Notes under the pieces: generated by a model
Databases searched by the model: none
Seen by the model: the letters and a program-made list of their open reading frames with translations, nothing else
What the model was told of the DNA's origin: nothing
From: Pseudomonadota bacterium
GTDB taxonomy: Bacteria; Pseudomonadota; Gammaproteobacteria; Burkholderiales; Burkholderiaceae_C
Reading direction: 5' to 3'
Assembly (NCBI GenBank): GCA_021808525.1
Contig: JAKBBK010000014.1
Coordinates: 1-49,626 of the forward strand
DNA: 49,626 nt
Translations under genes and position numbers: made by a program
Shown: positions 1 to 49,626 of the stretch, piece by piece
How positions within the stretch are numbered: position 1 is the first letter of the stretch
Layout of the letters: each line of letters starts with the position of its first letter

Positions 1-1187
1 ATCTTGCCGGCGACGATCTGGTTCAGGGTCTGCGCCTGGGTGGGGCCCCAGATGTCCACGCGGTCCTTCTGCACGAAGGCCGTGCAGTTCATCGGCTCCA
101 TGGTGGCGTGCGCCAGGAAGGGCAGCGTGTATTCGGCGCGCAGGGTCTTCGCGCCCTCGGCCGCGGCGGCCGGCGCCAGCGCGGCTTCGCCCTCGCCCAC
201 CTTCCAGGCCACGGCGCCGGGCTGCTCGCCGGCCTTGCGGAACAGCTCCATGATGCCGGCGTCGTCCAGCGTGGCGTTGGGGCCGAGGTCCCAGTCGACG
301 CGCAAGGCGTCGCGACCCTTGCGGGCGGTCCAGAAGTCCTTCGCCAGCACGGCCACGCCGTCGCTGGTGCGATGCACCGAGTGCACGCCGGGCATGGCGC
401 GCGCGGCCGCGTCGTCGACGCCGCGCACGGTCGCGCCGAAGGCCGGCGGCTGCGCCACGCTGGCGACCAGCATGTCGGGCAGTTGCATGTCCAGGCCGAA
501 CACCGCCTGGCCGGTGGTCTTCTCGGGCACGTCCACCCGCGCCAGCGGCCGGCCGATGAGCCGGAACTCCTTCGGGTCCTTCAGGCGCACTTCGCCGGGC
601 ACCGGCAGGCGCGAGGCCTCCTCGGCGAGTTCGCCGAAGCGGGCCTGGCGGCCGCCCGGGCCGTGCACCACGCCGGCGCTGACCGTGCAGGCCGAGGCAT
701 CGACCTGCCAGCGCCGCGCGGCGGCCTGCACCAGCATGGCGCGCGCGGCGGCGCCGGCGCGGCGCAGCGGCAGCCAGGAACTGCGCACGCTGGTGCTGCC
801 GCCGGTAGCCTGCATGCCCAGCAGGGTGTTCTTGTAGGCGTCGTGGGCGCCTGCCTGCTGCAGGCGCACGCGGGGCCAGTCGGCGTCCATCTCATCGGCC
901 AGCAGCATGGGCAGGGCGGTCATCACGCCCTGGCCCATCTCGGACTTGTCGACCACCAGCGTGACCTGGTCGTCGGTGCCCACGCGCACGTAGGCGTTCG
1001 GCGAGAAGCTGCCGGGCTCGGCCAGGGGGTTGAACACCTGCGCGGGGGCCGCCGCGGCCTGCGCCGCGCGGGACGCGAGAGGAAGGGCCAGGCCCAGCAC
1101 CAGGCCGCCGCCGGCCAGCGCGGAGCTCTTGAGAAAGGCGCGGCGCGAGGCCGCGTCGGGGGAGAGTTCGAGCAGATCGTCGGGCAT
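1..1187 (-). CDS. Molybdenum hydroxylase large subunit (isoquinoline 1-oxidoreductase beta-like), partial
   Basis: This is the molybdopterin-binding large subunit of a xanthine dehydrogenase-family hydroxylase. It is cut by the left window edge, so only about the first 395 residues are present. The ATG lies one base after the stop of the 2Fe-2S subunit, so the two form an operon. The N-terminus carries a twin-arginine signal (SRRAFLK followed by a Gly/Leu-rich hydrophobic stretch), typical of the IorB-type periplasmic members that lack an FAD subunit. The segment FSPNAYVRVGTDDQVTL and the following DKSEMGQG are characteristic of the family. Family assignment is firm; the substrate (aldehyde, N-heterocycle or other) cannot be read from the sequence. 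Confidence 0.88.
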   Translation of the reverse strand, partial: MPDDLLELSPDAASRRAFLKSSALAGGGLVLGLALPLASRAAQAAAAPAQVFNPLAEPGSFSPNAYVRVGTDDQVTLVVDKSEMGQGVMTALPMLLADEMDADWPRVRLQQAGAHDAYKNTLLGMQATGGSTSVRSSWLPLRRAGAAARAMLVQAAARRWQVDASACTVSAGVVHGPGGRQARFGELAEEASRLPVPGEVRLKDPKEFRLIGRPLARVDVPEKTTGQAVFGLDMQLPDMLVASVAQPPAFGATVRGVDDAAARAMPGVHSVHRTSDGVAVLAKDFWTARKGRDALRVDWDLGPNATLDDAGIMELFRKAGEQPGAVAWKVGEGEAALAPAAAAEGAKTLRAEYTLPFLAHATMEPMNCTAFVQKDRVDIWGPTQAQTLNQIVAGK

Positions 1188-1188
1188 C

Positions 1189-1653
1189 TCAGGACTCCTC
1201 GGCGAGCGCATGCGCGGCGTCGTGGATGGCGGCGCGGATGCGGGGATAGGTTCCGCAGCGACAGATGTTGCCGGACATGAAGGCGTCGATGTCGGAGTCG
1301 CTGGGCTTGGCGTTCTGCTTGAGCAGGGCGCTGGCCGACATGATCTGGCCGGACTGGCAGTAGCCGCATTGCGGCACCTGGTGGGCCACCCAGGCGGCGC
1401 GCACGGCCTTCGCCTCGCGGGTCTGCAGGCCTTCGATGGTGGTCACGTGCATGCCCTGCACGGAGGACACGGGGATCTGGCAGGAGCGAACGGCGGTGCC
1501 GTTCAGGTGCACGGTGCAGGCGCCGCATTCGGCGATGCCGCAGCCGAACTTGGTGCCGGTCAGGTGCAGGTGGTCGCGGATCGCCCACAGCAGCGGCGTG
1601 TCGGGGCTGAGGTCCAGGGACTGGGGCTTCCCGTTGACGGTGAATTCGATCAT
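1189..1653 (-). CDS. 2Fe-2S subunit of molybdenum hydroxylase (isoquinoline 1-oxidoreductase alpha-like)
   Basis: A 154-residue two-[2Fe-2S] ferredoxin-type subunit that passes electrons from the molybdenum centre of the large subunit. The plant-type cluster motif [16 protein letters not shown] is in the first third, and the second cluster motif CGYCQSGQ...[15 protein letters not shown] lies in the C-terminal helical domain. Length matches IorA/CoxS-type subunits. The start chosen ([10 protein letters not shown]) has GGGAGAAC a few bases upstream; an ATG 54 bases further up is in frame but adds no conserved sequence. It ends directly before the large-subunit gene. The absence of a third (FAD) subunit next to it supports the IorAB-like arrangement, with a cytochrome as likely electron acceptor (inference). 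Confidence 0.92.
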
Positions 1654-1774
1654 GTTGTTCTCCCTCGGCTGCGCATGCAGCGCAAACTCCGAGAATCCTA
1701 AGAACAACCGGGAATTCTTGCGCGGGACCGCGCAAACGTGAAATCTTGTAACGGCCAGGCACCCGCCGGGCGGC

Positions 1775-1993
1775 TCAATCGCCCCCGGCTTCGTCCGCCC
1801 CGTCGCGATACTGGCGCCAGGCGCCCAGCGCCTCGCGCATGCCCAGCACCTGGCGCTCGAAAATCGGGCAGGCCTGGCAGATCAGGAAGTGCGCGCGGAT
1901 GATCGCCCGCTCGCGCAGGCTCAGCGCGCGGTCCTCCCGCGCGATCACCAGCGCGGTGACTTCACGGCATGTGCGAAAGGGCTTCAAGCTCAT
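1775..1993 (-). CDS. Zinc-finger anti-sigma factor
   Basis: A 72-residue soluble protein with the H-x3-C-x2-C zinc anti-sigma signature (H35, C39, C42) in a short helical domain, and no membrane segment. The ATG overlaps the stop of the upstream ECF sigma gene as ATGA, so the two are translationally coupled, as is usual for sigma/anti-sigma pairs. The protein is expected to sequester the sigma factor and release it on thiol oxidation or metal binding (family knowledge). The neighbouring DoxX and DUF2282-DUF692-DUF2063 genes suggest a copper or related metal stress signal (inference). The small size resembles zf-HC2 anti-sigma factors paired with TIGR02943-type sigma factors. Confidence 0.82.
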
Positions 1994-2586
1994 GGTCTCT
2001 GCTCACCGAACCAGCGTAGTTGCAGGCATTCCCGCAAGCGCAATCTGGCGCGGGAAAGCATCTGCCATACGTTGGTCGCGGTGAAGCCCAGCTCCTGACA
2101 GATCTCGTCGGTGCCCAGCTCCAGCCACTCGCGCATGAGGAACACGCGCCCGAGCTGGCCGGGCAGCAGGTCCATGCAGGCTTCCAGGACCTCGAGGAAC
2201 TGCTTCTGGCGCAGCACCTCCGAGGGGGCGTTCCACACCTGCGGGAACTGCGCGAAATGCCCGTCGGCGACGAACATGTGCTCGGCCGGGTCCTCGCCGT
2301 CCTCGGTCTCGTCGAACTGCTGTTCGCGCTGGCGCTGGCGCAGCTGGTCCAGCACCTTGTGCTTGAGGATGCCCACCACCCAGGTCTGCAGCTGGGCGCG
2401 AGCGCCGAAGCGCGACAGGCCCTCGATGGCCGCCAGCAGCGCCTCGGACACCGCATCCTCGGCCCATGCGCGGTTGCGCAGCTGCAGCAGCGCCAGGCGC
2501 ATGAGCGTGGGGCGCAGGGCCTCGATGCGCGACAGCCACTCGGCCTGTTGTTCGGGGCTGGCGCTGCTGGGTTGGGGATCGCTCAT
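1990..2586 (-). CDS. ECF RNA polymerase sigma factor
   Basis: A 198-residue sigma-70 family factor of the ECF type. Region 2 is visible as LRNRAWAEDAVSEALLAAIEGL and the -10-recognising stretch LQTWVVGILKHKVLDQLR. Region 4 is a helix-turn-helix near the C-terminus (FLMREWLELGTDEICQELG...TNVWQMLSRARLRLREC). A linker rich in acidic residues joins the two. The ATG used here begins MSDPQPSS; the frame stays open upstream but without conserved sequence. It overlaps the anti-sigma gene by 4 bp and diverges from doxX. In Cupriavidus metallidurans a comparable sigma factor (RpoQ) controls the gigPABT genes, whose homologues sit next door here. I infer the same role. Confidence 0.9.
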   Translation of the reverse strand: MSDPQPSSASPEQQAEWLSRIEALRPTLMRLALLQLRNRAWAEDAVSEALLAAIEGLSRFGARAQLQTWVVGILKHKVLDQLRQRQREQQFDETEDGEDPAEHMFVADGHFAQFPQVWNAPSEVLRQKQFLEVLEACMDLLPGQLGRVFLMREWLELGTDEICQELGFTATNVWQMLSRARLRLRECLQLRWFGEQRP

Positions 2587-2650
2587 GATCGGCTGGACAG
2601 GGGCGGCTGCCCGGATTCTTCCACAGCTCGCCCGACTCGGCGATGCGGAG

Positions 2651-2680
2651 TTGTCAGGAAGCGGCGCGCCGCCCGACCAA
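2651..2680 (+). promoter_or_regulatory. Candidate ECF-sigma promoter in front of doxX
   Basis: TTGTCAGGAA, a 13-base spacer, then CGACCAA, ending 45 bases before the doxX ATG. The same two blocks, in the same order and with a 14-base spacer, occur on the minus strand in front of bufA (5659-5689). Two identical blocks at ECF-like spacing in front of two genes of one putative regulon, next to an ECF sigma gene, argue for a shared promoter. The identity of the blocks is seen directly; their use by this sigma factor is inferred. Confidence 0.6.
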
Positions 2681-2725
2681 ACGGGCATCGCGGCATGGTG
2701 CCGCGCCCACCCCGAGGAGACCCCG

Positions 2726-3217
2726 ATGTCCGCTTCCCTGTCCGGCAAGACACCCTTCGACTTGTTGCGCCTGCCGCTGCATGCCTGGCGCCTGGCCAGC
2801 CGCGTGCTGGACGCGCTGCGCGCCCCGGCGCTGCTGGCCGCGCGCCTGTACGTGTCCTACGTGTTTTTCCATTCCGGGCTGGAGACCCTGCACAACTGGC
2901 AGGGCACGGTCTGGCTGTACCAGAACGAATTCCACGTGCTGCTGCTGCCCCCGCTGATCGCGGCGCTGGTGGGCACCGCGGGCGAACTGCTGCTGCCGCC
3001 TTTCGTGGCGCTGGGCCTGGGCGGGCGCTTCGCCGCCACCGGGCTGTTCGTGGTCAACGCCGTGGCCCTGCTGTCCTACATGTACGCGCTGCAGCCGGCG
3101 GCCATCGAGCTGCACTACATCTGGGGCTCGCTGATCGCCTCGGTGGCGCTGTGGGGCCCGGGCAGCTGGTCGCTGGACGCCTGGCTGGCCTCGCGCCGCG
3201 CCTCGCCGCGGGCCTAG
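2726..3217 (+). CDS. DoxX family membrane protein (GigT/BufD-like)
   Basis: A 163-residue inner-membrane protein with four predicted hydrophobic helices and the DoxX-like opening LLAARLYVSYVFFHSGLETLHNW. The start has GAGGAG 8 bases upstream. It is divergent from the ECF sigma gene and convergent with bufC. DoxX proteins are regular partners of DUF2282/DUF692/DUF2063 genes (gigT in Cupriavidus, the DoxX member of Caulobacter bufferin operons). Here the gene is split from that operon but carries the same promoter-like motif. The biochemical role is unknown; a redox or metal-handling membrane function is usually proposed. Confidence 0.88.
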   Translation: MSASLSGKTPFDLLRLPLHAWRLASRVLDALRAPALLAARLYVSYVFFHSGLETLHNWQGTVWLYQNEFHVLLLPPLIAALVGTAGELLLPPFVALGLGGRFAATGLFVVNAVALLSYMYALQPAAIELHYIWGSLIASVALWGPGSWSLDAWLASRRASPRA

Positions 3218-3280
3218 GAGTCTGGGGCGGCACAGGGCGAGCCTGCTGCCGCCCAGGCTCCTGGAAGCCGCCGGACCCTC

Positions 3281-3308
3281 GGGCCCGGGCCTGACAAGGC
3301 CCGGGCCC
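3281..3308. terminator. Bidirectional terminator-like hairpin between doxX and bufC
   Basis: A perfect 11-bp inverted repeat, GGGCCCGGGCC and GGCCCGGGCCC, around the loop TGACAA, between the convergent ends of doxX and bufC. The stem is very GC-rich. There is no long U-run on either side, so termination may be imperfect, but position and symmetry fit a shared terminator. A smaller hairpin (GAGCCTG/CAGGCTC, 3239-3260) precedes it. Confidence 0.6.
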
Positions 3309-3384
3309 TTCGTGCCTTCGGCGACCGCGCTTCGCATGAAGCAGGCTGCGGGCCGCGAAGGGCCCGGCAGGCGCCGGATCCGGC

Positions 3385-4323
3385 TCAGCTGCCGCGAGGC
3401 TCGATGGCGTCGACCCAGCCTTCGCGCACGGCGCGCTGCAGCCAGGCCGCGAAATCCCAGCCGGGGCCGGCGCTGCGCAGGGCGGCGGCCACGCTGGCGC
3501 CGCGTTGCAGCGCGCGCAGCCAGCGCCGCTCGGCGGCGCCCAGGGGCTCGCATCGCAGGCCCTCGGCACCACGCCAGGCCCATGCGCATTGCGCGCCCTC
3601 GCCCAGCGCCTGGAGCAGTTGCCCGGCATCCACCTGCGGACTCCGATGGAGCTGCCACAGGCTGACCACCGGCCAGCGTGCATCCAGCAGAGCGACGCCC
3701 TCGGCCAGGCGCATGTGCAACCCGGCGGGGTCGTGCCGCGCCAGGGCCTGCAAGTGGCGCGCATCCAGGCGCGGGGCGCTGGCGTACTGCAGATTCCACA
3801 GTGCCCAGTCCAGGCGCGCACTGTCGCGCAGCCAGGGCCAGGCGCGTAGGCGCCGCAGGCGCCCGAGGTAATCGGGAAACTCGGCGCCGATGCCGGCCAG
3901 GTCTCCGGCGCGCGGCGGGCGGGCACGCCAGTAGGCCGCGCACAGGGCGCGCATGGGCGCCTCGCCCAGCATGGCCTGCAGGGTGGGGAATTGGGCCGTC
4001 AAGGCGCGCTCGGCATGCGAGCGGGCGTTGCCGCGCATGGCGTCGAGCCCGGCCTGCCAGGCCAGCCGGGTGGTGTCCACCTTCAGCGCGGCGGCGGCCG
4101 GGACTTCGGCGCGCGGATCGAACAGGGCGCGGAGCAGCGCGGCCTGGCGCTGCATCTCGCGCTGGGTCTCGCGGTCCATCTCTCGGTCCATCTCGCAATC
4201 CATCGTGCCCTCCATCTCGCGTTGCGGGGCGGGTGAATCGACGTCGGGCGATCGGGGTGCCGAGGCAGGCTCGGCAGCCGCTGCCTTGCGCTCGCGCCGC
4301 GCTGGCCGCGCAGGCGGATTCAT
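3385..4323 (-). CDS. bufC: DUF2063 protein, BufC/GigB-like partner of the DUF692 enzyme
   Basis: A 312-residue protein of the DUF2063 (putative DNA-binding/MbnC-like) family, which forms a heterodimer with DUF692 enzymes and presents the precursor peptide for cysteine modification. Conserved features are the N-terminal helix around QAALLRALFDPRAEVP, the segment AERALTAQFPTLQAMLGE and FPDYLGRLRRLRAWPWLRDSARLDWAL. The ATG overlaps the bufB stop as ATGA. Residues about 1-65 are poorly conserved and include a low-complexity MDREM/MDCEM repeat; this leader is longer than usual, and a later ATG inside it could be the true start. Family assignment is good. Confidence 0.85.
   Translation of the reverse strand: MNPPARPARRERKAAAAEPASAPRSPDVDSPAPQREMEGTMDCEMDREMDRETQREMQRQAALLRALFDPRAEVPAAAALKVDTTRLAWQAGLDAMRGNARSHAERALTAQFPTLQAMLGEAPMRALCAAYWRARPPRAGDLAGIGAEFPDYLGRLRRLRAWPWLRDSARLDWALWNLQYASAPRLDARHLQALARHDPAGLHMRLAEGVALLDARWPVVSLWQLHRSPQVDAGQLLQALGEGAQCAWAWRGAEGLRCEPLGAAERRWLRALQRGASVAAALRSAGPGWDFAAWLQRAVREGWVDAIEPRGS
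4150..4230 (-). repeat. Degenerate short tandem repeat inside the bufC 5' end
   Basis: Repeated units resembling ATCTCGCGGTCC on the plus strand (seen near 4153, 4177, 4189 and 4212) encode alternating Met-Asp/Glu-Arg-Glu residues at about positions 32-56 of the BufC reading frame. The repeat is imperfect. It probably arose by slippage and marks a variable N-terminal extension. Confidence 0.5.
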
Positions 4324-5216
4324 GCCGCGGCTCCAGGCTCCCGCGTCGCGGCCTGGGCCAGCCGTTCGCGGGCCTGCGCCGCCTCGTCGAGCAGCACCTG
4401 CAGTTCGGGGATCGCCGTGTCCCATTCGATCAGCGTGGGCACGGGGCCCAGCAGGCGCAGGGCATGGGCGTAGGCGCTCCACACGGCGGGCGACACGGCG
4501 CTGCCGTGGTCGTCGATCACCAGGCCCTGCTGCACGCTGTGCCCGGCCAGGTGGATCTCCCCCACGCTGGCGCCGGCGCCGGATCGCGCCAGCGCGTCCA
4601 GCCAGGCGCACACATCCTCCAGCGGCGACGCGGCGCCGCGGTTGCGTGCGTTGACCATCAGGTTGTTCACGTCCAGCAGCAGGCCGCAGCCGCTGCGTCG
4701 CACGAGTTCGGCGAAGAACTCGGGCTCGGGCATCTCGGAGTCGCGGAACTCGATGTAGCTGCTCAGGTTCTCCAGCAGGATCGGGCGCCGCAGGCGCTCC
4801 TGCACCTGTTGCACATTGGATTCGAGCACGCGCAGCTGCGCGCGGGTGAAGGCCAGGGGCAGCAGGTCATTGGCATGGGCCACGCCGCGCGCGCCCAGGG
4901 GCGCACGGGCGAAGCAGGCGTGGTCGGATACCCGCGCGGGCTCGATGCGCTCGACCAGGGCGGCCAGGCGCCCGAGGTGCTCGGGGTCCACGCCGCAGGC
5001 CGAGCCCAGCGCGAGGCCCACGCCATGCAGGCTCACGGGGTACAGGCCGCGCATGTGCCGCAGCACCTGCGCGGGCGCATCGTCGGGGCAGAAGAAGTTC
5101 TCCGAATGCACTTCCAGGAAGCCCAGCGCGGGGCGCTCGCGCGCCACCTGCGCATAGTGCGCATGGCGCAGTCCGATGCCGGCCGCCAGGGCCGGCAGAC
5201 TGTCTGGCATGGGCAT
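4320..5216 (-). CDS. bufB: DUF692 multinuclear iron enzyme, BufB/GigA-like
   Basis: A 298-residue TIM-barrel enzyme of the DUF692 (MbnB-like) family. Relatives use a multinuclear iron centre and oxygen to convert peptide cysteines to oxazolone or thiooxazole groups. Characteristic segments are ALGFLEVHSENFF, SLHGVGLALG, RPILLENLSSYIEF, LLLDVNNLMVNARN, EIHLAGH, IDDHG and LIEWDTAIPE; these hold the conserved His, Glu, Asp and Asn metal ligands. Two ATGs are in frame at the 5' end; the first has CGGAG at good spacing, the second would remove two residues. It follows bufA by 32 bases and overlaps bufC by 4. The role in modifying BufA cysteines is inferred from family and operon. Confidence 0.93.
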   Translation of the reverse strand: MPMPDSLPALAAGIGLRHAHYAQVARERPALGFLEVHSENFFCPDDAPAQVLRHMRGLYPVSLHGVGLALGSACGVDPEHLGRLAALVERIEPARVSDHACFARAPLGARGVAHANDLLPLAFTRAQLRVLESNVQQVQERLRRPILLENLSSYIEFRDSEMPEPEFFAELVRRSGCGLLLDVNNLMVNARNRGAASPLEDVCAWLDALARSGAGASVGEIHLAGHSVQQGLVIDDHGSAVSPAVWSAYAHALRLLGPVPTLIEWDTAIPELQVLLDEAAQARERLAQAATREPGAAA

Positions 5217-5248
5217 CCCGGGCTCCGAAGTACGCGTCCGCCCCGGGC

Positions 5249-5578
5249 TCACATCATGCGCTTGGCCATCTTGGCCTCGAAGGCCTTGGTCTGCGCCGGG
5301 GAGGCGAGCACGGCCTTGGCCTGGGTCATGTCCAGCCCGCCCATCTTGGCGCAGGTGCCGGAGGGTTCGACCACGAAGTCGCCCGGGTTGTAGTTCATGT
5401 TGGCGGTGCCCTTGCACGAGTGCAGGCCCGACAGGCCGGCGCAGTCGTTGTGGCCGGCGGTGGCCACGCCGAAGCATTTGCCCAGGGTGTCGGCATGCGC
5501 GGCGCTGACGGCTCCCAGGGAACCCAGGGCCAGCAGCGAGGCGGTGGCGGCGGCTTGGACGAGTTGGCGCTTGTTCAT
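5249..5578 (-). CDS. bufA: DUF2282 bufferin-type precursor peptide
   Basis: A 109-residue exported protein of the DUF2282 family, the precursor in bufferin/gig operons. It has a Sec-type signal peptide with likely cleavage after AHA (residue 29). The mature part holds four cysteines (C35, C46, C55, C76) in the family pattern KCFGVATAGHNDC, HSCKG, and NYNPGDF...GTCAKMGG. In characterised bufferins, cysteines are oxidised by the DUF692/DUF2063 pair and the product binds copper. AGGAG precedes the ATG, and an ECF-type promoter motif lies about 80 bases upstream. Unusual: after the GTCAKMGG motif, where many family members end, it continues for about 28 residues in a Lys/Met/Ala-rich tail. Confidence 0.88.
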   Translation of the reverse strand: MNKRQLVQAAATASLLALGSLGAVSAAHADTLGKCFGVATAGHNDCAGLSGLHSCKGTANMNYNPGDFVVEPSGTCAKMGGLDMTQAKAVLASPAQTKAFEAKMAKRMM

Positions 5579-5658
5579 GATGTGAGACTCCTCTCGGTGA
5601 TGGTTTGCGAAGGTGGATCGAAGTGAATCGATGTGGACCGAATGCGCTCCACGCCGGC

Positions 5659-5689
5659 TTGGTCGGGGGCAGGCGCGCTTTCCTGACAA
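5659..5689 (-). promoter_or_regulatory. Candidate ECF-sigma promoter in front of bufA
   Basis: On the minus strand: TTGTCAGGAA (5689-5680), a 14-base spacer, and CGACCAA (5665-5659), ending about 80 bases before the bufA ATG. It matches the two blocks in front of doxX (2651-2680) exactly, with one extra spacer base. I infer that both are targets of the adjacent ECF sigma factor. Confidence 0.6.
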
Positions 5690-5751
5690 GACGATCGCGA
5701 ACGAATGCGTAACCATTCATGACAACGGGTGCAGCGCCTAGGATGCCTGCC

Positions 5752-6672
5752 ATGCCCGCATCTCGCGCACTCTCTCCAGCCCCCTCCCCCGCCCCCGCCG
5801 CCCCGCCCTGGCTGCGCATCGCCCCGGGCCTGTTCCTGTTGCTGTGGTCCAGCGGCTTCGTGTTCCTGGCGCTGGGCCTGCGCTATGCGGATCCGCTGAC
5901 CTTCCTGGCGCTGCGCTATGCCTGCGTGGTCCTGCTGCTGGCCCTGGCCTGCCTGTGGATGCGCCCGCGCTTTCCGCGCGGAGCGCGCCAGTGGGGGCAC
6001 CTGGCGATGATCGGGCTGCTGCTGCAGGCGGGCTATTTCTGCTCCACCTACCTGAGCCTCAAGCACGGGATGTCGGCGGGAGCGCTGGCCCTGATCACCT
6101 CGCAGCAACCCATTCTCATCGGGCTGCTGGCCCCGGCCATCGCCGGCGAGCGCGTGGACGGCAGGCGCTGGCTGGGCCTGGCGCTGGGAGTAGGCGGCGC
6201 GATGCTGGTGATCGTGTCGCGCTCGGGCATCCACGTGGCCTCGCCGCTGGCCCTGGTGTTCGCGCTGAGCGCCTTGCTGGCGCTGACCGCGGCCACCCTG
6301 TGGGAAAAGCGCTACGGCTCGCCCACCCACCCGCTGGCGGCGAACCTGATCCAGTACACGGTGGGCCTGGGCGTGGTGGCGCCGCTGGCCTGGGCCCTGG
6401 AGCCCATGCACCTGCAATGGGCGCCGCAGATGCTGCTGTCCCTGGCCTACCTGGTGGTGGCCAACTCCATCGTGGGCATCACCCTGCTGCTGGCCATGAT
6501 CCGCCATGGCGAGGCCTCGCGGGTTTCGGCGCTGTTCTTCCTGGTGCCTCCGGCCACGGCCCTGATCGCCTGGGCCGCGCTGGGCGAGCGCGTGGCGCCG
6601 CTGGCCTGGCTGGGCATGGCGCTGGCCGCCGCCGGCCTGCACCTGGTCATGCGCCGGGGCGCGCGGGCCTGA
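5752..6672 (+). CDS. EamA/DMT-family transporter
   Basis: An inner-membrane transporter of about 306 residues with ten predicted helices in two EamA repeats. The first starts at LFLLLWSSGFVFLALGLRYADPLTFLALRY, and the second covers the later half up to LGMALAAAGLHLVM. Such proteins export metabolites or amino acids; the substrate is not predictable. I chose the third in-frame ATG because AGGA lies 8 bases upstream; earlier ATGs at 5719 and 5743 lack a good ribosome site. A possible -10 element TAGGAT (5739-5744) overlaps this region. It is convergent with the hydrolase gene downstream. Confidence 0.88.
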   Translation: MPASRALSPAPSPAPAAPPWLRIAPGLFLLLWSSGFVFLALGLRYADPLTFLALRYACVVLLLALACLWMRPRFPRGARQWGHLAMIGLLLQAGYFCSTYLSLKHGMSAGALALITSQQPILIGLLAPAIAGERVDGRRWLGLALGVGGAMLVIVSRSGIHVASPLALVFALSALLALTAATLWEKRYGSPTHPLAANLIQYTVGLGVVAPLAWALEPMHLQWAPQMLLSLAYLVVANSIVGITLLLAMIRHGEASRVSALFFLVPPATALIAWAALGERVAPLAWLGMALAAAGLHLVMRRGARA

Positions 6673-6707
6673 GCCCGCGGACCCCGCGGCTCGGCCCCGC
6701 GGCTCAG
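6669..6707. terminator. Hairpin covering both stop codons of two convergent genes
   Basis: CTGAGCC pairs with GGCTCAG, extended by GCGG/CCGC with one bulged base. The structure contains the stop codons of the EamA gene and of the enoyl-CoA hydratase-family gene. The loop holds further CCGCGG repeats. There is no U-run, so this is a probable but weakly supported bidirectional terminator. Confidence 0.4.
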
Positions 6708-7822
6708 TCGCGCAGCGCGGCCAGCGGATGGGCCTCGGGCGCCCAGGGGCTGCGGAAAAACTCCCGCACGGCCCGCGGGTCGACCTGGTCGACACTCGCC
6801 GGGTTCCAGCGTGGCTGGCGATCCTTGTCGATGGCCAGCGCGCGGATGCCCTCGATGGCGTCGCCATGCACGCCGTCCGCCGGATGGAAGCAGTGGTGCA
6901 TGAGGTCGCGCTCCATGCGCAGCTCGTCGGCCAGCGCCATGCCCCGGGCGCGGCGCACCAGCTCCAGGGACACCGCCATCATCAGGGGCGAGCGCGGGCG
7001 CAACTGTTCCAGCACGCCTTGCGCGAACTCGCCGGAGTCGGCCTCGAGCGAAGCCAGCACCGCGGGCAGGTCGGGCTGCGCGAAGTGGCGGTCGATGGCC
7101 TCGCGCCGCGCCAGCAGCGGCGAGGGTGACGGCGTGCGCGCGCAGCGGGAGACGATGTCGCGCAGTTCGCCCGGCTCGCGCGCGCGCAGCAGCTGTTCGC
7201 ACAACTCGCCCAGGCCCGCGGATTCCACCAGCACATCGCCCAGGCCGCAGGCGATGGCGTCGGGGGCGTGCAGGCCTTGGCCGCTGAGGGCCAGGTACTC
7301 GCCCAGGCGTCCGGGGCAGCGCGCCAGGAACCAGCCGCCGCCCACGTCGGGGAACAGGCCGATGTTGGTCTCGGGCATGGCCAGCACCGAGCGCTCGGTG
7401 AGCACGCGCAGCGAGGCGCCCTGGCTGATGCCCATGCCGCCGCCCATGACCACGCCGTCCATCAGGGCCACGTAGGGCTTGGGGTAGCGGTGGATCAGGT
7501 GGTTGAGCGCGTATTCCTCGGTGAAAAAAGCATCCAGATCGGGGTCGCCCGCCAGCCCGGCGCGATGGAAGAACTTGATGTCGCCCCCGGCGCACAGCGC
7601 CACCGGCCGGCCTTCGCGGGTGGCCCCGCGCAGCACCACGCCGATCACCTCGGGGTCGGCGGCCCAGTCGCGCAGCGCCTGGGTGAGACGGCGCACGGCC
7701 TGCAGGTCCAGCGCGTTCAGGGCCTGCGGCCGGTTGACGATCAGCAGCCCGACGCGCCCGTGGCGCTCGACCAGCACGGGCGCCGCATCCGCGGCGGAAG
7801 CTTCCTGGGGGTTCAACGGCAT
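6704..7822 (-). CDS. 3-hydroxyisobutyryl-CoA hydrolase / enoyl-CoA hydratase-isomerase family
   Basis: A 372-residue crotonase-fold protein of the HIBCH type. The oxyanion-hole segment is VALCAGGDIKFF, followed by YPKPYVALMDGVVMGGGMGIS. The catalytic region is AMPETNIGLFPDVGGGWFLARCPG with the Glu and Asp of the hydrolase subgroup, and the extra C-terminal domain typical of HIBCH is present. It probably hydrolyses 3-hydroxyisobutyryl-CoA in valine breakdown; a general enoyl-CoA hydratase is less likely because of the length. It stands alone, convergent with the EamA gene. AGGAG lies immediately against the ATG, closer than normal. Confidence 0.9.
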   Translation of the reverse strand: MPLNPQEASAADAAPVLVERHGRVGLLIVNRPQALNALDLQAVRRLTQALRDWAADPEVIGVVLRGATREGRPVALCAGGDIKFFHRAGLAGDPDLDAFFTEEYALNHLIHRYPKPYVALMDGVVMGGGMGISQGASLRVLTERSVLAMPETNIGLFPDVGGGWFLARCPGRLGEYLALSGQGLHAPDAIACGLGDVLVESAGLGELCEQLLRAREPGELRDIVSRCARTPSPSPLLARREAIDRHFAQPDLPAVLASLEADSGEFAQGVLEQLRPRSPLMMAVSLELVRRARGMALADELRMERDLMHHCFHPADGVHGDAIEGIRALAIDKDRQPRWNPASVDQVDPRAVREFFRSPWAPEAHPLAALRD

Positions 7823-7883
7823 CTCCTGGGGTCTCGGCGGCGCATGTTAGCGAAGCCTCCCCGGCGCCGCGAACCGGCGCCTA

Positions 7884-9059
7884 CTACAGCGAATCGGCCC
7901 CCGCCTCGGTGTCGTCCGGCTCCGTCCCGGCGGGCTCGCTCGCCGGCGAGGCGGCGCTCGTCCGGGCGGCGTCCAGCTCGTCCATGTCGTCCAGCTCGTC
8001 CGAGGGCCCGGCCTCGCCCGTGGCCTGCGCGGAGTCGTCCCCCGCGGAGGGAAGCAACGCGGCGGGAAGGCCCAGCTGCAGCCTGGACTTCAGCACCTGC
8101 TGGTGCCCGGGGCGCACGTGCACGGCGGCCGCATCCACCCCGCGTCGCACGGCGTGGGCCCGCAGCGAGGTGTCGCGTGCCTGGGGCACCAGCAGCACGC
8201 GGCCGTCGCCCCTGCGCAGGCTGGCCACCAGCGGGGTGTGCGCGCGATGGCCGCGCTCGACGACCACACCGAGCTCTCCGTCGGCCAGCTCGACATAGGT
8301 GCCGGGGGGATACAGGCCCAGCACGCGCAGCAGGGTGGCGCCCATGGCGTCGGGGTGATCCGCCGGGCCCAGCAAGGCACCGCGCGCCGCCAGCGCAGGG
8401 GTCAGGGCCTGGCGCGTGCGCCGCGTGCTGAGCTTGGCGGCGTACACGTCCACCCGGCGCAGCAACTCGGCCGCGCGCTGCCCCGGCTCCAGGCTGTCGG
8501 CATCGCCGTCGCCGTGCACCGTGTGGTGCTCGCGCACGGCCTGCAGCCACAGGGGGTCGGCGACGCCGACTTTTTCCAGGGCATCGGCGGCGCGCTCGGC
8601 ATGGTGGCGGATGACCTCGCGCTGGCGCATGCTGGGCGGCTCGAGCTGGCGCGCCAGCAGGTCCTGCAACTCGCCCATGGCCAGGTTCATGGTCAGGGCC
8701 GCGCCGGTGACGCCGCGCAGCTCGGACTCGGACCAGCCCAGCCAGGAGGCGCCCAGCACGACCATCATCGCGCAACACACCGAATGCAGCGCGCTGTACT
8801 GGGATGGGTTGTTGACCTTCTCGTTGAGCAGGAAGTACAGGGTCAGGTCCGGGTGCTCGCGGGCCAGCAGCAGCAGATCCTCGACCGCCAGGTGGATGCG
8901 CTCCAGCCAGGAGGCGTCCAGGTTCTGTGCCTGCAGCAGCTGCGACACCTTGCCGCGCATGCGCTCGACGGCGGCCAGGCCCTCGTCCACGCGCTGCAGG
9001 TAGGCACGCGCGTTGGCCGCGTCCTCGATTTGTGCCGCGAAGTCCACCGTCTGATTCAT
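7884..9059 (-). CDS. HD-GYP-related protein with degenerate metal site
   Basis: A 391-residue soluble protein that follows the HD-GYP layout but lacks its key residues. The region ALHSVCCAMMVVLG...VTGAALTMNLAMGELQ aligns with the helix that normally carries HD, here MN. HHAERAADAL replaces HPxxG, and REHHTVHGDGDAD replaces HHExxDGxGYP. The second half contains a region typical of HD-GYP C-terminal extensions (MGATLLRVLGLYPPGTYVELADGELGVV). The C-terminal 60 residues are low-complexity, rich in Asp, Glu, Ser and Ala. It is unlikely to hydrolyse cyclic di-GMP; a binding or scaffolding role is possible (inference). The start MNQTVDF was chosen because upstream sequence is not conserved-looking. 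Confidence 0.75.
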   Translation of the reverse strand: MNQTVDFAAQIEDAANARAYLQRVDEGLAAVERMRGKVSQLLQAQNLDASWLERIHLAVEDLLLLAREHPDLTLYFLLNEKVNNPSQYSALHSVCCAMMVVLGASWLGWSESELRGVTGAALTMNLAMGELQDLLARQLEPPSMRQREVIRHHAERAADALEKVGVADPLWLQAVREHHTVHGDGDADSLEPGQRAAELLRRVDVYAAKLSTRRTRQALTPALAARGALLGPADHPDAMGATLLRVLGLYPPGTYVELADGELGVVVERGHRAHTPLVASLRRGDGRVLLVPQARDTSLRAHAVRRGVDAAAVHVRPGHQQVLKSRLQLGLPAALLPSAGDDSAQATGEAGPSDELDDMDELDAARTSAASPASEPAGTEPDDTEAGADSL

Positions 9060-9217
9060 GTCCCGGAAACAATGTCTGCAAAAGAGGTCGTGGGCGACGC
9101 CCGACGACCAGCAAAAAGCATAAGGGGACATGGAGACATGCGCAGAACACAATTTCAAGAAATGCGCTGCGTTCGAGCAATTTTTCTTATTTTGAAACAG
9201 CTTTCGGGCCCGAGCGA
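9060..9217 (-). promoter_or_regulatory. AT-rich leader of the HD-GYP-like gene
   Basis: This short gap is strikingly A+T-rich compared with the rest of the window, notably around 9110-9205, and lies directly upstream of the HD-GYP-like gene. On the minus strand TTGCTC, 17 bases, TGAAAT resembles a sigma-70 promoter. No operator is obvious. Confidence 0.35.
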
Positions 9218-9241
9218 GGGGCCGCAAGCCGCTCCGGCCCC
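9218..9241 (-). terminator. Hairpin just after the efflux operon
   Basis: GGGGCCG and CGGCCCC form a 7-bp stem around a 10-base loop, beginning one base after the stop codon of the outer-membrane channel gene, the last gene of the macA-macB operon. There is no clear U-run. Confidence 0.45.
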
Positions 9242-9242
9242 T

Positions 9243-10685
9243 TCAACGGGGCACTGCGCCCATGGCGCTGAACCACTGGGCGCTGTCGGCCAGCTGGCGT
9301 GCCCGGGCCTGCGCCTGGCCGATGCCTGCCTGCGCGTAGGCACGCTGGGCCGACAGCACCTGCAGCAGGCTGCCGGCGCCGGCCCCGTAGGCGTCGCGCG
9401 CCATGCGCAGGGACTCGGCGGCGCTGGCCAGCGCCAGTTGCTGGGCCTGCACGGCCTGCGCGTCGTGCTGCAGGGCCTGCAGCACGTCGGCGACCTGCGC
9501 GAAGGCCTGCAGCACGGTCTGCCGGTACAGCTGCAGCTGGGCTTCGTAGGCCTGTTGCGCGGCGCGGCGCTGGGCGCGCAGGGTGCCGCCATGCCACAGC
9601 GGAGCGCTCAGCGCCGCCGACAGGCCCCAGGCCTGGCCCCCCGACAACAGCGTGCCCAGGCCGGCCGACTGGGCGCTCCAGCTGGCGTCCAGCGCGATGC
9701 GGGGAAACAGGTCGGCCTCGGCCACCCCGATGGCGGCGCTTGCCGCGTGCAATTGCGCCTGGGCGGCACGGATGTCCGGTCGCTGGCGCACCAGGCGCGA
9801 GGGCACCACCATGGCCAGCTCGTCGGGCAGGCGCAGCTCGGCCAGCTCGAAGCTCGGTGCCTGCCAGGCGCCGGCGCCCCGCCCGACCAGCAGGGCCAGC
9901 GCGTCGTGCGCCACGGCCAGTTGCTGGCGCAGCGGGGGCTCGAGGGTCTGGTCGGCCGCGAGCTGGGCCTGGGCTGCCGCCAGGTCGGCGCCGGAGGCAC
10001 GCCCCGCGGCGTGTGCCAGCCGCACCAGGCGCAGGTTGTCGCGGTCGGAGCCCAGGATCTCACGCAGGGCCTGGAGTTGCTCGCGGGCCGAGGCGGCGGC
10101 GATGGCCTGGGCGACCACCTGGGCACTCAGGCTCAGGCGCACGGCGTCGAGCTGGGCCGCCTGCACCTCGGCCAGGGCCTGGCGCTGCTCGACCAGGCGT
10201 CGCGTGCCGCCGAACACGTCGGGCGCGTAACTCACCAGGGGGCCGGCGCTGGTTTGCTCCAGCACGGGGGCCCCCGCCTGGGCGCTGGCCCGCGTGCCCG
10301 AGGCCTGCAGGTCCAGCTGCGGCAGCGCCGCGCCGCGGGCGGCCAGCACCTGCTCGCGCGCCTGCGCCAGCGTGGCGGAGGCCTGGCCCAGCGTGGGGCT
10401 GTCGGCCAGCGCAAGTTCCACGGTGGCATCGAGCCGCGGGTTGCCGAAGGCGCGCCACCAGCGCGCCGGCATGGCGGCGTCGGCGCGCAGGCGCTGCGCC
10501 GGGGCCGAGGCGCCGGGCGAGACCAGGCTGACCGGCCGCGGGGTGTAGACGGGCTCGGCCGGAGCGCGCGGGGCGTGGAAATCAGGGCCCACGGTGCAGG
10601 CGCCGAGCATCAGGCTGCCGGCCAGCAGGACGCCCGCGCTCAGCCCCCGCTCGAGCGCTCGGCTCCTTCGGGGTCCGTCATTCAT
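9243..10685 (-). CDS. Outer-membrane efflux lipoprotein (NodT/TolC-type channel)
   Basis: A 480-residue RND-type outer-membrane factor. The N-terminus is a lipoprotein signal with lipobox LMLGAC, followed by TVGPDFHAP, the standard start of mature NodT-family channels. Two outer-membrane efflux repeats follow, rich in Ala/Gln coiled-coil helices, with the typical segments WWRAFGNPRLDATVELAL and RQRPDIRAAQAQLHAASAAIGVAEADLFPRI. Its ATG overlaps the macB stop by 8 bases (ATGAATGA). With the upstream MacA and MacB it should complete a tripartite exporter across both membranes. Confidence 0.93.
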   Translation of the reverse strand: MNDGPRRSRALERGLSAGVLLAGSLMLGACTVGPDFHAPRAPAEPVYTPRPVSLVSPGASAPAQRLRADAAMPARWWRAFGNPRLDATVELALADSPTLGQASATLAQAREQVLAARGAALPQLDLQASGTRASAQAGAPVLEQTSAGPLVSYAPDVFGGTRRLVEQRQALAEVQAAQLDAVRLSLSAQVVAQAIAAASAREQLQALREILGSDRDNLRLVRLAHAAGRASGADLAAAQAQLAADQTLEPPLRQQLAVAHDALALLVGRGAGAWQAPSFELAELRLPDELAMVVPSRLVRQRPDIRAAQAQLHAASAAIGVAEADLFPRIALDASWSAQSAGLGTLLSGGQAWGLSAALSAPLWHGGTLRAQRRAAQQAYEAQLQLYRQTVLQAFAQVADVLQALQHDAQAVQAQQLALASAAESLRMARDAYGAGAGSLLQVLSAQRAYAQAGIGQAQARARQLADSAQWFSAMGAVPR

Positions 10686-12852
10686 AGCGCAACGCCTCGA
10701 TGGGATCCAGGCGCGAGGCCTTGCGCGCCGGATAGAAGCCGAAGAACACGCCCACCGCCGCGGCGAAACCGAAGCCCCCGGCCATGGCCGCCGGCGACAG
10801 CAGGGTGGGCCAGTGGGCCAGCGCCGACACCGCGGCGGACACCCCCACCCCGCAGGCGATGCCGACCAGGCCTCCGGTGGCGCTGAGGAAGGTGGCCTCG
10901 GCGAGGAACTGCAGCAGCACATGCAGGCGGCGCGCGCCGATGGCCATGCGCAGGCCGATCTCGCGGGTGCGCTCGGTCACCGACACGAGCAGGATGTTCA
11001 TGATGCCGATGCCCCCTACCAGCAGCGAGATCGAGGCCACCACCGCCAGCAGCAGGGCCATCACCGCGGAGGAACTCTGCGCGGTCTCGGCGATCTGGCT
11101 GAGATTGCGCACCGAGAAATCGGCGGTGTCGCCGCCGGCCACGCGGTGCCGGCGACGCAGGATCTGGGTGACCTGGCGCATGGCGGCGTCCACCCCCTCG
11201 GGGCTGGCCGCCTGCACGAAGATGACGTTCACGTAGCCGGTCAGGCGCGGCGGGATCTTGAAGGGGTTGGGCGGCGCGGGAAAGGCCGCCGCCGTGTTGT
11301 TCACCGGCACGCTGGCGGCGCCCAGCGCGGTGACGGCCACGGTCTGCGCCTGGCTGGGCGCGGCCACGCCCAGCACCTTGCGCTGCGCGGCGCTGAAGGG
11401 CAGCATGATCAGGTCGTCCTGGTCCTGGCCGTAGGGGGTCTGCCCCTTGGACTGCAGCAGCCCGACCACGCGCACGCTGAAGCCCTTGACCAGGATATTG
11501 GCGCCGATGGGGTTGGCGTAGGCGCCGAACAGCTCGCGCGCCACCGTCTGGCCGATCACGGCGACCATGGCGGCCGAGGCCTCGTCGGAGTCCTCCAGCG
11601 CGCGCCCGCGCTGGATGCGCCAGTTGGTCATGGACAGGTAGGCGGGAGTGACGCCCTGGATGCTGGTGCTCCAGTTGTTGCCGGCGTACTGCACCTGCCC
11701 GACCTGGCGGATCATGTAGGCGGTGCGGGCCACCGCGGGGGCCTCGCGGCGCAGGGCGCGCGCATCGGCCTCGGTGAGGGTGGAGGCGCTGCCGAAGCCG
11801 GCGCGCACGCCGGCTCGCGTGGTGGCACCGGGCATGACCACCAGCAGGTTGGTGCCCAGGCTCTCGATCTGCTTGCGCACCGCGGCGTTCGCGCCCTGCC
11901 CCACGGCCACCATGACGATCAGCGCGGCCACGCCGATGAACACGCCGAGCATGGTCAGCGCCGAGCGCATCTTGTTGCGCGCGATGGCCTGCGCGGCCGC
12001 CGCGACGATCATTCCCGCGAAACCGGCGCCGGCCAGCGCGGAAGGGGCGGGTCCGCCCTCCCCGCCCTCCCCGCTCTCCCCGACCCGGCCACCCTTGCCT
12101 CCCGCGGCCGTCACCGCCCCCGGGGCGCCGAGCTCGGCCATCTCGCTGGGCTCGGGGTTCAGGTGGTCGTCGACGATGCGGCCGTCGCGCATGGTGATGA
12201 CCCGCCCGGCGTAGGCGGCGACGTCGCTTTCGTGGGTGACGACGATCACCGTCAGGCCCTGCTCCACGTTCAGCTGGCGCAGGGTGCGCATGATTTCGTG
12301 GGAGGTGCGGGTGTCCAGGTTGCCGGTGGGCTCGTCGGCCAGCAGCAGCGCCGGGCGGTTGATCAGGGCGCGCGCGATGGCCACGCGCTGCTGCTGCCCG
12401 CCCGAGAGCTGCCCGGGGGTGTTGGCCTCGCGCCCGCCCAGGCCCAGGCGGGCCAGGGATTCGCGGGCGCGGCGCATGCGCTCGGCGCGGCGCGTGGGGC
12501 CCGCCGTTCCGTACAGCAGCGGCAGGGCCACGTTGTCCAGGGCGCTGGTGCGGGCCAGCAGGTTGAAGCTCTGGAACACGAAGCCGATGCGCTCGCCGCG
12601 GATGCGCGCCAGGCGCGGTTCGTCCAGGCGTGCCACGTCGAGGCCCTCGAGCAGGTAGCTGCCGGAGCTGGGCCGGTCCAGGCAGCCGCACAGGTGCATG
12701 AGGGTGGACTTGCCGGAGCCGGAAGAGCCCATGATGGCGACGAACTCGCCGCGCTCGACCCGCAGGTCCACGCCGTCCAGCGCGCGCACCTCGGTGTCGC
12801 CGGCCACGTAGACCCGCGTCACCCCGCGCAGCTCGATCACGGCCTCGCCCAT
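10678..12852 (-). CDS. macB: MacB-type ABC exporter, ATPase fused to permease
   Basis: A 724-residue protein. Residues about 1-230 are an ABC ATPase with Walker A GSSGSGKST, signature LSGGQQQR and Walker B LLADEPTGNLD. A Gly/Glu-rich linker of about 40 residues follows. The rest is the MacB permease: one helix, a large periplasmic domain (about 300-600), and three C-terminal helices of the FtsX family ending LDPIEALRYE. MacB uses ATP to drive export of macrolides, peptides or siderophores through MacA and an outer-membrane channel; the substrate here is unknown. The linker repeat (GEGG, GESGEGGEGG-like) is longer than usual. Confidence 0.93.
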   Translation of the reverse strand: MGEAVIELRGVTRVYVAGDTEVRALDGVDLRVERGEFVAIMGSSGSGKSTLMHLCGCLDRPSSGSYLLEGLDVARLDEPRLARIRGERIGFVFQSFNLLARTSALDNVALPLLYGTAGPTRRAERMRRARESLARLGLGGREANTPGQLSGGQQQRVAIARALINRPALLLADEPTGNLDTRTSHEIMRTLRQLNVEQGLTVIVVTHESDVAAYAGRVITMRDGRIVDDHLNPEPSEMAELGAPGAVTAAGGKGGRVGESGEGGEGGPAPSALAGAGFAGMIVAAAAQAIARNKMRSALTMLGVFIGVAALIVMVAVGQGANAAVRKQIESLGTNLLVVMPGATTRAGVRAGFGSASTLTEADARALRREAPAVARTAYMIRQVGQVQYAGNNWSTSIQGVTPAYLSMTNWRIQRGRALEDSDEASAAMVAVIGQTVARELFGAYANPIGANILVKGFSVRVVGLLQSKGQTPYGQDQDDLIMLPFSAAQRKVLGVAAPSQAQTVAVTALGAASVPVNNTAAAFPAPPNPFKIPPRLTGYVNVIFVQAASPEGVDAAMRQVTQILRRRHRVAGGDTADFSVRNLSQIAETAQSSSAVMALLLAVVASISLLVGGIGIMNILLVSVTERTREIGLRMAIGARRLHVLLQFLAEATFLSATGGLVGIACGVGVSAAVSALAHWPTLLSPAAMAGGFGFAAAVGVFFGFYPARKASRLDPIEALRYE

Positions 12853-12874
12853 CGCCGGCTCCCCGCGCGCGCCG

Positions 12875-14146
12875 CTACATGCCCAGGCGCAGCGGGGCGG
12901 CGGCGCGGGCGCCCTTGGTCGCGTCGCCGCTCTGTTCGCCGACGATCACCGCGTCCCCCTGGCGGATCGCTCCCCCGAGCACCTCGGCGTAGGTGTCGTC
13001 GTCCAGGCCGACGCGCAGCGGCACGGCCACGGGCTTGCCGTCGCGCAGCACCCATACGCGCGAGCCGGCGCGGGCGCGCTCGCCGGGTCCCGCGCCGCCC
13101 CCGGAGGCCTTGGGCGCGGCGAGCGCGCCCGGCTCGAAACGCAGCGCCTGGTCGGGCACGCGCAGCACGTTCTGGCGCCGCGCGGTGACGATGCCCACGG
13201 TGGCGGTCATGCCCGGCTTGAGCAGCAGCCCGGCGTTGTCGACGTCGAGCACGACGTCGTAGGTGATCACGTTCTGCACCGACTGCGGCGCCTGGCGCAC
13301 CTGCATCACGCGGGCCTCGAAGCTCTTGCCGGGCCAGGCCTCCACGGTGAAGCGCGCGGGGTCGCCGTCGTGCACGTTGCCGATGTCGCTTTCGCTGACG
13401 TTGGTGTCCACCTGCATGCGGGTCAGGTCGGTGGCGATGAGGAACAGGGTCGGGGTCTGGAAACTGGCGGCCACGGTCTGCCCGATGGTCACGTTGCGCG
13501 ACACCACGGTGCCGTCGACCGGGGACACGATGTTGGTGTAGCCCAGGTTCACGCGCGCGGCCTCCAGCGCGGCCTCGCGCTCGCGCACGGCGGCCTGGTC
13601 CAGGGCGAGTTGCGCGCGGGCCTGGGCCAGGGCGTTGCGCGCCACGTCGACCACGTCCTGCGAGACCACGCCGCGGCCGATCAGCGAGGCCTGGCGGCGC
13701 TCGTTGATGCGGGCGTAATCCAGCGCCGCGCGGTCCTTGTCCAGCTGGGCACGCGCGACCGCGAGCTGCGCGAGGTTTTCGTCGACCACGGTCTGGTAGG
13801 GACGCGGATCGATGCGCGCGCAGGACTGGCCCTTGCGCACGCGGGTGTTGAAGTCGCAGGACTGCGACTGGATCACCCCCGACACGTAGGAGCCGACGAT
13901 GACCGTGAGCACCGGGTTGACCGTGCCCGTGGCGTGGATGCTGCGCGCGACCTCGCCACGCGTGACGGGCTCGGTCAGGTAGTGCGGCTCGGGAGCGCGC
14001 CCGGCCATCCACCAGCCCAGGCCCAGCGCGCCCGCCAGCAGCAGCAGCGCGAGGCCCGCGCCGATGCGCAGGGCGCGTGCGCGGCCGCGCGGCGCGCGCG
14101 GCGATGCTCCGGTCGAAACGCCCACGAGATGCCCCCGCGAATGCAC
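12875..14146 (-). CDS. macA: MacA-type periplasmic adaptor
   Basis: A 423-residue membrane-fusion protein. It has one N-terminal transmembrane helix (about 27-48) and a lipoyl-like half-motif (TGTVNPVLTVIVGSYVSGVI). A long alpha-helical hairpin (ENLAQLAVARAQLDKDRAALDYARI onward) and beta-barrel domains complete the fold. The phrase SPVDGTVVSRNVTIGQTVAASFQTPTLF is diagnostic of MacA-like adaptors. It precedes macB by 22 bases and is the first gene of the three-gene operon. An insert rich in Gly and Ala (about 346-362) interrupts the membrane-proximal domain. Confidence 0.92.
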   Translation of the reverse strand: MHSRGHLVGVSTGASPRAPRGRARALRIGAGLALLLLAGALGLGWWMAGRAPEPHYLTEPVTRGEVARSIHATGTVNPVLTVIVGSYVSGVIQSQSCDFNTRVRKGQSCARIDPRPYQTVVDENLAQLAVARAQLDKDRAALDYARINERRQASLIGRGVVSQDVVDVARNALAQARAQLALDQAAVREREAALEAARVNLGYTNIVSPVDGTVVSRNVTIGQTVAASFQTPTLFLIATDLTRMQVDTNVSESDIGNVHDGDPARFTVEAWPGKSFEARVMQVRQAPQSVQNVITYDVVLDVDNAGLLLKPGMTATVGIVTARRQNVLRVPDQALRFEPGALAAPKASGGGAGPGERARAGSRVWVLRDGKPVAVPLRVGLDDDTYAEVLGGAIRQGDAVIVGEQSGDATKGARAAAPLRLGM

Positions 14147-14228
14147 ATGCCCCGGTTCTAGTCCCGGCGGCCTCGCGGCGCGTTGACCCAGGTCAGCAGC
14201 GTGGAGCCGCGGCGGCGCGCGGCCGGCT

Positions 14229-14420
14229 TCAGAGCAGGTGGATGGCCTGCGCGGGGAACATCCAGTCGATGGCGCTGCCCAGCATCCAGCAGGCGATGCT
14301 GGCGAGCAGGAACACCAGCATCTTGCGCACCATGCCGGGCTCGAGCCAGTCCTCCAGGCGCCGGTGCAGCCACCAGGCGACGATGGGGTAGGCGAGCGTG
14401 GACAGGATCAGCGAGTACAT
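14229..14420 (-). CDS. Small membrane protein, unknown function
   Basis: A 63-residue protein with two predicted membrane helices (about 3-18 and 32-53) separated by a charged loop (HRRLEDWLEPGMVRK). GAGGG lies 6 bases before the ATG, and the composition is typical of a genuine small membrane protein. It lies between srkA and macA on the same strand, 74 bases from srkA. I do not recognise a family. Confidence 0.6.
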   Translation of the reverse strand: MYSLILSTLAYPIVAWWLHRRLEDWLEPGMVRKMLVFLLASIACWMLGSAIDWMFPAQAIHLL

Positions 14421-14493
14421 GGGGGTCCCTCGGGCCCGGGTGCTTGGGGGGGTGCCTTGATTCTAGGCAAGGGTTGCCCGCATCCCCACGACT

Positions 14494-15486
14494 TCAGAAA
14501 TCCGGCAGCGGCGGATCCTGCATCAAGGCCACCTGCTCGCGCAATTCCAGGATGCGGTCCTGCCAGTAGCGGGCGCCGCCGAACCACGGGAAGGCCGCCG
14601 GAAAGGCCGGATCGTGCCAGCGCCGGGCGATCCACGCGCTGTAGTGCAGCAGGCGCAGGGTGCGCAGCGCCTCGACCAGGCGCAGCTCCCGGGAGTCGAA
14701 TTCGCGGAACATTTCGTAGCCGCGAAGCAGCGCGGCCAGCTGGCGGCGCATGTCCTGGGGATCGCCGCCCAGCAGCATCCACAGATCCTGCACCGCGGGG
14801 GCGCAGCGGCTGTCGTCGAAGTCGACGAAATGCGGGCCCTCGTCGGTCCACAGCAGGTTGCCGGCGTGGCAGTCGGCGTGCACCCGCAGCATGCGCGGCT
14901 CGCCCACCGATTCCCAGGCCTGGAGCACGCCCTGCAGCGCCAGCTCGGCCACGGCGCTCCAGGCCTCGCGCAGCTCGGGAGGAATCCAGTCGCCCCGCAG
15001 CAGGAAGTCGCGGGACTCGAGGCCGAACACCCGCGGCTCCAGCGGCGGACGCTGGCCGTAGCCCGCCTCGGCACCCACCGCGTGGATGCGCCCGAGAAAC
15101 CGCCCGATGCGCTCCAGCACCGGCTCCTGCTCGATTTCCGGGGTGCGCCCGCCCTGGCGCTTGAACAGCGCGAACCGGTGGCGGCCATGGTGATGCAGCG
15201 TGGCCCCCTGCAGGAGCAGGGGCGGCACCACGGGAATCTCCCGCTCGGCCAGCTCCAGGCTGAAGGCATGCTCCTCCAGGATGGCGGCGTCGCTCCAGCG
15301 CCCCGGACGGTAGAACTTGGCGATGCAGCTGCCGCCGTCCTCCAGGCCGAGCTGGAACACCCGGTTCTCGAAACTGTTGAGCTGCAGCAGGCGACCGTCG
15401 CAGCGCGGGCCCGCGCTCTCCACGGCGTCGAGCACGGCGTCGGGGCCGAGGTCGGCGTAGGGGGTTTCGGAGTCGGTCGGGTTCAC
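14494..15486 (-). CDS. srkA: Stress-response kinase SrkA (RdoA/YihE)
   Basis: A 330-residue kinase of the aminoglycoside phosphotransferase fold. Segments LNSFENRVFQLGLEDG and CIAKFYRPGRWS (lysine for ATP) match SrkA. The catalytic loop HADCHAGNLLW is followed by HFVDFDDS with the metal-binding Asp. E. coli SrkA counters stress-induced death. The start codon is GTG (MNPTDSETPY) with no strong ribosome site. It lies 118 bases downstream of ccmI on the same strand, so it may be read through from the ccm operon. Confidence 0.93.
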   Translation of the reverse strand: MNPTDSETPYADLGPDAVLDAVESAGPRCDGRLLQLNSFENRVFQLGLEDGGSCIAKFYRPGRWSDAAILEEHAFSLELAEREIPVVPPLLLQGATLHHHGRHRFALFKRQGGRTPEIEQEPVLERIGRFLGRIHAVGAEAGYGQRPPLEPRVFGLESRDFLLRGDWIPPELREAWSAVAELALQGVLQAWESVGEPRMLRVHADCHAGNLLWTDEGPHFVDFDDSRCAPAVQDLWMLLGGDPQDMRRQLAALLRGYEMFREFDSRELRLVEALRTLRLLHYSAWIARRWHDPAFPAAFPWFGGARYWQDRILELREQVALMQDPPLPDF

Positions 15487-15604
15487 GTGGGCTGCGCGCC
15501 GGCGGGCCCGCCGGGCGCGGGCCCGGAGCCGGGCGGGCGCAGTGTACCCCCGACGACACCGCCCCGCCCTCGGGGGCCCCGGCGCGGCCCGAGGCCGCTT
15601 CGCC

Positions 15605-16891
15605 TCAGGGGCGACGGTGGTCGATGCGCACGTCGACGCTGCCGCCGCGCGCCACGCTGGCGGTGCCGTAGAGATCGCCGCTGGCCGGCATGGCGTCGCC
15701 GGTGGCGGACAGGCGGGCCTCGATCTGCACGCTGGGCGCGCTCGACAGCAGTTGCGAGGGGCTCATGGAATCCGCGTCGCTCAGCTCCACCTGCAGCGGC
15801 AGCCTGGCATCGGCGCGCCTGGCGGCCGCCAGAGGCATGCGCTCGCCGGGCACGCGGGCGATCACGAACAGGGTGCGCCCCTGCGCCTGAGCACGCAGGA
15901 CGGGGGCGATGCTCACCCTCACCTGCATCAAGGCCATCGCCTGCGGGCGCGCCGGGGTGGCCGGTTCGGCCACGGAGACCTTGCGCGCCGAGGGCGCCTG
16001 CGGGGCGCTGCCGGCGCCGCCCGGCGCCGGCGCCGCGTTCTCGGCGGCGGTCAGGCCCATGCGCCGGCGCACCTGGGAGATGACGTGCTCGAGGAAGGTG
16101 GCGTCCTCGGAGCCGGCCACCACCTCGCGGCTGGCATGCTCGAGCAGGGGCAAGGCACCGCGGTCGTCGCCACGCAGCGCGTGGGCGTAGCCGGCCAGCA
16201 TCAGCGCCAGCAGGTTGTTGGGGTTGATGGCCAGGGCCTGGCGCGCCAGGCGCTCGGGCTTGCCCAGGGGGCTGCCGTTGGCGCTCATCGCCAGGGCGTC
16301 GGCGTATTCGGCCAGCCAGCGCGCATGGTGCTGCAGTTGGGGACCGACACGGCCGTAGGCGGCGGCCGCCTTGCCGAAATCGCCGAGCACGGCGTAGGAG
16401 CGGCCGAGCATGGCCCAGCCCGCGGGGTCGTCGGGATGGGCAGCCAGTTTCGCGGCCAGGGAATCGACCATCTTCTGCACCTGGCTGGGAGCCGCCGGTG
16501 CCGCCGCCTGCGTGGCGGCGGCGGGGCTCGGCGGGTTGCCGGCCAGGGCAGCCGGAGTGCCCATCAACTCATACAGCAGCCCGGCGCAGATGGGCAGGCC
16601 CAGCAGCAGGCCGGCGATGGTGGGCAGCGCGCTGGAGGCGCCGCGCCCGCGCGGCATGGGCAGGGTGTCGGCCAGCACGCGCCGCGCCAGCTCCTCGCGC
16701 GCCTGTTCATAGCGCGCCTCGCCCAGGGAGGCGCGCTCGCGCTCCAGCGCGGCCATGTCCTCGCGCAGCAGGCGCGCATTGACCGCGGCGCGGTCGACGC
16801 CGGCGCGCGGCCGCAGTCTCAGCAGGGGCAGCACCAGGATCGCCAGCACCACCGCGGTGAGCAGCGCGGCGGCAAGCAGGAAGGTGGTCAT
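15605..16891 (-). CDS. ccmI: Cytochrome c biogenesis protein CcmI
   Basis: A 428-residue membrane-bound chaperone for apocytochrome c. Two helices (about 2-25 and 90-108) flank the cytosolic loop with the coiled-coil AALERERASLGEARYEQAREELARR. A periplasmic TPR region (about 140-280; PDDPAGWAMLGRSYAVLGDFGKAAAAYGRV) and a C-terminal beta-rich domain follow. The ATG overlaps the ccmH stop as ATGA. It hands apocytochromes to CcmF/CcmH for haem attachment. Confidence 0.94.
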   Translation of the reverse strand: MTTFLLAAALLTAVVLAILVLPLLRLRPRAGVDRAAVNARLLREDMAALERERASLGEARYEQAREELARRVLADTLPMPRGRGASSALPTIAGLLLGLPICAGLLYELMGTPAALAGNPPSPAAATQAAAPAAPSQVQKMVDSLAAKLAAHPDDPAGWAMLGRSYAVLGDFGKAAAAYGRVGPQLQHHARWLAEYADALAMSANGSPLGKPERLARQALAINPNNLLALMLAGYAHALRGDDRGALPLLEHASREVVAGSEDATFLEHVISQVRRRMGLTAAENAAPAPGGAGSAPQAPSARKVSVAEPATPARPQAMALMQVRVSIAPVLRAQAQGRTLFVIARVPGERMPLAAARRADARLPLQVELSDADSMSPSQLLSSAPSVQIEARLSATGDAMPASGDLYGTASVARGGSVDVRIDHRRP

Positions 16892-17361
16892 TCGAGTTCT
16901 CCGTTGCGCGCCAGCAGGGCCTGGGCGCGTGCGAATTCAGCCGCGTCCAGCGGGGTCTCGCTGCGCCGCAGGCGAGCGCGGATGGTCAGTCCCAGCGCCC
17001 CGAAGCCGAGGGCCAGCAATACGTAGGGACCCAGCCACAGGGCCCAGGTCTCGGGGTCGAAGGGCGGGCGGAAGCGCACATAGTTGCCGTAGCGCGCGAC
17101 CAGGTAGTCGACGACCTGCTGGTCGGTGTAGCCGCGTTCGATCAGGGTGCGCACCTCGGCGCGCAGGTCCCGCGCCAGGCTGGCCTGGGAGGCGGCCAGC
17201 GACTCATCCTGGCACACCAGGCAGCGCAGGTTGCGGGTGATGGCCAGCATGCGCTGCTCGGCCGCCTCGTCGTGCGCCAGCGGGGGCGCCCATCCGGCCC
17301 AGGCGAACGAGGCGAAGGAGGCGGCCAGGGCCAGCAGGAGCATCAGGAACAGGCGCTTCAT
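16888..17361 (-). CDS. ccmH: Cytochrome c biogenesis protein CcmH
   Basis: A 157-residue periplasmic thiol oxidoreductase that reduces apocytochrome CxxCH cysteines. It has a signal peptide, then the active-site motif LRCLVCQDESLAASQA (C47, C50), a three-helix domain, and a C-terminal membrane anchor (WALWLGPYVLLALGFGALGL). It is the short form without the CcmI-like extension, consistent with a separate ccmI. ATGA overlaps occur on both sides. Confidence 0.95.
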   Translation of the reverse strand: MKRLFLMLLLALAASFASFAWAGWAPPLAHDEAAEQRMLAITRNLRCLVCQDESLAASQASLARDLRAEVRTLIERGYTDQQVVDYLVARYGNYVRFRPPFDPETWALWLGPYVLLALGFGALGLTIRARLRRSETPLDAAEFARAQALLARNGELE

Positions 17362-17891
17362 GACGACAACCTCCGGATCAGGGGCAGGATCTTGTCCTGC
17401 AGTACCCGCACGCTCAGCGGGCCGATCTGCTTGTAGACAATGTGGCCCTGGCCATCGATCACATAGGTCTCGGGTACCCCATAGACCCCGTAGTTGATGC
17501 CGATATGTCCGTCGCCGTCGCTGGCCACGATGTCGTAGGGGTCGCCGGCCTCGGCCAGCCAGTGGCGCGCGGCGACGGGGTCGTCCTTGTAGTCCAGGCC
17601 CACCAGCGGCACATGCCTGCCGTGGGCGAAGGCCAGCAGCAGCGGGTGTTCCTCGCGGCAGGACGTGCACCAGGAGGCCCACACGTTGAGCAGCCACACC
17701 TTGCCCCGGAGTTGCTGCGGGGAGAAGCTGCCCGTGGTGGGCATGAGCAGCGGAGCGTCGAATTGCGGCGCCGCCTTGCCGATCAACGGCGAGGGGATGC
17801 GGTGCGGATCGTGGTGCAGGCCGATGTCGAGCAGTGCCAGCAGTCCGGCGAACACCAGCAGGACCAGCGAAATCCTCCATGCGCGGTTCAT
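17358..17891 (-). CDS. ccmG: Thiol:disulfide interchange protein CcmG/DsbE
   Basis: A 177-residue membrane-anchored thioredoxin. The N-terminal helix is at about 5-22. The redox motif is WASWCTSCREEHP (C75, C78); CTSC is an uncommon inter-cysteine pair. The cis-proline segment YGVYGVPETYVID is typical of DsbE. It keeps CcmH and apocytochrome thiols reduced. It overlaps ccmF and ccmH by 4 bp each. Confidence 0.95.
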   Translation of the reverse strand: MNRAWRISLVLLVFAGLLALLDIGLHHDPHRIPSPLIGKAAPQFDAPLLMPTTGSFSPQQLRGKVWLLNVWASWCTSCREEHPLLLAFAHGRHVPLVGLDYKDDPVAARHWLAEAGDPYDIVASDGDGHIGINYGVYGVPETYVIDGQGHIVYKQIGPLSVRVLQDKILPLIRRLSS

Positions 17892-19828
17892 GATGCGACC
17901 ACCTCCAGGGCTCGCGCCGCGCGCCGGCCGAGGCTGCGGTAGCGCCGGTCGGCGGCGGCGGCCACGCCGCCCAGGGCCATGAGCAGCGCGCCGCACCAGA
18001 TCCAGATCACGAAGGGCTTGTAGTACACGCGCACCGCCCAGGCACCACCCGGCAGGCGCGCGCCCAGCGAGACGTAGACGTCGCGCAAGGGGCCGGTGTC
18101 GATGGCGGTGTCGGTCATTTCCATCGAGGAGCTGAAATAGTCGCGCTTCTCGGGACGCAGCACGGCCAGTTGCTTGCCGTTTCGCGACAGCTCGAACACC
18201 CCCTGCTGCGCCGTGTAATCGGGACCCGGCAGGGTCTTCACCCCCTCGAAGCGCAGGGTGTAGCCGGCCAGTCGCGTGTAGTCGCCGGGCTGCATGCGCA
18301 GGCCGCGCTCGGCCTCGTAGTGACTGACCAGCGCGACCCCGAGGATGCTCACGGCCAGACCCAGGTGGGCCAGTTGCATGCCCCAGTAACCGCCGGGGGG
18401 CATGCCGCTGCGCAGGCGCTTGCGCACTTGCTGCACCACGGCCGTCGCCAGCCACAGCGCGCAGAAGCTGCCGAGCGCCGCGCCGGCATCCCAGCGCCCC
18501 AGCGACAACGGCAGCGCGATCGCGGCCAGCAGCGCCACCAGCGCGGGCACCCGCATCGGGCGCGCCAGATCGGCCAGGCGGTCGCTACGCCAGCGCGCCA
18601 GCGGGCCGACGGCGGCCAGCAGGAACAGCGGAACCACCACCGGCACGAACACGCTGTTGAAGTACGGAGGCCCGACCGACAGCTTGCCCAGGTTCAGGGC
18701 CTCGACCACCAACGGGTACAGGGTTCCCAGCAGCACGCTGCCGGCGGCGACCACCAGCAGCACGTTGTTGCCCAGCAGCAGGCTCTCGCGAGACACGAGT
18801 CCGAAGCTTCCGCCAGGCCCGCGCCCCGGGGCGCGCAGCGCGAACAGCAGCAGCGAGCCGCCGATGTACAACGCGAACAGCAGCAGGATCATCATGCCGC
18901 GGCGCGGGTCGGTGGTGAAGGCATGCACGGAGGACAGCACCCCCGAACGCACCAGGAAGGTTCCCAGCAGGGACAGGCCGAAGGCCCCGATGGCCAGCAG
19001 CACGGTCCAGTTGCGGAAGCTGCCGCGCTTTTCGGTGACGGCCAGGGAGTGGATCAGCGCGGTTCCGACCAGCCAGGGCATGAAGGAGGCGTTCTCCACC
19101 GGATCCCAGAACCACCAGCCGCCCCAGCCCAGCTCGTAGTAGGACCAGTAGGAGCCCAGCGCGATGCCCAGGGTCAGGGACACCCAGGCGGCGATGGTCC
19201 AGGGCCGCGACCAGCGCGCCCAGGCCGCATCCAGGCGCCCGGCCAGCAGCGCCGAGATGGCGAAGGCGAAGGCCACGGCGAAGCCCACGTAGCCCATGTA
19301 GAGCATGGGCGGATGGCCCATCATGCCCGGGTCCTGCAGCAGGGGGTTGAGCGAACGCCCGTTCATGGCCGCCGGCAGCAGGCGCTGGAAGGGATCGGAG
19401 CTGAGGTGGATGTAGACCAGGAAGCCGAAGGCCACCGTGCCCAGCACGCCCAGCACCCGCGCGACCATTTCGTCGGGCAGGCTGCGCGAGAAGAAGGACA
19501 CCGCCACCGACCAGCCGCAGAGCATGAGCAGCCACAGCAGGAAGGAGCCTTCGTGGCCGCCCCAGGCGGCGCCGATCTTGTAGACGGTGGGCAGCAGGGT
19601 GTTGGAGTTCTCGGCCACGTACAGCACCGAGAAGTCATCGTGCAGCAGGGACCACAGCAGGCAGCCGAAGGCGAAGGCCACGAGCAGGAAGGTGGCGCGG
19701 GTGGCAGGCCTGGCCAGCGCGATCCACACGCGATGGCCGCGCCAGGCGCCGAGCAGCGGCAGCAGCGCCTGCACCAGCGCCACGGGCAGGGCCAGCAGCA
19801 AGGCGAAATGTCCGAGTTCGGGAATCAT
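17888..19828 (-). CDS. ccmF: Cytochrome c haem lyase subunit CcmF
   Basis: A 646-residue polytopic protein with about 15 membrane helices. The tryptophan-rich haem motif is GWGGWWFWDPVENASFMPWL, and conserved periplasmic histidines are in the flanking loops. CcmF with CcmH and CcmI attaches haem from CcmE to apocytochromes. Its presence beside a monohaem and a decahaem cytochrome is functionally fitting. It overlaps ccmE and ccmG by 4 bp each. Confidence 0.96.
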   Translation of the reverse strand: MIPELGHFALLLALPVALVQALLPLLGAWRGHRVWIALARPATRATFLLVAFAFGCLLWSLLHDDFSVLYVAENSNTLLPTVYKIGAAWGGHEGSFLLWLLMLCGWSVAVSFFSRSLPDEMVARVLGVLGTVAFGFLVYIHLSSDPFQRLLPAAMNGRSLNPLLQDPGMMGHPPMLYMGYVGFAVAFAFAISALLAGRLDAAWARWSRPWTIAAWVSLTLGIALGSYWSYYELGWGGWWFWDPVENASFMPWLVGTALIHSLAVTEKRGSFRNWTVLLAIGAFGLSLLGTFLVRSGVLSSVHAFTTDPRRGMMILLLFALYIGGSLLLFALRAPGRGPGGSFGLVSRESLLLGNNVLLVVAAGSVLLGTLYPLVVEALNLGKLSVGPPYFNSVFVPVVVPLFLLAAVGPLARWRSDRLADLARPMRVPALVALLAAIALPLSLGRWDAGAALGSFCALWLATAVVQQVRKRLRSGMPPGGYWGMQLAHLGLAVSILGVALVSHYEAERGLRMQPGDYTRLAGYTLRFEGVKTLPGPDYTAQQGVFELSRNGKQLAVLRPEKRDYFSSSMEMTDTAIDTGPLRDVYVSLGARLPGGAWAVRVYYKPFVIWIWCGALLMALGGVAAAADRRYRSLGRRAARALEVVAS

Positions 19829-20265
19829 GGCCGTAGGGTCCTCTGGGTCTGCCGCGCCTGCTCGAGGGCGTTGCGCGCCTCGGGCGGCATGTAGTTGGCA
19901 CTGTGCTTGGCCAGTACCTGGGTGGCGTGGAAGGTGCCGTGCGGCCCCAGCCTGCCCTGCACCACCACGCCGCGCCCGGGAGCGAACAGGTCGGGCAGGA
20001 TGCCGTCGTAGACCACCGACACCTGCCTGGCGGTGTCGGTGACCAGGAAGCGCACGTCGGTGCCCTGGCGTTGCAGGCTGCCCTTCTCGACCAGGCCGCC
20101 GAGCCGGAACAATCCGTCATGGGGCACCTGGCCTTCGACGATCTGCGTGGGCGTCACGTACAACTCGATGGCGCCGTTGAGGGCGTGCAGCACCAGCGCG
20201 GTGGCCACGCCCAGCCCCGCCAGGCCGGCGGCGATCAAGGCCCCGCGGCGAGCGCGCGCCTTCAT
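19825..20265 (-). CDS. ccmE: Haem chaperone CcmE
   Basis: A 146-residue periplasmic haem carrier with one N-terminal anchor helix and an OB-fold. The covalent haem-binding His is in VLAKHSANYMPPE (H121, with Y125). The start chosen (MKARARRG) overlaps the ccmD stop as ATGA; the frame is open further upstream but has no conserved sequence there. Confidence 0.96.
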   Translation of the reverse strand: MKARARRGALIAAGLAGLGVATALVLHALNGAIELYVTPTQIVEGQVPHDGLFRLGGLVEKGSLQRQGTDVRFLVTDTARQVSVVYDGILPDLFAPGRGVVVQGRLGPHGTFHATQVLAKHSANYMPPEARNALEQARQTQRTLRP

Positions 20266-20501
20266 GCCGCCTCCCGCTGCAGCGCCACCGCGAGTTCGCG
20301 TTCGCCGCCGCGCGCGCGCTCGGCGCGCTCGATGCGACGCAGCGCACCCTGCTGTTGCAGCAGACGCAGGGCTGCGCGACGCCGCAGGCGCAGCGCGAGC
20401 ACTTCGCCCGCGATCGCCGCCGCGCAGGCCCCCACGCTGCCCCACACGTACAGGGCGTAGCCGCCCATGGCGAGGAATTCCCCCGTGGAATGCCAGATCA
20501 T
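20262..20501 (-). CDS. ccmD: Haem exporter protein CcmD
   Basis: A 79-residue single-helix membrane protein that helps release holo-CcmE from CcmABC. The helix is in YALYVWGSVGACAAAIAGEVLAL, followed by a basic cytoplasmic tail. The tail is about 20-30 residues longer than in most CcmD proteins and is Arg/Ala/Glu-rich. GGAGG is 7 bases before the ATG. ATGA overlaps occur on both sides. Confidence 0.88.
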   Translation of the reverse strand: MIWHSTGEFLAMGGYALYVWGSVGACAAAIAGEVLALRLRRRAALRLLQQQGALRRIERAERARGGERELAVALQREAA

Positions 20502-21247
20502 GATGAAACCTCCATCAGGTGCCCGAGCCAGGCCGAGTCGTGCTCGCGCTCGAGGATGATGACCCTGAGTCGTGCCAGGGTCGTGGAAATGGCGTACATC
20601 CAAGCGGCGCCGGTCATCAGCAGGATGCCCGCCAGCATCGTGAGGGCCATCGACGGCGCATGGGTGAGGGAGATCGAGGCGCCCTGGTGCAGGGTGTTCC
20701 ACCACTGCACGGAGAAATAGATCACCGGGATGTTGACCACGCCCACCACCGCCAGCACGGCGCAGGCCTTGTCGGCGCGGCGCGCATCGTCGATGGCCGA
20801 GCGCAGCGCGATCTGCCCCAGGTACAGGAACAACAGGATCAGCTCGGAGGTCAGCCGGGCATCCCACACCCACCAGGTGCCCCACATGGGCTTGCCCCAC
20901 AGCGAGCCGGTGACCAGCGCGAGCGCGGTGAACATCGCCCCCGTGGGCACCAGCGCGGAGGCCATCATCCCGGACAGGCGGGTGTTGAAGGCCAGGCCCA
21001 GGGCCGACCAGCCGGCCATGACCACGTAGATGAACATGGACATCCAGGACGCCGGCACGTGCAGGAAGATGATGCGGTAGCCGTCGCCCTGGGTGGCGTC
21101 CGGCGGAGCGAGGAAAAAGCCCACCCAGACGCCGGCGACGGCCAGCAGCAACGAAGCCCCGGCGAACCAGGGCACCAGGCGCCCCGCCGGCTCGTAGAAG
21201 GTGGCCGGACTGGCGTAGCGGGTCCAGCGGTTGTTGGAGGTTTTCAT
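20498..21247 (-). CDS. ccmC: Haem transporter/lyase subunit CcmC
   Basis: A 249-residue protein with six membrane helices and the tryptophan-rich periplasmic motif WGTWWVWDARLTSELILLFLYLG. Conserved histidines are present in FLHVPASWMSM and LHQGASI. It presents haem to CcmE. It overlaps ccmB and ccmD by 4 bp each. Confidence 0.96.
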   Translation of the reverse strand: MKTSNNRWTRYASPATFYEPAGRLVPWFAGASLLLAVAGVWVGFFLAPPDATQGDGYRIIFLHVPASWMSMFIYVVMAGWSALGLAFNTRLSGMMASALVPTGAMFTALALVTGSLWGKPMWGTWWVWDARLTSELILLFLYLGQIALRSAIDDARRADKACAVLAVVGVVNIPVIYFSVQWWNTLHQGASISLTHAPSMALTMLAGILLMTGAAWMYAISTTLARLRVIILEREHDSAWLGHLMEVSS

Positions 21248-22008
21248 TCGATGGCGATCCGGACGGCGGCTGCCGCGGCGGGCGGCGCGAGGAACACCGC
21301 GACCACCAGCATGGCGCCCAGCAGCTCGAGGTATCCCGAGGGGTCCAGGCCGGCGGCCTGGGCGGTGAGCGCGCCCGCGCCGAACACCAGCGCGGGCACG
21401 TACAGGGGCAGCAGCAGCAAGGCGAGCAAGGCTCCACCACCGCGTGCGCCCAGGGTCAGCGCGGCGCCGATGGCGCCGAGCAGCGAAAGCAGCGGCGTGC
21501 CCAGCAGCAAGGCCAGCACCAGCAGGCCCAGGGCCTGCGGAGCCAGCCCGAACTGCAGGCCCAGCAGGGGGGCCAGCAGCACCAGGGGCAATCCGGCCAC
21601 CAGCCAGTGGGCGACGATCTTGCCCACCACCAGCCAGGCGAAAGGAGTCGGCGACAGCAGCATCTGCTCCAGCGTGCCGTCGGCGAAGTCCTCGCCGAAC
21701 ATGCGCGGCAGCCCGAGCAGGGTCGACAGCAGCGCGCCCACCCACAACACGCCGGGGCCGATGACCCGCAGGCGCTGCGGCTCGGGCCCGATGGCCAGCG
21801 GAAACAGGCTGGCGACCATGACGAAGAACACCAGCACGGTGGCCACCTCGCTGCGCCGGCGCAGGGTCAGCACCAGCTCGCGGCGCAGCACCCCCAGCAG
21901 CGGGCTGGTGCCCGCCACGGGCGCGCCCGCGCTCGCGTCGGGCCCGTCGGCCTCGAACACGACGTGGGGCGCCGCGCCGCGCTGAAGGGTCTCGCTCATG
22001 GGTTTCAT
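21244..22008 (-). CDS. ccmB: Haem exporter permease CcmB
   Basis: A 254-residue ABC permease with six predicted helices. The segment LGLPRMFGEDFADGTLEQMLLSP is the CcmB signature for contact with CcmA. The chosen ATG overlaps the ccmA stop as ATGA; this gives an N-terminal leader of about 30 residues beyond the usual start. An ATG 9 bases later is the alternative. Confidence 0.94.
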   Translation of the reverse strand: MKPMSETLQRGAAPHVVFEADGPDASAGAPVAGTSPLLGVLRRELVLTLRRRSEVATVLVFFVMVASLFPLAIGPEPQRLRVIGPGVLWVGALLSTLLGLPRMFGEDFADGTLEQMLLSPTPFAWLVVGKIVAHWLVAGLPLVLLAPLLGLQFGLAPQALGLLVLALLLGTPLLSLLGAIGAALTLGARGGGALLALLLLPLYVPALVFGAGALTAQAAGLDPSGYLELLGAMLVVAVFLAPPAAAAAVRIAIE

Positions 22009-22637
22009 GCGCCGAGCTCCAGGCTCTGGCCCCCGGGCAGCGCGATGGGCTGGTGGCTGGTCAGCACCGCGCTGCCACCAGCGCGCAGATGCTCCTGCAC
22101 CAGCGAGCTCACCATGTCCACGCCATCGGCGTCGAGCGCGGCGAAGGGTTCGTCGAGCACCCACAGACTGGCGCCGCGCACCAGCACCCGCGCCAGCAGG
22201 GCTCGCCGGCGCTGGCCCTGGGACAACACCCGCATGGGCAGGGATTCCCGTCCGCGCAGTCCCACGCGCCACAGGGCGGCGCAGGCGGCGCGCGGCTCCA
22301 GCGCACGACCGTCCAACGCGGCGCCCAGGCGCAGGTTCTCCAGCGCGCTCAGTTCATCCTTCACCGCATGGCGATGCCCGAAATAGGCCAGCGCGCCGCG
22401 GTAGTCCTCCCCGGCGCGAGACAGCTCGACCCCGTTCCACGCGACCATTCCGGCGTGCGGGCGGGCCAGGCCGGTGAGCAGGCGCAGCAGGCTGGTCTTG
22501 CCCGCGCCGTTGGCTCCGCGGACATGCAGCCACTGCCCAGGGTGCAGGTCGAAGCTGAGGTCCTCGAACAATGCGCGGCTGCCGCGGCGACAGCTCAGCC
22601 CGGTGGCTCGCAGTTCATGTTCGGGTACGACGTTCAT
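22005..22637 (-). CDS. ccmA: Haem exporter ATP-binding protein CcmA
   Basis: A 210-residue ABC ATPase. Walker A is GANGAGKTS, the signature region is LSQGQRRRALLARV and Walker B is WVLDEPFAALD. It drives release of haem-loaded CcmE. It is the first gene of the nine-gene ccm operon. In-frame ATGs at 22643 and 22646 are alternative starts; none has a strong ribosome site, and I chose the one giving the usual family length. Confidence 0.93.
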   Translation of the reverse strand: MNVVPEHELRATGLSCRRGSRALFEDLSFDLHPGQWLHVRGANGAGKTSLLRLLTGLARPHAGMVAWNGVELSRAGEDYRGALAYFGHRHAVKDELSALENLRLGAALDGRALEPRAACAALWRVGLRGRESLPMRVLSQGQRRRALLARVLVRGASLWVLDEPFAALDADGVDMVSSLVQEHLRAGGSAVLTSHQPIALPGGQSLELGA

Positions 22638-22887
22638 GGCCATCATCTCGAAACGACCCGGGATCGCCTGCGTCGGCGCCCATCGGGTTTCGAGACTGAA
22701 CGATAGGCAAGCGAGCATCCGCCCCCCTTGCGCGGAATCAAGCAAATCCACATTCCGACAAAAAGGACACAGGCGCGCGCGGCGACTTGCCCTGGCTTGA
22801 TCGAGCGCAAACCGGCCAGGCCCGGGCCCCTCCTAGGATCAGCGCGGGAAATCCCTTCCGGCGCCGCGCCTGCGGCAGCTCCTTGCG
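22638..22887. promoter_or_regulatory. Divergent intergenic region between ccmA and the sensor kinase
   Basis: About 250 bases separate the start of the ccm operon from the start of the sensor kinase gene, and must carry promoters for both. An A-rich stretch (CAAAAAGGACA, near 22760) is the only low-GC part. TTGATCGAGCGCAA (22797-22810) resembles half of an FNR/Anr box only. No confident promoter could be assigned. Confidence 0.4.
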
Positions 22888-24930
22888 ATGTCGATTCGAA
22901 TCCAGCCCGTGCGCGTGGTCGCCCTGTTCGCGGTGCTGGCCATCCTGGCGGTCTCCCTGTCCGTGCTGGCCCTGCTGTGGGGCCTGCGCGCGCGAGCGCT
23001 TGCACGCGACCAGCAACGCACCGACATGCTGACCAGCATGCTGGCGCGGCAGACGGCCCAGAACTTCGCGCGCAGCGACGCCACGCTTCGCACTGTCGCG
23101 GACCGCCTGGATTCCTCCTTCATCGGCCGGCTCGGGCTGGACAGCCTGCCGGTGCACCTGCTGCTGGCCGCGCATGCCCACGGCCTGGGCGAGTCCGGCA
23201 CGCTGTTCATCGTGAACCCGCAAGGACAGGTGGTGAACAGCACCCGGGGCTTCCCGGCGCCGCCCATCTCGGTGGCCGATCGCGGCTATTACCGGGCCTT
23301 CGCGCGCGAGGGCGCGCATGGCCTGTACCTCGGCGGCCCGGTGAGCAGCCGCGCCAGCGCCGAATGGACCGTGCACCTGGCCCGCGCGCTGCGCAACCCG
23401 GACGGTTCCCTGCGCGGGGTGCTGGTGGCGGGCATCGAGCGCGGGCAACTGGAATCGCTGTTCCGCTATGTGTTGCGCGACTTCGGGCGTCCGGTCGCGC
23501 TGTACCTGGCCGACGGGCGGCTGCTGGCCAGCCTGCCGCGGCGCGATTCCCTGCTGGACCAGCAGGCGCCCGAGCTCGCCGGGCTGAAACTTCCCGCGCC
23601 CGGCACCGTGCTGCGCGCCGACGTGCTGCGCAGCCGGGGCGGCCAGGGCGAGCAGGGTGACCAGTTGCTGAGCCTGGCCAGGGTGCCCGGACAGCCGCTG
23701 CTGGTGGGCGTGGAGCAGACCCGGGCGCAGACCCTGGCGTCCTGGCGCGAACTCGCCGCGCCCATCGCGCTGGGCGCGCTGCTGGTCTGCGGCTTCCTGG
23801 GGGCGGCCGCGCTGCTGCTGGGCTACGAGTTGCAGCGCGAGCAGAAGCTGGACCAGGCGCTGCGCGAGGCTGACGATCGTTACCGGCGAACCATCGATTC
23901 GGTGATGGACGCCATGGTCTCGGTCGACGCCGAGCAGCGCATCATCCTGTTCAACCCGGCCGCGGAGCGCATGTTCGGGATTCCCGCGGCCGAGGCCCTG
24001 GGCCAGCCTCTGGACCTGCTGATCCCCCCTCGCCTGCAGGGCACGCACAACGAGCACATACGGGCCTTCGCGCGTTCCGCCGTGGCCTCGCGGGACATGG
24101 CGCCGAACCGGGAGGTGCTGGGCCGGCGCGCCGACGGCAGCGAATTCCCGGTGGAATCGGCGGTGTCGCAGACCCGCATCGACGGGGCGCTGCAGTTCAC
24201 CGCGGTGCTGCGCGACGTCACCGAGCGGAGACGACGCCAGGCGGAGCTGGAGCAGATGAACCGCGAACTGCGCCGCCTGTCTACCGCGCAGCAGACCGTG
24301 CGCGAGGAGGAACGAGCACGTATCTCGCGCGAACTGCACGACGACCTGGGTCAATTGCTCACGGGTGTCAAGCTCGACCTGTCGCGCCTGATCGGGCGCT
24401 CGCGCGACGGGCGCCCGCTGAGTCCGCAGACCTTCGAATCCATGCGCCAGCTTCTGGACGGGGCGATGGCCTCGGTGCGGCGCATTTCCACCGAGCTGCG
24501 CCCGCGCATGCTCGACGACCTCAGCTTCGGCGAGGCCCTGAGCTGGCTGGCGGAGGAATTCGGCCGACGAAGTTCCATCGAGGTGCAACTGGATCTCGAG
24601 GCGGCCGCGCATGTGCGGGGAGACGAGATGTCCACCGGCCTGTTCCGCATCGTGCAGGAATCCCTGACCAATGTGGCCCGACACGCCCAGGCCACGCGGG
24701 TGCGCATTGCATTGTTCGAGCGCGAGGGCCGGCTGAGCCTGCGCATCCGCGACAACGGCCGGGGCATCGATCCGCAGCGCATCGGCTCGGGAGTCGGCTT
24801 GCTCAGCATGCGCGAGCGCGCCACCTCGCTGGGCGCCAGCCTGCGCATCCACGCCGCGCAGGGCGGCGGCACCGAGATCGAGCTGGACATGCCCCTGCAG
24901 GAGCACGCAGCCGAAGGAGAGAGGACATGA
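22888..24930 (+). CDS. Membrane sensor histidine kinase (PDC-PAS-HisKA_3)
   Basis: A 680-residue sensor. A first membrane helix (about 10-34) precedes a periplasmic PDC/dCache-type domain (about 35-290, with GTLFIVNPQGQVVNSTRG and DRGYYRAFAREGAHGLYLGGPV). A second helix (about 293-314), then a cytoplasmic PAS domain (about 325-450, YRRTIDSVMDAMVSVD...FNPAAERMFG) follows. The NarX-type kinase core has the phosphorylated His in RISRELHDDLGQ (H484), and the HATPase ends with NGRGIDPQ and GVGLLSMRERA. It overlaps the regulator gene by 4 bp. Position between ccm and the cytochrome genes suggests control of electron-transfer genes (inference). The ligand is unknown. Confidence 0.93.
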   Translation: MSIRIQPVRVVALFAVLAILAVSLSVLALLWGLRARALARDQQRTDMLTSMLARQTAQNFARSDATLRTVADRLDSSFIGRLGLDSLPVHLLLAAHAHGLGESGTLFIVNPQGQVVNSTRGFPAPPISVADRGYYRAFAREGAHGLYLGGPVSSRASAEWTVHLARALRNPDGSLRGVLVAGIERGQLESLFRYVLRDFGRPVALYLADGRLLASLPRRDSLLDQQAPELAGLKLPAPGTVLRADVLRSRGGQGEQGDQLLSLARVPGQPLLVGVEQTRAQTLASWRELAAPIALGALLVCGFLGAAALLLGYELQREQKLDQALREADDRYRRTIDSVMDAMVSVDAEQRIILFNPAAERMFGIPAAEALGQPLDLLIPPRLQGTHNEHIRAFARSAVASRDMAPNREVLGRRADGSEFPVESAVSQTRIDGALQFTAVLRDVTERRRRQAELEQMNRELRRLSTAQQTVREEERARISRELHDDLGQLLTGVKLDLSRLIGRSRDGRPLSPQTFESMRQLLDGAMASVRRISTELRPRMLDDLSFGEALSWLAEEFGRRSSIEVQLDLEAAAHVRGDEMSTGLFRIVQESLTNVARHAQATRVRIALFEREGRLSLRIRDNGRGIDPQRIGSGVGLLSMRERATSLGASLRIHAAQGGGTEIELDMPLQEHAAEGERT

Positions 24931-25577
24931 ACCGCATCGAAGTGCTGCTGGCCGACGACCACGCGATCATCCGCAACGGTCTGCGCAACATCCTGGAAGA
25001 CACCGAGGACCTGCGCTGCGCCGCCGAGGCCGACAACGGCCACGACCTTCTCGAGCGGGTGCGCCAGCGAGACTGGGGGCTGCTGATCCTGGACCTGTCG
25101 ATGCCGGGACGCAACGGCCTGGACCTGATCCGCCTGGTCAAGGCGGAGCGGCCGCAGCTGCCCATCCTGGTGTTCACCATGCACCAGGAGGAGCAGTACG
25201 CGGTGCGCGCGATGCGCGCCGGCGCCTCGGGTTATCTCACCAAGGAGGTGGATGGAGACGTGCTGCTGGCGGCGATCCGCAAGGTGGCCCGCGGCGGGGT
25301 GTACGTCAGCTCCAAGCTGGCGGAGCTGCTGGCCGCGGACGTGTCACGCCCGCGCGACGTGCCGGCGCACACCCTGCTGTCGAATCGCGAATTCGAGATC
25401 TTCCAGCGCATCGTCGACGGGCGCAGCCTGACCGACATCGCCAACGAGTTGAGCCTGAGCGTCAAGACCATCAGCACCCACAAGTCGCACATCCTCGAGA
25501 AGATGGGGGTGGAGCGCGACGTGGACCTCGTGCGCTACGCGCTGCAGCACGGGCTGGCCGACGCCACCATGGACTGA
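24927..25577 (+). CDS. NarL/FixJ-family response regulator
   Basis: A 216-residue regulator with receiver domain (acidic pocket ADDH at 9-12, phospho-acceptor D56 in LILDLSMPG, Lys in YLTKEV). The C-terminal LuxR-type helix-turn-helix (LSNREFEIFQRIVDGRSLTDIANELSLSVKTISTHKSHILEKM) binds DNA. Its start overlaps the kinase stop (ATGA), marking it as the cognate partner. A terminator hairpin follows, and then the monohaem cytochrome gene. Confidence 0.95.
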   Translation: MNRIEVLLADDHAIIRNGLRNILEDTEDLRCAAEADNGHDLLERVRQRDWGLLILDLSMPGRNGLDLIRLVKAERPQLPILVFTMHQEEQYAVRAMRAGASGYLTKEVDGDVLLAAIRKVARGGVYVSSKLAELLAADVSRPRDVPAHTLLSNREFEIFQRIVDGRSLTDIANELSLSVKTISTHKSHILEKMGVERDVDLVRYALQHGLADATMD

Positions 25578-25657
25578 AGGCGCGGCCCTCGCGCCCTCTC
25601 CCGCCGAAGTGACGGAGCGCGGCCGCGCTCGGCACCAGCCTGCCCGGCATCGCCGCG

Positions 25658-25681
25658 ATTCCGACGCGGAGTCGGAATTTT
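25658..25681 (+). terminator. Rho-independent terminator after the two-component pair
   Basis: ATTCCGAC, loop GCGGA, GTCGGAAT followed by TTT: an 8-bp stem with a short T-run, 80 bases after the regulator stop and 126 bases before the cytochrome ATG. It should separate the regulator transcript from the cytochrome operon, or act as an attenuator for read-through. Confidence 0.7.
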
Positions 25682-25806
25682 CCGATGGCCATTTTGGGCC
25701 TGCGCCGATGGCGCCCACGGGTTATCCCCAAGAAGAATGGACGCCATGAACCACCGGTGGCGCCTGGCGCTGCCACATGCGCATCTTCCTGCATCGGATA
25801 CCCATC

Positions 25807-26148
25807 ATGAAAGCCCTCACCCTGCACAGTCTCGCCGCCGTCGCAACCGCCCTGGCCCTCGCCGTGCCCGCGGCCCATGCCGCGGAAAAAGCCGACATCG
25901 CCGCCGGCAAGGCGCTGGTCCAGCAACACGCCTGCTTCACCTGCCACGCCATCGAGGGCACCAAGGTCGGACCGAGCTTCACCGACCTGGCCGCCAAGTT
26001 CGCCGCCATGGGCGAAGGCAACGCCGAGAAGGCCCTCGACCAGGACGTGCACGCCGGCGTCCAGGGAACCCCGATGCCGGCCAACCCGACCCTGAGCCAG
26101 GCCGAGCTGGATCAGATCGCCGACTGGATCCTGAGCCTGAAGAAGTAG
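25807..26148 (+). CDS. mtoD: Monohaem class I cytochrome c (MtoD-like)
   Basis: A 113-residue periplasmic cytochrome. The signal peptide ends at AAHAA (about 26). One haem site, CFTCH (C43, C46, H47), and a probable Met ligand in GTPMPAN (M90) indicate a small His/Met cytochrome of the c551/c552 group. It is the first gene of a three-gene cluster with a decahaem cytochrome and an outer-membrane barrel. In Sideroxydans the mto cluster includes a small monohaem cytochrome, MtoD, thought to accept electrons from MtoA. The symbol rests on position and size; the class I family call is certain. The ribosome site is weak. Confidence 0.8.
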   Translation: MKALTLHSLAAVATALALAVPAAHAAEKADIAAGKALVQQHACFTCHAIEGTKVGPSFTDLAAKFAAMGEGNAEKALDQDVHAGVQGTPMPANPTLSQAELDQIADWILSLKK

Positions 26149-26191
26149 GCCGGAGTCCGCCATTCCCTCTTCCGTCCCTAGGGAGCACAAG

Positions 26192-27205
26192 GTGCAGATC
26201 ACCCAGAAAGTCATTGTGGCTGCCGCGATCCTGCTCGGCAGCTGGGCCGTCGCGGCGCATGCCGCCGACCCCATCCGGCTGCCGGCGCTGGGCGCCTCGC
26301 AGCAAGAGCCCGTCTCGGCCGCGCAGAGCTCGAAGGAGCACCTGGCGCAGGACGCCAAGTGCACGCGCTGCCACGACGAGAACGAGTCCAAGCCGGTGCT
26401 GGCGTTCTTCCAGACCCCCATGGGGGTCACGGGGGACCCGCGCACTCCCACCTGCGAGAGCTGCCACGGCCCGAGCCTGGCGCACCTGCGCGGACCCGTC
26501 AACGGCAAGATCGCGCCGCCCGACGTGGTGTTCAACCGCACGGGCCCCTACTCCGAGTCCAGCGCGTCCAACCGCGCCGAGGCCTGCCTGGCCTGCCACT
26601 CCGGCACCCAGCGCACGCATTGGGAGGGCAGCCCGCACCAGGTCAACGGCCTGGCCTGCAACGACTGCCACAAGGTGCACGCCGCGGTCGACCCCGTGCG
26701 CACCAAGGGGCTGCAGCAGACCGTCTGCTACACCTGCCACAAGGACCGGCGCGCGGACTTCATGAAGCTGTCGCACCACCCGGTCCCCGAGGGCAAGATG
26801 ATGTGCTCGGATTGCCACAATCCGCACGGCTCGGTCGGCCCCTTCCTGATGAAGAAGGCGACCATCAACGAGACCTGCTGGACCTGCCACGCCGACAAGC
26901 GCGGCCCCTTCCTGTGGGAACACGAGCCGGTCACCGAGAAGTGCACCAACTGCCACAACCCGCACGGCTCGAACATCGCGCCCCTGCTCAAGGCCCGCCC
27001 GCCCTTCCTGTGCCAGGAATGCCATGACGGCCCGCACCAGAGCAAGAACATGTTCGGCCCCGGCGTCGCCGGCCCGTCGACCGCAACCGGATTCAGCGCC
27101 ATCCCGGGTAGCCCGGCAGCAGGCGGCGTGGGCGAGGGCTGCATGAACTGCCACATCATGGTCCACGGTTCGAACAACCCCGCCGGCGCGTACCTGCAGC
27201 GCTAG
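26192..27205 (+). CDS. mtoA: Periplasmic decahaem cytochrome c, MtrA/MtoA/PioA/DmsE family
   Basis: A 337-residue exported cytochrome with exactly ten CxxCH motifs, at cysteines 57, 88, 132, 156, 179, 205, 229, 251, 274 and 317. The spacing and the repeated CHNPHGS phrases match the DmsE/MtrA family. The signal peptide ends near AAHA (24). MtrA-type proteins sit inside an MtrB-type barrel and carry electrons across the outer membrane. The start is GTG with GGGAG 7 bases upstream. The barrel gene follows after 22 bases. Because no surface cytochrome (MtrC/OmcA type) is present, the cluster is closer to MtoAB/PioAB Fe(II)-oxidation conduits than to metal-reduction Mtr systems (inference). Confidence 0.93.
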   Translation: MQITQKVIVAAAILLGSWAVAAHAADPIRLPALGASQQEPVSAAQSSKEHLAQDAKCTRCHDENESKPVLAFFQTPMGVTGDPRTPTCESCHGPSLAHLRGPVNGKIAPPDVVFNRTGPYSESSASNRAEACLACHSGTQRTHWEGSPHQVNGLACNDCHKVHAAVDPVRTKGLQQTVCYTCHKDRRADFMKLSHHPVPEGKMMCSDCHNPHGSVGPFLMKKATINETCWTCHADKRGPFLWEHEPVTEKCTNCHNPHGSNIAPLLKARPPFLCQECHDGPHQSKNMFGPGVAGPSTATGFSAIPGSPAAGGVGEGCMNCHIMVHGSNNPAGAYLQR

Positions 27206-27227
27206 AGATCCAGACAAGGAGCACGAG

Positions 27228-29642
27228 ATGACACACCGCAAGACCGTGCTGCGCGCCAGGCCCATCACCATCGCCCTGCGCGCCGCCCTAGCCACCCTCG
27301 CCGTAGCCTCGGTCGCTCCGTCGGCCATGGCCGACGGAGCCCTCGACAAGTTGATCAAGCCGACCAACACCATCGACATCGGCGGCATCTACCTCAACCA
27401 GAGCTCGGACCTGTTCGGGCAATACAACGGACTGGAGAACTCGGGCCCGACCCTGCTGGGCGGCTTCCATCTGCGCGGAGGCGACGGCTACGGCCAGCAG
27501 CCCGGAGCGAACACCTGGTTCGTGCAGGGCAGCAATCTGGGCACCACCTCGCGCTCGGTGTCCGGCGGCATCGCCAACCAGGGTACCTGGAGCCTGGGCC
27601 TGAGCTTCGACCAGCTGCGCAACTACGGGGGCGATTCGCTGACCACGGCACCGGGCAGCTTCCAGACCCCGCTGCTCGGGAACCCCGGCGGCAACGTGTA
27701 CACCCTGCCGTCCACCTTCGGCTACATCAGCACCGCCGGAACCGGCACGCAGGGCCTGACGGCCGACCAGCAGCAGTTCTTCCACACCGACCACCTGTAC
27801 GTGCAGCGCAACACGACCCGTCTCGACGCCAGCCACCAGCTGAAGATGGGGTGGGACCTCACCTTCCACTGGACCAGCATTCGCGAGACCGGAGCGATCC
27901 TGGCCTCGGCGATGGCCGATTCGCTGACCGGCGGCATCATCACGCAGTCGGGAACCCGGTTCACGTCGAATCTCGGCGGGCAGAAGACCCTCGGCCTGCC
28001 CTATCCGACCCAGTACAAGACCAACAACTTCCGCCTGGCCCTGAACTGGGCGGGGGAGAAGGGATTCTTCACCGGGGCCTACTACGGCTCGATGTTCCAC
28101 GACGACTACAGCGGCGTGTGGTTTCCCAACCCCTACCGCAACAACGTCACCACGGGGGCCGTGGCCGGCAGCACCTATCCGCTGGACGTCGAGTCGACTC
28201 CGCCCAGCAACACCGACAACGAGCTGCAGTTCAGCGGCGGCTACCACCTGGATCCGAAGACTCTGCTGGTCGCCGGGTATTCCTACGGGCGCAACACCCA
28301 GAACATGTCCTACGCCTACGAGCCGGCGCAGATCGGAACCGGCCCCACCAGCCTGGGCGGGCTGCCCGTGGGCTCGCTGGACGGCCTGGTGGTCACCCAG
28401 CACGCCAACTGGAGCCTGACCCACCAGACCACGAAGGCCGTGACCCTGTCGGCCGGCATGATCTACAGCAAGCGCGACAACCAGACGCCCTCGTATCTGT
28501 ACAACTTCGAGGCCCCCGACAGCGGCCCCGGGACCGACTGGTTCAGCGTGTACAACATTCCGATGAGCAACAGCCACCTGCAGACCAGGCTGGGCGGCGA
28601 CTGGCGCTTCCTGCCGGGGCAGCGCCTGCACCTGGCCTTGCAGAACGAACGCGTGGAACGTTGGTGCGACAGCAATGCCTACGCGGCCAACCTGGTGACG
28701 CCCAACGATCTGTACACCGGCTCGGGGGTGTCGCCCACCGGCTGCGCCGCGGTGCCGCAGAGCCGGGAGAACACCGTCAAGCTGGACTACTACCTGCGGC
28801 CCCACGGCAGCCTGAACTTCCTCGCGGGCGTGAAATGGGCCAACCGCAAGGCCACCGTCAACACCTCGTACTACAACCCGATCACCGACATGAACAGCGG
28901 TGAGGCCGACATGCCCGGCTGGGTGGCCTTCTTCGATGCCTCGCGCAGGCAATTGCAGGGGCACTTCGGGGTGAACTGGATGGTCAACAGCGAGTTCACC
29001 ATGAGCCTGGACGGGGCGGTGGGCAACGACCAGTACGGCGACTCGCTGCTGGGCCGGCAAAGCGGCCACGACGCCACGGTCGACCTGGAAGGCGACTACC
29101 AGCTGGGCAACCAGCGCAGCGCCAGCGTGTTCGCCACCTGGCAGCGCCAGGCCACCGACGGGGTCTCCGCCGCCAGCGGCGCAGGCTTCAACTGGGTGAC
29201 CGGCCTGCGCGATCAGGCGCTCACCCTGGGAGCGGCGTTCAAGCAGGCGGGGCTGATGGACAACAAGCTCAGCCTGATGGCGAGCGTCTCGTACTCGGAG
29301 GACACCAACAACGAGAACACGGCCGTCGTGCCGGGCAGCGGCAGCAAGGCCGCGGCCACGGCGGTGAGCTGCGCCACGCCCAGCACCAGCGGCTACACCT
29401 GCGGCAACGTGCCCGACCTGAAGACCAAGATCACGCGCCTGGACCTGGCCGCCAAGTACAAGCTCAACCCGCAAAGCGCCCTGCACTTCGGCTACATGTA
29501 CGCCCGCTACGACGTGAACGACTACATGTACCTGGCGCAGATGATGGGCTACACACCCACCAGCGTGCTGCCCTGGAACGAGCAGAACCCGACGGTCTCG
29601 GTCAACGCGGTGTACGCCGAGTACCTGTACTCCTTCCAGTGA
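27228..29642 (+). CDS. mtoB: MtrB/MtoB/PioB-family outer-membrane beta-barrel
   Basis: An 804-residue outer-membrane protein with a signal peptide (cleavage near AMA, residue 35) and beta-strand-rich sequence to the C-terminus. It ends in aromatic residues (AEYLYSFQ), as barrel proteins do. Its place directly behind a decahaem MtrA-type cytochrome, and its length, fit MtrB/PioB, which sheaths the cytochrome. It has no N-terminal CxxC like that of Shewanella MtrB. Its four cysteines occur in two pairs in loops (RWCDS/TGCAA and VSCAT/YTCGN), possibly forming disulfides. AAGGAG lies upstream of the ATG. Confidence 0.9.
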   Translation: MTHRKTVLRARPITIALRAALATLAVASVAPSAMADGALDKLIKPTNTIDIGGIYLNQSSDLFGQYNGLENSGPTLLGGFHLRGGDGYGQQPGANTWFVQGSNLGTTSRSVSGGIANQGTWSLGLSFDQLRNYGGDSLTTAPGSFQTPLLGNPGGNVYTLPSTFGYISTAGTGTQGLTADQQQFFHTDHLYVQRNTTRLDASHQLKMGWDLTFHWTSIRETGAILASAMADSLTGGIITQSGTRFTSNLGGQKTLGLPYPTQYKTNNFRLALNWAGEKGFFTGAYYGSMFHDDYSGVWFPNPYRNNVTTGAVAGSTYPLDVESTPPSNTDNELQFSGGYHLDPKTLLVAGYSYGRNTQNMSYAYEPAQIGTGPTSLGGLPVGSLDGLVVTQHANWSLTHQTTKAVTLSAGMIYSKRDNQTPSYLYNFEAPDSGPGTDWFSVYNIPMSNSHLQTRLGGDWRFLPGQRLHLALQNERVERWCDSNAYAANLVTPNDLYTGSGVSPTGCAAVPQSRENTVKLDYYLRPHGSLNFLAGVKWANRKATVNTSYYNPITDMNSGEADMPGWVAFFDASRRQLQGHFGVNWMVNSEFTMSLDGAVGNDQYGDSLLGRQSGHDATVDLEGDYQLGNQRSASVFATWQRQATDGVSAASGAGFNWVTGLRDQALTLGAAFKQAGLMDNKLSLMASVSYSEDTNNENTAVVPGSGSKAAATAVSCATPSTSGYTCGNVPDLKTKITRLDLAAKYKLNPQSALHFGYMYARYDVNDYMYLAQMMGYTPTSVLPWNEQNPTVSVNAVYAEYLYSFQ

Positions 29643-29647
29643 GCTGG

Positions 29648-29665
29648 CGGCCGCCCGCGCGGCCG
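29648..29665 (+). terminator. Hairpin after mtoB
   Basis: CGGCCG, a 6-base loop, CGGCCG, starting 5 bases after the mtoB stop. The stem is short and no U-run follows, so this is a weak terminator candidate for the cytochrome operon. Confidence 0.3.
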
Positions 29666-29721
29666 AGCCCGCCACGGGGTCGAGCGACTACACTCTGGCC
29701 ACCATCCTCGCATTGGCATCG

Positions 29722-30294
29722 ATGAGCCTGAGCCCCCTCGACCCCAAGACCGCACTGATCGTCATCGACCTGCAGCAGGGAGTCGCCGCGCTGCCCACCG
29801 CCCACCCGGTCCCGGCGGTGGTGGCGCAGGCGGCACGCCTCGCGAACGCATTCCGGGGCCGCGGCTGGCCCGTGGTGCTGGTCAATGTCGCCGGCACCGC
29901 CCCCGGACGCTGCGAACAGCCGCGCCGCGCGGCGTCCCAGGACCCCAACTGGTCCACCCTGCTGCCCGAACTGGGCGCGCAGGCGGGCGACCACCTGGTG
30001 ACCAAGCGCACCTGGGGAGCCTTCACCGGCACCGACCTCGAGGACTACCTGCGCCGCTGGGGGGTCACCCAGGTGGTGCTGTGCGGCATCGCCACCAGCA
30101 TCGGCGTCGAGTCCACGGCGCGCCAGGCGCATGAACTGGGCTTGAACGTCGCGCTGGCCGTGGACGCCATGACCGATCTGAGCGGTGAGGCCCACGCCAA
30201 CAGCGTGCAACGCATTTTCCCGCGCCTGGGCGAGACCGGCACGACCCGCGAGCTGCTCGAACTGCTGCGCCCTTCGGCGACGCGCCCGGCCTAG
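29722..30294 (+). CDS. Isochorismatase-family hydrolase lacking the usual cysteine
   Basis: A 190-residue Rossmann-like protein of the isochorismatase/cysteine-hydrolase family. The Asp (D16 in VIDLQQG) and Lys (K95 in TKRTWGAF) of the triad are present. The motif that normally reads TxxCVxxTAR is GIATSIGVESTARQA, with Gly (G128) in place of the nucleophilic Cys. Isochorismatases proper also lack this Cys, so a hydrolase that does not need it is possible. The substrate is unknown. It follows mtoB by 79 bases on the same strand, possibly with its own promoter (TACACT at 29689-29694 could be a -10). Confidence 0.85.
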   Translation: MSLSPLDPKTALIVIDLQQGVAALPTAHPVPAVVAQAARLANAFRGRGWPVVLVNVAGTAPGRCEQPRRAASQDPNWSTLLPELGAQAGDHLVTKRTWGAFTGTDLEDYLRRWGVTQVVLCGIATSIGVESTARQAHELGLNVALAVDAMTDLSGEAHANSVQRIFPRLGETGTTRELLELLRPSATRPA

Positions 30295-30300
30295 CGGGCC

Positions 30301-30323
30301 GGGTCGGCGCAATCGGCCGACCC
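30301..30323. terminator. Bidirectional hairpin between convergent genes
   Basis: GGGTCGGC and GCCGACCC form a perfect 8-bp stem with a 7-base loop, between the stop of the isochorismatase-like gene and the stop of the chemotaxis receptor gene. Its position fits a shared terminator. No U-run is present. Confidence 0.5.
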
Positions 30324-30333
30324 GCCGCGAGGC

Positions 30334-31962
30334 TCAGAACTTCACGAAACCCTCGCCTTCCGCCGGCGCCGCGGGCGGGAGCTCGGACACGCGCGCGGGC
30401 TCGGCATGGCCTCGCGGCTCGGCCTGCTGCGTGCCTGCATGCGCGGGCGAGTCTTCCCGCGCCTCGTCGCCGCGCATGCGGAACTGCGCGGCCGAGTCCT
30501 GCAGCGCGGCCGCCTGGCCGTTCATCTCCTCGGCGCTGGCGGCGAGTTGCTCGGAGGCCGAGGCGTTCTGCTGGGTCACGGCCGAGAGCTGGGCCACGGC
30601 CTGGTTGATCTGCTGGATGCTCGTGGCCTGCTCCTCGGAGGCGGCATTGATCTCCTGCACCAGGTCGGAGGTCTTGCCGATCGCCGGCAGCACCTCGGCC
30701 AGCAACTTGCCGGCGCGGTCGGCCTGTTTCACCGACGAAGAGGCCAGGTCGCTGATCTCCCGGGCGGCGGCCTGGCTCTTCTCGGCCAGCTTGCGCACCT
30801 CGGCGGCCACCACGGCGAAGCCCTTGCCATGCTCGCCGGCGCGGGCGGCCTCGATGGCCGCGTTCAGCGCCAGCATGTTGGTCTGGTAGGCGATGTCGTC
30901 GACGATGGAAATGCGCTCGGCGATGGACTGCATGGCGCTGACGGTGCCCTGTACCGCCGCGCCGCCTTCCTGCGCCTGCTTGGCGGCCTGCTGGGCCGTG
31001 GTGTCGGTCAGGCGCGCGTTGTCGGCGTTCTGGCGGATGGAGGCGCTGGCCTGTTCCAGGGTGGCCGAGGTCTCCTCGACCGAGGCCGCCTGTTCGGAAG
31101 CCGACTGCGACAGGCTCTGCGAGGTGGAGGACACCTGCGCCGAGGCGGCCAGCAGTTGCGAGGCCGACTGGCGCACCGAGCCGATCACCGTGCCCAGGCG
31201 GTCGACCATCTCCTGCATGGCCCGCAGCAGGGCGCCGGTCTCGTCGCGCGCGCTCGAATCCACCTGCACCGTCAGGTCCCCTCCGGCCACGGCCTGCGCG
31301 ACCTTCACCGCCTCGCCCAGCGGACGCGCGATGGATCGGGTGATGACCAGCGCGAGCACCACGGCCACCACCACCGCGAGCACCCCGGCTCCGATGCTGA
31401 GCTTGACCGTGGCGTGGTAGTCGGCCTGGCTGGCCGCGTACATGGCGTCGATGTCGGCCTTCTGGTCGCCGAGCAGTTTTTCCATCGCGCCCTGCAGGGC
31501 GCCGATCTTGGGCAGGGATTGCTGCAGGTAGGCCTGCGTGGCGCCGGCGAAGTCCCCGGCGTTCATCTTGGCCAGCACGGCCAGCTCGGCCCCGCGGCTC
31601 GCGCGCAGCGCGGCCTGCAGGCTGTGCACGTCGGCCGCCGCCTTCGGGTCCAGCACCATGTGCGACAGCTTGGTCACCGCGGCGTTGGTCGACGCCTGGT
31701 TGGCGTGGATCTGCTTGACGTTGTTTTCCGCGCAGTTGTACTGCAGCAGGCAGACCAGGGTCACGCGGGTGGTGCCCTGGAAATTGCTGAACGCGGTGTT
31801 GGCCGCGCGCTCGGCCGCCACGCGCACGGTGATGATGTCCTTGAGCGTGGCGTCGATGCGCGAGAGCTGCATGACGCCGAAGGCGCTGGTCGCCAACAAC
31901 AGGAGAACGAGTATCCCGAAGGCCAGGGTGAGCCGCGGTCCGATGCGAAGTTTTTGGAGCAT
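30334..31962 (-). CDS. Methyl-accepting chemotaxis protein
   Basis: A 542-residue chemoreceptor. Two membrane helices (about 10-32 and 190-212) bracket a four-helix-bundle sensor domain. A HAMP domain follows, then the signalling coiled coil with the conserved hairpin tip [31 protein letters not shown]. The sensor domain contains two cysteines six residues apart (C71, C77), unusual for this domain type. There is no C-terminal CheR-binding pentapeptide; the tail is Pro/Ala/Glu-rich. No other che gene is in the window. The frame is open far upstream, but the ATG at [10 protein letters not shown] with GGAG-like sequence is the clear start. Confidence 0.93.
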
Positions 31963-32135
31963 GGGTCTCGCTTGTGTGAAAAGGTTGGCGCCGCCGGAGG
32001 GGGCGTGGCGTGAGCTGCATGCCCGCGCGCCGGCCTGGGCCAGCGCGAAGGCACGCACGGGGTGCCCAAGGATACATCCGACGCCCCGACCTGCCTTGCG
32101 AGAAAGCCCGTAGTCGCGCCTTGCGGCGACATTGT

Positions 32136-33029
32136 TCACAAAGCGTCGCGCAATTCCCCGGCCATGGCATCGACGAAGGCGCGCGTGCGTGCCGACAGCC
32201 AGCGCGCGCTCGGGTAGGTGAGGCTGACCGGCCAGGGCTCCACCTCGAAGTCCTCCAGCACGATGCGCAGACGCCCCTGCTCCAGCAAGGGAGCGGCCTG
32301 GTAGGACAGGACCCGGCAAAAGCCCAGGCCCTCGGCGCAGGCGTGCAGGACCGGCGCGGCCAGATTGCATTGCAGCGCTCCCTGCACGGATACCTTGAAC
32401 TCGCTGCCTTGCGCCTTGTCGCGAAAACTCCATGTGCCTGCCTCCGCGCTGTCGAAGCGCAGGCAGGGCAAGCCGGCCAGCTCGCGGGGATGGCGCGGAA
32501 GGCCGCAGCGCTCCAAGAGATCGGGGCTGGCCACGACGACCCTGCGGATCACTCCCACGCGCAGCGCGACCAGAGTGGAATCCTGCAGGTGGCCGATGCG
32601 AACCCCCACGTCGAGTCCTTCCTCGACCAGGTTGACCACACGATCGAGCAGCACCAGACGCACCTGCACGCGCGGGAACCGTCGCAGGAACCGCGCCACC
32701 GCGGGAGCCACGTGGTACTGGCCGAACAGCACCGGGGCCGTGATGCCCAGGGATCCCGCGGGCTCGGCGCCCCCGGCGCCGACCATGCGATCGGCCTCGT
32801 CCAGGTCGGCCAGGATGCGTCGCGCCCGCTCGAGATACAGGCGACCATCCTCGGTCAGCGAGAGCCGCCGCGTGGTGCGGTTGAAAAGGCGCGCGCCCAG
32901 GTGATCCTCCAGCGCCGCCAACAGCCGGACGACGGCCGACAGCGAACTGCCCTGCGCATGCGCAGCGGCGCTGAGGCTGCCGTGTTCGGCAATGGCCACG
33001 AAGCCGCGCATCGCTTTCCATTTGTCCAT
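32136..33029 (-). CDS. LysR-family transcriptional regulator
   Basis: A 297-residue LTTR. The N-terminal winged helix-turn-helix ([56 protein letters not shown]) and the effector domain ([13 protein letters not shown] onward) are complete. The ATG at MDKWKAM has AGGGG 8 bases upstream; a GTG three codons earlier is the alternative. It is divergent from a GST / flavoprotein cluster and probably controls it (usual LTTR logic). Its own likely promoter is at 33064-33091. Confidence 0.93.
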
Positions 33030-33063
33030 GGGAGACACCCCTGTGCAAAGCCCGGTCGCCGGA

Positions 33064-33091
33064 TGATTACGCCGTTTTTCGGTGTAGTCAA
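33064..33091 (-). promoter_or_regulatory. Probable sigma-70 promoter of the LysR gene
   Basis: On the minus strand: TTGACT, 16 bases, TAATCA, in an AT-richer patch, with the -10 ending 34 bases before the LysR ATG. Good match to consensus in a genome where such matches are rare. Confidence 0.5.
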
Positions 33092-33093
33092 AT

Positions 33094-33114
33094 GCGATAA
33101 AGCATCTTTATTGC
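33094..33114. promoter_or_regulatory. Inverted repeat, candidate LysR operator
   Basis: GCGATAAAG, CAT, CTTTATTGC: 9-base arms with 8 matches, in the divergent gap between lysR and the GST gene. It sits directly beside the LysR -35 and overlaps a possible GST -35 (TTTATT 33107-33112, 17 bases, CACAAT 33130-33135). Symmetry and position fit an autoregulatory LTTR site. Confidence 0.5.
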
Positions 33115-33184
33115 GCTTCTGATCGAGGCCACAATGCCCTGCAAAATCCCCTGATCCATTCCCCCTTCCATCGGAGAAGCCGCC

Positions 33185-33805
33185 GTGTCCCTCGCACAAC
33201 CCATCGTGCTCTACCGCTATCGCCTTTCGGGCCATTGCCACCGCGTGGAACTGCTGCTGAGCATGCTGGGATTGCGCTACGAAACCCGGGAGGTCGATCT
33301 GCCGGCCGGCGAGCAGCGCCAGCCGTCGTTCCAGGCGCTCAACCCCTTCGGACAGGTTCCGGTGATCGACGACGAGGGCACCGTGGTGAGCGATTCCAAC
33401 GCCATCCTGGTGTACCTGGCCCTGCGCTACGGCGACGCGGGCTGGCTGCCACGCGACCCCGTCGGCGCGGCGCGGGTGCAACGCTGGCTTTCGCTGGCCG
33501 CCGGACCGCTGGCCTTCGGAGCGGCGCGTGCGCGCGCAGTCCGGGTGTTCCGGCGCGGGACCGATCCGACCGAGGCGATCGCGACCGCGCAGGCCTTGTT
33601 CACGCGCATGGATGGGCTGCTCGAGGGCCAGGCCTTCCTGGTCGGCGACACCCCCACCATCGCCGATCTGGCCATGTACAGCTACACCGCGCATGCTCCG
33701 GAGGGGGACATCTCCCTCGAACCCTGGCCGCGACTGCGCGCCTGGCTCGCACGGGTGCAGGCGCTGCCCGGCTTCATCGCCATGCCACCCTCGCAGCTTG
33801 GGTGA
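33185..33805 (+). CDS. Glutathione S-transferase
   Basis: A 206-residue GST. The thioredoxin-like N-terminal domain has LYRYRLSGHCHRVELLLSMLGL and the glutathione-binding FGQVPVIDDEGTVVSDSNAIL (cis-Pro and Ser-Asn region). The all-helical C-terminal domain has FLVGDTPTIADLAMYSYTAHA. The start is GTG with GGAG 8 bases upstream. It heads a cluster with two flavin-linked genes. It probably conjugates or reduces an electrophile; the substrate is unknown. Confidence 0.93.
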   Translation: MSLAQPIVLYRYRLSGHCHRVELLLSMLGLRYETREVDLPAGEQRQPSFQALNPFGQVPVIDDEGTVVSDSNAILVYLALRYGDAGWLPRDPVGAARVQRWLSLAAGPLAFGAARARAVRVFRRGTDPTEAIATAQALFTRMDGLLEGQAFLVGDTPTIADLAMYSYTAHAPEGDISLEPWPRLRAWLARVQALPGFIAMPPSQLG

Positions 33806-33820
33806 ACCGGGAACCCCGCC

Positions 33821-34753
33821 ATGCCGGAAACCGCCCCTGTCGACAGCGTGTTCCACGCCGGCGAGCTGGCCTTGCAGCAGCAGGCCGGCTCGCGTGAACA
33901 GCTGGCCCTGCACGGAGCGCGGATCGTGCAGGAAACCATGCCCTTGGCGCATCAGGCCTTTTTTGCCCAGCTTCCCTTCATGGTCGTCGGTGCCGCCGCC
34001 CCCGACGGACAAGTCTGGTGCGGGCTGCTGGAAGGCCGGCCCGGCTTCGTGCATGCTCGCGACGCGCGCACCCTGCGCGTGCAGGCGCTGGCGCAAGTCC
34101 ACGATCCGCTCGGCGCGGGCCTGCGCGTAGGTGCCTATGTGGGCATGCTCGGCATCGAGCCGGGCACACGCCGGCGCAACCGGGTCAACGGCCGCGTGCT
34201 CGAATTCGATGCCGAGGGCTTCAGCGTGGAGGTACGGCAGAGCTTCGGCAATTGCCCGCGCTACATCCAGCTACGCGAAACAGGGCTCGAGCGTCCTGCC
34301 TGCGATGCTCCGGCCCCGGTGCTCGCCTCGCGGCTGCAGGGCGAGGCGGCCGCGCTCGTGCGGCGTGCCGACACCCTGTTCATCGCTTCGCGCGCCGTCG
34401 AAGCACAAGCGGGTGGCGGAGCCGACGCCTCCCATCGGGGAGGCAGGCCCGGCTTTGTGCATGTGGACGCCTCGGGGCAGCGCCTCGCCTGGGCGGACTT
34501 CCCCGGCAATCGCTACTTCAACACCCTCGGCAACCTGCTGCTGGAGCCCCGCGCCGGCCTGCTATTCCCGGACTTCGACACCGGCGACCTGGTGCACGTG
34601 ACCGGCCGCGCCGAAGTGCTGGGCGCGGCGCAGGCATCGGCACTGGAAGGCGCTCAGCGCGCGGTGCTGCTGAACGTGGACCAGGTGATCCACCGCCCTG
34701 GCGCGCTGCGCCAGCGCTGGCGACTGCTGGAATATTCCCCCTACCTTCCCTGA
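33821..34753 (+). CDS. Pyridoxamine 5'-phosphate oxidase-family FMN-binding protein
   Basis: A 310-residue protein with a split-barrel flavin-binding fold. Indicative segments are FMVVGAAAPDGQVWCGLLEGRPGFVHA near the N-terminus, RRRNRVNGRVLEF, FGNCPRYIQLR, and FNTLGNLLLEPRAGLLFPDFDTGDLVHVTGRAEV in the C-terminal half. It belongs to the long PNPOx-like group found near GSTs and flavodoxin-type proteins; it is not PdxH. It starts 15 bases after the GST stop. A detoxification oxidoreductase role is inferred. Confidence 0.85.
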   Translation: MPETAPVDSVFHAGELALQQQAGSREQLALHGARIVQETMPLAHQAFFAQLPFMVVGAAAPDGQVWCGLLEGRPGFVHARDARTLRVQALAQVHDPLGAGLRVGAYVGMLGIEPGTRRRNRVNGRVLEFDAEGFSVEVRQSFGNCPRYIQLRETGLERPACDAPAPVLASRLQGEAAALVRRADTLFIASRAVEAQAGGGADASHRGGRPGFVHVDASGQRLAWADFPGNRYFNTLGNLLLEPRAGLLFPDFDTGDLVHVTGRAEVLGAAQASALEGAQRAVLLNVDQVIHRPGALRQRWRLLEYSPYLP

Positions 34754-34842
34754 CGAGCCGCACGGAACCCGCCCGCGCACCGCCGGGCGCGGATTCCCGC
34801 GATCTGCTGAAATACCGGTGCCAACAACAGGGGAATCCCACG

Positions 34843-35409
34843 ATGAGCGAATCCAGGAAGCTTCATTTCGTCACCATGCTCGGCAGCCTGCGCAAGGGCT
34901 CGCTGAACGCAGCCATCGCCCGCGCCCTGCCGGCGCTGGCGCCCGAGGGCGTGTCCATCGCGGCGCTGGGCTCGGTGGCCGAGTTCCCGCATTACGACGC
35001 GGACGTGCAGGCCGGCGGCTTTCCCCCCCCGGTGGTCGCGATGGCCGAGCAGATCCGGGCCGCCGACGGGGTGATCATCGTGACGCCCGAGTACAACTAC
35101 TCCGTGCCCGGGGCGCTGAAGAACGCCATCGACTGGCTGTCGCGCCTGACCCCGCAGCCCTTCGCCGGCAAGGCCGTGGCGATCCAGACCGCCTCGCCGG
35201 GGCTGCTGGGCGGCGCCCGCGCGCAATACCACCTGCGCCAGAGCCTGGTGTTCCTCGACGCCCATGTGCTCAACAAGCCCGAGGTCATGGTGGGCCAGGC
35301 TGCCGCCAAGGTCAGCGCCGATACCCTGGAGCTGAGCGACGGCGCCACCCGCGACTTCATCTCCACCCAGCTCAAGGCCCTGGCCGCGCTGGCCGCCAAG
35401 GTGGGCTGA
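34843..35409 (+). CDS. NAD(P)H-dependent FMN reductase
   Basis: A 188-residue flavodoxin-fold reductase. The FMN phosphate loop is GSLRKGSLN, and the family motif PEYNYSVPGALKNAIDWLSR is complete. Such enzymes reduce quinones, azo compounds or free flavin, and could supply reduced flavin to the preceding FMN-binding protein. It lies 89 bases after it with GGGG in front of the ATG, so it may be part of the same transcript. Confidence 0.93.
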   Translation: MSESRKLHFVTMLGSLRKGSLNAAIARALPALAPEGVSIAALGSVAEFPHYDADVQAGGFPPPVVAMAEQIRAADGVIIVTPEYNYSVPGALKNAIDWLSRLTPQPFAGKAVAIQTASPGLLGGARAQYHLRQSLVFLDAHVLNKPEVMVGQAAAKVSADTLELSDGATRDFISTQLKALAALAAKVG

Positions 35410-35672
35410 GACTGCTCGACGCCTTGTCGACGCCTGACAGGAGCATGATGCGGGGCTGATGCGGGCCTGATCCGGGCTTGACGCGCACATCGGGTCCAGG
35501 GCCCTCGGGCCCGCGCCGGCATCGCACAATGGGGGACCGCAGCTTCGAGCTCGCCCCCATGTCCAGGCTCCGCTCCTTCCCGCAGGCGACACGGTTCCAG
35601 GCGCCGCTTCAGGATCCGCTCCAGCCGCCGCCGCCCGCGAGGCTGCGCGCCCCGCGGGGCTTCGCGTCAGCG

Positions 35673-36092
35673 ATGCCGAGGTGGCTGGTGCTGACGGGGC
35701 TGGTGCTGGCCGGCGGCACCCTGCTCGAGCCCGCCACGGCGCTGGCGGGCCCCTACCTGGACGCGGTGCGCGTGCAGCAGGCCTGCCGCTCCATCGGCGA
35801 GCTGGGCGCCAGCGCCTTCCAGGCCCGGCCCTCGACCGCGGGCATCATGACCCGCTTCGAACTTCGATCCGCCGCGCAGGTGTGGCTGCAGCAGATGAAC
35901 ACCCTGCACCCCATTCCCGAGGGCCGCGAAGGGCGCATCATCCGCGCCACCGCGATGCATGCCTTCACCGCGGCCCTCAGCCCGCAGGATGCCTACGACT
36001 ACGGCTGGGCCCGGTGCATGGATGCCTACGGCCCCCCGCCCCCGGGCACCGCGCCCTTTCATCGCCCGTCGTCCACGGGACGCCTGCGATAG
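35673..36092 (+). CDS. Small secreted protein, unknown function
   Basis: A 139-residue protein beginning MPRWLVLTGLVLAGG, a Sec signal peptide with likely cleavage after ALA. The mature part is mostly helical with two cysteines (QQACRS, ARCMDA). The frame is open upstream to an ATG at 35559, which would bury the signal peptide in a Pro/Arg-rich leader, so I prefer the shorter form. Its 3' end overlaps the convergent FmdE-domain gene by 34 bases. No family recognised. Confidence 0.55.
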   Translation: MPRWLVLTGLVLAGGTLLEPATALAGPYLDAVRVQQACRSIGELGASAFQARPSTAGIMTRFELRSAAQVWLQQMNTLHPIPEGREGRIIRATAMHAFTAALSPQDAYDYGWARCMDAYGPPPPGTAPFHRPSSTGRLR

Positions 36093-36931
36093 GGATAGTT
36101 CTTCAGGCGCACGTCGCTGCGGGTGATGGTCTGCTGCACGGCCTTGGCCGGATCCACCCATTGCGCCCACTGGAAATCGGGAATGACGCGGGCGCTGTAG
36201 CTTTCGGTGAGCGGGTGGTCCAGGATGTCGTTGACCTGCTCCCATTGCTGGTAGCGCATCTGGTCGACCTGGTAGGGCGTGGGCTCGCCTCCGGCCGACT
36301 TGACCACGGCCTTCAGGGCTTCGATCTCACGCATGCTCACCCTGGGAGTCCACTGGATCCGGCCCGGCAGCATCACCGGCTCGCCGGGAATGTTGTTGAT
36401 GCCCTCCTTCCACGTGGCGAGCACGGCGACCTTGGTGTCGTCGCGGTACAGGACGATGGCATGGCTGTAGCGCTTGTCCCGGAAAAAGCCGAGATTGCCG
36501 TACTGCAGCCGCGCGCCCGTGAGAAAGGCCACGCCGTCGGACCAGCAGGGCGAATCCCCGCTGATGCCCCACAGCACGCTGCGATCGATGATGCCGTCGG
36601 GGAACAGAATCCTGAAGGCCACCCAGGCCGCGTTGGCCACGTGCACCGTTCCCTCGCAGTCGTGGCCGTGGAAGCGGATCAGGTCCTTCAGGGTCACCGG
36701 ATAGGTGTAGGGGTAGTAGCGCCCCTGCGTGCCCTGCGTGGCCAGCATCTCGAAGCTCGGCGCATAGGGCCGGTTCACCATCGAGGCGTACCAGGTCGGG
36801 GAACGATCCGGCGCCTCCACTCCGGTCTCGATGAAGATGTCGTGCCCTTCCACGAAGGTCGGCGGCGCCGCGTACACCCATGCGCATACCGCCCATGCCG
36901 CGACCGCCAGCGCCGCCCGAATGCCCCGCAT
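36059..36931 (-). CDS. Periplasmic FmdE-domain protein
   Basis: A 290-residue protein with a signal peptide (RAALAVAAWAVCAWVYA) and one domain of the FmdE family, named after subunit E of formylmethanofuran dehydrogenase. The conserved FHGHDCEGTVHVANAAW (His and Cys metal ligands), SGDSPCWSDGVAFLTG, and YGNLGFFRDKRYSHAIVLYRD are all present. No methanogenesis or C1-pathway gene is nearby. An exported metal- or haem-handling role is possible. It lies 152 bases downstream of kdpE on the same strand, and a 16-base palindrome sits in that gap. Family call is fairly sure; function unknown. Confidence 0.8.
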   Translation of the reverse strand: MRGIRAALAVAAWAVCAWVYAAPPTFVEGHDIFIETGVEAPDRSPTWYASMVNRPYAPSFEMLATQGTQGRYYPYTYPVTLKDLIRFHGHDCEGTVHVANAAWVAFRILFPDGIIDRSVLWGISGDSPCWSDGVAFLTGARLQYGNLGFFRDKRYSHAIVLYRDDTKVAVLATWKEGINNIPGEPVMLPGRIQWTPRVSMREIEALKAVVKSAGGEPTPYQVDQMRYQQWEQVNDILDHPLTESYSARVIPDFQWAQWVDPAKAVQQTITRSDVRLKNYPYRRRPVDDGR

Positions 36932-37043
36932 GGTGAACTCTCCCGAATGCGCCCCGCCCGGCGCGAGCCCCGGCAGGGGACTCGCCGAGGGCGTGGACCG
37001 TGGGACTCACTGTAGGCGCGGGCAGGCCCGACGGTGCTTGACC

Positions 37044-37059
37044 CATCGCAACTGCGATG
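37044..37059. promoter_or_regulatory. 16-bp palindrome between kdpE and the FmdE-domain gene
   Basis: CATCGCA, AC, TGCGATG: perfect 7-base arms with a 2-base centre, 25 bases beyond the kdpE stop and 113 bases before the FmdE-domain ATG. The short spacer suits a protein-binding dyad more than a hairpin. A promoter for the downstream gene was not clearly found. Confidence 0.4.
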
Positions 37060-37083
37060 ACTCCCCAGGCGTGGGCCCGGGAC

Positions 37084-37767
37084 TCACGACACCAGCCGGT
37101 AACCCGCGCCGCTCTCGGTCAGCAGGTGGCGCGGTCGCGCGGGCTGCTCCTCCAGCTTGTGCCGCAGGCGCCCCATGTACACCCGCAGATAGTGAGGGTT
37201 GTCCAGGGCGTTGGGCCCCCACAGTTCCTGCAGCAGGCGCCTGTGGCTGAGCAGCGCGCCGGCGTTGCGCGCCAGCAGCTCGAGCAGGCGGTACTCCATC
37301 AGGGTCAGGTGCACCGGCATGCCGCCCTTCTCGACCGAACGTCTGCCCATGTCCACGAGCACCTCGCCGAAGCGCACGATGCTCCCGTGCTCCCCGGTCT
37401 TGCCACGACGCAGCGCGGCGCGCACCCGGGCGAGCAGTTCCGCCACTCCGAAGGGCTTGCTCAGGTAGTCGTCGGCCCCCAGGTCGAGCGCACCGACTTT
37501 CGCGGGTTCATCGCTACGTGCCGACAGCACGATCACCGGAGCCTGGCTCCAGGCACGGAATCGGCGCAGGAACACCATGCCGTCCGCATCGGGCAGGCCG
37601 AGGTCCAGCAACACCAGCTCGGGCCGGCGCGAGGCGGCATCGATGAGCGCCCGCTCGCACTGCTGTGACTCGTGCACGCGATAGCCCTCGGCTTCCAGCG
37701 CCGAGCGCACGAAGCGCCGGATCTCGGCCTCGTCCTCAACCAGCAGGATCAGGGGCTGGCTGGTCAT
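37084..37767 (-). CDS. kdpE: Response regulator KdpE
   Basis: A 227-residue OmpR-type regulator. Receiver domain: acidic pair in VEDEAEI, phospho-acceptor Asp in LVLLDLGLPDADG, Lys in YLSKPF. The winged-helix domain ends RPRHLLTESGAGYRLVS, characteristic of KdpE. It activates kdp under potassium limitation. It overlaps the end of kdpD by 32 bases. Confidence 0.95.
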   Translation of the reverse strand: MTSQPLILLVEDEAEIRRFVRSALEAEGYRVHESQQCERALIDAASRRPELVLLDLGLPDADGMVFLRRFRAWSQAPVIVLSARSDEPAKVGALDLGADDYLSKPFGVAELLARVRAALRRGKTGEHGSIVRFGEVLVDMGRRSVEKGGMPVHLTLMEYRLLELLARNAGALLSHRRLLQELWGPNALDNPHYLRVYMGRLRHKLEEQPARPRHLLTESGAGYRLVS

Positions 37768-40489
37768 GCTCGGATTCCTCGGGAGCCTCGGAGGCCAGCG
37801 CGGGCGCGGCCTGCAGCGGCAGATCGAAGCCGAAGGCAGCCCCGCCCCGCGGCCGGTTGAAGGCGCGGATGCTGCCGCCATGCGCCTCGATCACCGAGCG
37901 GCAGATGGCCAGGCCCAGACCGACCCCCGGCACGGTCGACTCGGCCCGCCCGCGCGCGAACTTGTCGAACAGCGCCTGCTCGCGTCCCCGCGGCAGCCCT
38001 GGCCCCTCGTCCCAGACCGTGACACGAAGCAAGCTGCCCTCGGTACGCGCGTCGACCCCGATGCGCGTGCCCGCGGGGGTGTACTTCAGCGCGTTGTCCA
38101 GAAGGTTGAACAACACCCGCTCCAGCAAGGCGGCATCGACCTGGATCAGCGGCAGATCGGCCGGCAGGTCCACGCTCAGCGGGTGTTGCGCCAGCTGCTC
38201 CTCGTCGAGCATGCGCAGCGCGCTGCCCAGCAGTTCCTCCACCGACTGCCAGTCCTTGCGCAGCGTGACCCGGCCGGCCTGCAGGCGCGCCATCTCCAGC
38301 ATGTCCTCGACCATCCGGGCCAAGCGGCGCGACTGCTTGCCGATGGAGGCCGCCTGCGCCTGCAGCGCCGGCGCCTCGCCGGCCGCGCGCATGCGCAGCA
38401 GGTCGGCGGCGCCGATCAGCGAGGTCAGGGGGGTGCGCAGGTCGTGCGACAGGGCCGCCAGCACGGAGTTGCGCAGGCGCTCGGCCTCCATCTCGACCAG
38501 GGTCTCCTGCGCCACCTCGACGAAATGCAGGCGTTCGAGCGCAATCGCGATCTGCGAGGCGATGGTGTCGAGCAGTCGGCGCTGTTCGGGCACCACCACA
38601 CTGCGCTGCGCGCCGGGGGCGACCACCAGCACCCCGCGCACACGCATCGGCGCCTTCAAGGGCAGGTACAGCAGGCCCAGCGCGGGCAAGGTGTTGGTGC
38701 CGAGCCCCGCGGCCTCCTCATGTTCCAGGCACCAGCGCGCCAGGTCGATGTCCACGGGCTCGAGCGCACCGCCGGGGTCCGGCGAATCGACCGGGTGCAG
38801 GGCATCGTCACGGCCCAGCAGCAGCAGCGCGGCACGCGCCCTGAATCCGTTGCGCACATGCTGCAGGCCGAGGTCGGCCACCTGCTCCACCGTGAGCGCG
38901 CCCGAGAGGTCGCGCGACAGCGCGTACAGGTCGCGCGAGCGGCCTTCGCGCAACTGGGCCACCCGCACCTGGTAGCGCAGTCCCGAGGTGAGGTGGCCGA
39001 TGAGCAGCCCCACTCCCAGCATGACGCCGAAGGTGAACAGGTACTGCACGTCGCTGACGCCGAAGGAGTAGCGAGGCGGCACGTAGAAGAAATCGAAGGC
39101 CAGCACGTTGGCGAAGGCGGCCAGCACCGCGGGCCCGCGCCCCAGGCGCCAGGCGGTGAGCACCACCCCCGCCAGGAACAGCATGACCATGTTCGACAAG
39201 TCGAAGTAACCCAGCAAGGGGCTGGCCAGCAGGGTCACGGTGGCGCTGCCGGCCAGGGCCCAGGCATAGTCCGGCCAGGGCCAGGGGCGTGAGGCGCGCT
39301 CGGCGCCGGCCACGCCGGCCGTGCCCCGCGCGCTCGAGCGCGCGTCGGACTCGGGGGCCAGCAGAACCAGGTCCAGGTCCGGCGCCAGCCTGCCCAGCGC
39401 TCGCGCGAAGGATCCGTGCCGCAGCTCGTGCCACCCGCTGCGCCGGCGATGCCGCGCCATGATCACCCGGTTGAGATTGTGGGTTCGCGCGTAGGCCAGC
39501 ACCTCGGCCGCGGCCTGCTGCCCGGCCAGCACCGCGGTATGGGCGCCAAGATCGCGCCCGAGCTGCAGCAGCTTGAGAATGTCGCCCCGACGCGCCTGCG
39601 CCAGCTGCTGCAGCGGCGGCGTCTCGGCGTAGACCACGTGCCAGCGCGCGTGCAGGGCCTCGGCCAGGCGCGCGGCGGCGCGCACCAGGCCCGGGCCGTT
39701 GTCGGGCCCCACGCACACCAGCAGCGCCTCGGAGGCGCTCCACACCGCACCGCCCACCTGGGTGCTGCGGTAGCTGCGCATCTGGCTGTCGACGCGCTCG
39801 GCGGTCAGGCGCAGTGCGAGCTGGCGCAGCGCCAGCAAATTGCCCTTGCGAAAGAAATTGCGCAAGGCGCGCGCCGCCTGCGCCGGCACATAGACCTTGC
39901 CGTCGCGCAGGCGTTGCAGCAGTTCATCGGGCGGCAGGTCCACCAGCACGACGTCGTCGGCCTGCTGGAACAGGCGGTCGGGCACGGTCTCGCGCACCGG
40001 CACCTCGGCGATGCTGGCGACGATGGGGCTGACGCTGTCCAGGTGCTGCACGTTGAGGGTGGTGTACACCTCGATGCCGGCGGCGAGCAGCTCTTCCACG
40101 TCCTGCCAGCGCTTGGGGTGACGGCTGCCGGCGGCATTGCTGTGGGCCAGCTCGTCGACCAGCAACACCCCCGGGCGGCGCTGCAGCGCGGCGGCCAGGT
40201 CGAATTCCTCCACCTCGCGGCCGGCGGCCCGCAGCTGCGCGCGAGGCAGCAGCTCCAGGCCCTCGAGCAGGCGCCCGGTCTCCTGGCGGCCGTGGGTCTC
40301 GACCACGCCGCACACCACGTCCACGCCCTTGGCTCGCAGTTGCTGCGCGGCGGCCAGCATGGCAAAGGTCTTTCCAACGCCGGGCGATGCGCCGAAAAAG
40401 ATCTTCAGCCGGCCGCGCAGCGCCTCGCGCTCCTGCTGCTCGACTTCGCGCAGCAAGGCATCCGGGTCGGGGCGTGGGTCGTCGCTCAT
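37736..40489 (-). CDS. kdpD: Sensor histidine kinase KdpD
   Basis: A 917-residue sensor with the standard domains. The N-terminal KdpD domain has Walker A GASPGVGKTFAM. A USP-like domain (about 250-370), four closely spaced membrane helices (about 405-500), a GAF-like domain, and the kinase core (HDLRTPLTSLIGAADLLRM; NALKYTP; DEGPGLP; GVGLGLAICRSVIEAHGG) follow. It responds to low external potassium and ionic stress. It is 48 bases downstream of kdpC. Confidence 0.96.
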   Translation of the reverse strand: MSDDPRPDPDALLREVEQQEREALRGRLKIFFGASPGVGKTFAMLAAAQQLRAKGVDVVCGVVETHGRQETGRLLEGLELLPRAQLRAAGREVEEFDLAAALQRRPGVLLVDELAHSNAAGSRHPKRWQDVEELLAAGIEVYTTLNVQHLDSVSPIVASIAEVPVRETVPDRLFQQADDVVLVDLPPDELLQRLRDGKVYVPAQAARALRNFFRKGNLLALRQLALRLTAERVDSQMRSYRSTQVGGAVWSASEALLVCVGPDNGPGLVRAAARLAEALHARWHVVYAETPPLQQLAQARRGDILKLLQLGRDLGAHTAVLAGQQAAAEVLAYARTHNLNRVIMARHRRRSGWHELRHGSFARALGRLAPDLDLVLLAPESDARSSARGTAGVAGAERASRPWPWPDYAWALAGSATVTLLASPLLGYFDLSNMVMLFLAGVVLTAWRLGRGPAVLAAFANVLAFDFFYVPPRYSFGVSDVQYLFTFGVMLGVGLLIGHLTSGLRYQVRVAQLREGRSRDLYALSRDLSGALTVEQVADLGLQHVRNGFRARAALLLLGRDDALHPVDSPDPGGALEPVDIDLARWCLEHEEAAGLGTNTLPALGLLYLPLKAPMRVRGVLVVAPGAQRSVVVPEQRRLLDTIASQIAIALERLHFVEVAQETLVEMEAERLRNSVLAALSHDLRTPLTSLIGAADLLRMRAAGEAPALQAQAASIGKQSRRLARMVEDMLEMARLQAGRVTLRKDWQSVEELLGSALRMLDEEQLAQHPLSVDLPADLPLIQVDAALLERVLFNLLDNALKYTPAGTRIGVDARTEGSLLRVTVWDEGPGLPRGREQALFDKFARGRAESTVPGVGLGLAICRSVIEAHGGSIRAFNRPRGGAAFGFDLPLQAAPALASEAPEESEHDQPAPDPAG

Positions 40490-40537
40490 CGTGGACCGCT
40501 CGTGTCAAGCCGCGGCGGGCTGTGGCCTCAGCATAGT

Positions 40538-41128
40538 TCAGCGCCGGTGGGTCGGGCGAAGGCCGTCGAGGGCCAGGTTGAGCTCCAGCACATTCACCCG
40601 AGGCTCGCCGAACAGCCCCAGCCACGGCCGGTGCGCGAGGCGCCCGAGCAGCTGACGCAGCTGGAGCGGGCGCATGCCGCGGGCACGGGCCACGCGCGCG
40701 ACCTGGTAGTGCGCGGCCGCCAGGCTGATGTCGGGGTCGAGCCCGGAGCCCGACGCGGTCACCAGGTCGACCGGCACGGGCTGGTCGGCCTCGGCGGGGT
40801 CGGCGGCGCGCAGCGCGGCTACCCGGGCCCTGACCGCCGCCAGTTCGGCGGGGTTCGTGGGCCCGAGATTCGATCCGCCCGAGGCCAGGGCGTCGTAGGG
40901 CCGCGGCGAGGTCGCCGACGGACGCCCCCAGAAGTATTCCGGAGCGCTGAAGGACTGCCCGATGAGCACCGAGCCCACGGGCCGCCCCCGCAGCATGAGC
41001 ACCGAACCCTCGGCCTGCCAGGCGAACAACCCGTGGGCGACCACGCCCACCAGCAGGGGATAGGCCAGCCCGGTCAGCAGGCTCAAGCCCAGGAACAGCA
41101 CGAGGGCCGGACGAAACATTCGCAGCAT
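40538..41128 (-). CDS. kdpC: Potassium-transporting ATPase subunit KdpC
   Basis: A 196-residue single-span periplasmic subunit with N-terminal helix LVLFLGLSLLTGLAYPLLVG. Typical segments are GSVLIGQSFSAPEYFWGRPSAT, SGGSNLGPTNP and VTASGSGLDPDISLAAAHYQVARVARARG. It stabilises ATP binding by KdpB. It begins 13 bases after kdpB with GGAG upstream. Confidence 0.96.
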   Translation of the reverse strand: MLRMFRPALVLFLGLSLLTGLAYPLLVGVVAHGLFAWQAEGSVLMLRGRPVGSVLIGQSFSAPEYFWGRPSATSPRPYDALASGGSNLGPTNPAELAAVRARVAALRAADPAEADQPVPVDLVTASGSGLDPDISLAAAHYQVARVARARGMRPLQLRQLLGRLAHRPWLGLFGEPRVNVLELNLALDGLRPTHRR

Positions 41129-41141
41129 GGAAGTCTCCGCT

Positions 41142-43208
<2,067 letters not shown>

Positions 43209-43227
43209 CATCACTCCTCGTCGCGCA

Positions 43228-44946
43228 TCAATGTCCGGCCCACAGCGCCAGATGCTCGGCGATCGGCCCCAGGGCCAGCGCCGGAAGGAAGGTCAAGGCG
43301 GCCACCAGCAGCACGGTGCCGATGAGCAGGCTGACGAACAGGGCCCCATGCGTGGGCATGGTCCCGCTGGACGCGGCCAGGCGCTTCTTGGAAGCCAGCG
43401 AGCCCGCGATGGCCAGCGCGGCGACGATGGACACGAAGCGGCCGAACCACATGGCCAGACCGAGCGCGAGGTTGTAGAAGGGGGTGTTGGCGTTCAGCCC
43501 CGCGAAGGCGCTGCCGTTGTTGTTCGAGGCCGAACTGAAGGCATAGAGCATTTCCGAGAAGCCATGCGCTCCCGGGTTGGCCAGGCCCGCGAGGCCGGCG
43601 CTGGTGACCGCGGCCACCGCGGTGCCCAGCACCACCAGCAGGGGCGAGACCAGCAGGCCCATCGAGACCATCTTCATCTCGAAGGATTCGATCTTCTTGC
43701 CCAGGTACTCGGGCGTGCGGCCGATCATCAGCCCCCCCACGAACACCGCCATCAGCGCCACCATGAGCATGCCGTACAGGCCGGTGCCGGTGCCCCCGGG
43801 GGCGACCTCGCCGAGCTGGATCAGCAGCATGGGCACCAGGCCGCCCAGCGGGGTGTTGGAGTCGAACATCGAATCCACGGCGCCGGTCGAGGTGCCGGTG
43901 GTCGCCGCGGTGAATATCGCCGTGGAGGCGATGCCGAAGCGGGTTTCCTTGCCCTCCATGTTGCCGCCCGACTGCAGCGGGCCCGCCCGCTGGTCGACGT
44001 GCAGCGCCGTGAAGGCGGGATTGCCCTGCTGCTCGAAGTGCGCCTCGGCCGCCATGGCCACGCCGAGCAGCAGGCCCATCGCGACCAGCAGCGCCCAGCC
44101 CTGGCGCCGGTCGCCGACCATGCGGCCGAAGCTGAAGGTCAGCGCCACCGAGATCAGCAGCAGCGCGAAGATCTCCAGCCCGTTGCTCAGCGCGTCGGGG
44201 TTCTCGTAGGGGTGGGCCGAGTTGGCGTTGTAGAAGCCCCCACCGTTGGTCCCCAGTTCCTTGATCGCCTCCTGCGAGGCCACGGGGCCCAGCGGCAGGG
44301 TCTGGCGCGCGCCCTGGGTGGCGATCGGCTGCACCACGAGATCGGCGTGCAGGGTCTGCGGCACCCCCTGGCTGACCAGCACGATCGCCAGCACGAAGGA
44401 CAGGGGCAGCAGCACGTAGCTGGTGATGCGGTGCAGGTCGACCCAGAAATTGCCGATGGTCGATGCACCGCGGCGCGCGAAGCCGCGGACCATGGCGAAG
44501 GCCACCGCGATGCCGGTGGCCGCCGACAGGAAGTTCTGCACCGCCAGGCCCGCCATCTGCACCAGGTTGCCCATGGTGCTCTCGCCCGCATAGCCCTGCC
44601 AGTTGGTGTTGGTGACAAAACTGATGGCGGTGTTGAAGGCGGAGTCGGGACTGACGGCCCCGAAATGCCCCGAATCCAGAGGCAGCAGGCCCTGCAGGCG
44701 CTGCAGGGCATACAGCGCCAGCACGCCCAGGAAGTTGAACAGCAACAGGGCGCGCGCGTAGGCGCCCCAGCCCATTTCCTCCCCGGGCCGCGCGCCCGCC
44801 AGGCCCAGCACCCGGGCCTCCAGCGCGAGCAGCGCCCGGGGCATGCGTCCCTCGGCCAGGGCCGCCATGTACAGGCCCAACGGCCTGCCGACCACCACCA
44901 GGGCCACGAACAACGCGGTCGCGAGGGCCCAGAACGCCGGAGTCAT
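43228..44946 (-). CDS. kdpA: Potassium-transporting ATPase channel subunit KdpA
   Basis: A 572-residue potassium-channel-like subunit with about ten helices. Conserved segments include [65 protein letters not shown] and [12 protein letters not shown], which contain the selectivity-filter loops. GGAGG lies upstream, and the ATG shares its A with the kdpF stop (TGATG). Confidence 0.97.
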
Positions 44947-45035
44947 CAGAATTCCTCCGCGCGCACCAGCGCGTAGCCGAGATAGATCACCAGCAGCAGC
45001 GTGATGATTCCGCCCAGGACGTAGAGCAGGCTCAT
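44946..45035 (-). CDS. kdpF: Potassium ATPase small subunit KdpF
   Basis: A 29-residue single-helix peptide (MSLLYVLGGIITLLLVIYLG, then YALVRAEEF) directly in front of kdpA, with one shared base. Length and composition match KdpF, which stabilises the KdpFABC complex. It is preceded by a second tiny membrane ORF, one base away. Confidence 0.88.
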   Translation of the reverse strand: MSLLYVLGGIITLLLVIYLGYALVRAEEF

Positions 45036-45036
45036 G

Positions 45037-45129
45037 TCAGCGCTCCCCCTGCAGTTTCTCGCAGCCGCGCACCAGCCAGACCATGGCGGCCCAGCAGGCC
45101 AGGGCGATGCCCAGGTACCCAAGATCCAT
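45037..45129 (-). CDS. 30-residue membrane peptide upstream of kdpF
   Basis: An ORF of 30 residues (MDLGYLGIALACWAAMVWLV, then RGCEKLQGER), one hydrophobic helix with a basic C-terminal end. AAGGAG lies 8 bases before the ATG, the best ribosome site in the kdp operon, and the stop is one base from the kdpF start. These points argue that it is translated as the first gene of the operon. A function in the Kdp complex is a guess; I recall similar short ORFs before kdpF in some proteobacteria. Confidence 0.65.
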   Translation of the reverse strand: MDLGYLGIALACWAAMVWLVRGCEKLQGER

Positions 45130-45377
45130 GACGGTTTCTCCTTCGCAATCCCTGGTGCAAGCCTAGGTTCGAAGGCCTCAACGCCGTATCAATTCTTGGA
45201 CCCGGACCTTGCGCCCCCCCTGGGCAGCGGGGCGCCCGAGGCAGGGAATAGTTCCTTGCGAGCGCAACGTTCGCGGCCCGTGAATCTCGGGTGGGCGCAC
45301 TACTTTTCCTTCGTGTTGCTGCATAAAGTGCCAAGCGAAGCCCAGTGCCCCTGCATACGCCACCGCCCTGCCCGACC
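45130..45377. promoter_or_regulatory. Divergent gap between the kdp operon and the autotransporter gene
   Basis: About 250 bases that must carry the kdp promoter and that of the autotransporter-like gene. On the minus strand TTGATA, 17 bases, AACCTA is a possible kdp promoter. On the plus strand an AT-richer patch (CTACTTTTCCTTCG to GCATAAAG, 45299-45330) is the likely promoter of the autotransporter gene. No KdpE box could be identified with confidence. Confidence 0.35.
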
Positions 45378-47450
45378 ATGACCTTGCGCCTCGGAGTCCT
45401 CCCCGTCTCGATCGCCGCGGTGCTTCTGGGCTGCGCCACGCCGGCTTGCCATGCCAGCGCCTCGTCCTACATGATGTTCAACATCGCATCCCGGGGAACC
45501 ACCACGGTCAATGGCTCTTCGCTCGGCGCCTACACGGGCACGGCCAGCTTCTTCAGCTTCCAGAACGTCATGACCAGCGGGGACTACAGCTCCGCCATGG
45601 ACGGCCAGGACAGCCTGTTCCAGCCCCGGACCCCCGCGGGCAGCCTGAGCCTGTCCTACCCCAGTGGAACCGCCAGCCTGGCGCAGCAACCCCTGACCCT
45701 TTCGCTGGCCGCGCCCGATACCAGCGGACCGACCCTGTTCACGCTGAGCCCGGATTCCAGCCAGAGCCTGTCCTTCACCTACAGCGGCTCGAGCCTCAAG
45801 TACACCCTCCACGGCACCGTCATCGATTCCAGCAGCCAGACCCCGTACTCGCTGATCATGGCGGGCACGATCACGGCCCTCGGCCAGGCGCCCGACACGG
45901 TGGGCTACACCATGGTCCTGCAATCGGCCACGCAGGTCATCACGGACAGGTCCAGCGGCCTCGCGCTGGAAAACATGCAGGCCATTCCCCAGGGCTTCGT
46001 GCTGGATGCCGCCGGCGAGCCCATCACCATTCCCAGCGTGCTCTACGATGCATCGACCCCGGGCAGCGTGGAAATCAAGGACTCGGTGGGCGGGGGATCC
46101 ATCGTGTTCAACAGCGCCCAGCTCTATACCGGCCCCACGCTGGTCGATGCCAACGCCACCCTGGGGTTCACCGGCGCGGGCGGCCTGGCCTCCTCGAGCA
46201 GCCTGGTGAACAACGGCACGATCCAGCTGGCGGCGGGCACGCAGCCGCTCACGGTCGCCAGCTACACCCAGGCATCGGGCGCGGACCTGGCCGAGGCCAT
46301 CACCACGGGCGCGACCGCGCCTCTGAGCGTCAGCGGCCAGGCCGATCTGGCGGGCACCTTGAGCCTGCGTCCGAACTCGGGCAGCTACGTCATCGGCCAC
46401 TACACCCTGCTCGACGCGGGCTCGCTGAGCGGGAACTGGTCCTCGGTGCAACTCAGCGGCCAGGCCCCCAGCCAGCTGGGATACGCGATTTCCTATGCCA
46501 ACGGCCAGGTGCAGTTGAACGTCTCGCCCAACCCGGGCTCGACGCAGGCCTCCATCGACCAGGTCGCCGCCGGACTGTCGGCGATCGACGCGCTGGGCAT
46601 GCAGGGGCTTTCGAACGGGCTGGGCTCCGGGTGCAGCGCTTTCGGCAGGCATCGCCTGTGCGCCGGCCTCGACCTGAACTCCTCGCGCGAGGCCGGCGGC
46701 TGGAGCCGCGACGCGGCCCTGGTGCTCGGATACGGGCTGAACCCGCATTGGCGCCTGGGCCTGTTCGCCGACCGCGCGCTCGGGCACACCGCCCTGGATG
46801 GCGTGTCCATGCGGGCAAGCCGGCCCATGCTCGGCGCCATGGTCGCCTGGAACGCGCGGGAGGACGGCCGCGGCCTGGCGCTGAGTGCCTCCCTGGCGGC
46901 GAACGCGTCGACCCTGGACATCGCCCGCTACGGCAGCACCTACTCCGAAGCGGCATCGGGCCGGACCGGCTCGCGAGGCGATGCCCTGCAACTCATGGGC
47001 GCCTACACCCTGCCCGTGTTGCAGAGCCTGCGCCTGACCCCATATCTCGGGCTGCGCCTGGCCCGGCTGGGCATCGACGGCTACACGGAGACCGGGGCGG
47101 CCTATCCCTTGCGTTTCAACGGGGTGCAGCAAAACGCCCTGGACGCGCTGCTGGGCGTGGGACTGGACGCCCGCATCACCCCACGCTGGTCCGCTTCCCT
47201 GTGCGCCGGGCTCACCCGCAACCTGCGCTACCGCTCGGACCCGGTGTCAGGCGGCAGCGACATCCCCGGCCTGGCCAGCTTCCAGGCGGCGCAGCCCGGG
47301 GGGCATTCCACCTCCCTGAGCCTGGGCGCGGGCCTGGGCCTGCGCCTCGGGCATGGGCGCAGCCTCAGCCTGGACACCTCCTTCGCGCAGCCCAGGCTGG
47401 GGAATTTCAACATCGCGTCCTTCTCCCTGGGCTACACGGCGGCGATCTGA
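45378..47450 (+). CDS. Autotransporter-like outer-membrane protein
   Basis: A 690-residue exported protein. The N-terminus MTLRLGVLPVSIAAVLLGCATPACHA can be read as a lipoprotein signal (LLGC) or as an ordinary signal cleaved after CHA. The passenger (about 30-395) is Ser/Thr/Gly-rich. Its distal part has the repeat style of autotransporter stalks (SSLVNNGTIQLAAGTQPLTVASYTQASGADL, GQADLAGTLSLRPNSGSYVIGHYTLLDAG). The last 260 residues form a beta-barrel (RDAALVLGYGLNPHWRLGLFADRALGHT to SFSLGYTAAI). The passenger function is unknown. The 3' end overlaps the convergent DUF35 gene by 19 bases. The ribosome site is poor. Confidence 0.78.
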   Translation: MTLRLGVLPVSIAAVLLGCATPACHASASSYMMFNIASRGTTTVNGSSLGAYTGTASFFSFQNVMTSGDYSSAMDGQDSLFQPRTPAGSLSLSYPSGTASLAQQPLTLSLAAPDTSGPTLFTLSPDSSQSLSFTYSGSSLKYTLHGTVIDSSSQTPYSLIMAGTITALGQAPDTVGYTMVLQSATQVITDRSSGLALENMQAIPQGFVLDAAGEPITIPSVLYDASTPGSVEIKDSVGGGSIVFNSAQLYTGPTLVDANATLGFTGAGGLASSSSLVNNGTIQLAAGTQPLTVASYTQASGADLAEAITTGATAPLSVSGQADLAGTLSLRPNSGSYVIGHYTLLDAGSLSGNWSSVQLSGQAPSQLGYAISYANGQVQLNVSPNPGSTQASIDQVAAGLSAIDALGMQGLSNGLGSGCSAFGRHRLCAGLDLNSSREAGGWSRDAALVLGYGLNPHWRLGLFADRALGHTALDGVSMRASRPMLGAMVAWNAREDGRGLALSASLAANASTLDIARYGSTYSEAASGRTGSRGDALQLMGAYTLPVLQSLRLTPYLGLRLARLGIDGYTETGAAYPLRFNGVQQNALDALLGVGLDARITPRWSASLCAGLTRNLRYRSDPVSGGSDIPGLASFQAAQPGGHSTSLSLGAGLGLRLGHGRSLSLDTSFAQPRLGNFNIASFSLGYTAAI

Positions 47451-47869
47451 GGCGCGGAGACGCGGAAGGCCAGGACCGGCAGGTCGTCCATGGTCAGGAC
47501 CTCGGCGCTGGCCGGCACCGGGCCTCGGTCGAACAGGCGCTGCAGTTCCTGCGGCGTCGCATGCACGCCGAGGATGATCGCCTGCACGACCGGGCCCTCC
47601 TCCAGGCGCAGATGTCCGTAGACGTAGGGCGCGATGGATTCGAAGCGCGGGTGGCAGGCCGGGGTGATGTTGTGGGACGCGTACAGCAGCGTGGCGCGGC
47701 CGCTGAGCTTGCGGGGCTCGACCTCCCAGCTGCCGCAATGCTCGCAGCAGCCGGTTGGCGGAAAGGTATGGCGTCCACAGCTCTTGCACACGCTGGCGAG
47801 AAAGCTGCCCGCGGCGAGTCCTTCGTAATAGGCGCGGATGGCGCCGGGTGCTTGGGCAAGGTCTGGCAT
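47432..47869 (-). CDS. DUF35 / OB-fold zinc-ribbon partner of thiolase
   Basis: A 145-residue protein with a rubredoxin-like zinc ribbon (C28, C31, C42, C45 in SVCKSCGRHTFPPTGCCEHCGSWE) followed by an OB-fold acyl-CoA-binding domain (LSGRATLLYASHNIT to APYVYGHLRLEEGPVVQAIILG). DUF35 proteins form complexes with thiolase-like or lipid-transfer enzymes. It starts one base after the thiolase stop. Confidence 0.92.
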   Translation of the reverse strand: MPDLAQAPGAIRAYYEGLAAGSFLASVCKSCGRHTFPPTGCCEHCGSWEVEPRKLSGRATLLYASHNITPACHPRFESIAPYVYGHLRLEEGPVVQAIILGVHATPQELQRLFDRGPVPASAEVLTMDDLPVLAFRVSAPQIAAV

Positions 47870-47870
47870 G

Positions 47871-49151
47871 TCACATGCTCCCGAGAACGATCACGGTGCC
47901 GATCATGGCGTAGCCGTGGGTGTGGATGACGCTGGTGACGGGGGGCTTCGGAATCTGTCGTGCCCCCGCCTTGCCGCGCATCTGCAGCACGGCCTCGTAG
48001 GTATCCGAGCCGGCGCTCGCGGCCCAGGCATGGCCGAAGGCATGGCGCCCCCCGTGGGTGGACATGGGCCGGTCACCGTCGAAGCGCAGGCGCCCGTCGC
48101 GCGCGGCGGCGAGCCCCTTGCCGGGTTCGAGGTAGCCCATCATCTCCGCCGTGCAGATGCTGGAGATGTGCGAGCAGTCGTGGGTGTGCAGGTAATCGAT
48201 GTCGGCGGCGCGGATGCCGGCCATGGCGAAGGCCGCATCGGTAGCTCGCTTGTCGAATTCCCAGTAGGTGGGGTCCTCGCCGTACCAGGGCAGGTCGCTG
48301 TAGCTGATGCCGAATCCCTTGAGCTCCACCGCGGCCGAGCCCGCTGCCTTGGCGAGGTCGGCCCGCGTGAGCACCATGGCCGAGGCACCGTCGGCCGTGG
48401 TCACCAGGCTGAGCAGGCGCGAGGGCCAGGCCACGAAGGGGTTGTGGACCGCCGACTGCCAGTACGCGTAGGGATCGGAGAAACCTTCGCGGGCCGCGCG
48501 ATCCTCGAGGCGCTCCTGGATGTTGGCCTTCGGGTTCATCGAGCCGTGCAGGCGCCGCGTGCGACAGAGCTCGTACATGCCGCGATCGAAATCCTCGATG
48601 GACATCCCGTACTTGCGGCAGTAGCCCAGCGCGACCAGACCGTTGTAGGTCGAGAAGATGTCGTAGCCCTGGGGCACGCCGTAGGCCTGGTTGACCGCCA
48701 TGTCCGTCCAGAGCCAGGTCTGCTGGTGGGAAATGGGCTCGCGCTCGTAGGGACTGAAGCCCCGCACCTTGGTGCGCGTGGTCTCCAGGCCGTAGACCAG
48801 AACCGTGTCGTAGACCCCCGCGGCGATGGCCATGGCCGCCATCGCGGCTCCCACGTTGGTCGTGGAGCATTGCGCCTCGAAATGCACTCCGGCCTTGAAC
48901 TGGGTGCCGGTCCATTTGGACAGCTGGCTGTAGGTTCCCGGCAGTTGCGAACTGTGGGTCATGGCGTTGCCGGCGAACACCGCGTCCACGTCCTGTCCAC
49001 TCATCCCGGCGTCGTCCAGCGCGTCCCGGACGGCGCGCGCTGTCAATTCCTGGATGCTCATTCCCTGAAGCTCGGGCGTGGCGAGCAGGTCGCCGAATCG
49101 CGAGCAGCCGACACCCGATATCGCCACCCGTTCCCGCAATTGATTTCGCAT
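47871..49151 (-). CDS. Thiolase-family protein (SCP-x/lipid-transfer type)
   Basis: A 426-residue thiolase fold protein. The nucleophile is in FEAQCSTTNVGAAM (C95). Later motifs are HTHDCSHISSI, HGGRHAFGHAWAASAGSDTYEAV and a C-terminal GYAMIGTVIVLGS in place of the classic CxGGG. It belongs to the non-classical thiolases that work with DUF35 partners in acyl-CoA or steroid side-chain breakdown; degradative thiolysis is most likely. The ATG at MRNQLRER has GGAG at a good distance. The operon has two genes. Confidence 0.9.
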   Translation of the reverse strand: MRNQLRERVAISGVGCSRFGDLLATPELQGMSIQELTARAVRDALDDAGMSGQDVDAVFAGNAMTHSSQLPGTYSQLSKWTGTQFKAGVHFEAQCSTTNVGAAMAAMAIAAGVYDTVLVYGLETTRTKVRGFSPYEREPISHQQTWLWTDMAVNQAYGVPQGYDIFSTYNGLVALGYCRKYGMSIEDFDRGMYELCRTRRLHGSMNPKANIQERLEDRAAREGFSDPYAYWQSAVHNPFVAWPSRLLSLVTTADGASAMVLTRADLAKAAGSAAVELKGFGISYSDLPWYGEDPTYWEFDKRATDAAFAMAGIRAADIDYLHTHDCSHISSICTAEMMGYLEPGKGLAAARDGRLRFDGDRPMSTHGGRHAFGHAWAASAGSDTYEAVLQMRGKAGARQIPKPPVTSVIHTHGYAMIGTVIVLGSM

Positions 49152-49380
49152 GGTCGCATCTCCTTCCCTGAGGGACTGGACGCCATGCCAACACCAAGCG
49201 CCACGGAATTCCTTGATCTTTTGCACGATCCCTTGCAGCGCCCGGGAGTCGCCGCGCTGCAACTGGCTGTGCCCCGAGCTCGTGCCGCGCTTCTCCGAAT
49301 TTGGCTCATGTGATAATTTGCTTTTGATCGCATCGTTTTATCAAGCTGCGACGCACGAAAATACAGGGGGGAGATGGTTC
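49152..49380. promoter_or_regulatory. Divergent gap between thiolase and the PAS receptor
   Basis: A 229-base intergenic region; its part from about 49300 to 49365 is A+T-rich, including GATAAT and TTTTATCAA, and should hold promoters for one or both genes. No flagellar sigma-28 motif was seen. Confidence 0.35.
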
Positions 49381-49626
49381 ATGCGCAATAACCAACCCGT
49401 CACACAAATCGAACGTCAGCTGCGCGATGGTGAGTACATCGTCTCCAAGACGGATCTGAAGGGGCGGCTCACCTACGTGAACCGCCCCTTTCTCGACATC
49501 AGCGGCTTCACGCATGAAGAGTTGATGGGTTCGGCCCACAACATCGTCCGGCACCCCGACATGCCCGTGCAGGCCTACGAGGACATGTGGCGCCACCTGC
49601 AAGCCGGCCGCCCCTGGCAGGGCATG
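49381..49626 (+). CDS. aer: Aer-type PAS chemoreceptor, partial
   Basis: The first 82 residues of a protein cut by the window end. The opening MRNNQPVTQIERQL and the PAS segment VSKTDLKGRLTYVNRPFLDISGFTHEELMGSAHNIVRHPDMP are typical of Aer aerotaxis receptors, in which the PAS domain binds FAD and reads electron-transport status. GGGGGAG precedes the ATG. The remaining HAMP and signalling domains lie outside the window, so a PAS diguanylate cyclase or other PAS protein cannot be fully excluded. Confidence 0.8.
   Translation, partial: MRNNQPVTQIERQLRDGEYIVSKTDLKGRLTYVNRPFLDISGFTHEELMGSAHNIVRHPDMPVQAYEDMWRHLQAGRPWQGM

Follow-up and report, generated by a model that had tools for sequence, protein, structure and literature searches.

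The window, as we call the whole 49,626-nucleotide stretch of DNA analysed here, carries a compact gene cluster for an outer-membrane electron conduit that by sequence is of the MtoAB type and that lies in a genus where the usual quinone-side partner was not found. We propose, at roughly even odds, that a c551-like cytochrome, and not a NapC-type quinone module, couples this conduit to respiration, at its cytochrome c/oxidase part. A broader reading is offered only tentatively, as possible but on the improbable side: the genus would have rewired MtoAB by dropping the quinone module, exchanging the bis-His MtoD for a c551-like His/Met cytochrome, and wiring the conduit to the cytochrome c/oxidase branch under a dedicated two-component system. 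If true, the rewired MtoAB would represent a quinone-independent type of extracellular electron uptake. Among the steps of extracellular electron uptake in general, the handover between conduit and inner membrane is the one least well settled. The genus provides a natural test of it, with the conduit found in 16 of 28 genomes, a NapC/NirT partner found in none of the 28, and a periplasmic carrier of changed type.

Table 1. Conduit genes of the window and the regulatory genes upstream of them.
Feature	Position	Strand	Basis
Sensor histidine kinase (Cache-like, PAS, HisKA_3, HATPase), probable conduit regulator	22888-24930	+	Pfam domains; dCache under its cut-off
NarL/FixJ-type response regulator	24927-25577	+	PF00072, PF00196; 4-base overlap with kinase gene
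Class-I monohaem cytochrome c, c551-like, predicted periplasmic, predicted His/Met	25807-26148	+	113 aa, one CXXCH, PF00034 (Cytochrom_C) 43.2 bits
Decahaem cytochrome c, DmsE/MtrA family, MtoA side	26192-27205	+	GTG start, 337 aa, ten CXXCH, TIGR03508
Outer-membrane beta-barrel, MtrB/PioB family, expected decahaem sheath	27228-29642	+	804 aa, TIGR03509, PF11854

The cluster (D-A-B) spans positions 25807-29642, exactly as given in the initial annotation, which had described three co-directional genes for a monohaem cytochrome, an MtrA-family cytochrome with exactly ten haems, and an MtrB/PioB-type barrel. Profile searches and the motif count bear this description out. The decahaem protein scores 285.9 bits with TIGR03508 (cut-off 192.2), contains exactly ten CXXCH motifs, and matches chain A of the PDB entry 6r2q at 5.8e-65; nine histidines outside CXXCH are kept in at least 97% of the rows of a 68-row alignment. 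The barrel protein scores 316.2 bits with TIGR03509 (cut-off 240.05) and 293.2 bits with PF11854, and its AlphaFold2 model (30 sequences, mean pLDDT 69) has 6r2q_B as the top PDB match (E 3.1e-39, TM 0.71/0.87), the first of 338 at E<=0.001. Chance occurrence of the haem motifs was ruled out, as the six frames of the 49.6-kb window contain 12 CXXCH in total, 11 of them inside the monohaem and decahaem genes. The gene directly downstream of the barrel gene encodes an isochorismatase-type hydrolase, and the other neighbours of the cluster are regulator genes. The three genes are kept in relatives, the decahaem gene being found in 16 of the 28 genomes of the genus; a search of a plasmid collection gave a single decahaem match, from Photobacterium, at 38.7%.

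Judged by its sequence, the monohaem protein is not an MtoD-like (bis-His) cytochrome. In the PDB it matches a c555 trimer construct with 55.5 bits, cytochromes c551 with at most 47 bits, and MtoD itself (4xxl) with 39.6 bits. The distal ligand of MtoD is His95 (PMC4412085); at this position the window protein has the motif PMPANP, and a c551-like Met motif replaces His95 in 25 of 25 rows from the genus (two overlapping sets, 15 and 10). Ligation of the haem by this Met is a prediction. Outside the genus, the MtoD-type His is present in 44 of 47 rows; among the three rows without it, one is a spurious overlapping frame (L029_6160), one is an unrelated upstream cytochrome (L052_4171), and one is of the Met type (L066_9365). 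The initial label "MtoDAB/PioAB type" stands for the MtoAB part, in agreement with the phylogeny below, but not for MtoD, whose His95 is missing in the genus. His/Met ligation alone is no proof of a high potential: in Sideroxydans, the likewise His/Met-ligated PmcA has a potential of -143 mV and works on the quinone side (PMC13390432). By crude trimming, the isoelectric points of the three conduit proteins give no general acid signature; those of the monohaem protein are 5.1-6.5 in the window and two relatives from the genus, 6.6 in Methylobacter, 8.6-9.3 in Sideroxydans, Polaromonas, and Limnohabitans, and 9.0 in locus L030.

The phylogeny of the decahaem protein was based on 101 rows, from which near-duplicates, short or partial rows, and long branches were removed (7 for a quick tree of 94 rows, 33 for a careful tree of 68 rows). 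In the careful tree, the window genus and a Rhodanobacter-type group, whose conduits are the nearest by sequence, are united at 100/100. A 97/97 branch joins both with Sideroxydans sp. (locus L056), where an upstream gene matches MtoD 4xxl with 195.9 bits, and leaves out the Dms and Mtr rows, which sit behind a 99/95 branch; the Dms rows were labelled by visual inspection of ORF size and the initial residues. By these sequence comparisons, the decahaem protein falls with Sideroxydans MtoA, apart from the Dms and Mtr proteins. The trees contained no labelled Rhodopseudomonas PioA, and MtoA and PioA are reported to make no function-specific clade (PMC8805035). A single clade of apparently CymA-less conduits (window genus, Rhodanobacter-type, and Methylococcales) had an SH-aLRT of 96 in the quick tree, with two extra rows inside; it is absent from the careful tree and, when forced there, is not rejected (p-AU 0.655, log-likelihood 8 higher).

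As had been noted initially, the surroundings of the cluster show no MtrC/OmcA-like or CymA-like gene, and the wider search agrees: a match to the NapC/NirT family, which includes CymA and ImoA (PF03264), or to OmcA/MtrC (TIGR03507) was obtained in none of the 28 genus members. The window genome is a metagenome-assembled genome (MAG), 90% complete and in 144 contigs; the searches found neither family in the seven genus members listed at 99-100% completeness either. A PF03264 match with the best E<=1e-60 was obtained in 32 of 49 genomes of named relatives. These results support the earlier suggestion that the inner-membrane partner lies elsewhere or is of a new kind. COX1 was found in all 28 genomes of the genus, with three copies in the window genome.

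In the proposed mechanism, the decahaem protein would sit in the barrel and pass electrons between the cell surface and the periplasm, where the c551-like His/Met monohaem cytochrome would take the place of MtoD. With no NapC/NirT-type quinone module found in the genus, the respiratory chain would most likely be contacted at its c-type cytochrome level, i.e., at haem-copper oxidases, and not via CymA/ImoA; the bc1 complex would be involved if electrons must also reach quinones. We infer the formation of the complex, its coupling to oxidase and bc1, and its regulation. A published model allows MtoD to feed a terminal oxidase (PMC13390432).

The kinship to MtoA slightly favours an inward flow of electrons, from Fe(II) or reduced minerals. 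The opposite direction, in which respiratory electrons would be discharged to Fe(III) or another acceptor outside the cell under oxygen shortage, is unlikely, though several observations speak for it. Under acidic conditions, which presumably prevail in the habitat, Fe(III) is a strong electron acceptor for a low-potential decahaem protein, whereas Fe(II) is a poor electron donor to it. The potential of MtoA ranges from about +100 to -400 mV (PMC13390432). RuBisCO was not found in the window MAG (G000) or in G015 and G021, while it is present in other close relatives, e.g., G023. Further, outward transfer was proposed for a Methylobacter population that carries a related locus and had become enriched on a poised anode, where the current depended on methane (PMC13322032). 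Against outward flow stand the position of the decahaem protein on the MtoA side of the tree, the failure to find in the 28 genomes either an MtrC/OmcA-type protein or a NapC/NirT-type quinol dehydrogenase to drive it, and the presence of RuBisCO in 23 of them. RuBisCO as such shows no link to the conduit, occurring in 13 of 16 genomes with the decahaem gene and in 10 of 12 without it.

A candidate inner-membrane partner is suggested by loci of other bacteria, in which the barrel gene is followed by a gene for a multi-TM monohaem inner-membrane protein. This family follows the barrel in 5 of 5 Methylococcales and 5 of 5 Rhodanobacter-type loci, in genomes without a strong NapC/NirT match (a weak one was observed in L065), and the adjacent gene has been proposed as the partner in Methylobacter. 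Since the MtoD loci of both groups keep the His, a missing CymA does not strictly go together with a changed carrier. No such gene adjoins the window barrel; the only homologue in the window genome is a distant one, located on a different contig (G000:C29:2094-2771). That this divergent protein is the partner, in a split version of the four-gene conduit of Methylobacter, seems quite unlikely. Within the genus, 24 of 28 genomes have the homologue, whereas the 11 listed genomes from other genera of the same family yielded none; it comes after a cydAB-like pair in G027 and, by eye, in G001. However, it does not track the decahaem gene (13 of 16 genomes with it, 11 of 12 without), it lies near ubiA-, glmU-, and glmS-like genes, and it is common in family f39, which has no decahaem match over the cut-off. 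Moreover, the proteins of the genus form a separate long-branched clade, apart from the operon-linked ones. Given the lack of co-occurrence and the remoteness of this clade, a role as dedicated partner was set aside. The AlphaFold2 model of the multi-TM protein, based on nine rows, was of low quality (mean pLDDT 53.7) and was not used.

Finally, the possibility that the pair is a DmsE/DmsF-type module serving an extracellular reductase, suggested by the DmsE-derived name of the NCBIfam model whose cut-off the decahaem protein exceeds, is rejected as extremely improbable, as no reductase gene lies beside the cluster and forced grouping of the Dms proteins with the window group is 233 log units worse (p-AU 3e-46).

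The conduit may have a regulatory system of its own. A kinase match (E<=1e-100) was obtained in 16 of 16 decahaem-bearing genomes of the genus versus 2 of 12 others (Fisher p 5e-6), and in both exceptions the contig stops within 0.8 kb past the kinase gene. Homologues of both the kinase and the response regulator are located upstream of the decahaem gene in 25 of 44 named loci with at least 4.2 kb of upstream sequence, 7 of the 25 belonging to the window genus. The pair probably controls the three conduit genes, although its linkage with them might also arise if a single DNA stretch carrying both was gained and lost as a unit. Common to a number of relatives, it offers a handle on the signal to which the conduit answers.

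Among known systems, the bare arrangement of the cluster has a precedent, since mtoABD without an inner-membrane gene was published for Thiomonas sp. FB-6 and FB-Cd (He et al., 2017, PMC5566968). The monohaem protein of these strains is called MtoD, whereas the window gene at that place encodes a protein without His95; the available portion of that account contains neither a genus-wide NapC/NirT test nor a check of the monohaem ligand. The window genus may itself be Thiomonas, judging from genome size, a G+C content of 61-72% in the stretches sampled, and RuBisCO. With the Mto system of Sideroxydans lithotrophicus ES-1 (PMC13390432), the window shares an MtoA-type decahaem protein, an MtoB-type barrel, and a small cytochrome in the same cluster; in contrast, ImoA/CymA and the bis-His MtoD were not found in the window genus, and the search of the Sideroxydans sp. 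locus L056 showed no kinase/regulator pair upstream. The Methylobacter locus also combines monohaem, decahaem, and barrel genes, with MtrC not reported in the part of the publication at hand (PMC13322032), but it includes a monohaem protein of the inner membrane that has four membrane helices, and the monohaem proteins of the Methylococcales loci L054, L058, L059, and L062 keep the MtoD-type His, unlike those of the window genus. The decahaem protein and barrel resemble MtrAB(C) of Shewanella baltica (6r2q, with the scores given above), from which the window differs in that no surface decahaem cytochrome was found and in that the Mtr-context proteins lie behind the 99/95 branch. The porin and decahaem pair belongs to one superfamily with that of Rhodopseudomonas PioABC (PMC10654088), but no PioC-like (HiPIP) neighbour was seen, and the decahaem protein lacks the long N-terminal extension. 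Three features extend beyond the published arrangement: a non-MtoD monohaem cytochrome, a co-occurring kinase/regulator pair, and, in contrast to the nearest conduits, a multi-TM gene that is a distant homologue on another contig and does not track the conduit.

The three conduit genes lie exactly where the initial annotation had placed them, and its ten-haem count holds: of 12 CXXCH motifs in the six frames of the 49.6-kb window, the decahaem gene has exactly 10 and the monohaem gene one. Against the DmsE-family model (cut-off 192.2) the decahaem protein reaches 285.9 bits, and against the MtrB/PioB model (cut-off 240.05) the barrel reaches 316.2 bits; the first protein of the trio is a class-I cytochrome c by profile match. 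Outside the CXXCH motifs, nine histidines of the decahaem protein are shared by 97% or more of 68 relatives. At E≤1e-8 the decahaem protein has a single PDB match, Shewanella baltica MtrAB (6r2q), which is likewise the only one for the barrel by sequence search at E≤0.001; the 6r2q barrel is also the top match of the AlphaFold2 model of the window barrel (30 sequences, mean pLDDT 69; E 3.1e-39, TM 0.71/0.87).

Two decahaem trees were built, one of 94 proteins and a careful one of 68. In both, the window genus groups with loci here called Rhodanobacter-type (L029 and L065 from Rhodanobacter, L078 from Lysobacteraceae, L028 and L030 assigned to Proteobacteria/Pseudomonadota only), with support of 100/100 in the 68-protein tree, where a 97/97 branch unites these two groups with Sideroxydans sp. 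L056. In the L056 locus, an upstream gene matches MtoD (4xxl) at 195.9 bits. The decahaem proteins of Dms (reductase) and Mtr (surface decahaem) loci are set apart from all of these by a 99/95 branch; the Dms and Mtr labels were assigned on visual inspection of ORF size, haem count and the first residues. The phylogenetic comparison with Dms sets proposed in the initial annotation places the decahaem protein outside the Dms group, since a tree constrained to unite it with the window genus and the Rhodanobacter-type group is 233 log units worse (p-AU 3e-46). MtoA and PioA form no function-specific clade, according to the available portion of PMC8805035, and on that account the decahaem tree would not settle the direction of electron flow. 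Two adjacent decahaem-barrel pairs each occur in a Rhodocyclaceae MAG (L034), a betaproteobacterial MAG (L052) and Ramlibacter albus (L069).

The local lack of CymA-like and MtrC/OmcA-like genes extends to the 28 genomes of the genus that were searched: neither NapC/NirT, the family of CymA and ImoA, nor OmcA/MtrC was matched in them (21 reach 90% completeness or more with contamination of 5% or less); 16 of the 28 carry the decahaem gene. Among the 49 genomes behind the named relatives, whose completeness is not given, the best NapC/NirT match reaches E≤1e-60 in 32, is only weak in 6 and is missing in 11. These 11 are L019 of the window genus, five Methylococcales, one Hydrogenophilus and four of the five Rhodanobacter-type genomes, the match in the remaining one (L065) being weak. 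The barrel is followed by a four-CXXCH gene of 197–229 codons in 19 named loci.

The MtoD identity of the monohaem cytochrome did not survive. MtoD is bis-His: its distal ligand is His95, which no proline-rich sequence surrounds (PMC4412085). Of 47 upstream monohaem rows from other bacteria, 44 have this histidine, Rhodanobacter-type and Methylococcales loci among them; all 25 window-genus rows (drawn from two overlapping sets) lack it and have instead a shorter segment with methionine in a c551-like motif, e.g., PMPANP. In the PDB the window protein matches a c555 trimer construct at 55.5 bits and cytochromes c551 at up to 47 bits, slightly better than MtoD (39.6). Thus, the operon position is retained, and the protein itself has been replaced or remodelled. 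The change is not explained by CymA loss on its own, because Rhodanobacter-type and Methylococcales loci keep the histidine although their genomes also lack a strong NapC/NirT match. The betaproteobacterial MAG behind L066, with only a weak NapC/NirT match, has a Met-type upstream monohaem protein, possibly a second case. His/Met ligation often goes with a high potential. The window cytochrome may have one too, although PmcA of Sideroxydans is His/Met and yet sits at -143 mV (PMC13390432, available part).

In Methylococcales and Rhodanobacter-type loci, the gene 3' of the barrel encodes a multi-TM, inner-membrane type of protein of 241 or 373–386 aa that has a single CXXCH and a number of hydrophobic segments; members tested had no accepted Pfam or NCBIfam match. 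A four-gene set including such a protein, with four transmembrane helices, was described in anode-enriched Methylobacter, and outward electron flow was proposed (PMC13322032, June 2026, as far as accessible). In Rhodanobacter-type loci the multi-TM gene is in turn followed by one for a small one-haem protein, making a five-gene set. On contig C29 of the window genome lies a distant homologue of the multi-TM protein (155 bits), in the neighbourhood of ubiA-, glmU- and glmS-like genes; in genome G027 and, by eye, G001 the homologue follows a cydAB-like pair. It does not track the decahaem gene, being found in 24/28 genus genomes (13/16 with decahaem, 11/12 without), and genus homologues form a remote clade in the tree. 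A phylum sample of 398 genomes yielded it in 63: 57 of family f39 (another class, genomes of 1.2–3.1 Mb), 3 of f59, and the window genome with two further genomes from the same order. Families f39 and f59 are presumably Zetaproteobacteria. Neighbours of the multi-TM protein family, identified by eye save cydB and glmU in L160, include decahaem conduits, a bc1-like operon (L209), hydrogenase-type clusters (L202, L212) and a cydAB-like pair (L160, L162). This protein family looks like a general respiratory hub protein.

Coordinates of features in the window and in related loci
Feature	Location	Positions	Remark
ccm operon	window	15605-22751	minus strand
Multi-TM monohaem protein	G000, contig C29 (L157)	2094-2771	
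Multi-TM monohaem protein	L028	13580-14701	
Multi-TM monohaem protein	L059	13474-14199	
Small one-haem protein	L028	14892-15419	PSCyt1 match barely above its cut-off
Small one-haem protein	L030	14957-15391	
Small one-haem protein	L065	14859-15296	
Small one-haem protein	L078	14968-15399	
Small one-haem protein	L029	12000-12446	
Locus with Met-type upstream monohaem	L066	9365-9658, 9920-13147	

The histidine kinase encoded upstream is matched at E≤1e-100 in 16/16 genus genomes with decahaem and 2/12 without (Fisher p 5e-6); in both exceptions the contig ends at most 0.8 kb past the kinase. Where the named loci have 4.2 kb or more of sequence upstream (44 loci), kinase and regulator homologues lie 5' of the decahaem gene in 25 (7 of the window genus, 18 of 37 others). 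The 18 include Polaromonas, Limnohabitans and Ramlibacter, as well as three Rhodanobacter-type loci out of five, two of them divergent; neither Sideroxydans sp. L056 nor four Methylococcales loci have such homologues. Thus, the kinase and the NarL-type regulator, encoded immediately upstream, go with the conduit and probably regulate it, although joint gain and loss of one DNA stretch would give the same pattern. Among the literature matches listed for mtoA with two-component systems, none contains mtoA. Directly upstream of the regulator pair lies a cytochrome c maturation (ccm) operon, with CcmI and CcmF called by search and the remaining genes by eye. Inspection by eye places a CcmF-like gene upstream in L019 and L168 as well, and in L125 (G311; another family of the same class) within ~3 kb of a remote-clade decahaem-barrel pair.

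Given the description by He et al. (PMC5566968, available sections), a bare mtoABD-type cluster is already known, from Thiomonas sp. FB-6 and FB-Cd; the genus-wide NapC/NirT absence, the changed monohaem ligand and the regulator link were met in none of the literature searched, its papers being covered in part. Haem-copper oxidase subunit I is present in 28/28 genus genomes, and the window genome matches it three times. The RuBisCO large subunit is matched in 23 of the 28, and not in G000 (the window genome), G013, G014, G015 or G021. The lack of a match in G000, G015 and G021 weakens a simple lithoautotrophic reading for the window species, although the window MAG is only 90% complete and other close relatives (G023, G025) carry RuBisCO. 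Most likely, electrons would cross the outer membrane through the MtoAB-like conduit, be handed over in the periplasm between conduit and c551-like cytochrome, and join the respiratory chain at the cytochrome c level. For Sideroxydans, it has been proposed that MtoD may lead to a terminal oxidase and PmcA to ImoA (PMC13390432, 2026, in the part available); compared with this system, the window genus would have the MtoD-to-oxidase branch only, with a different carrier.
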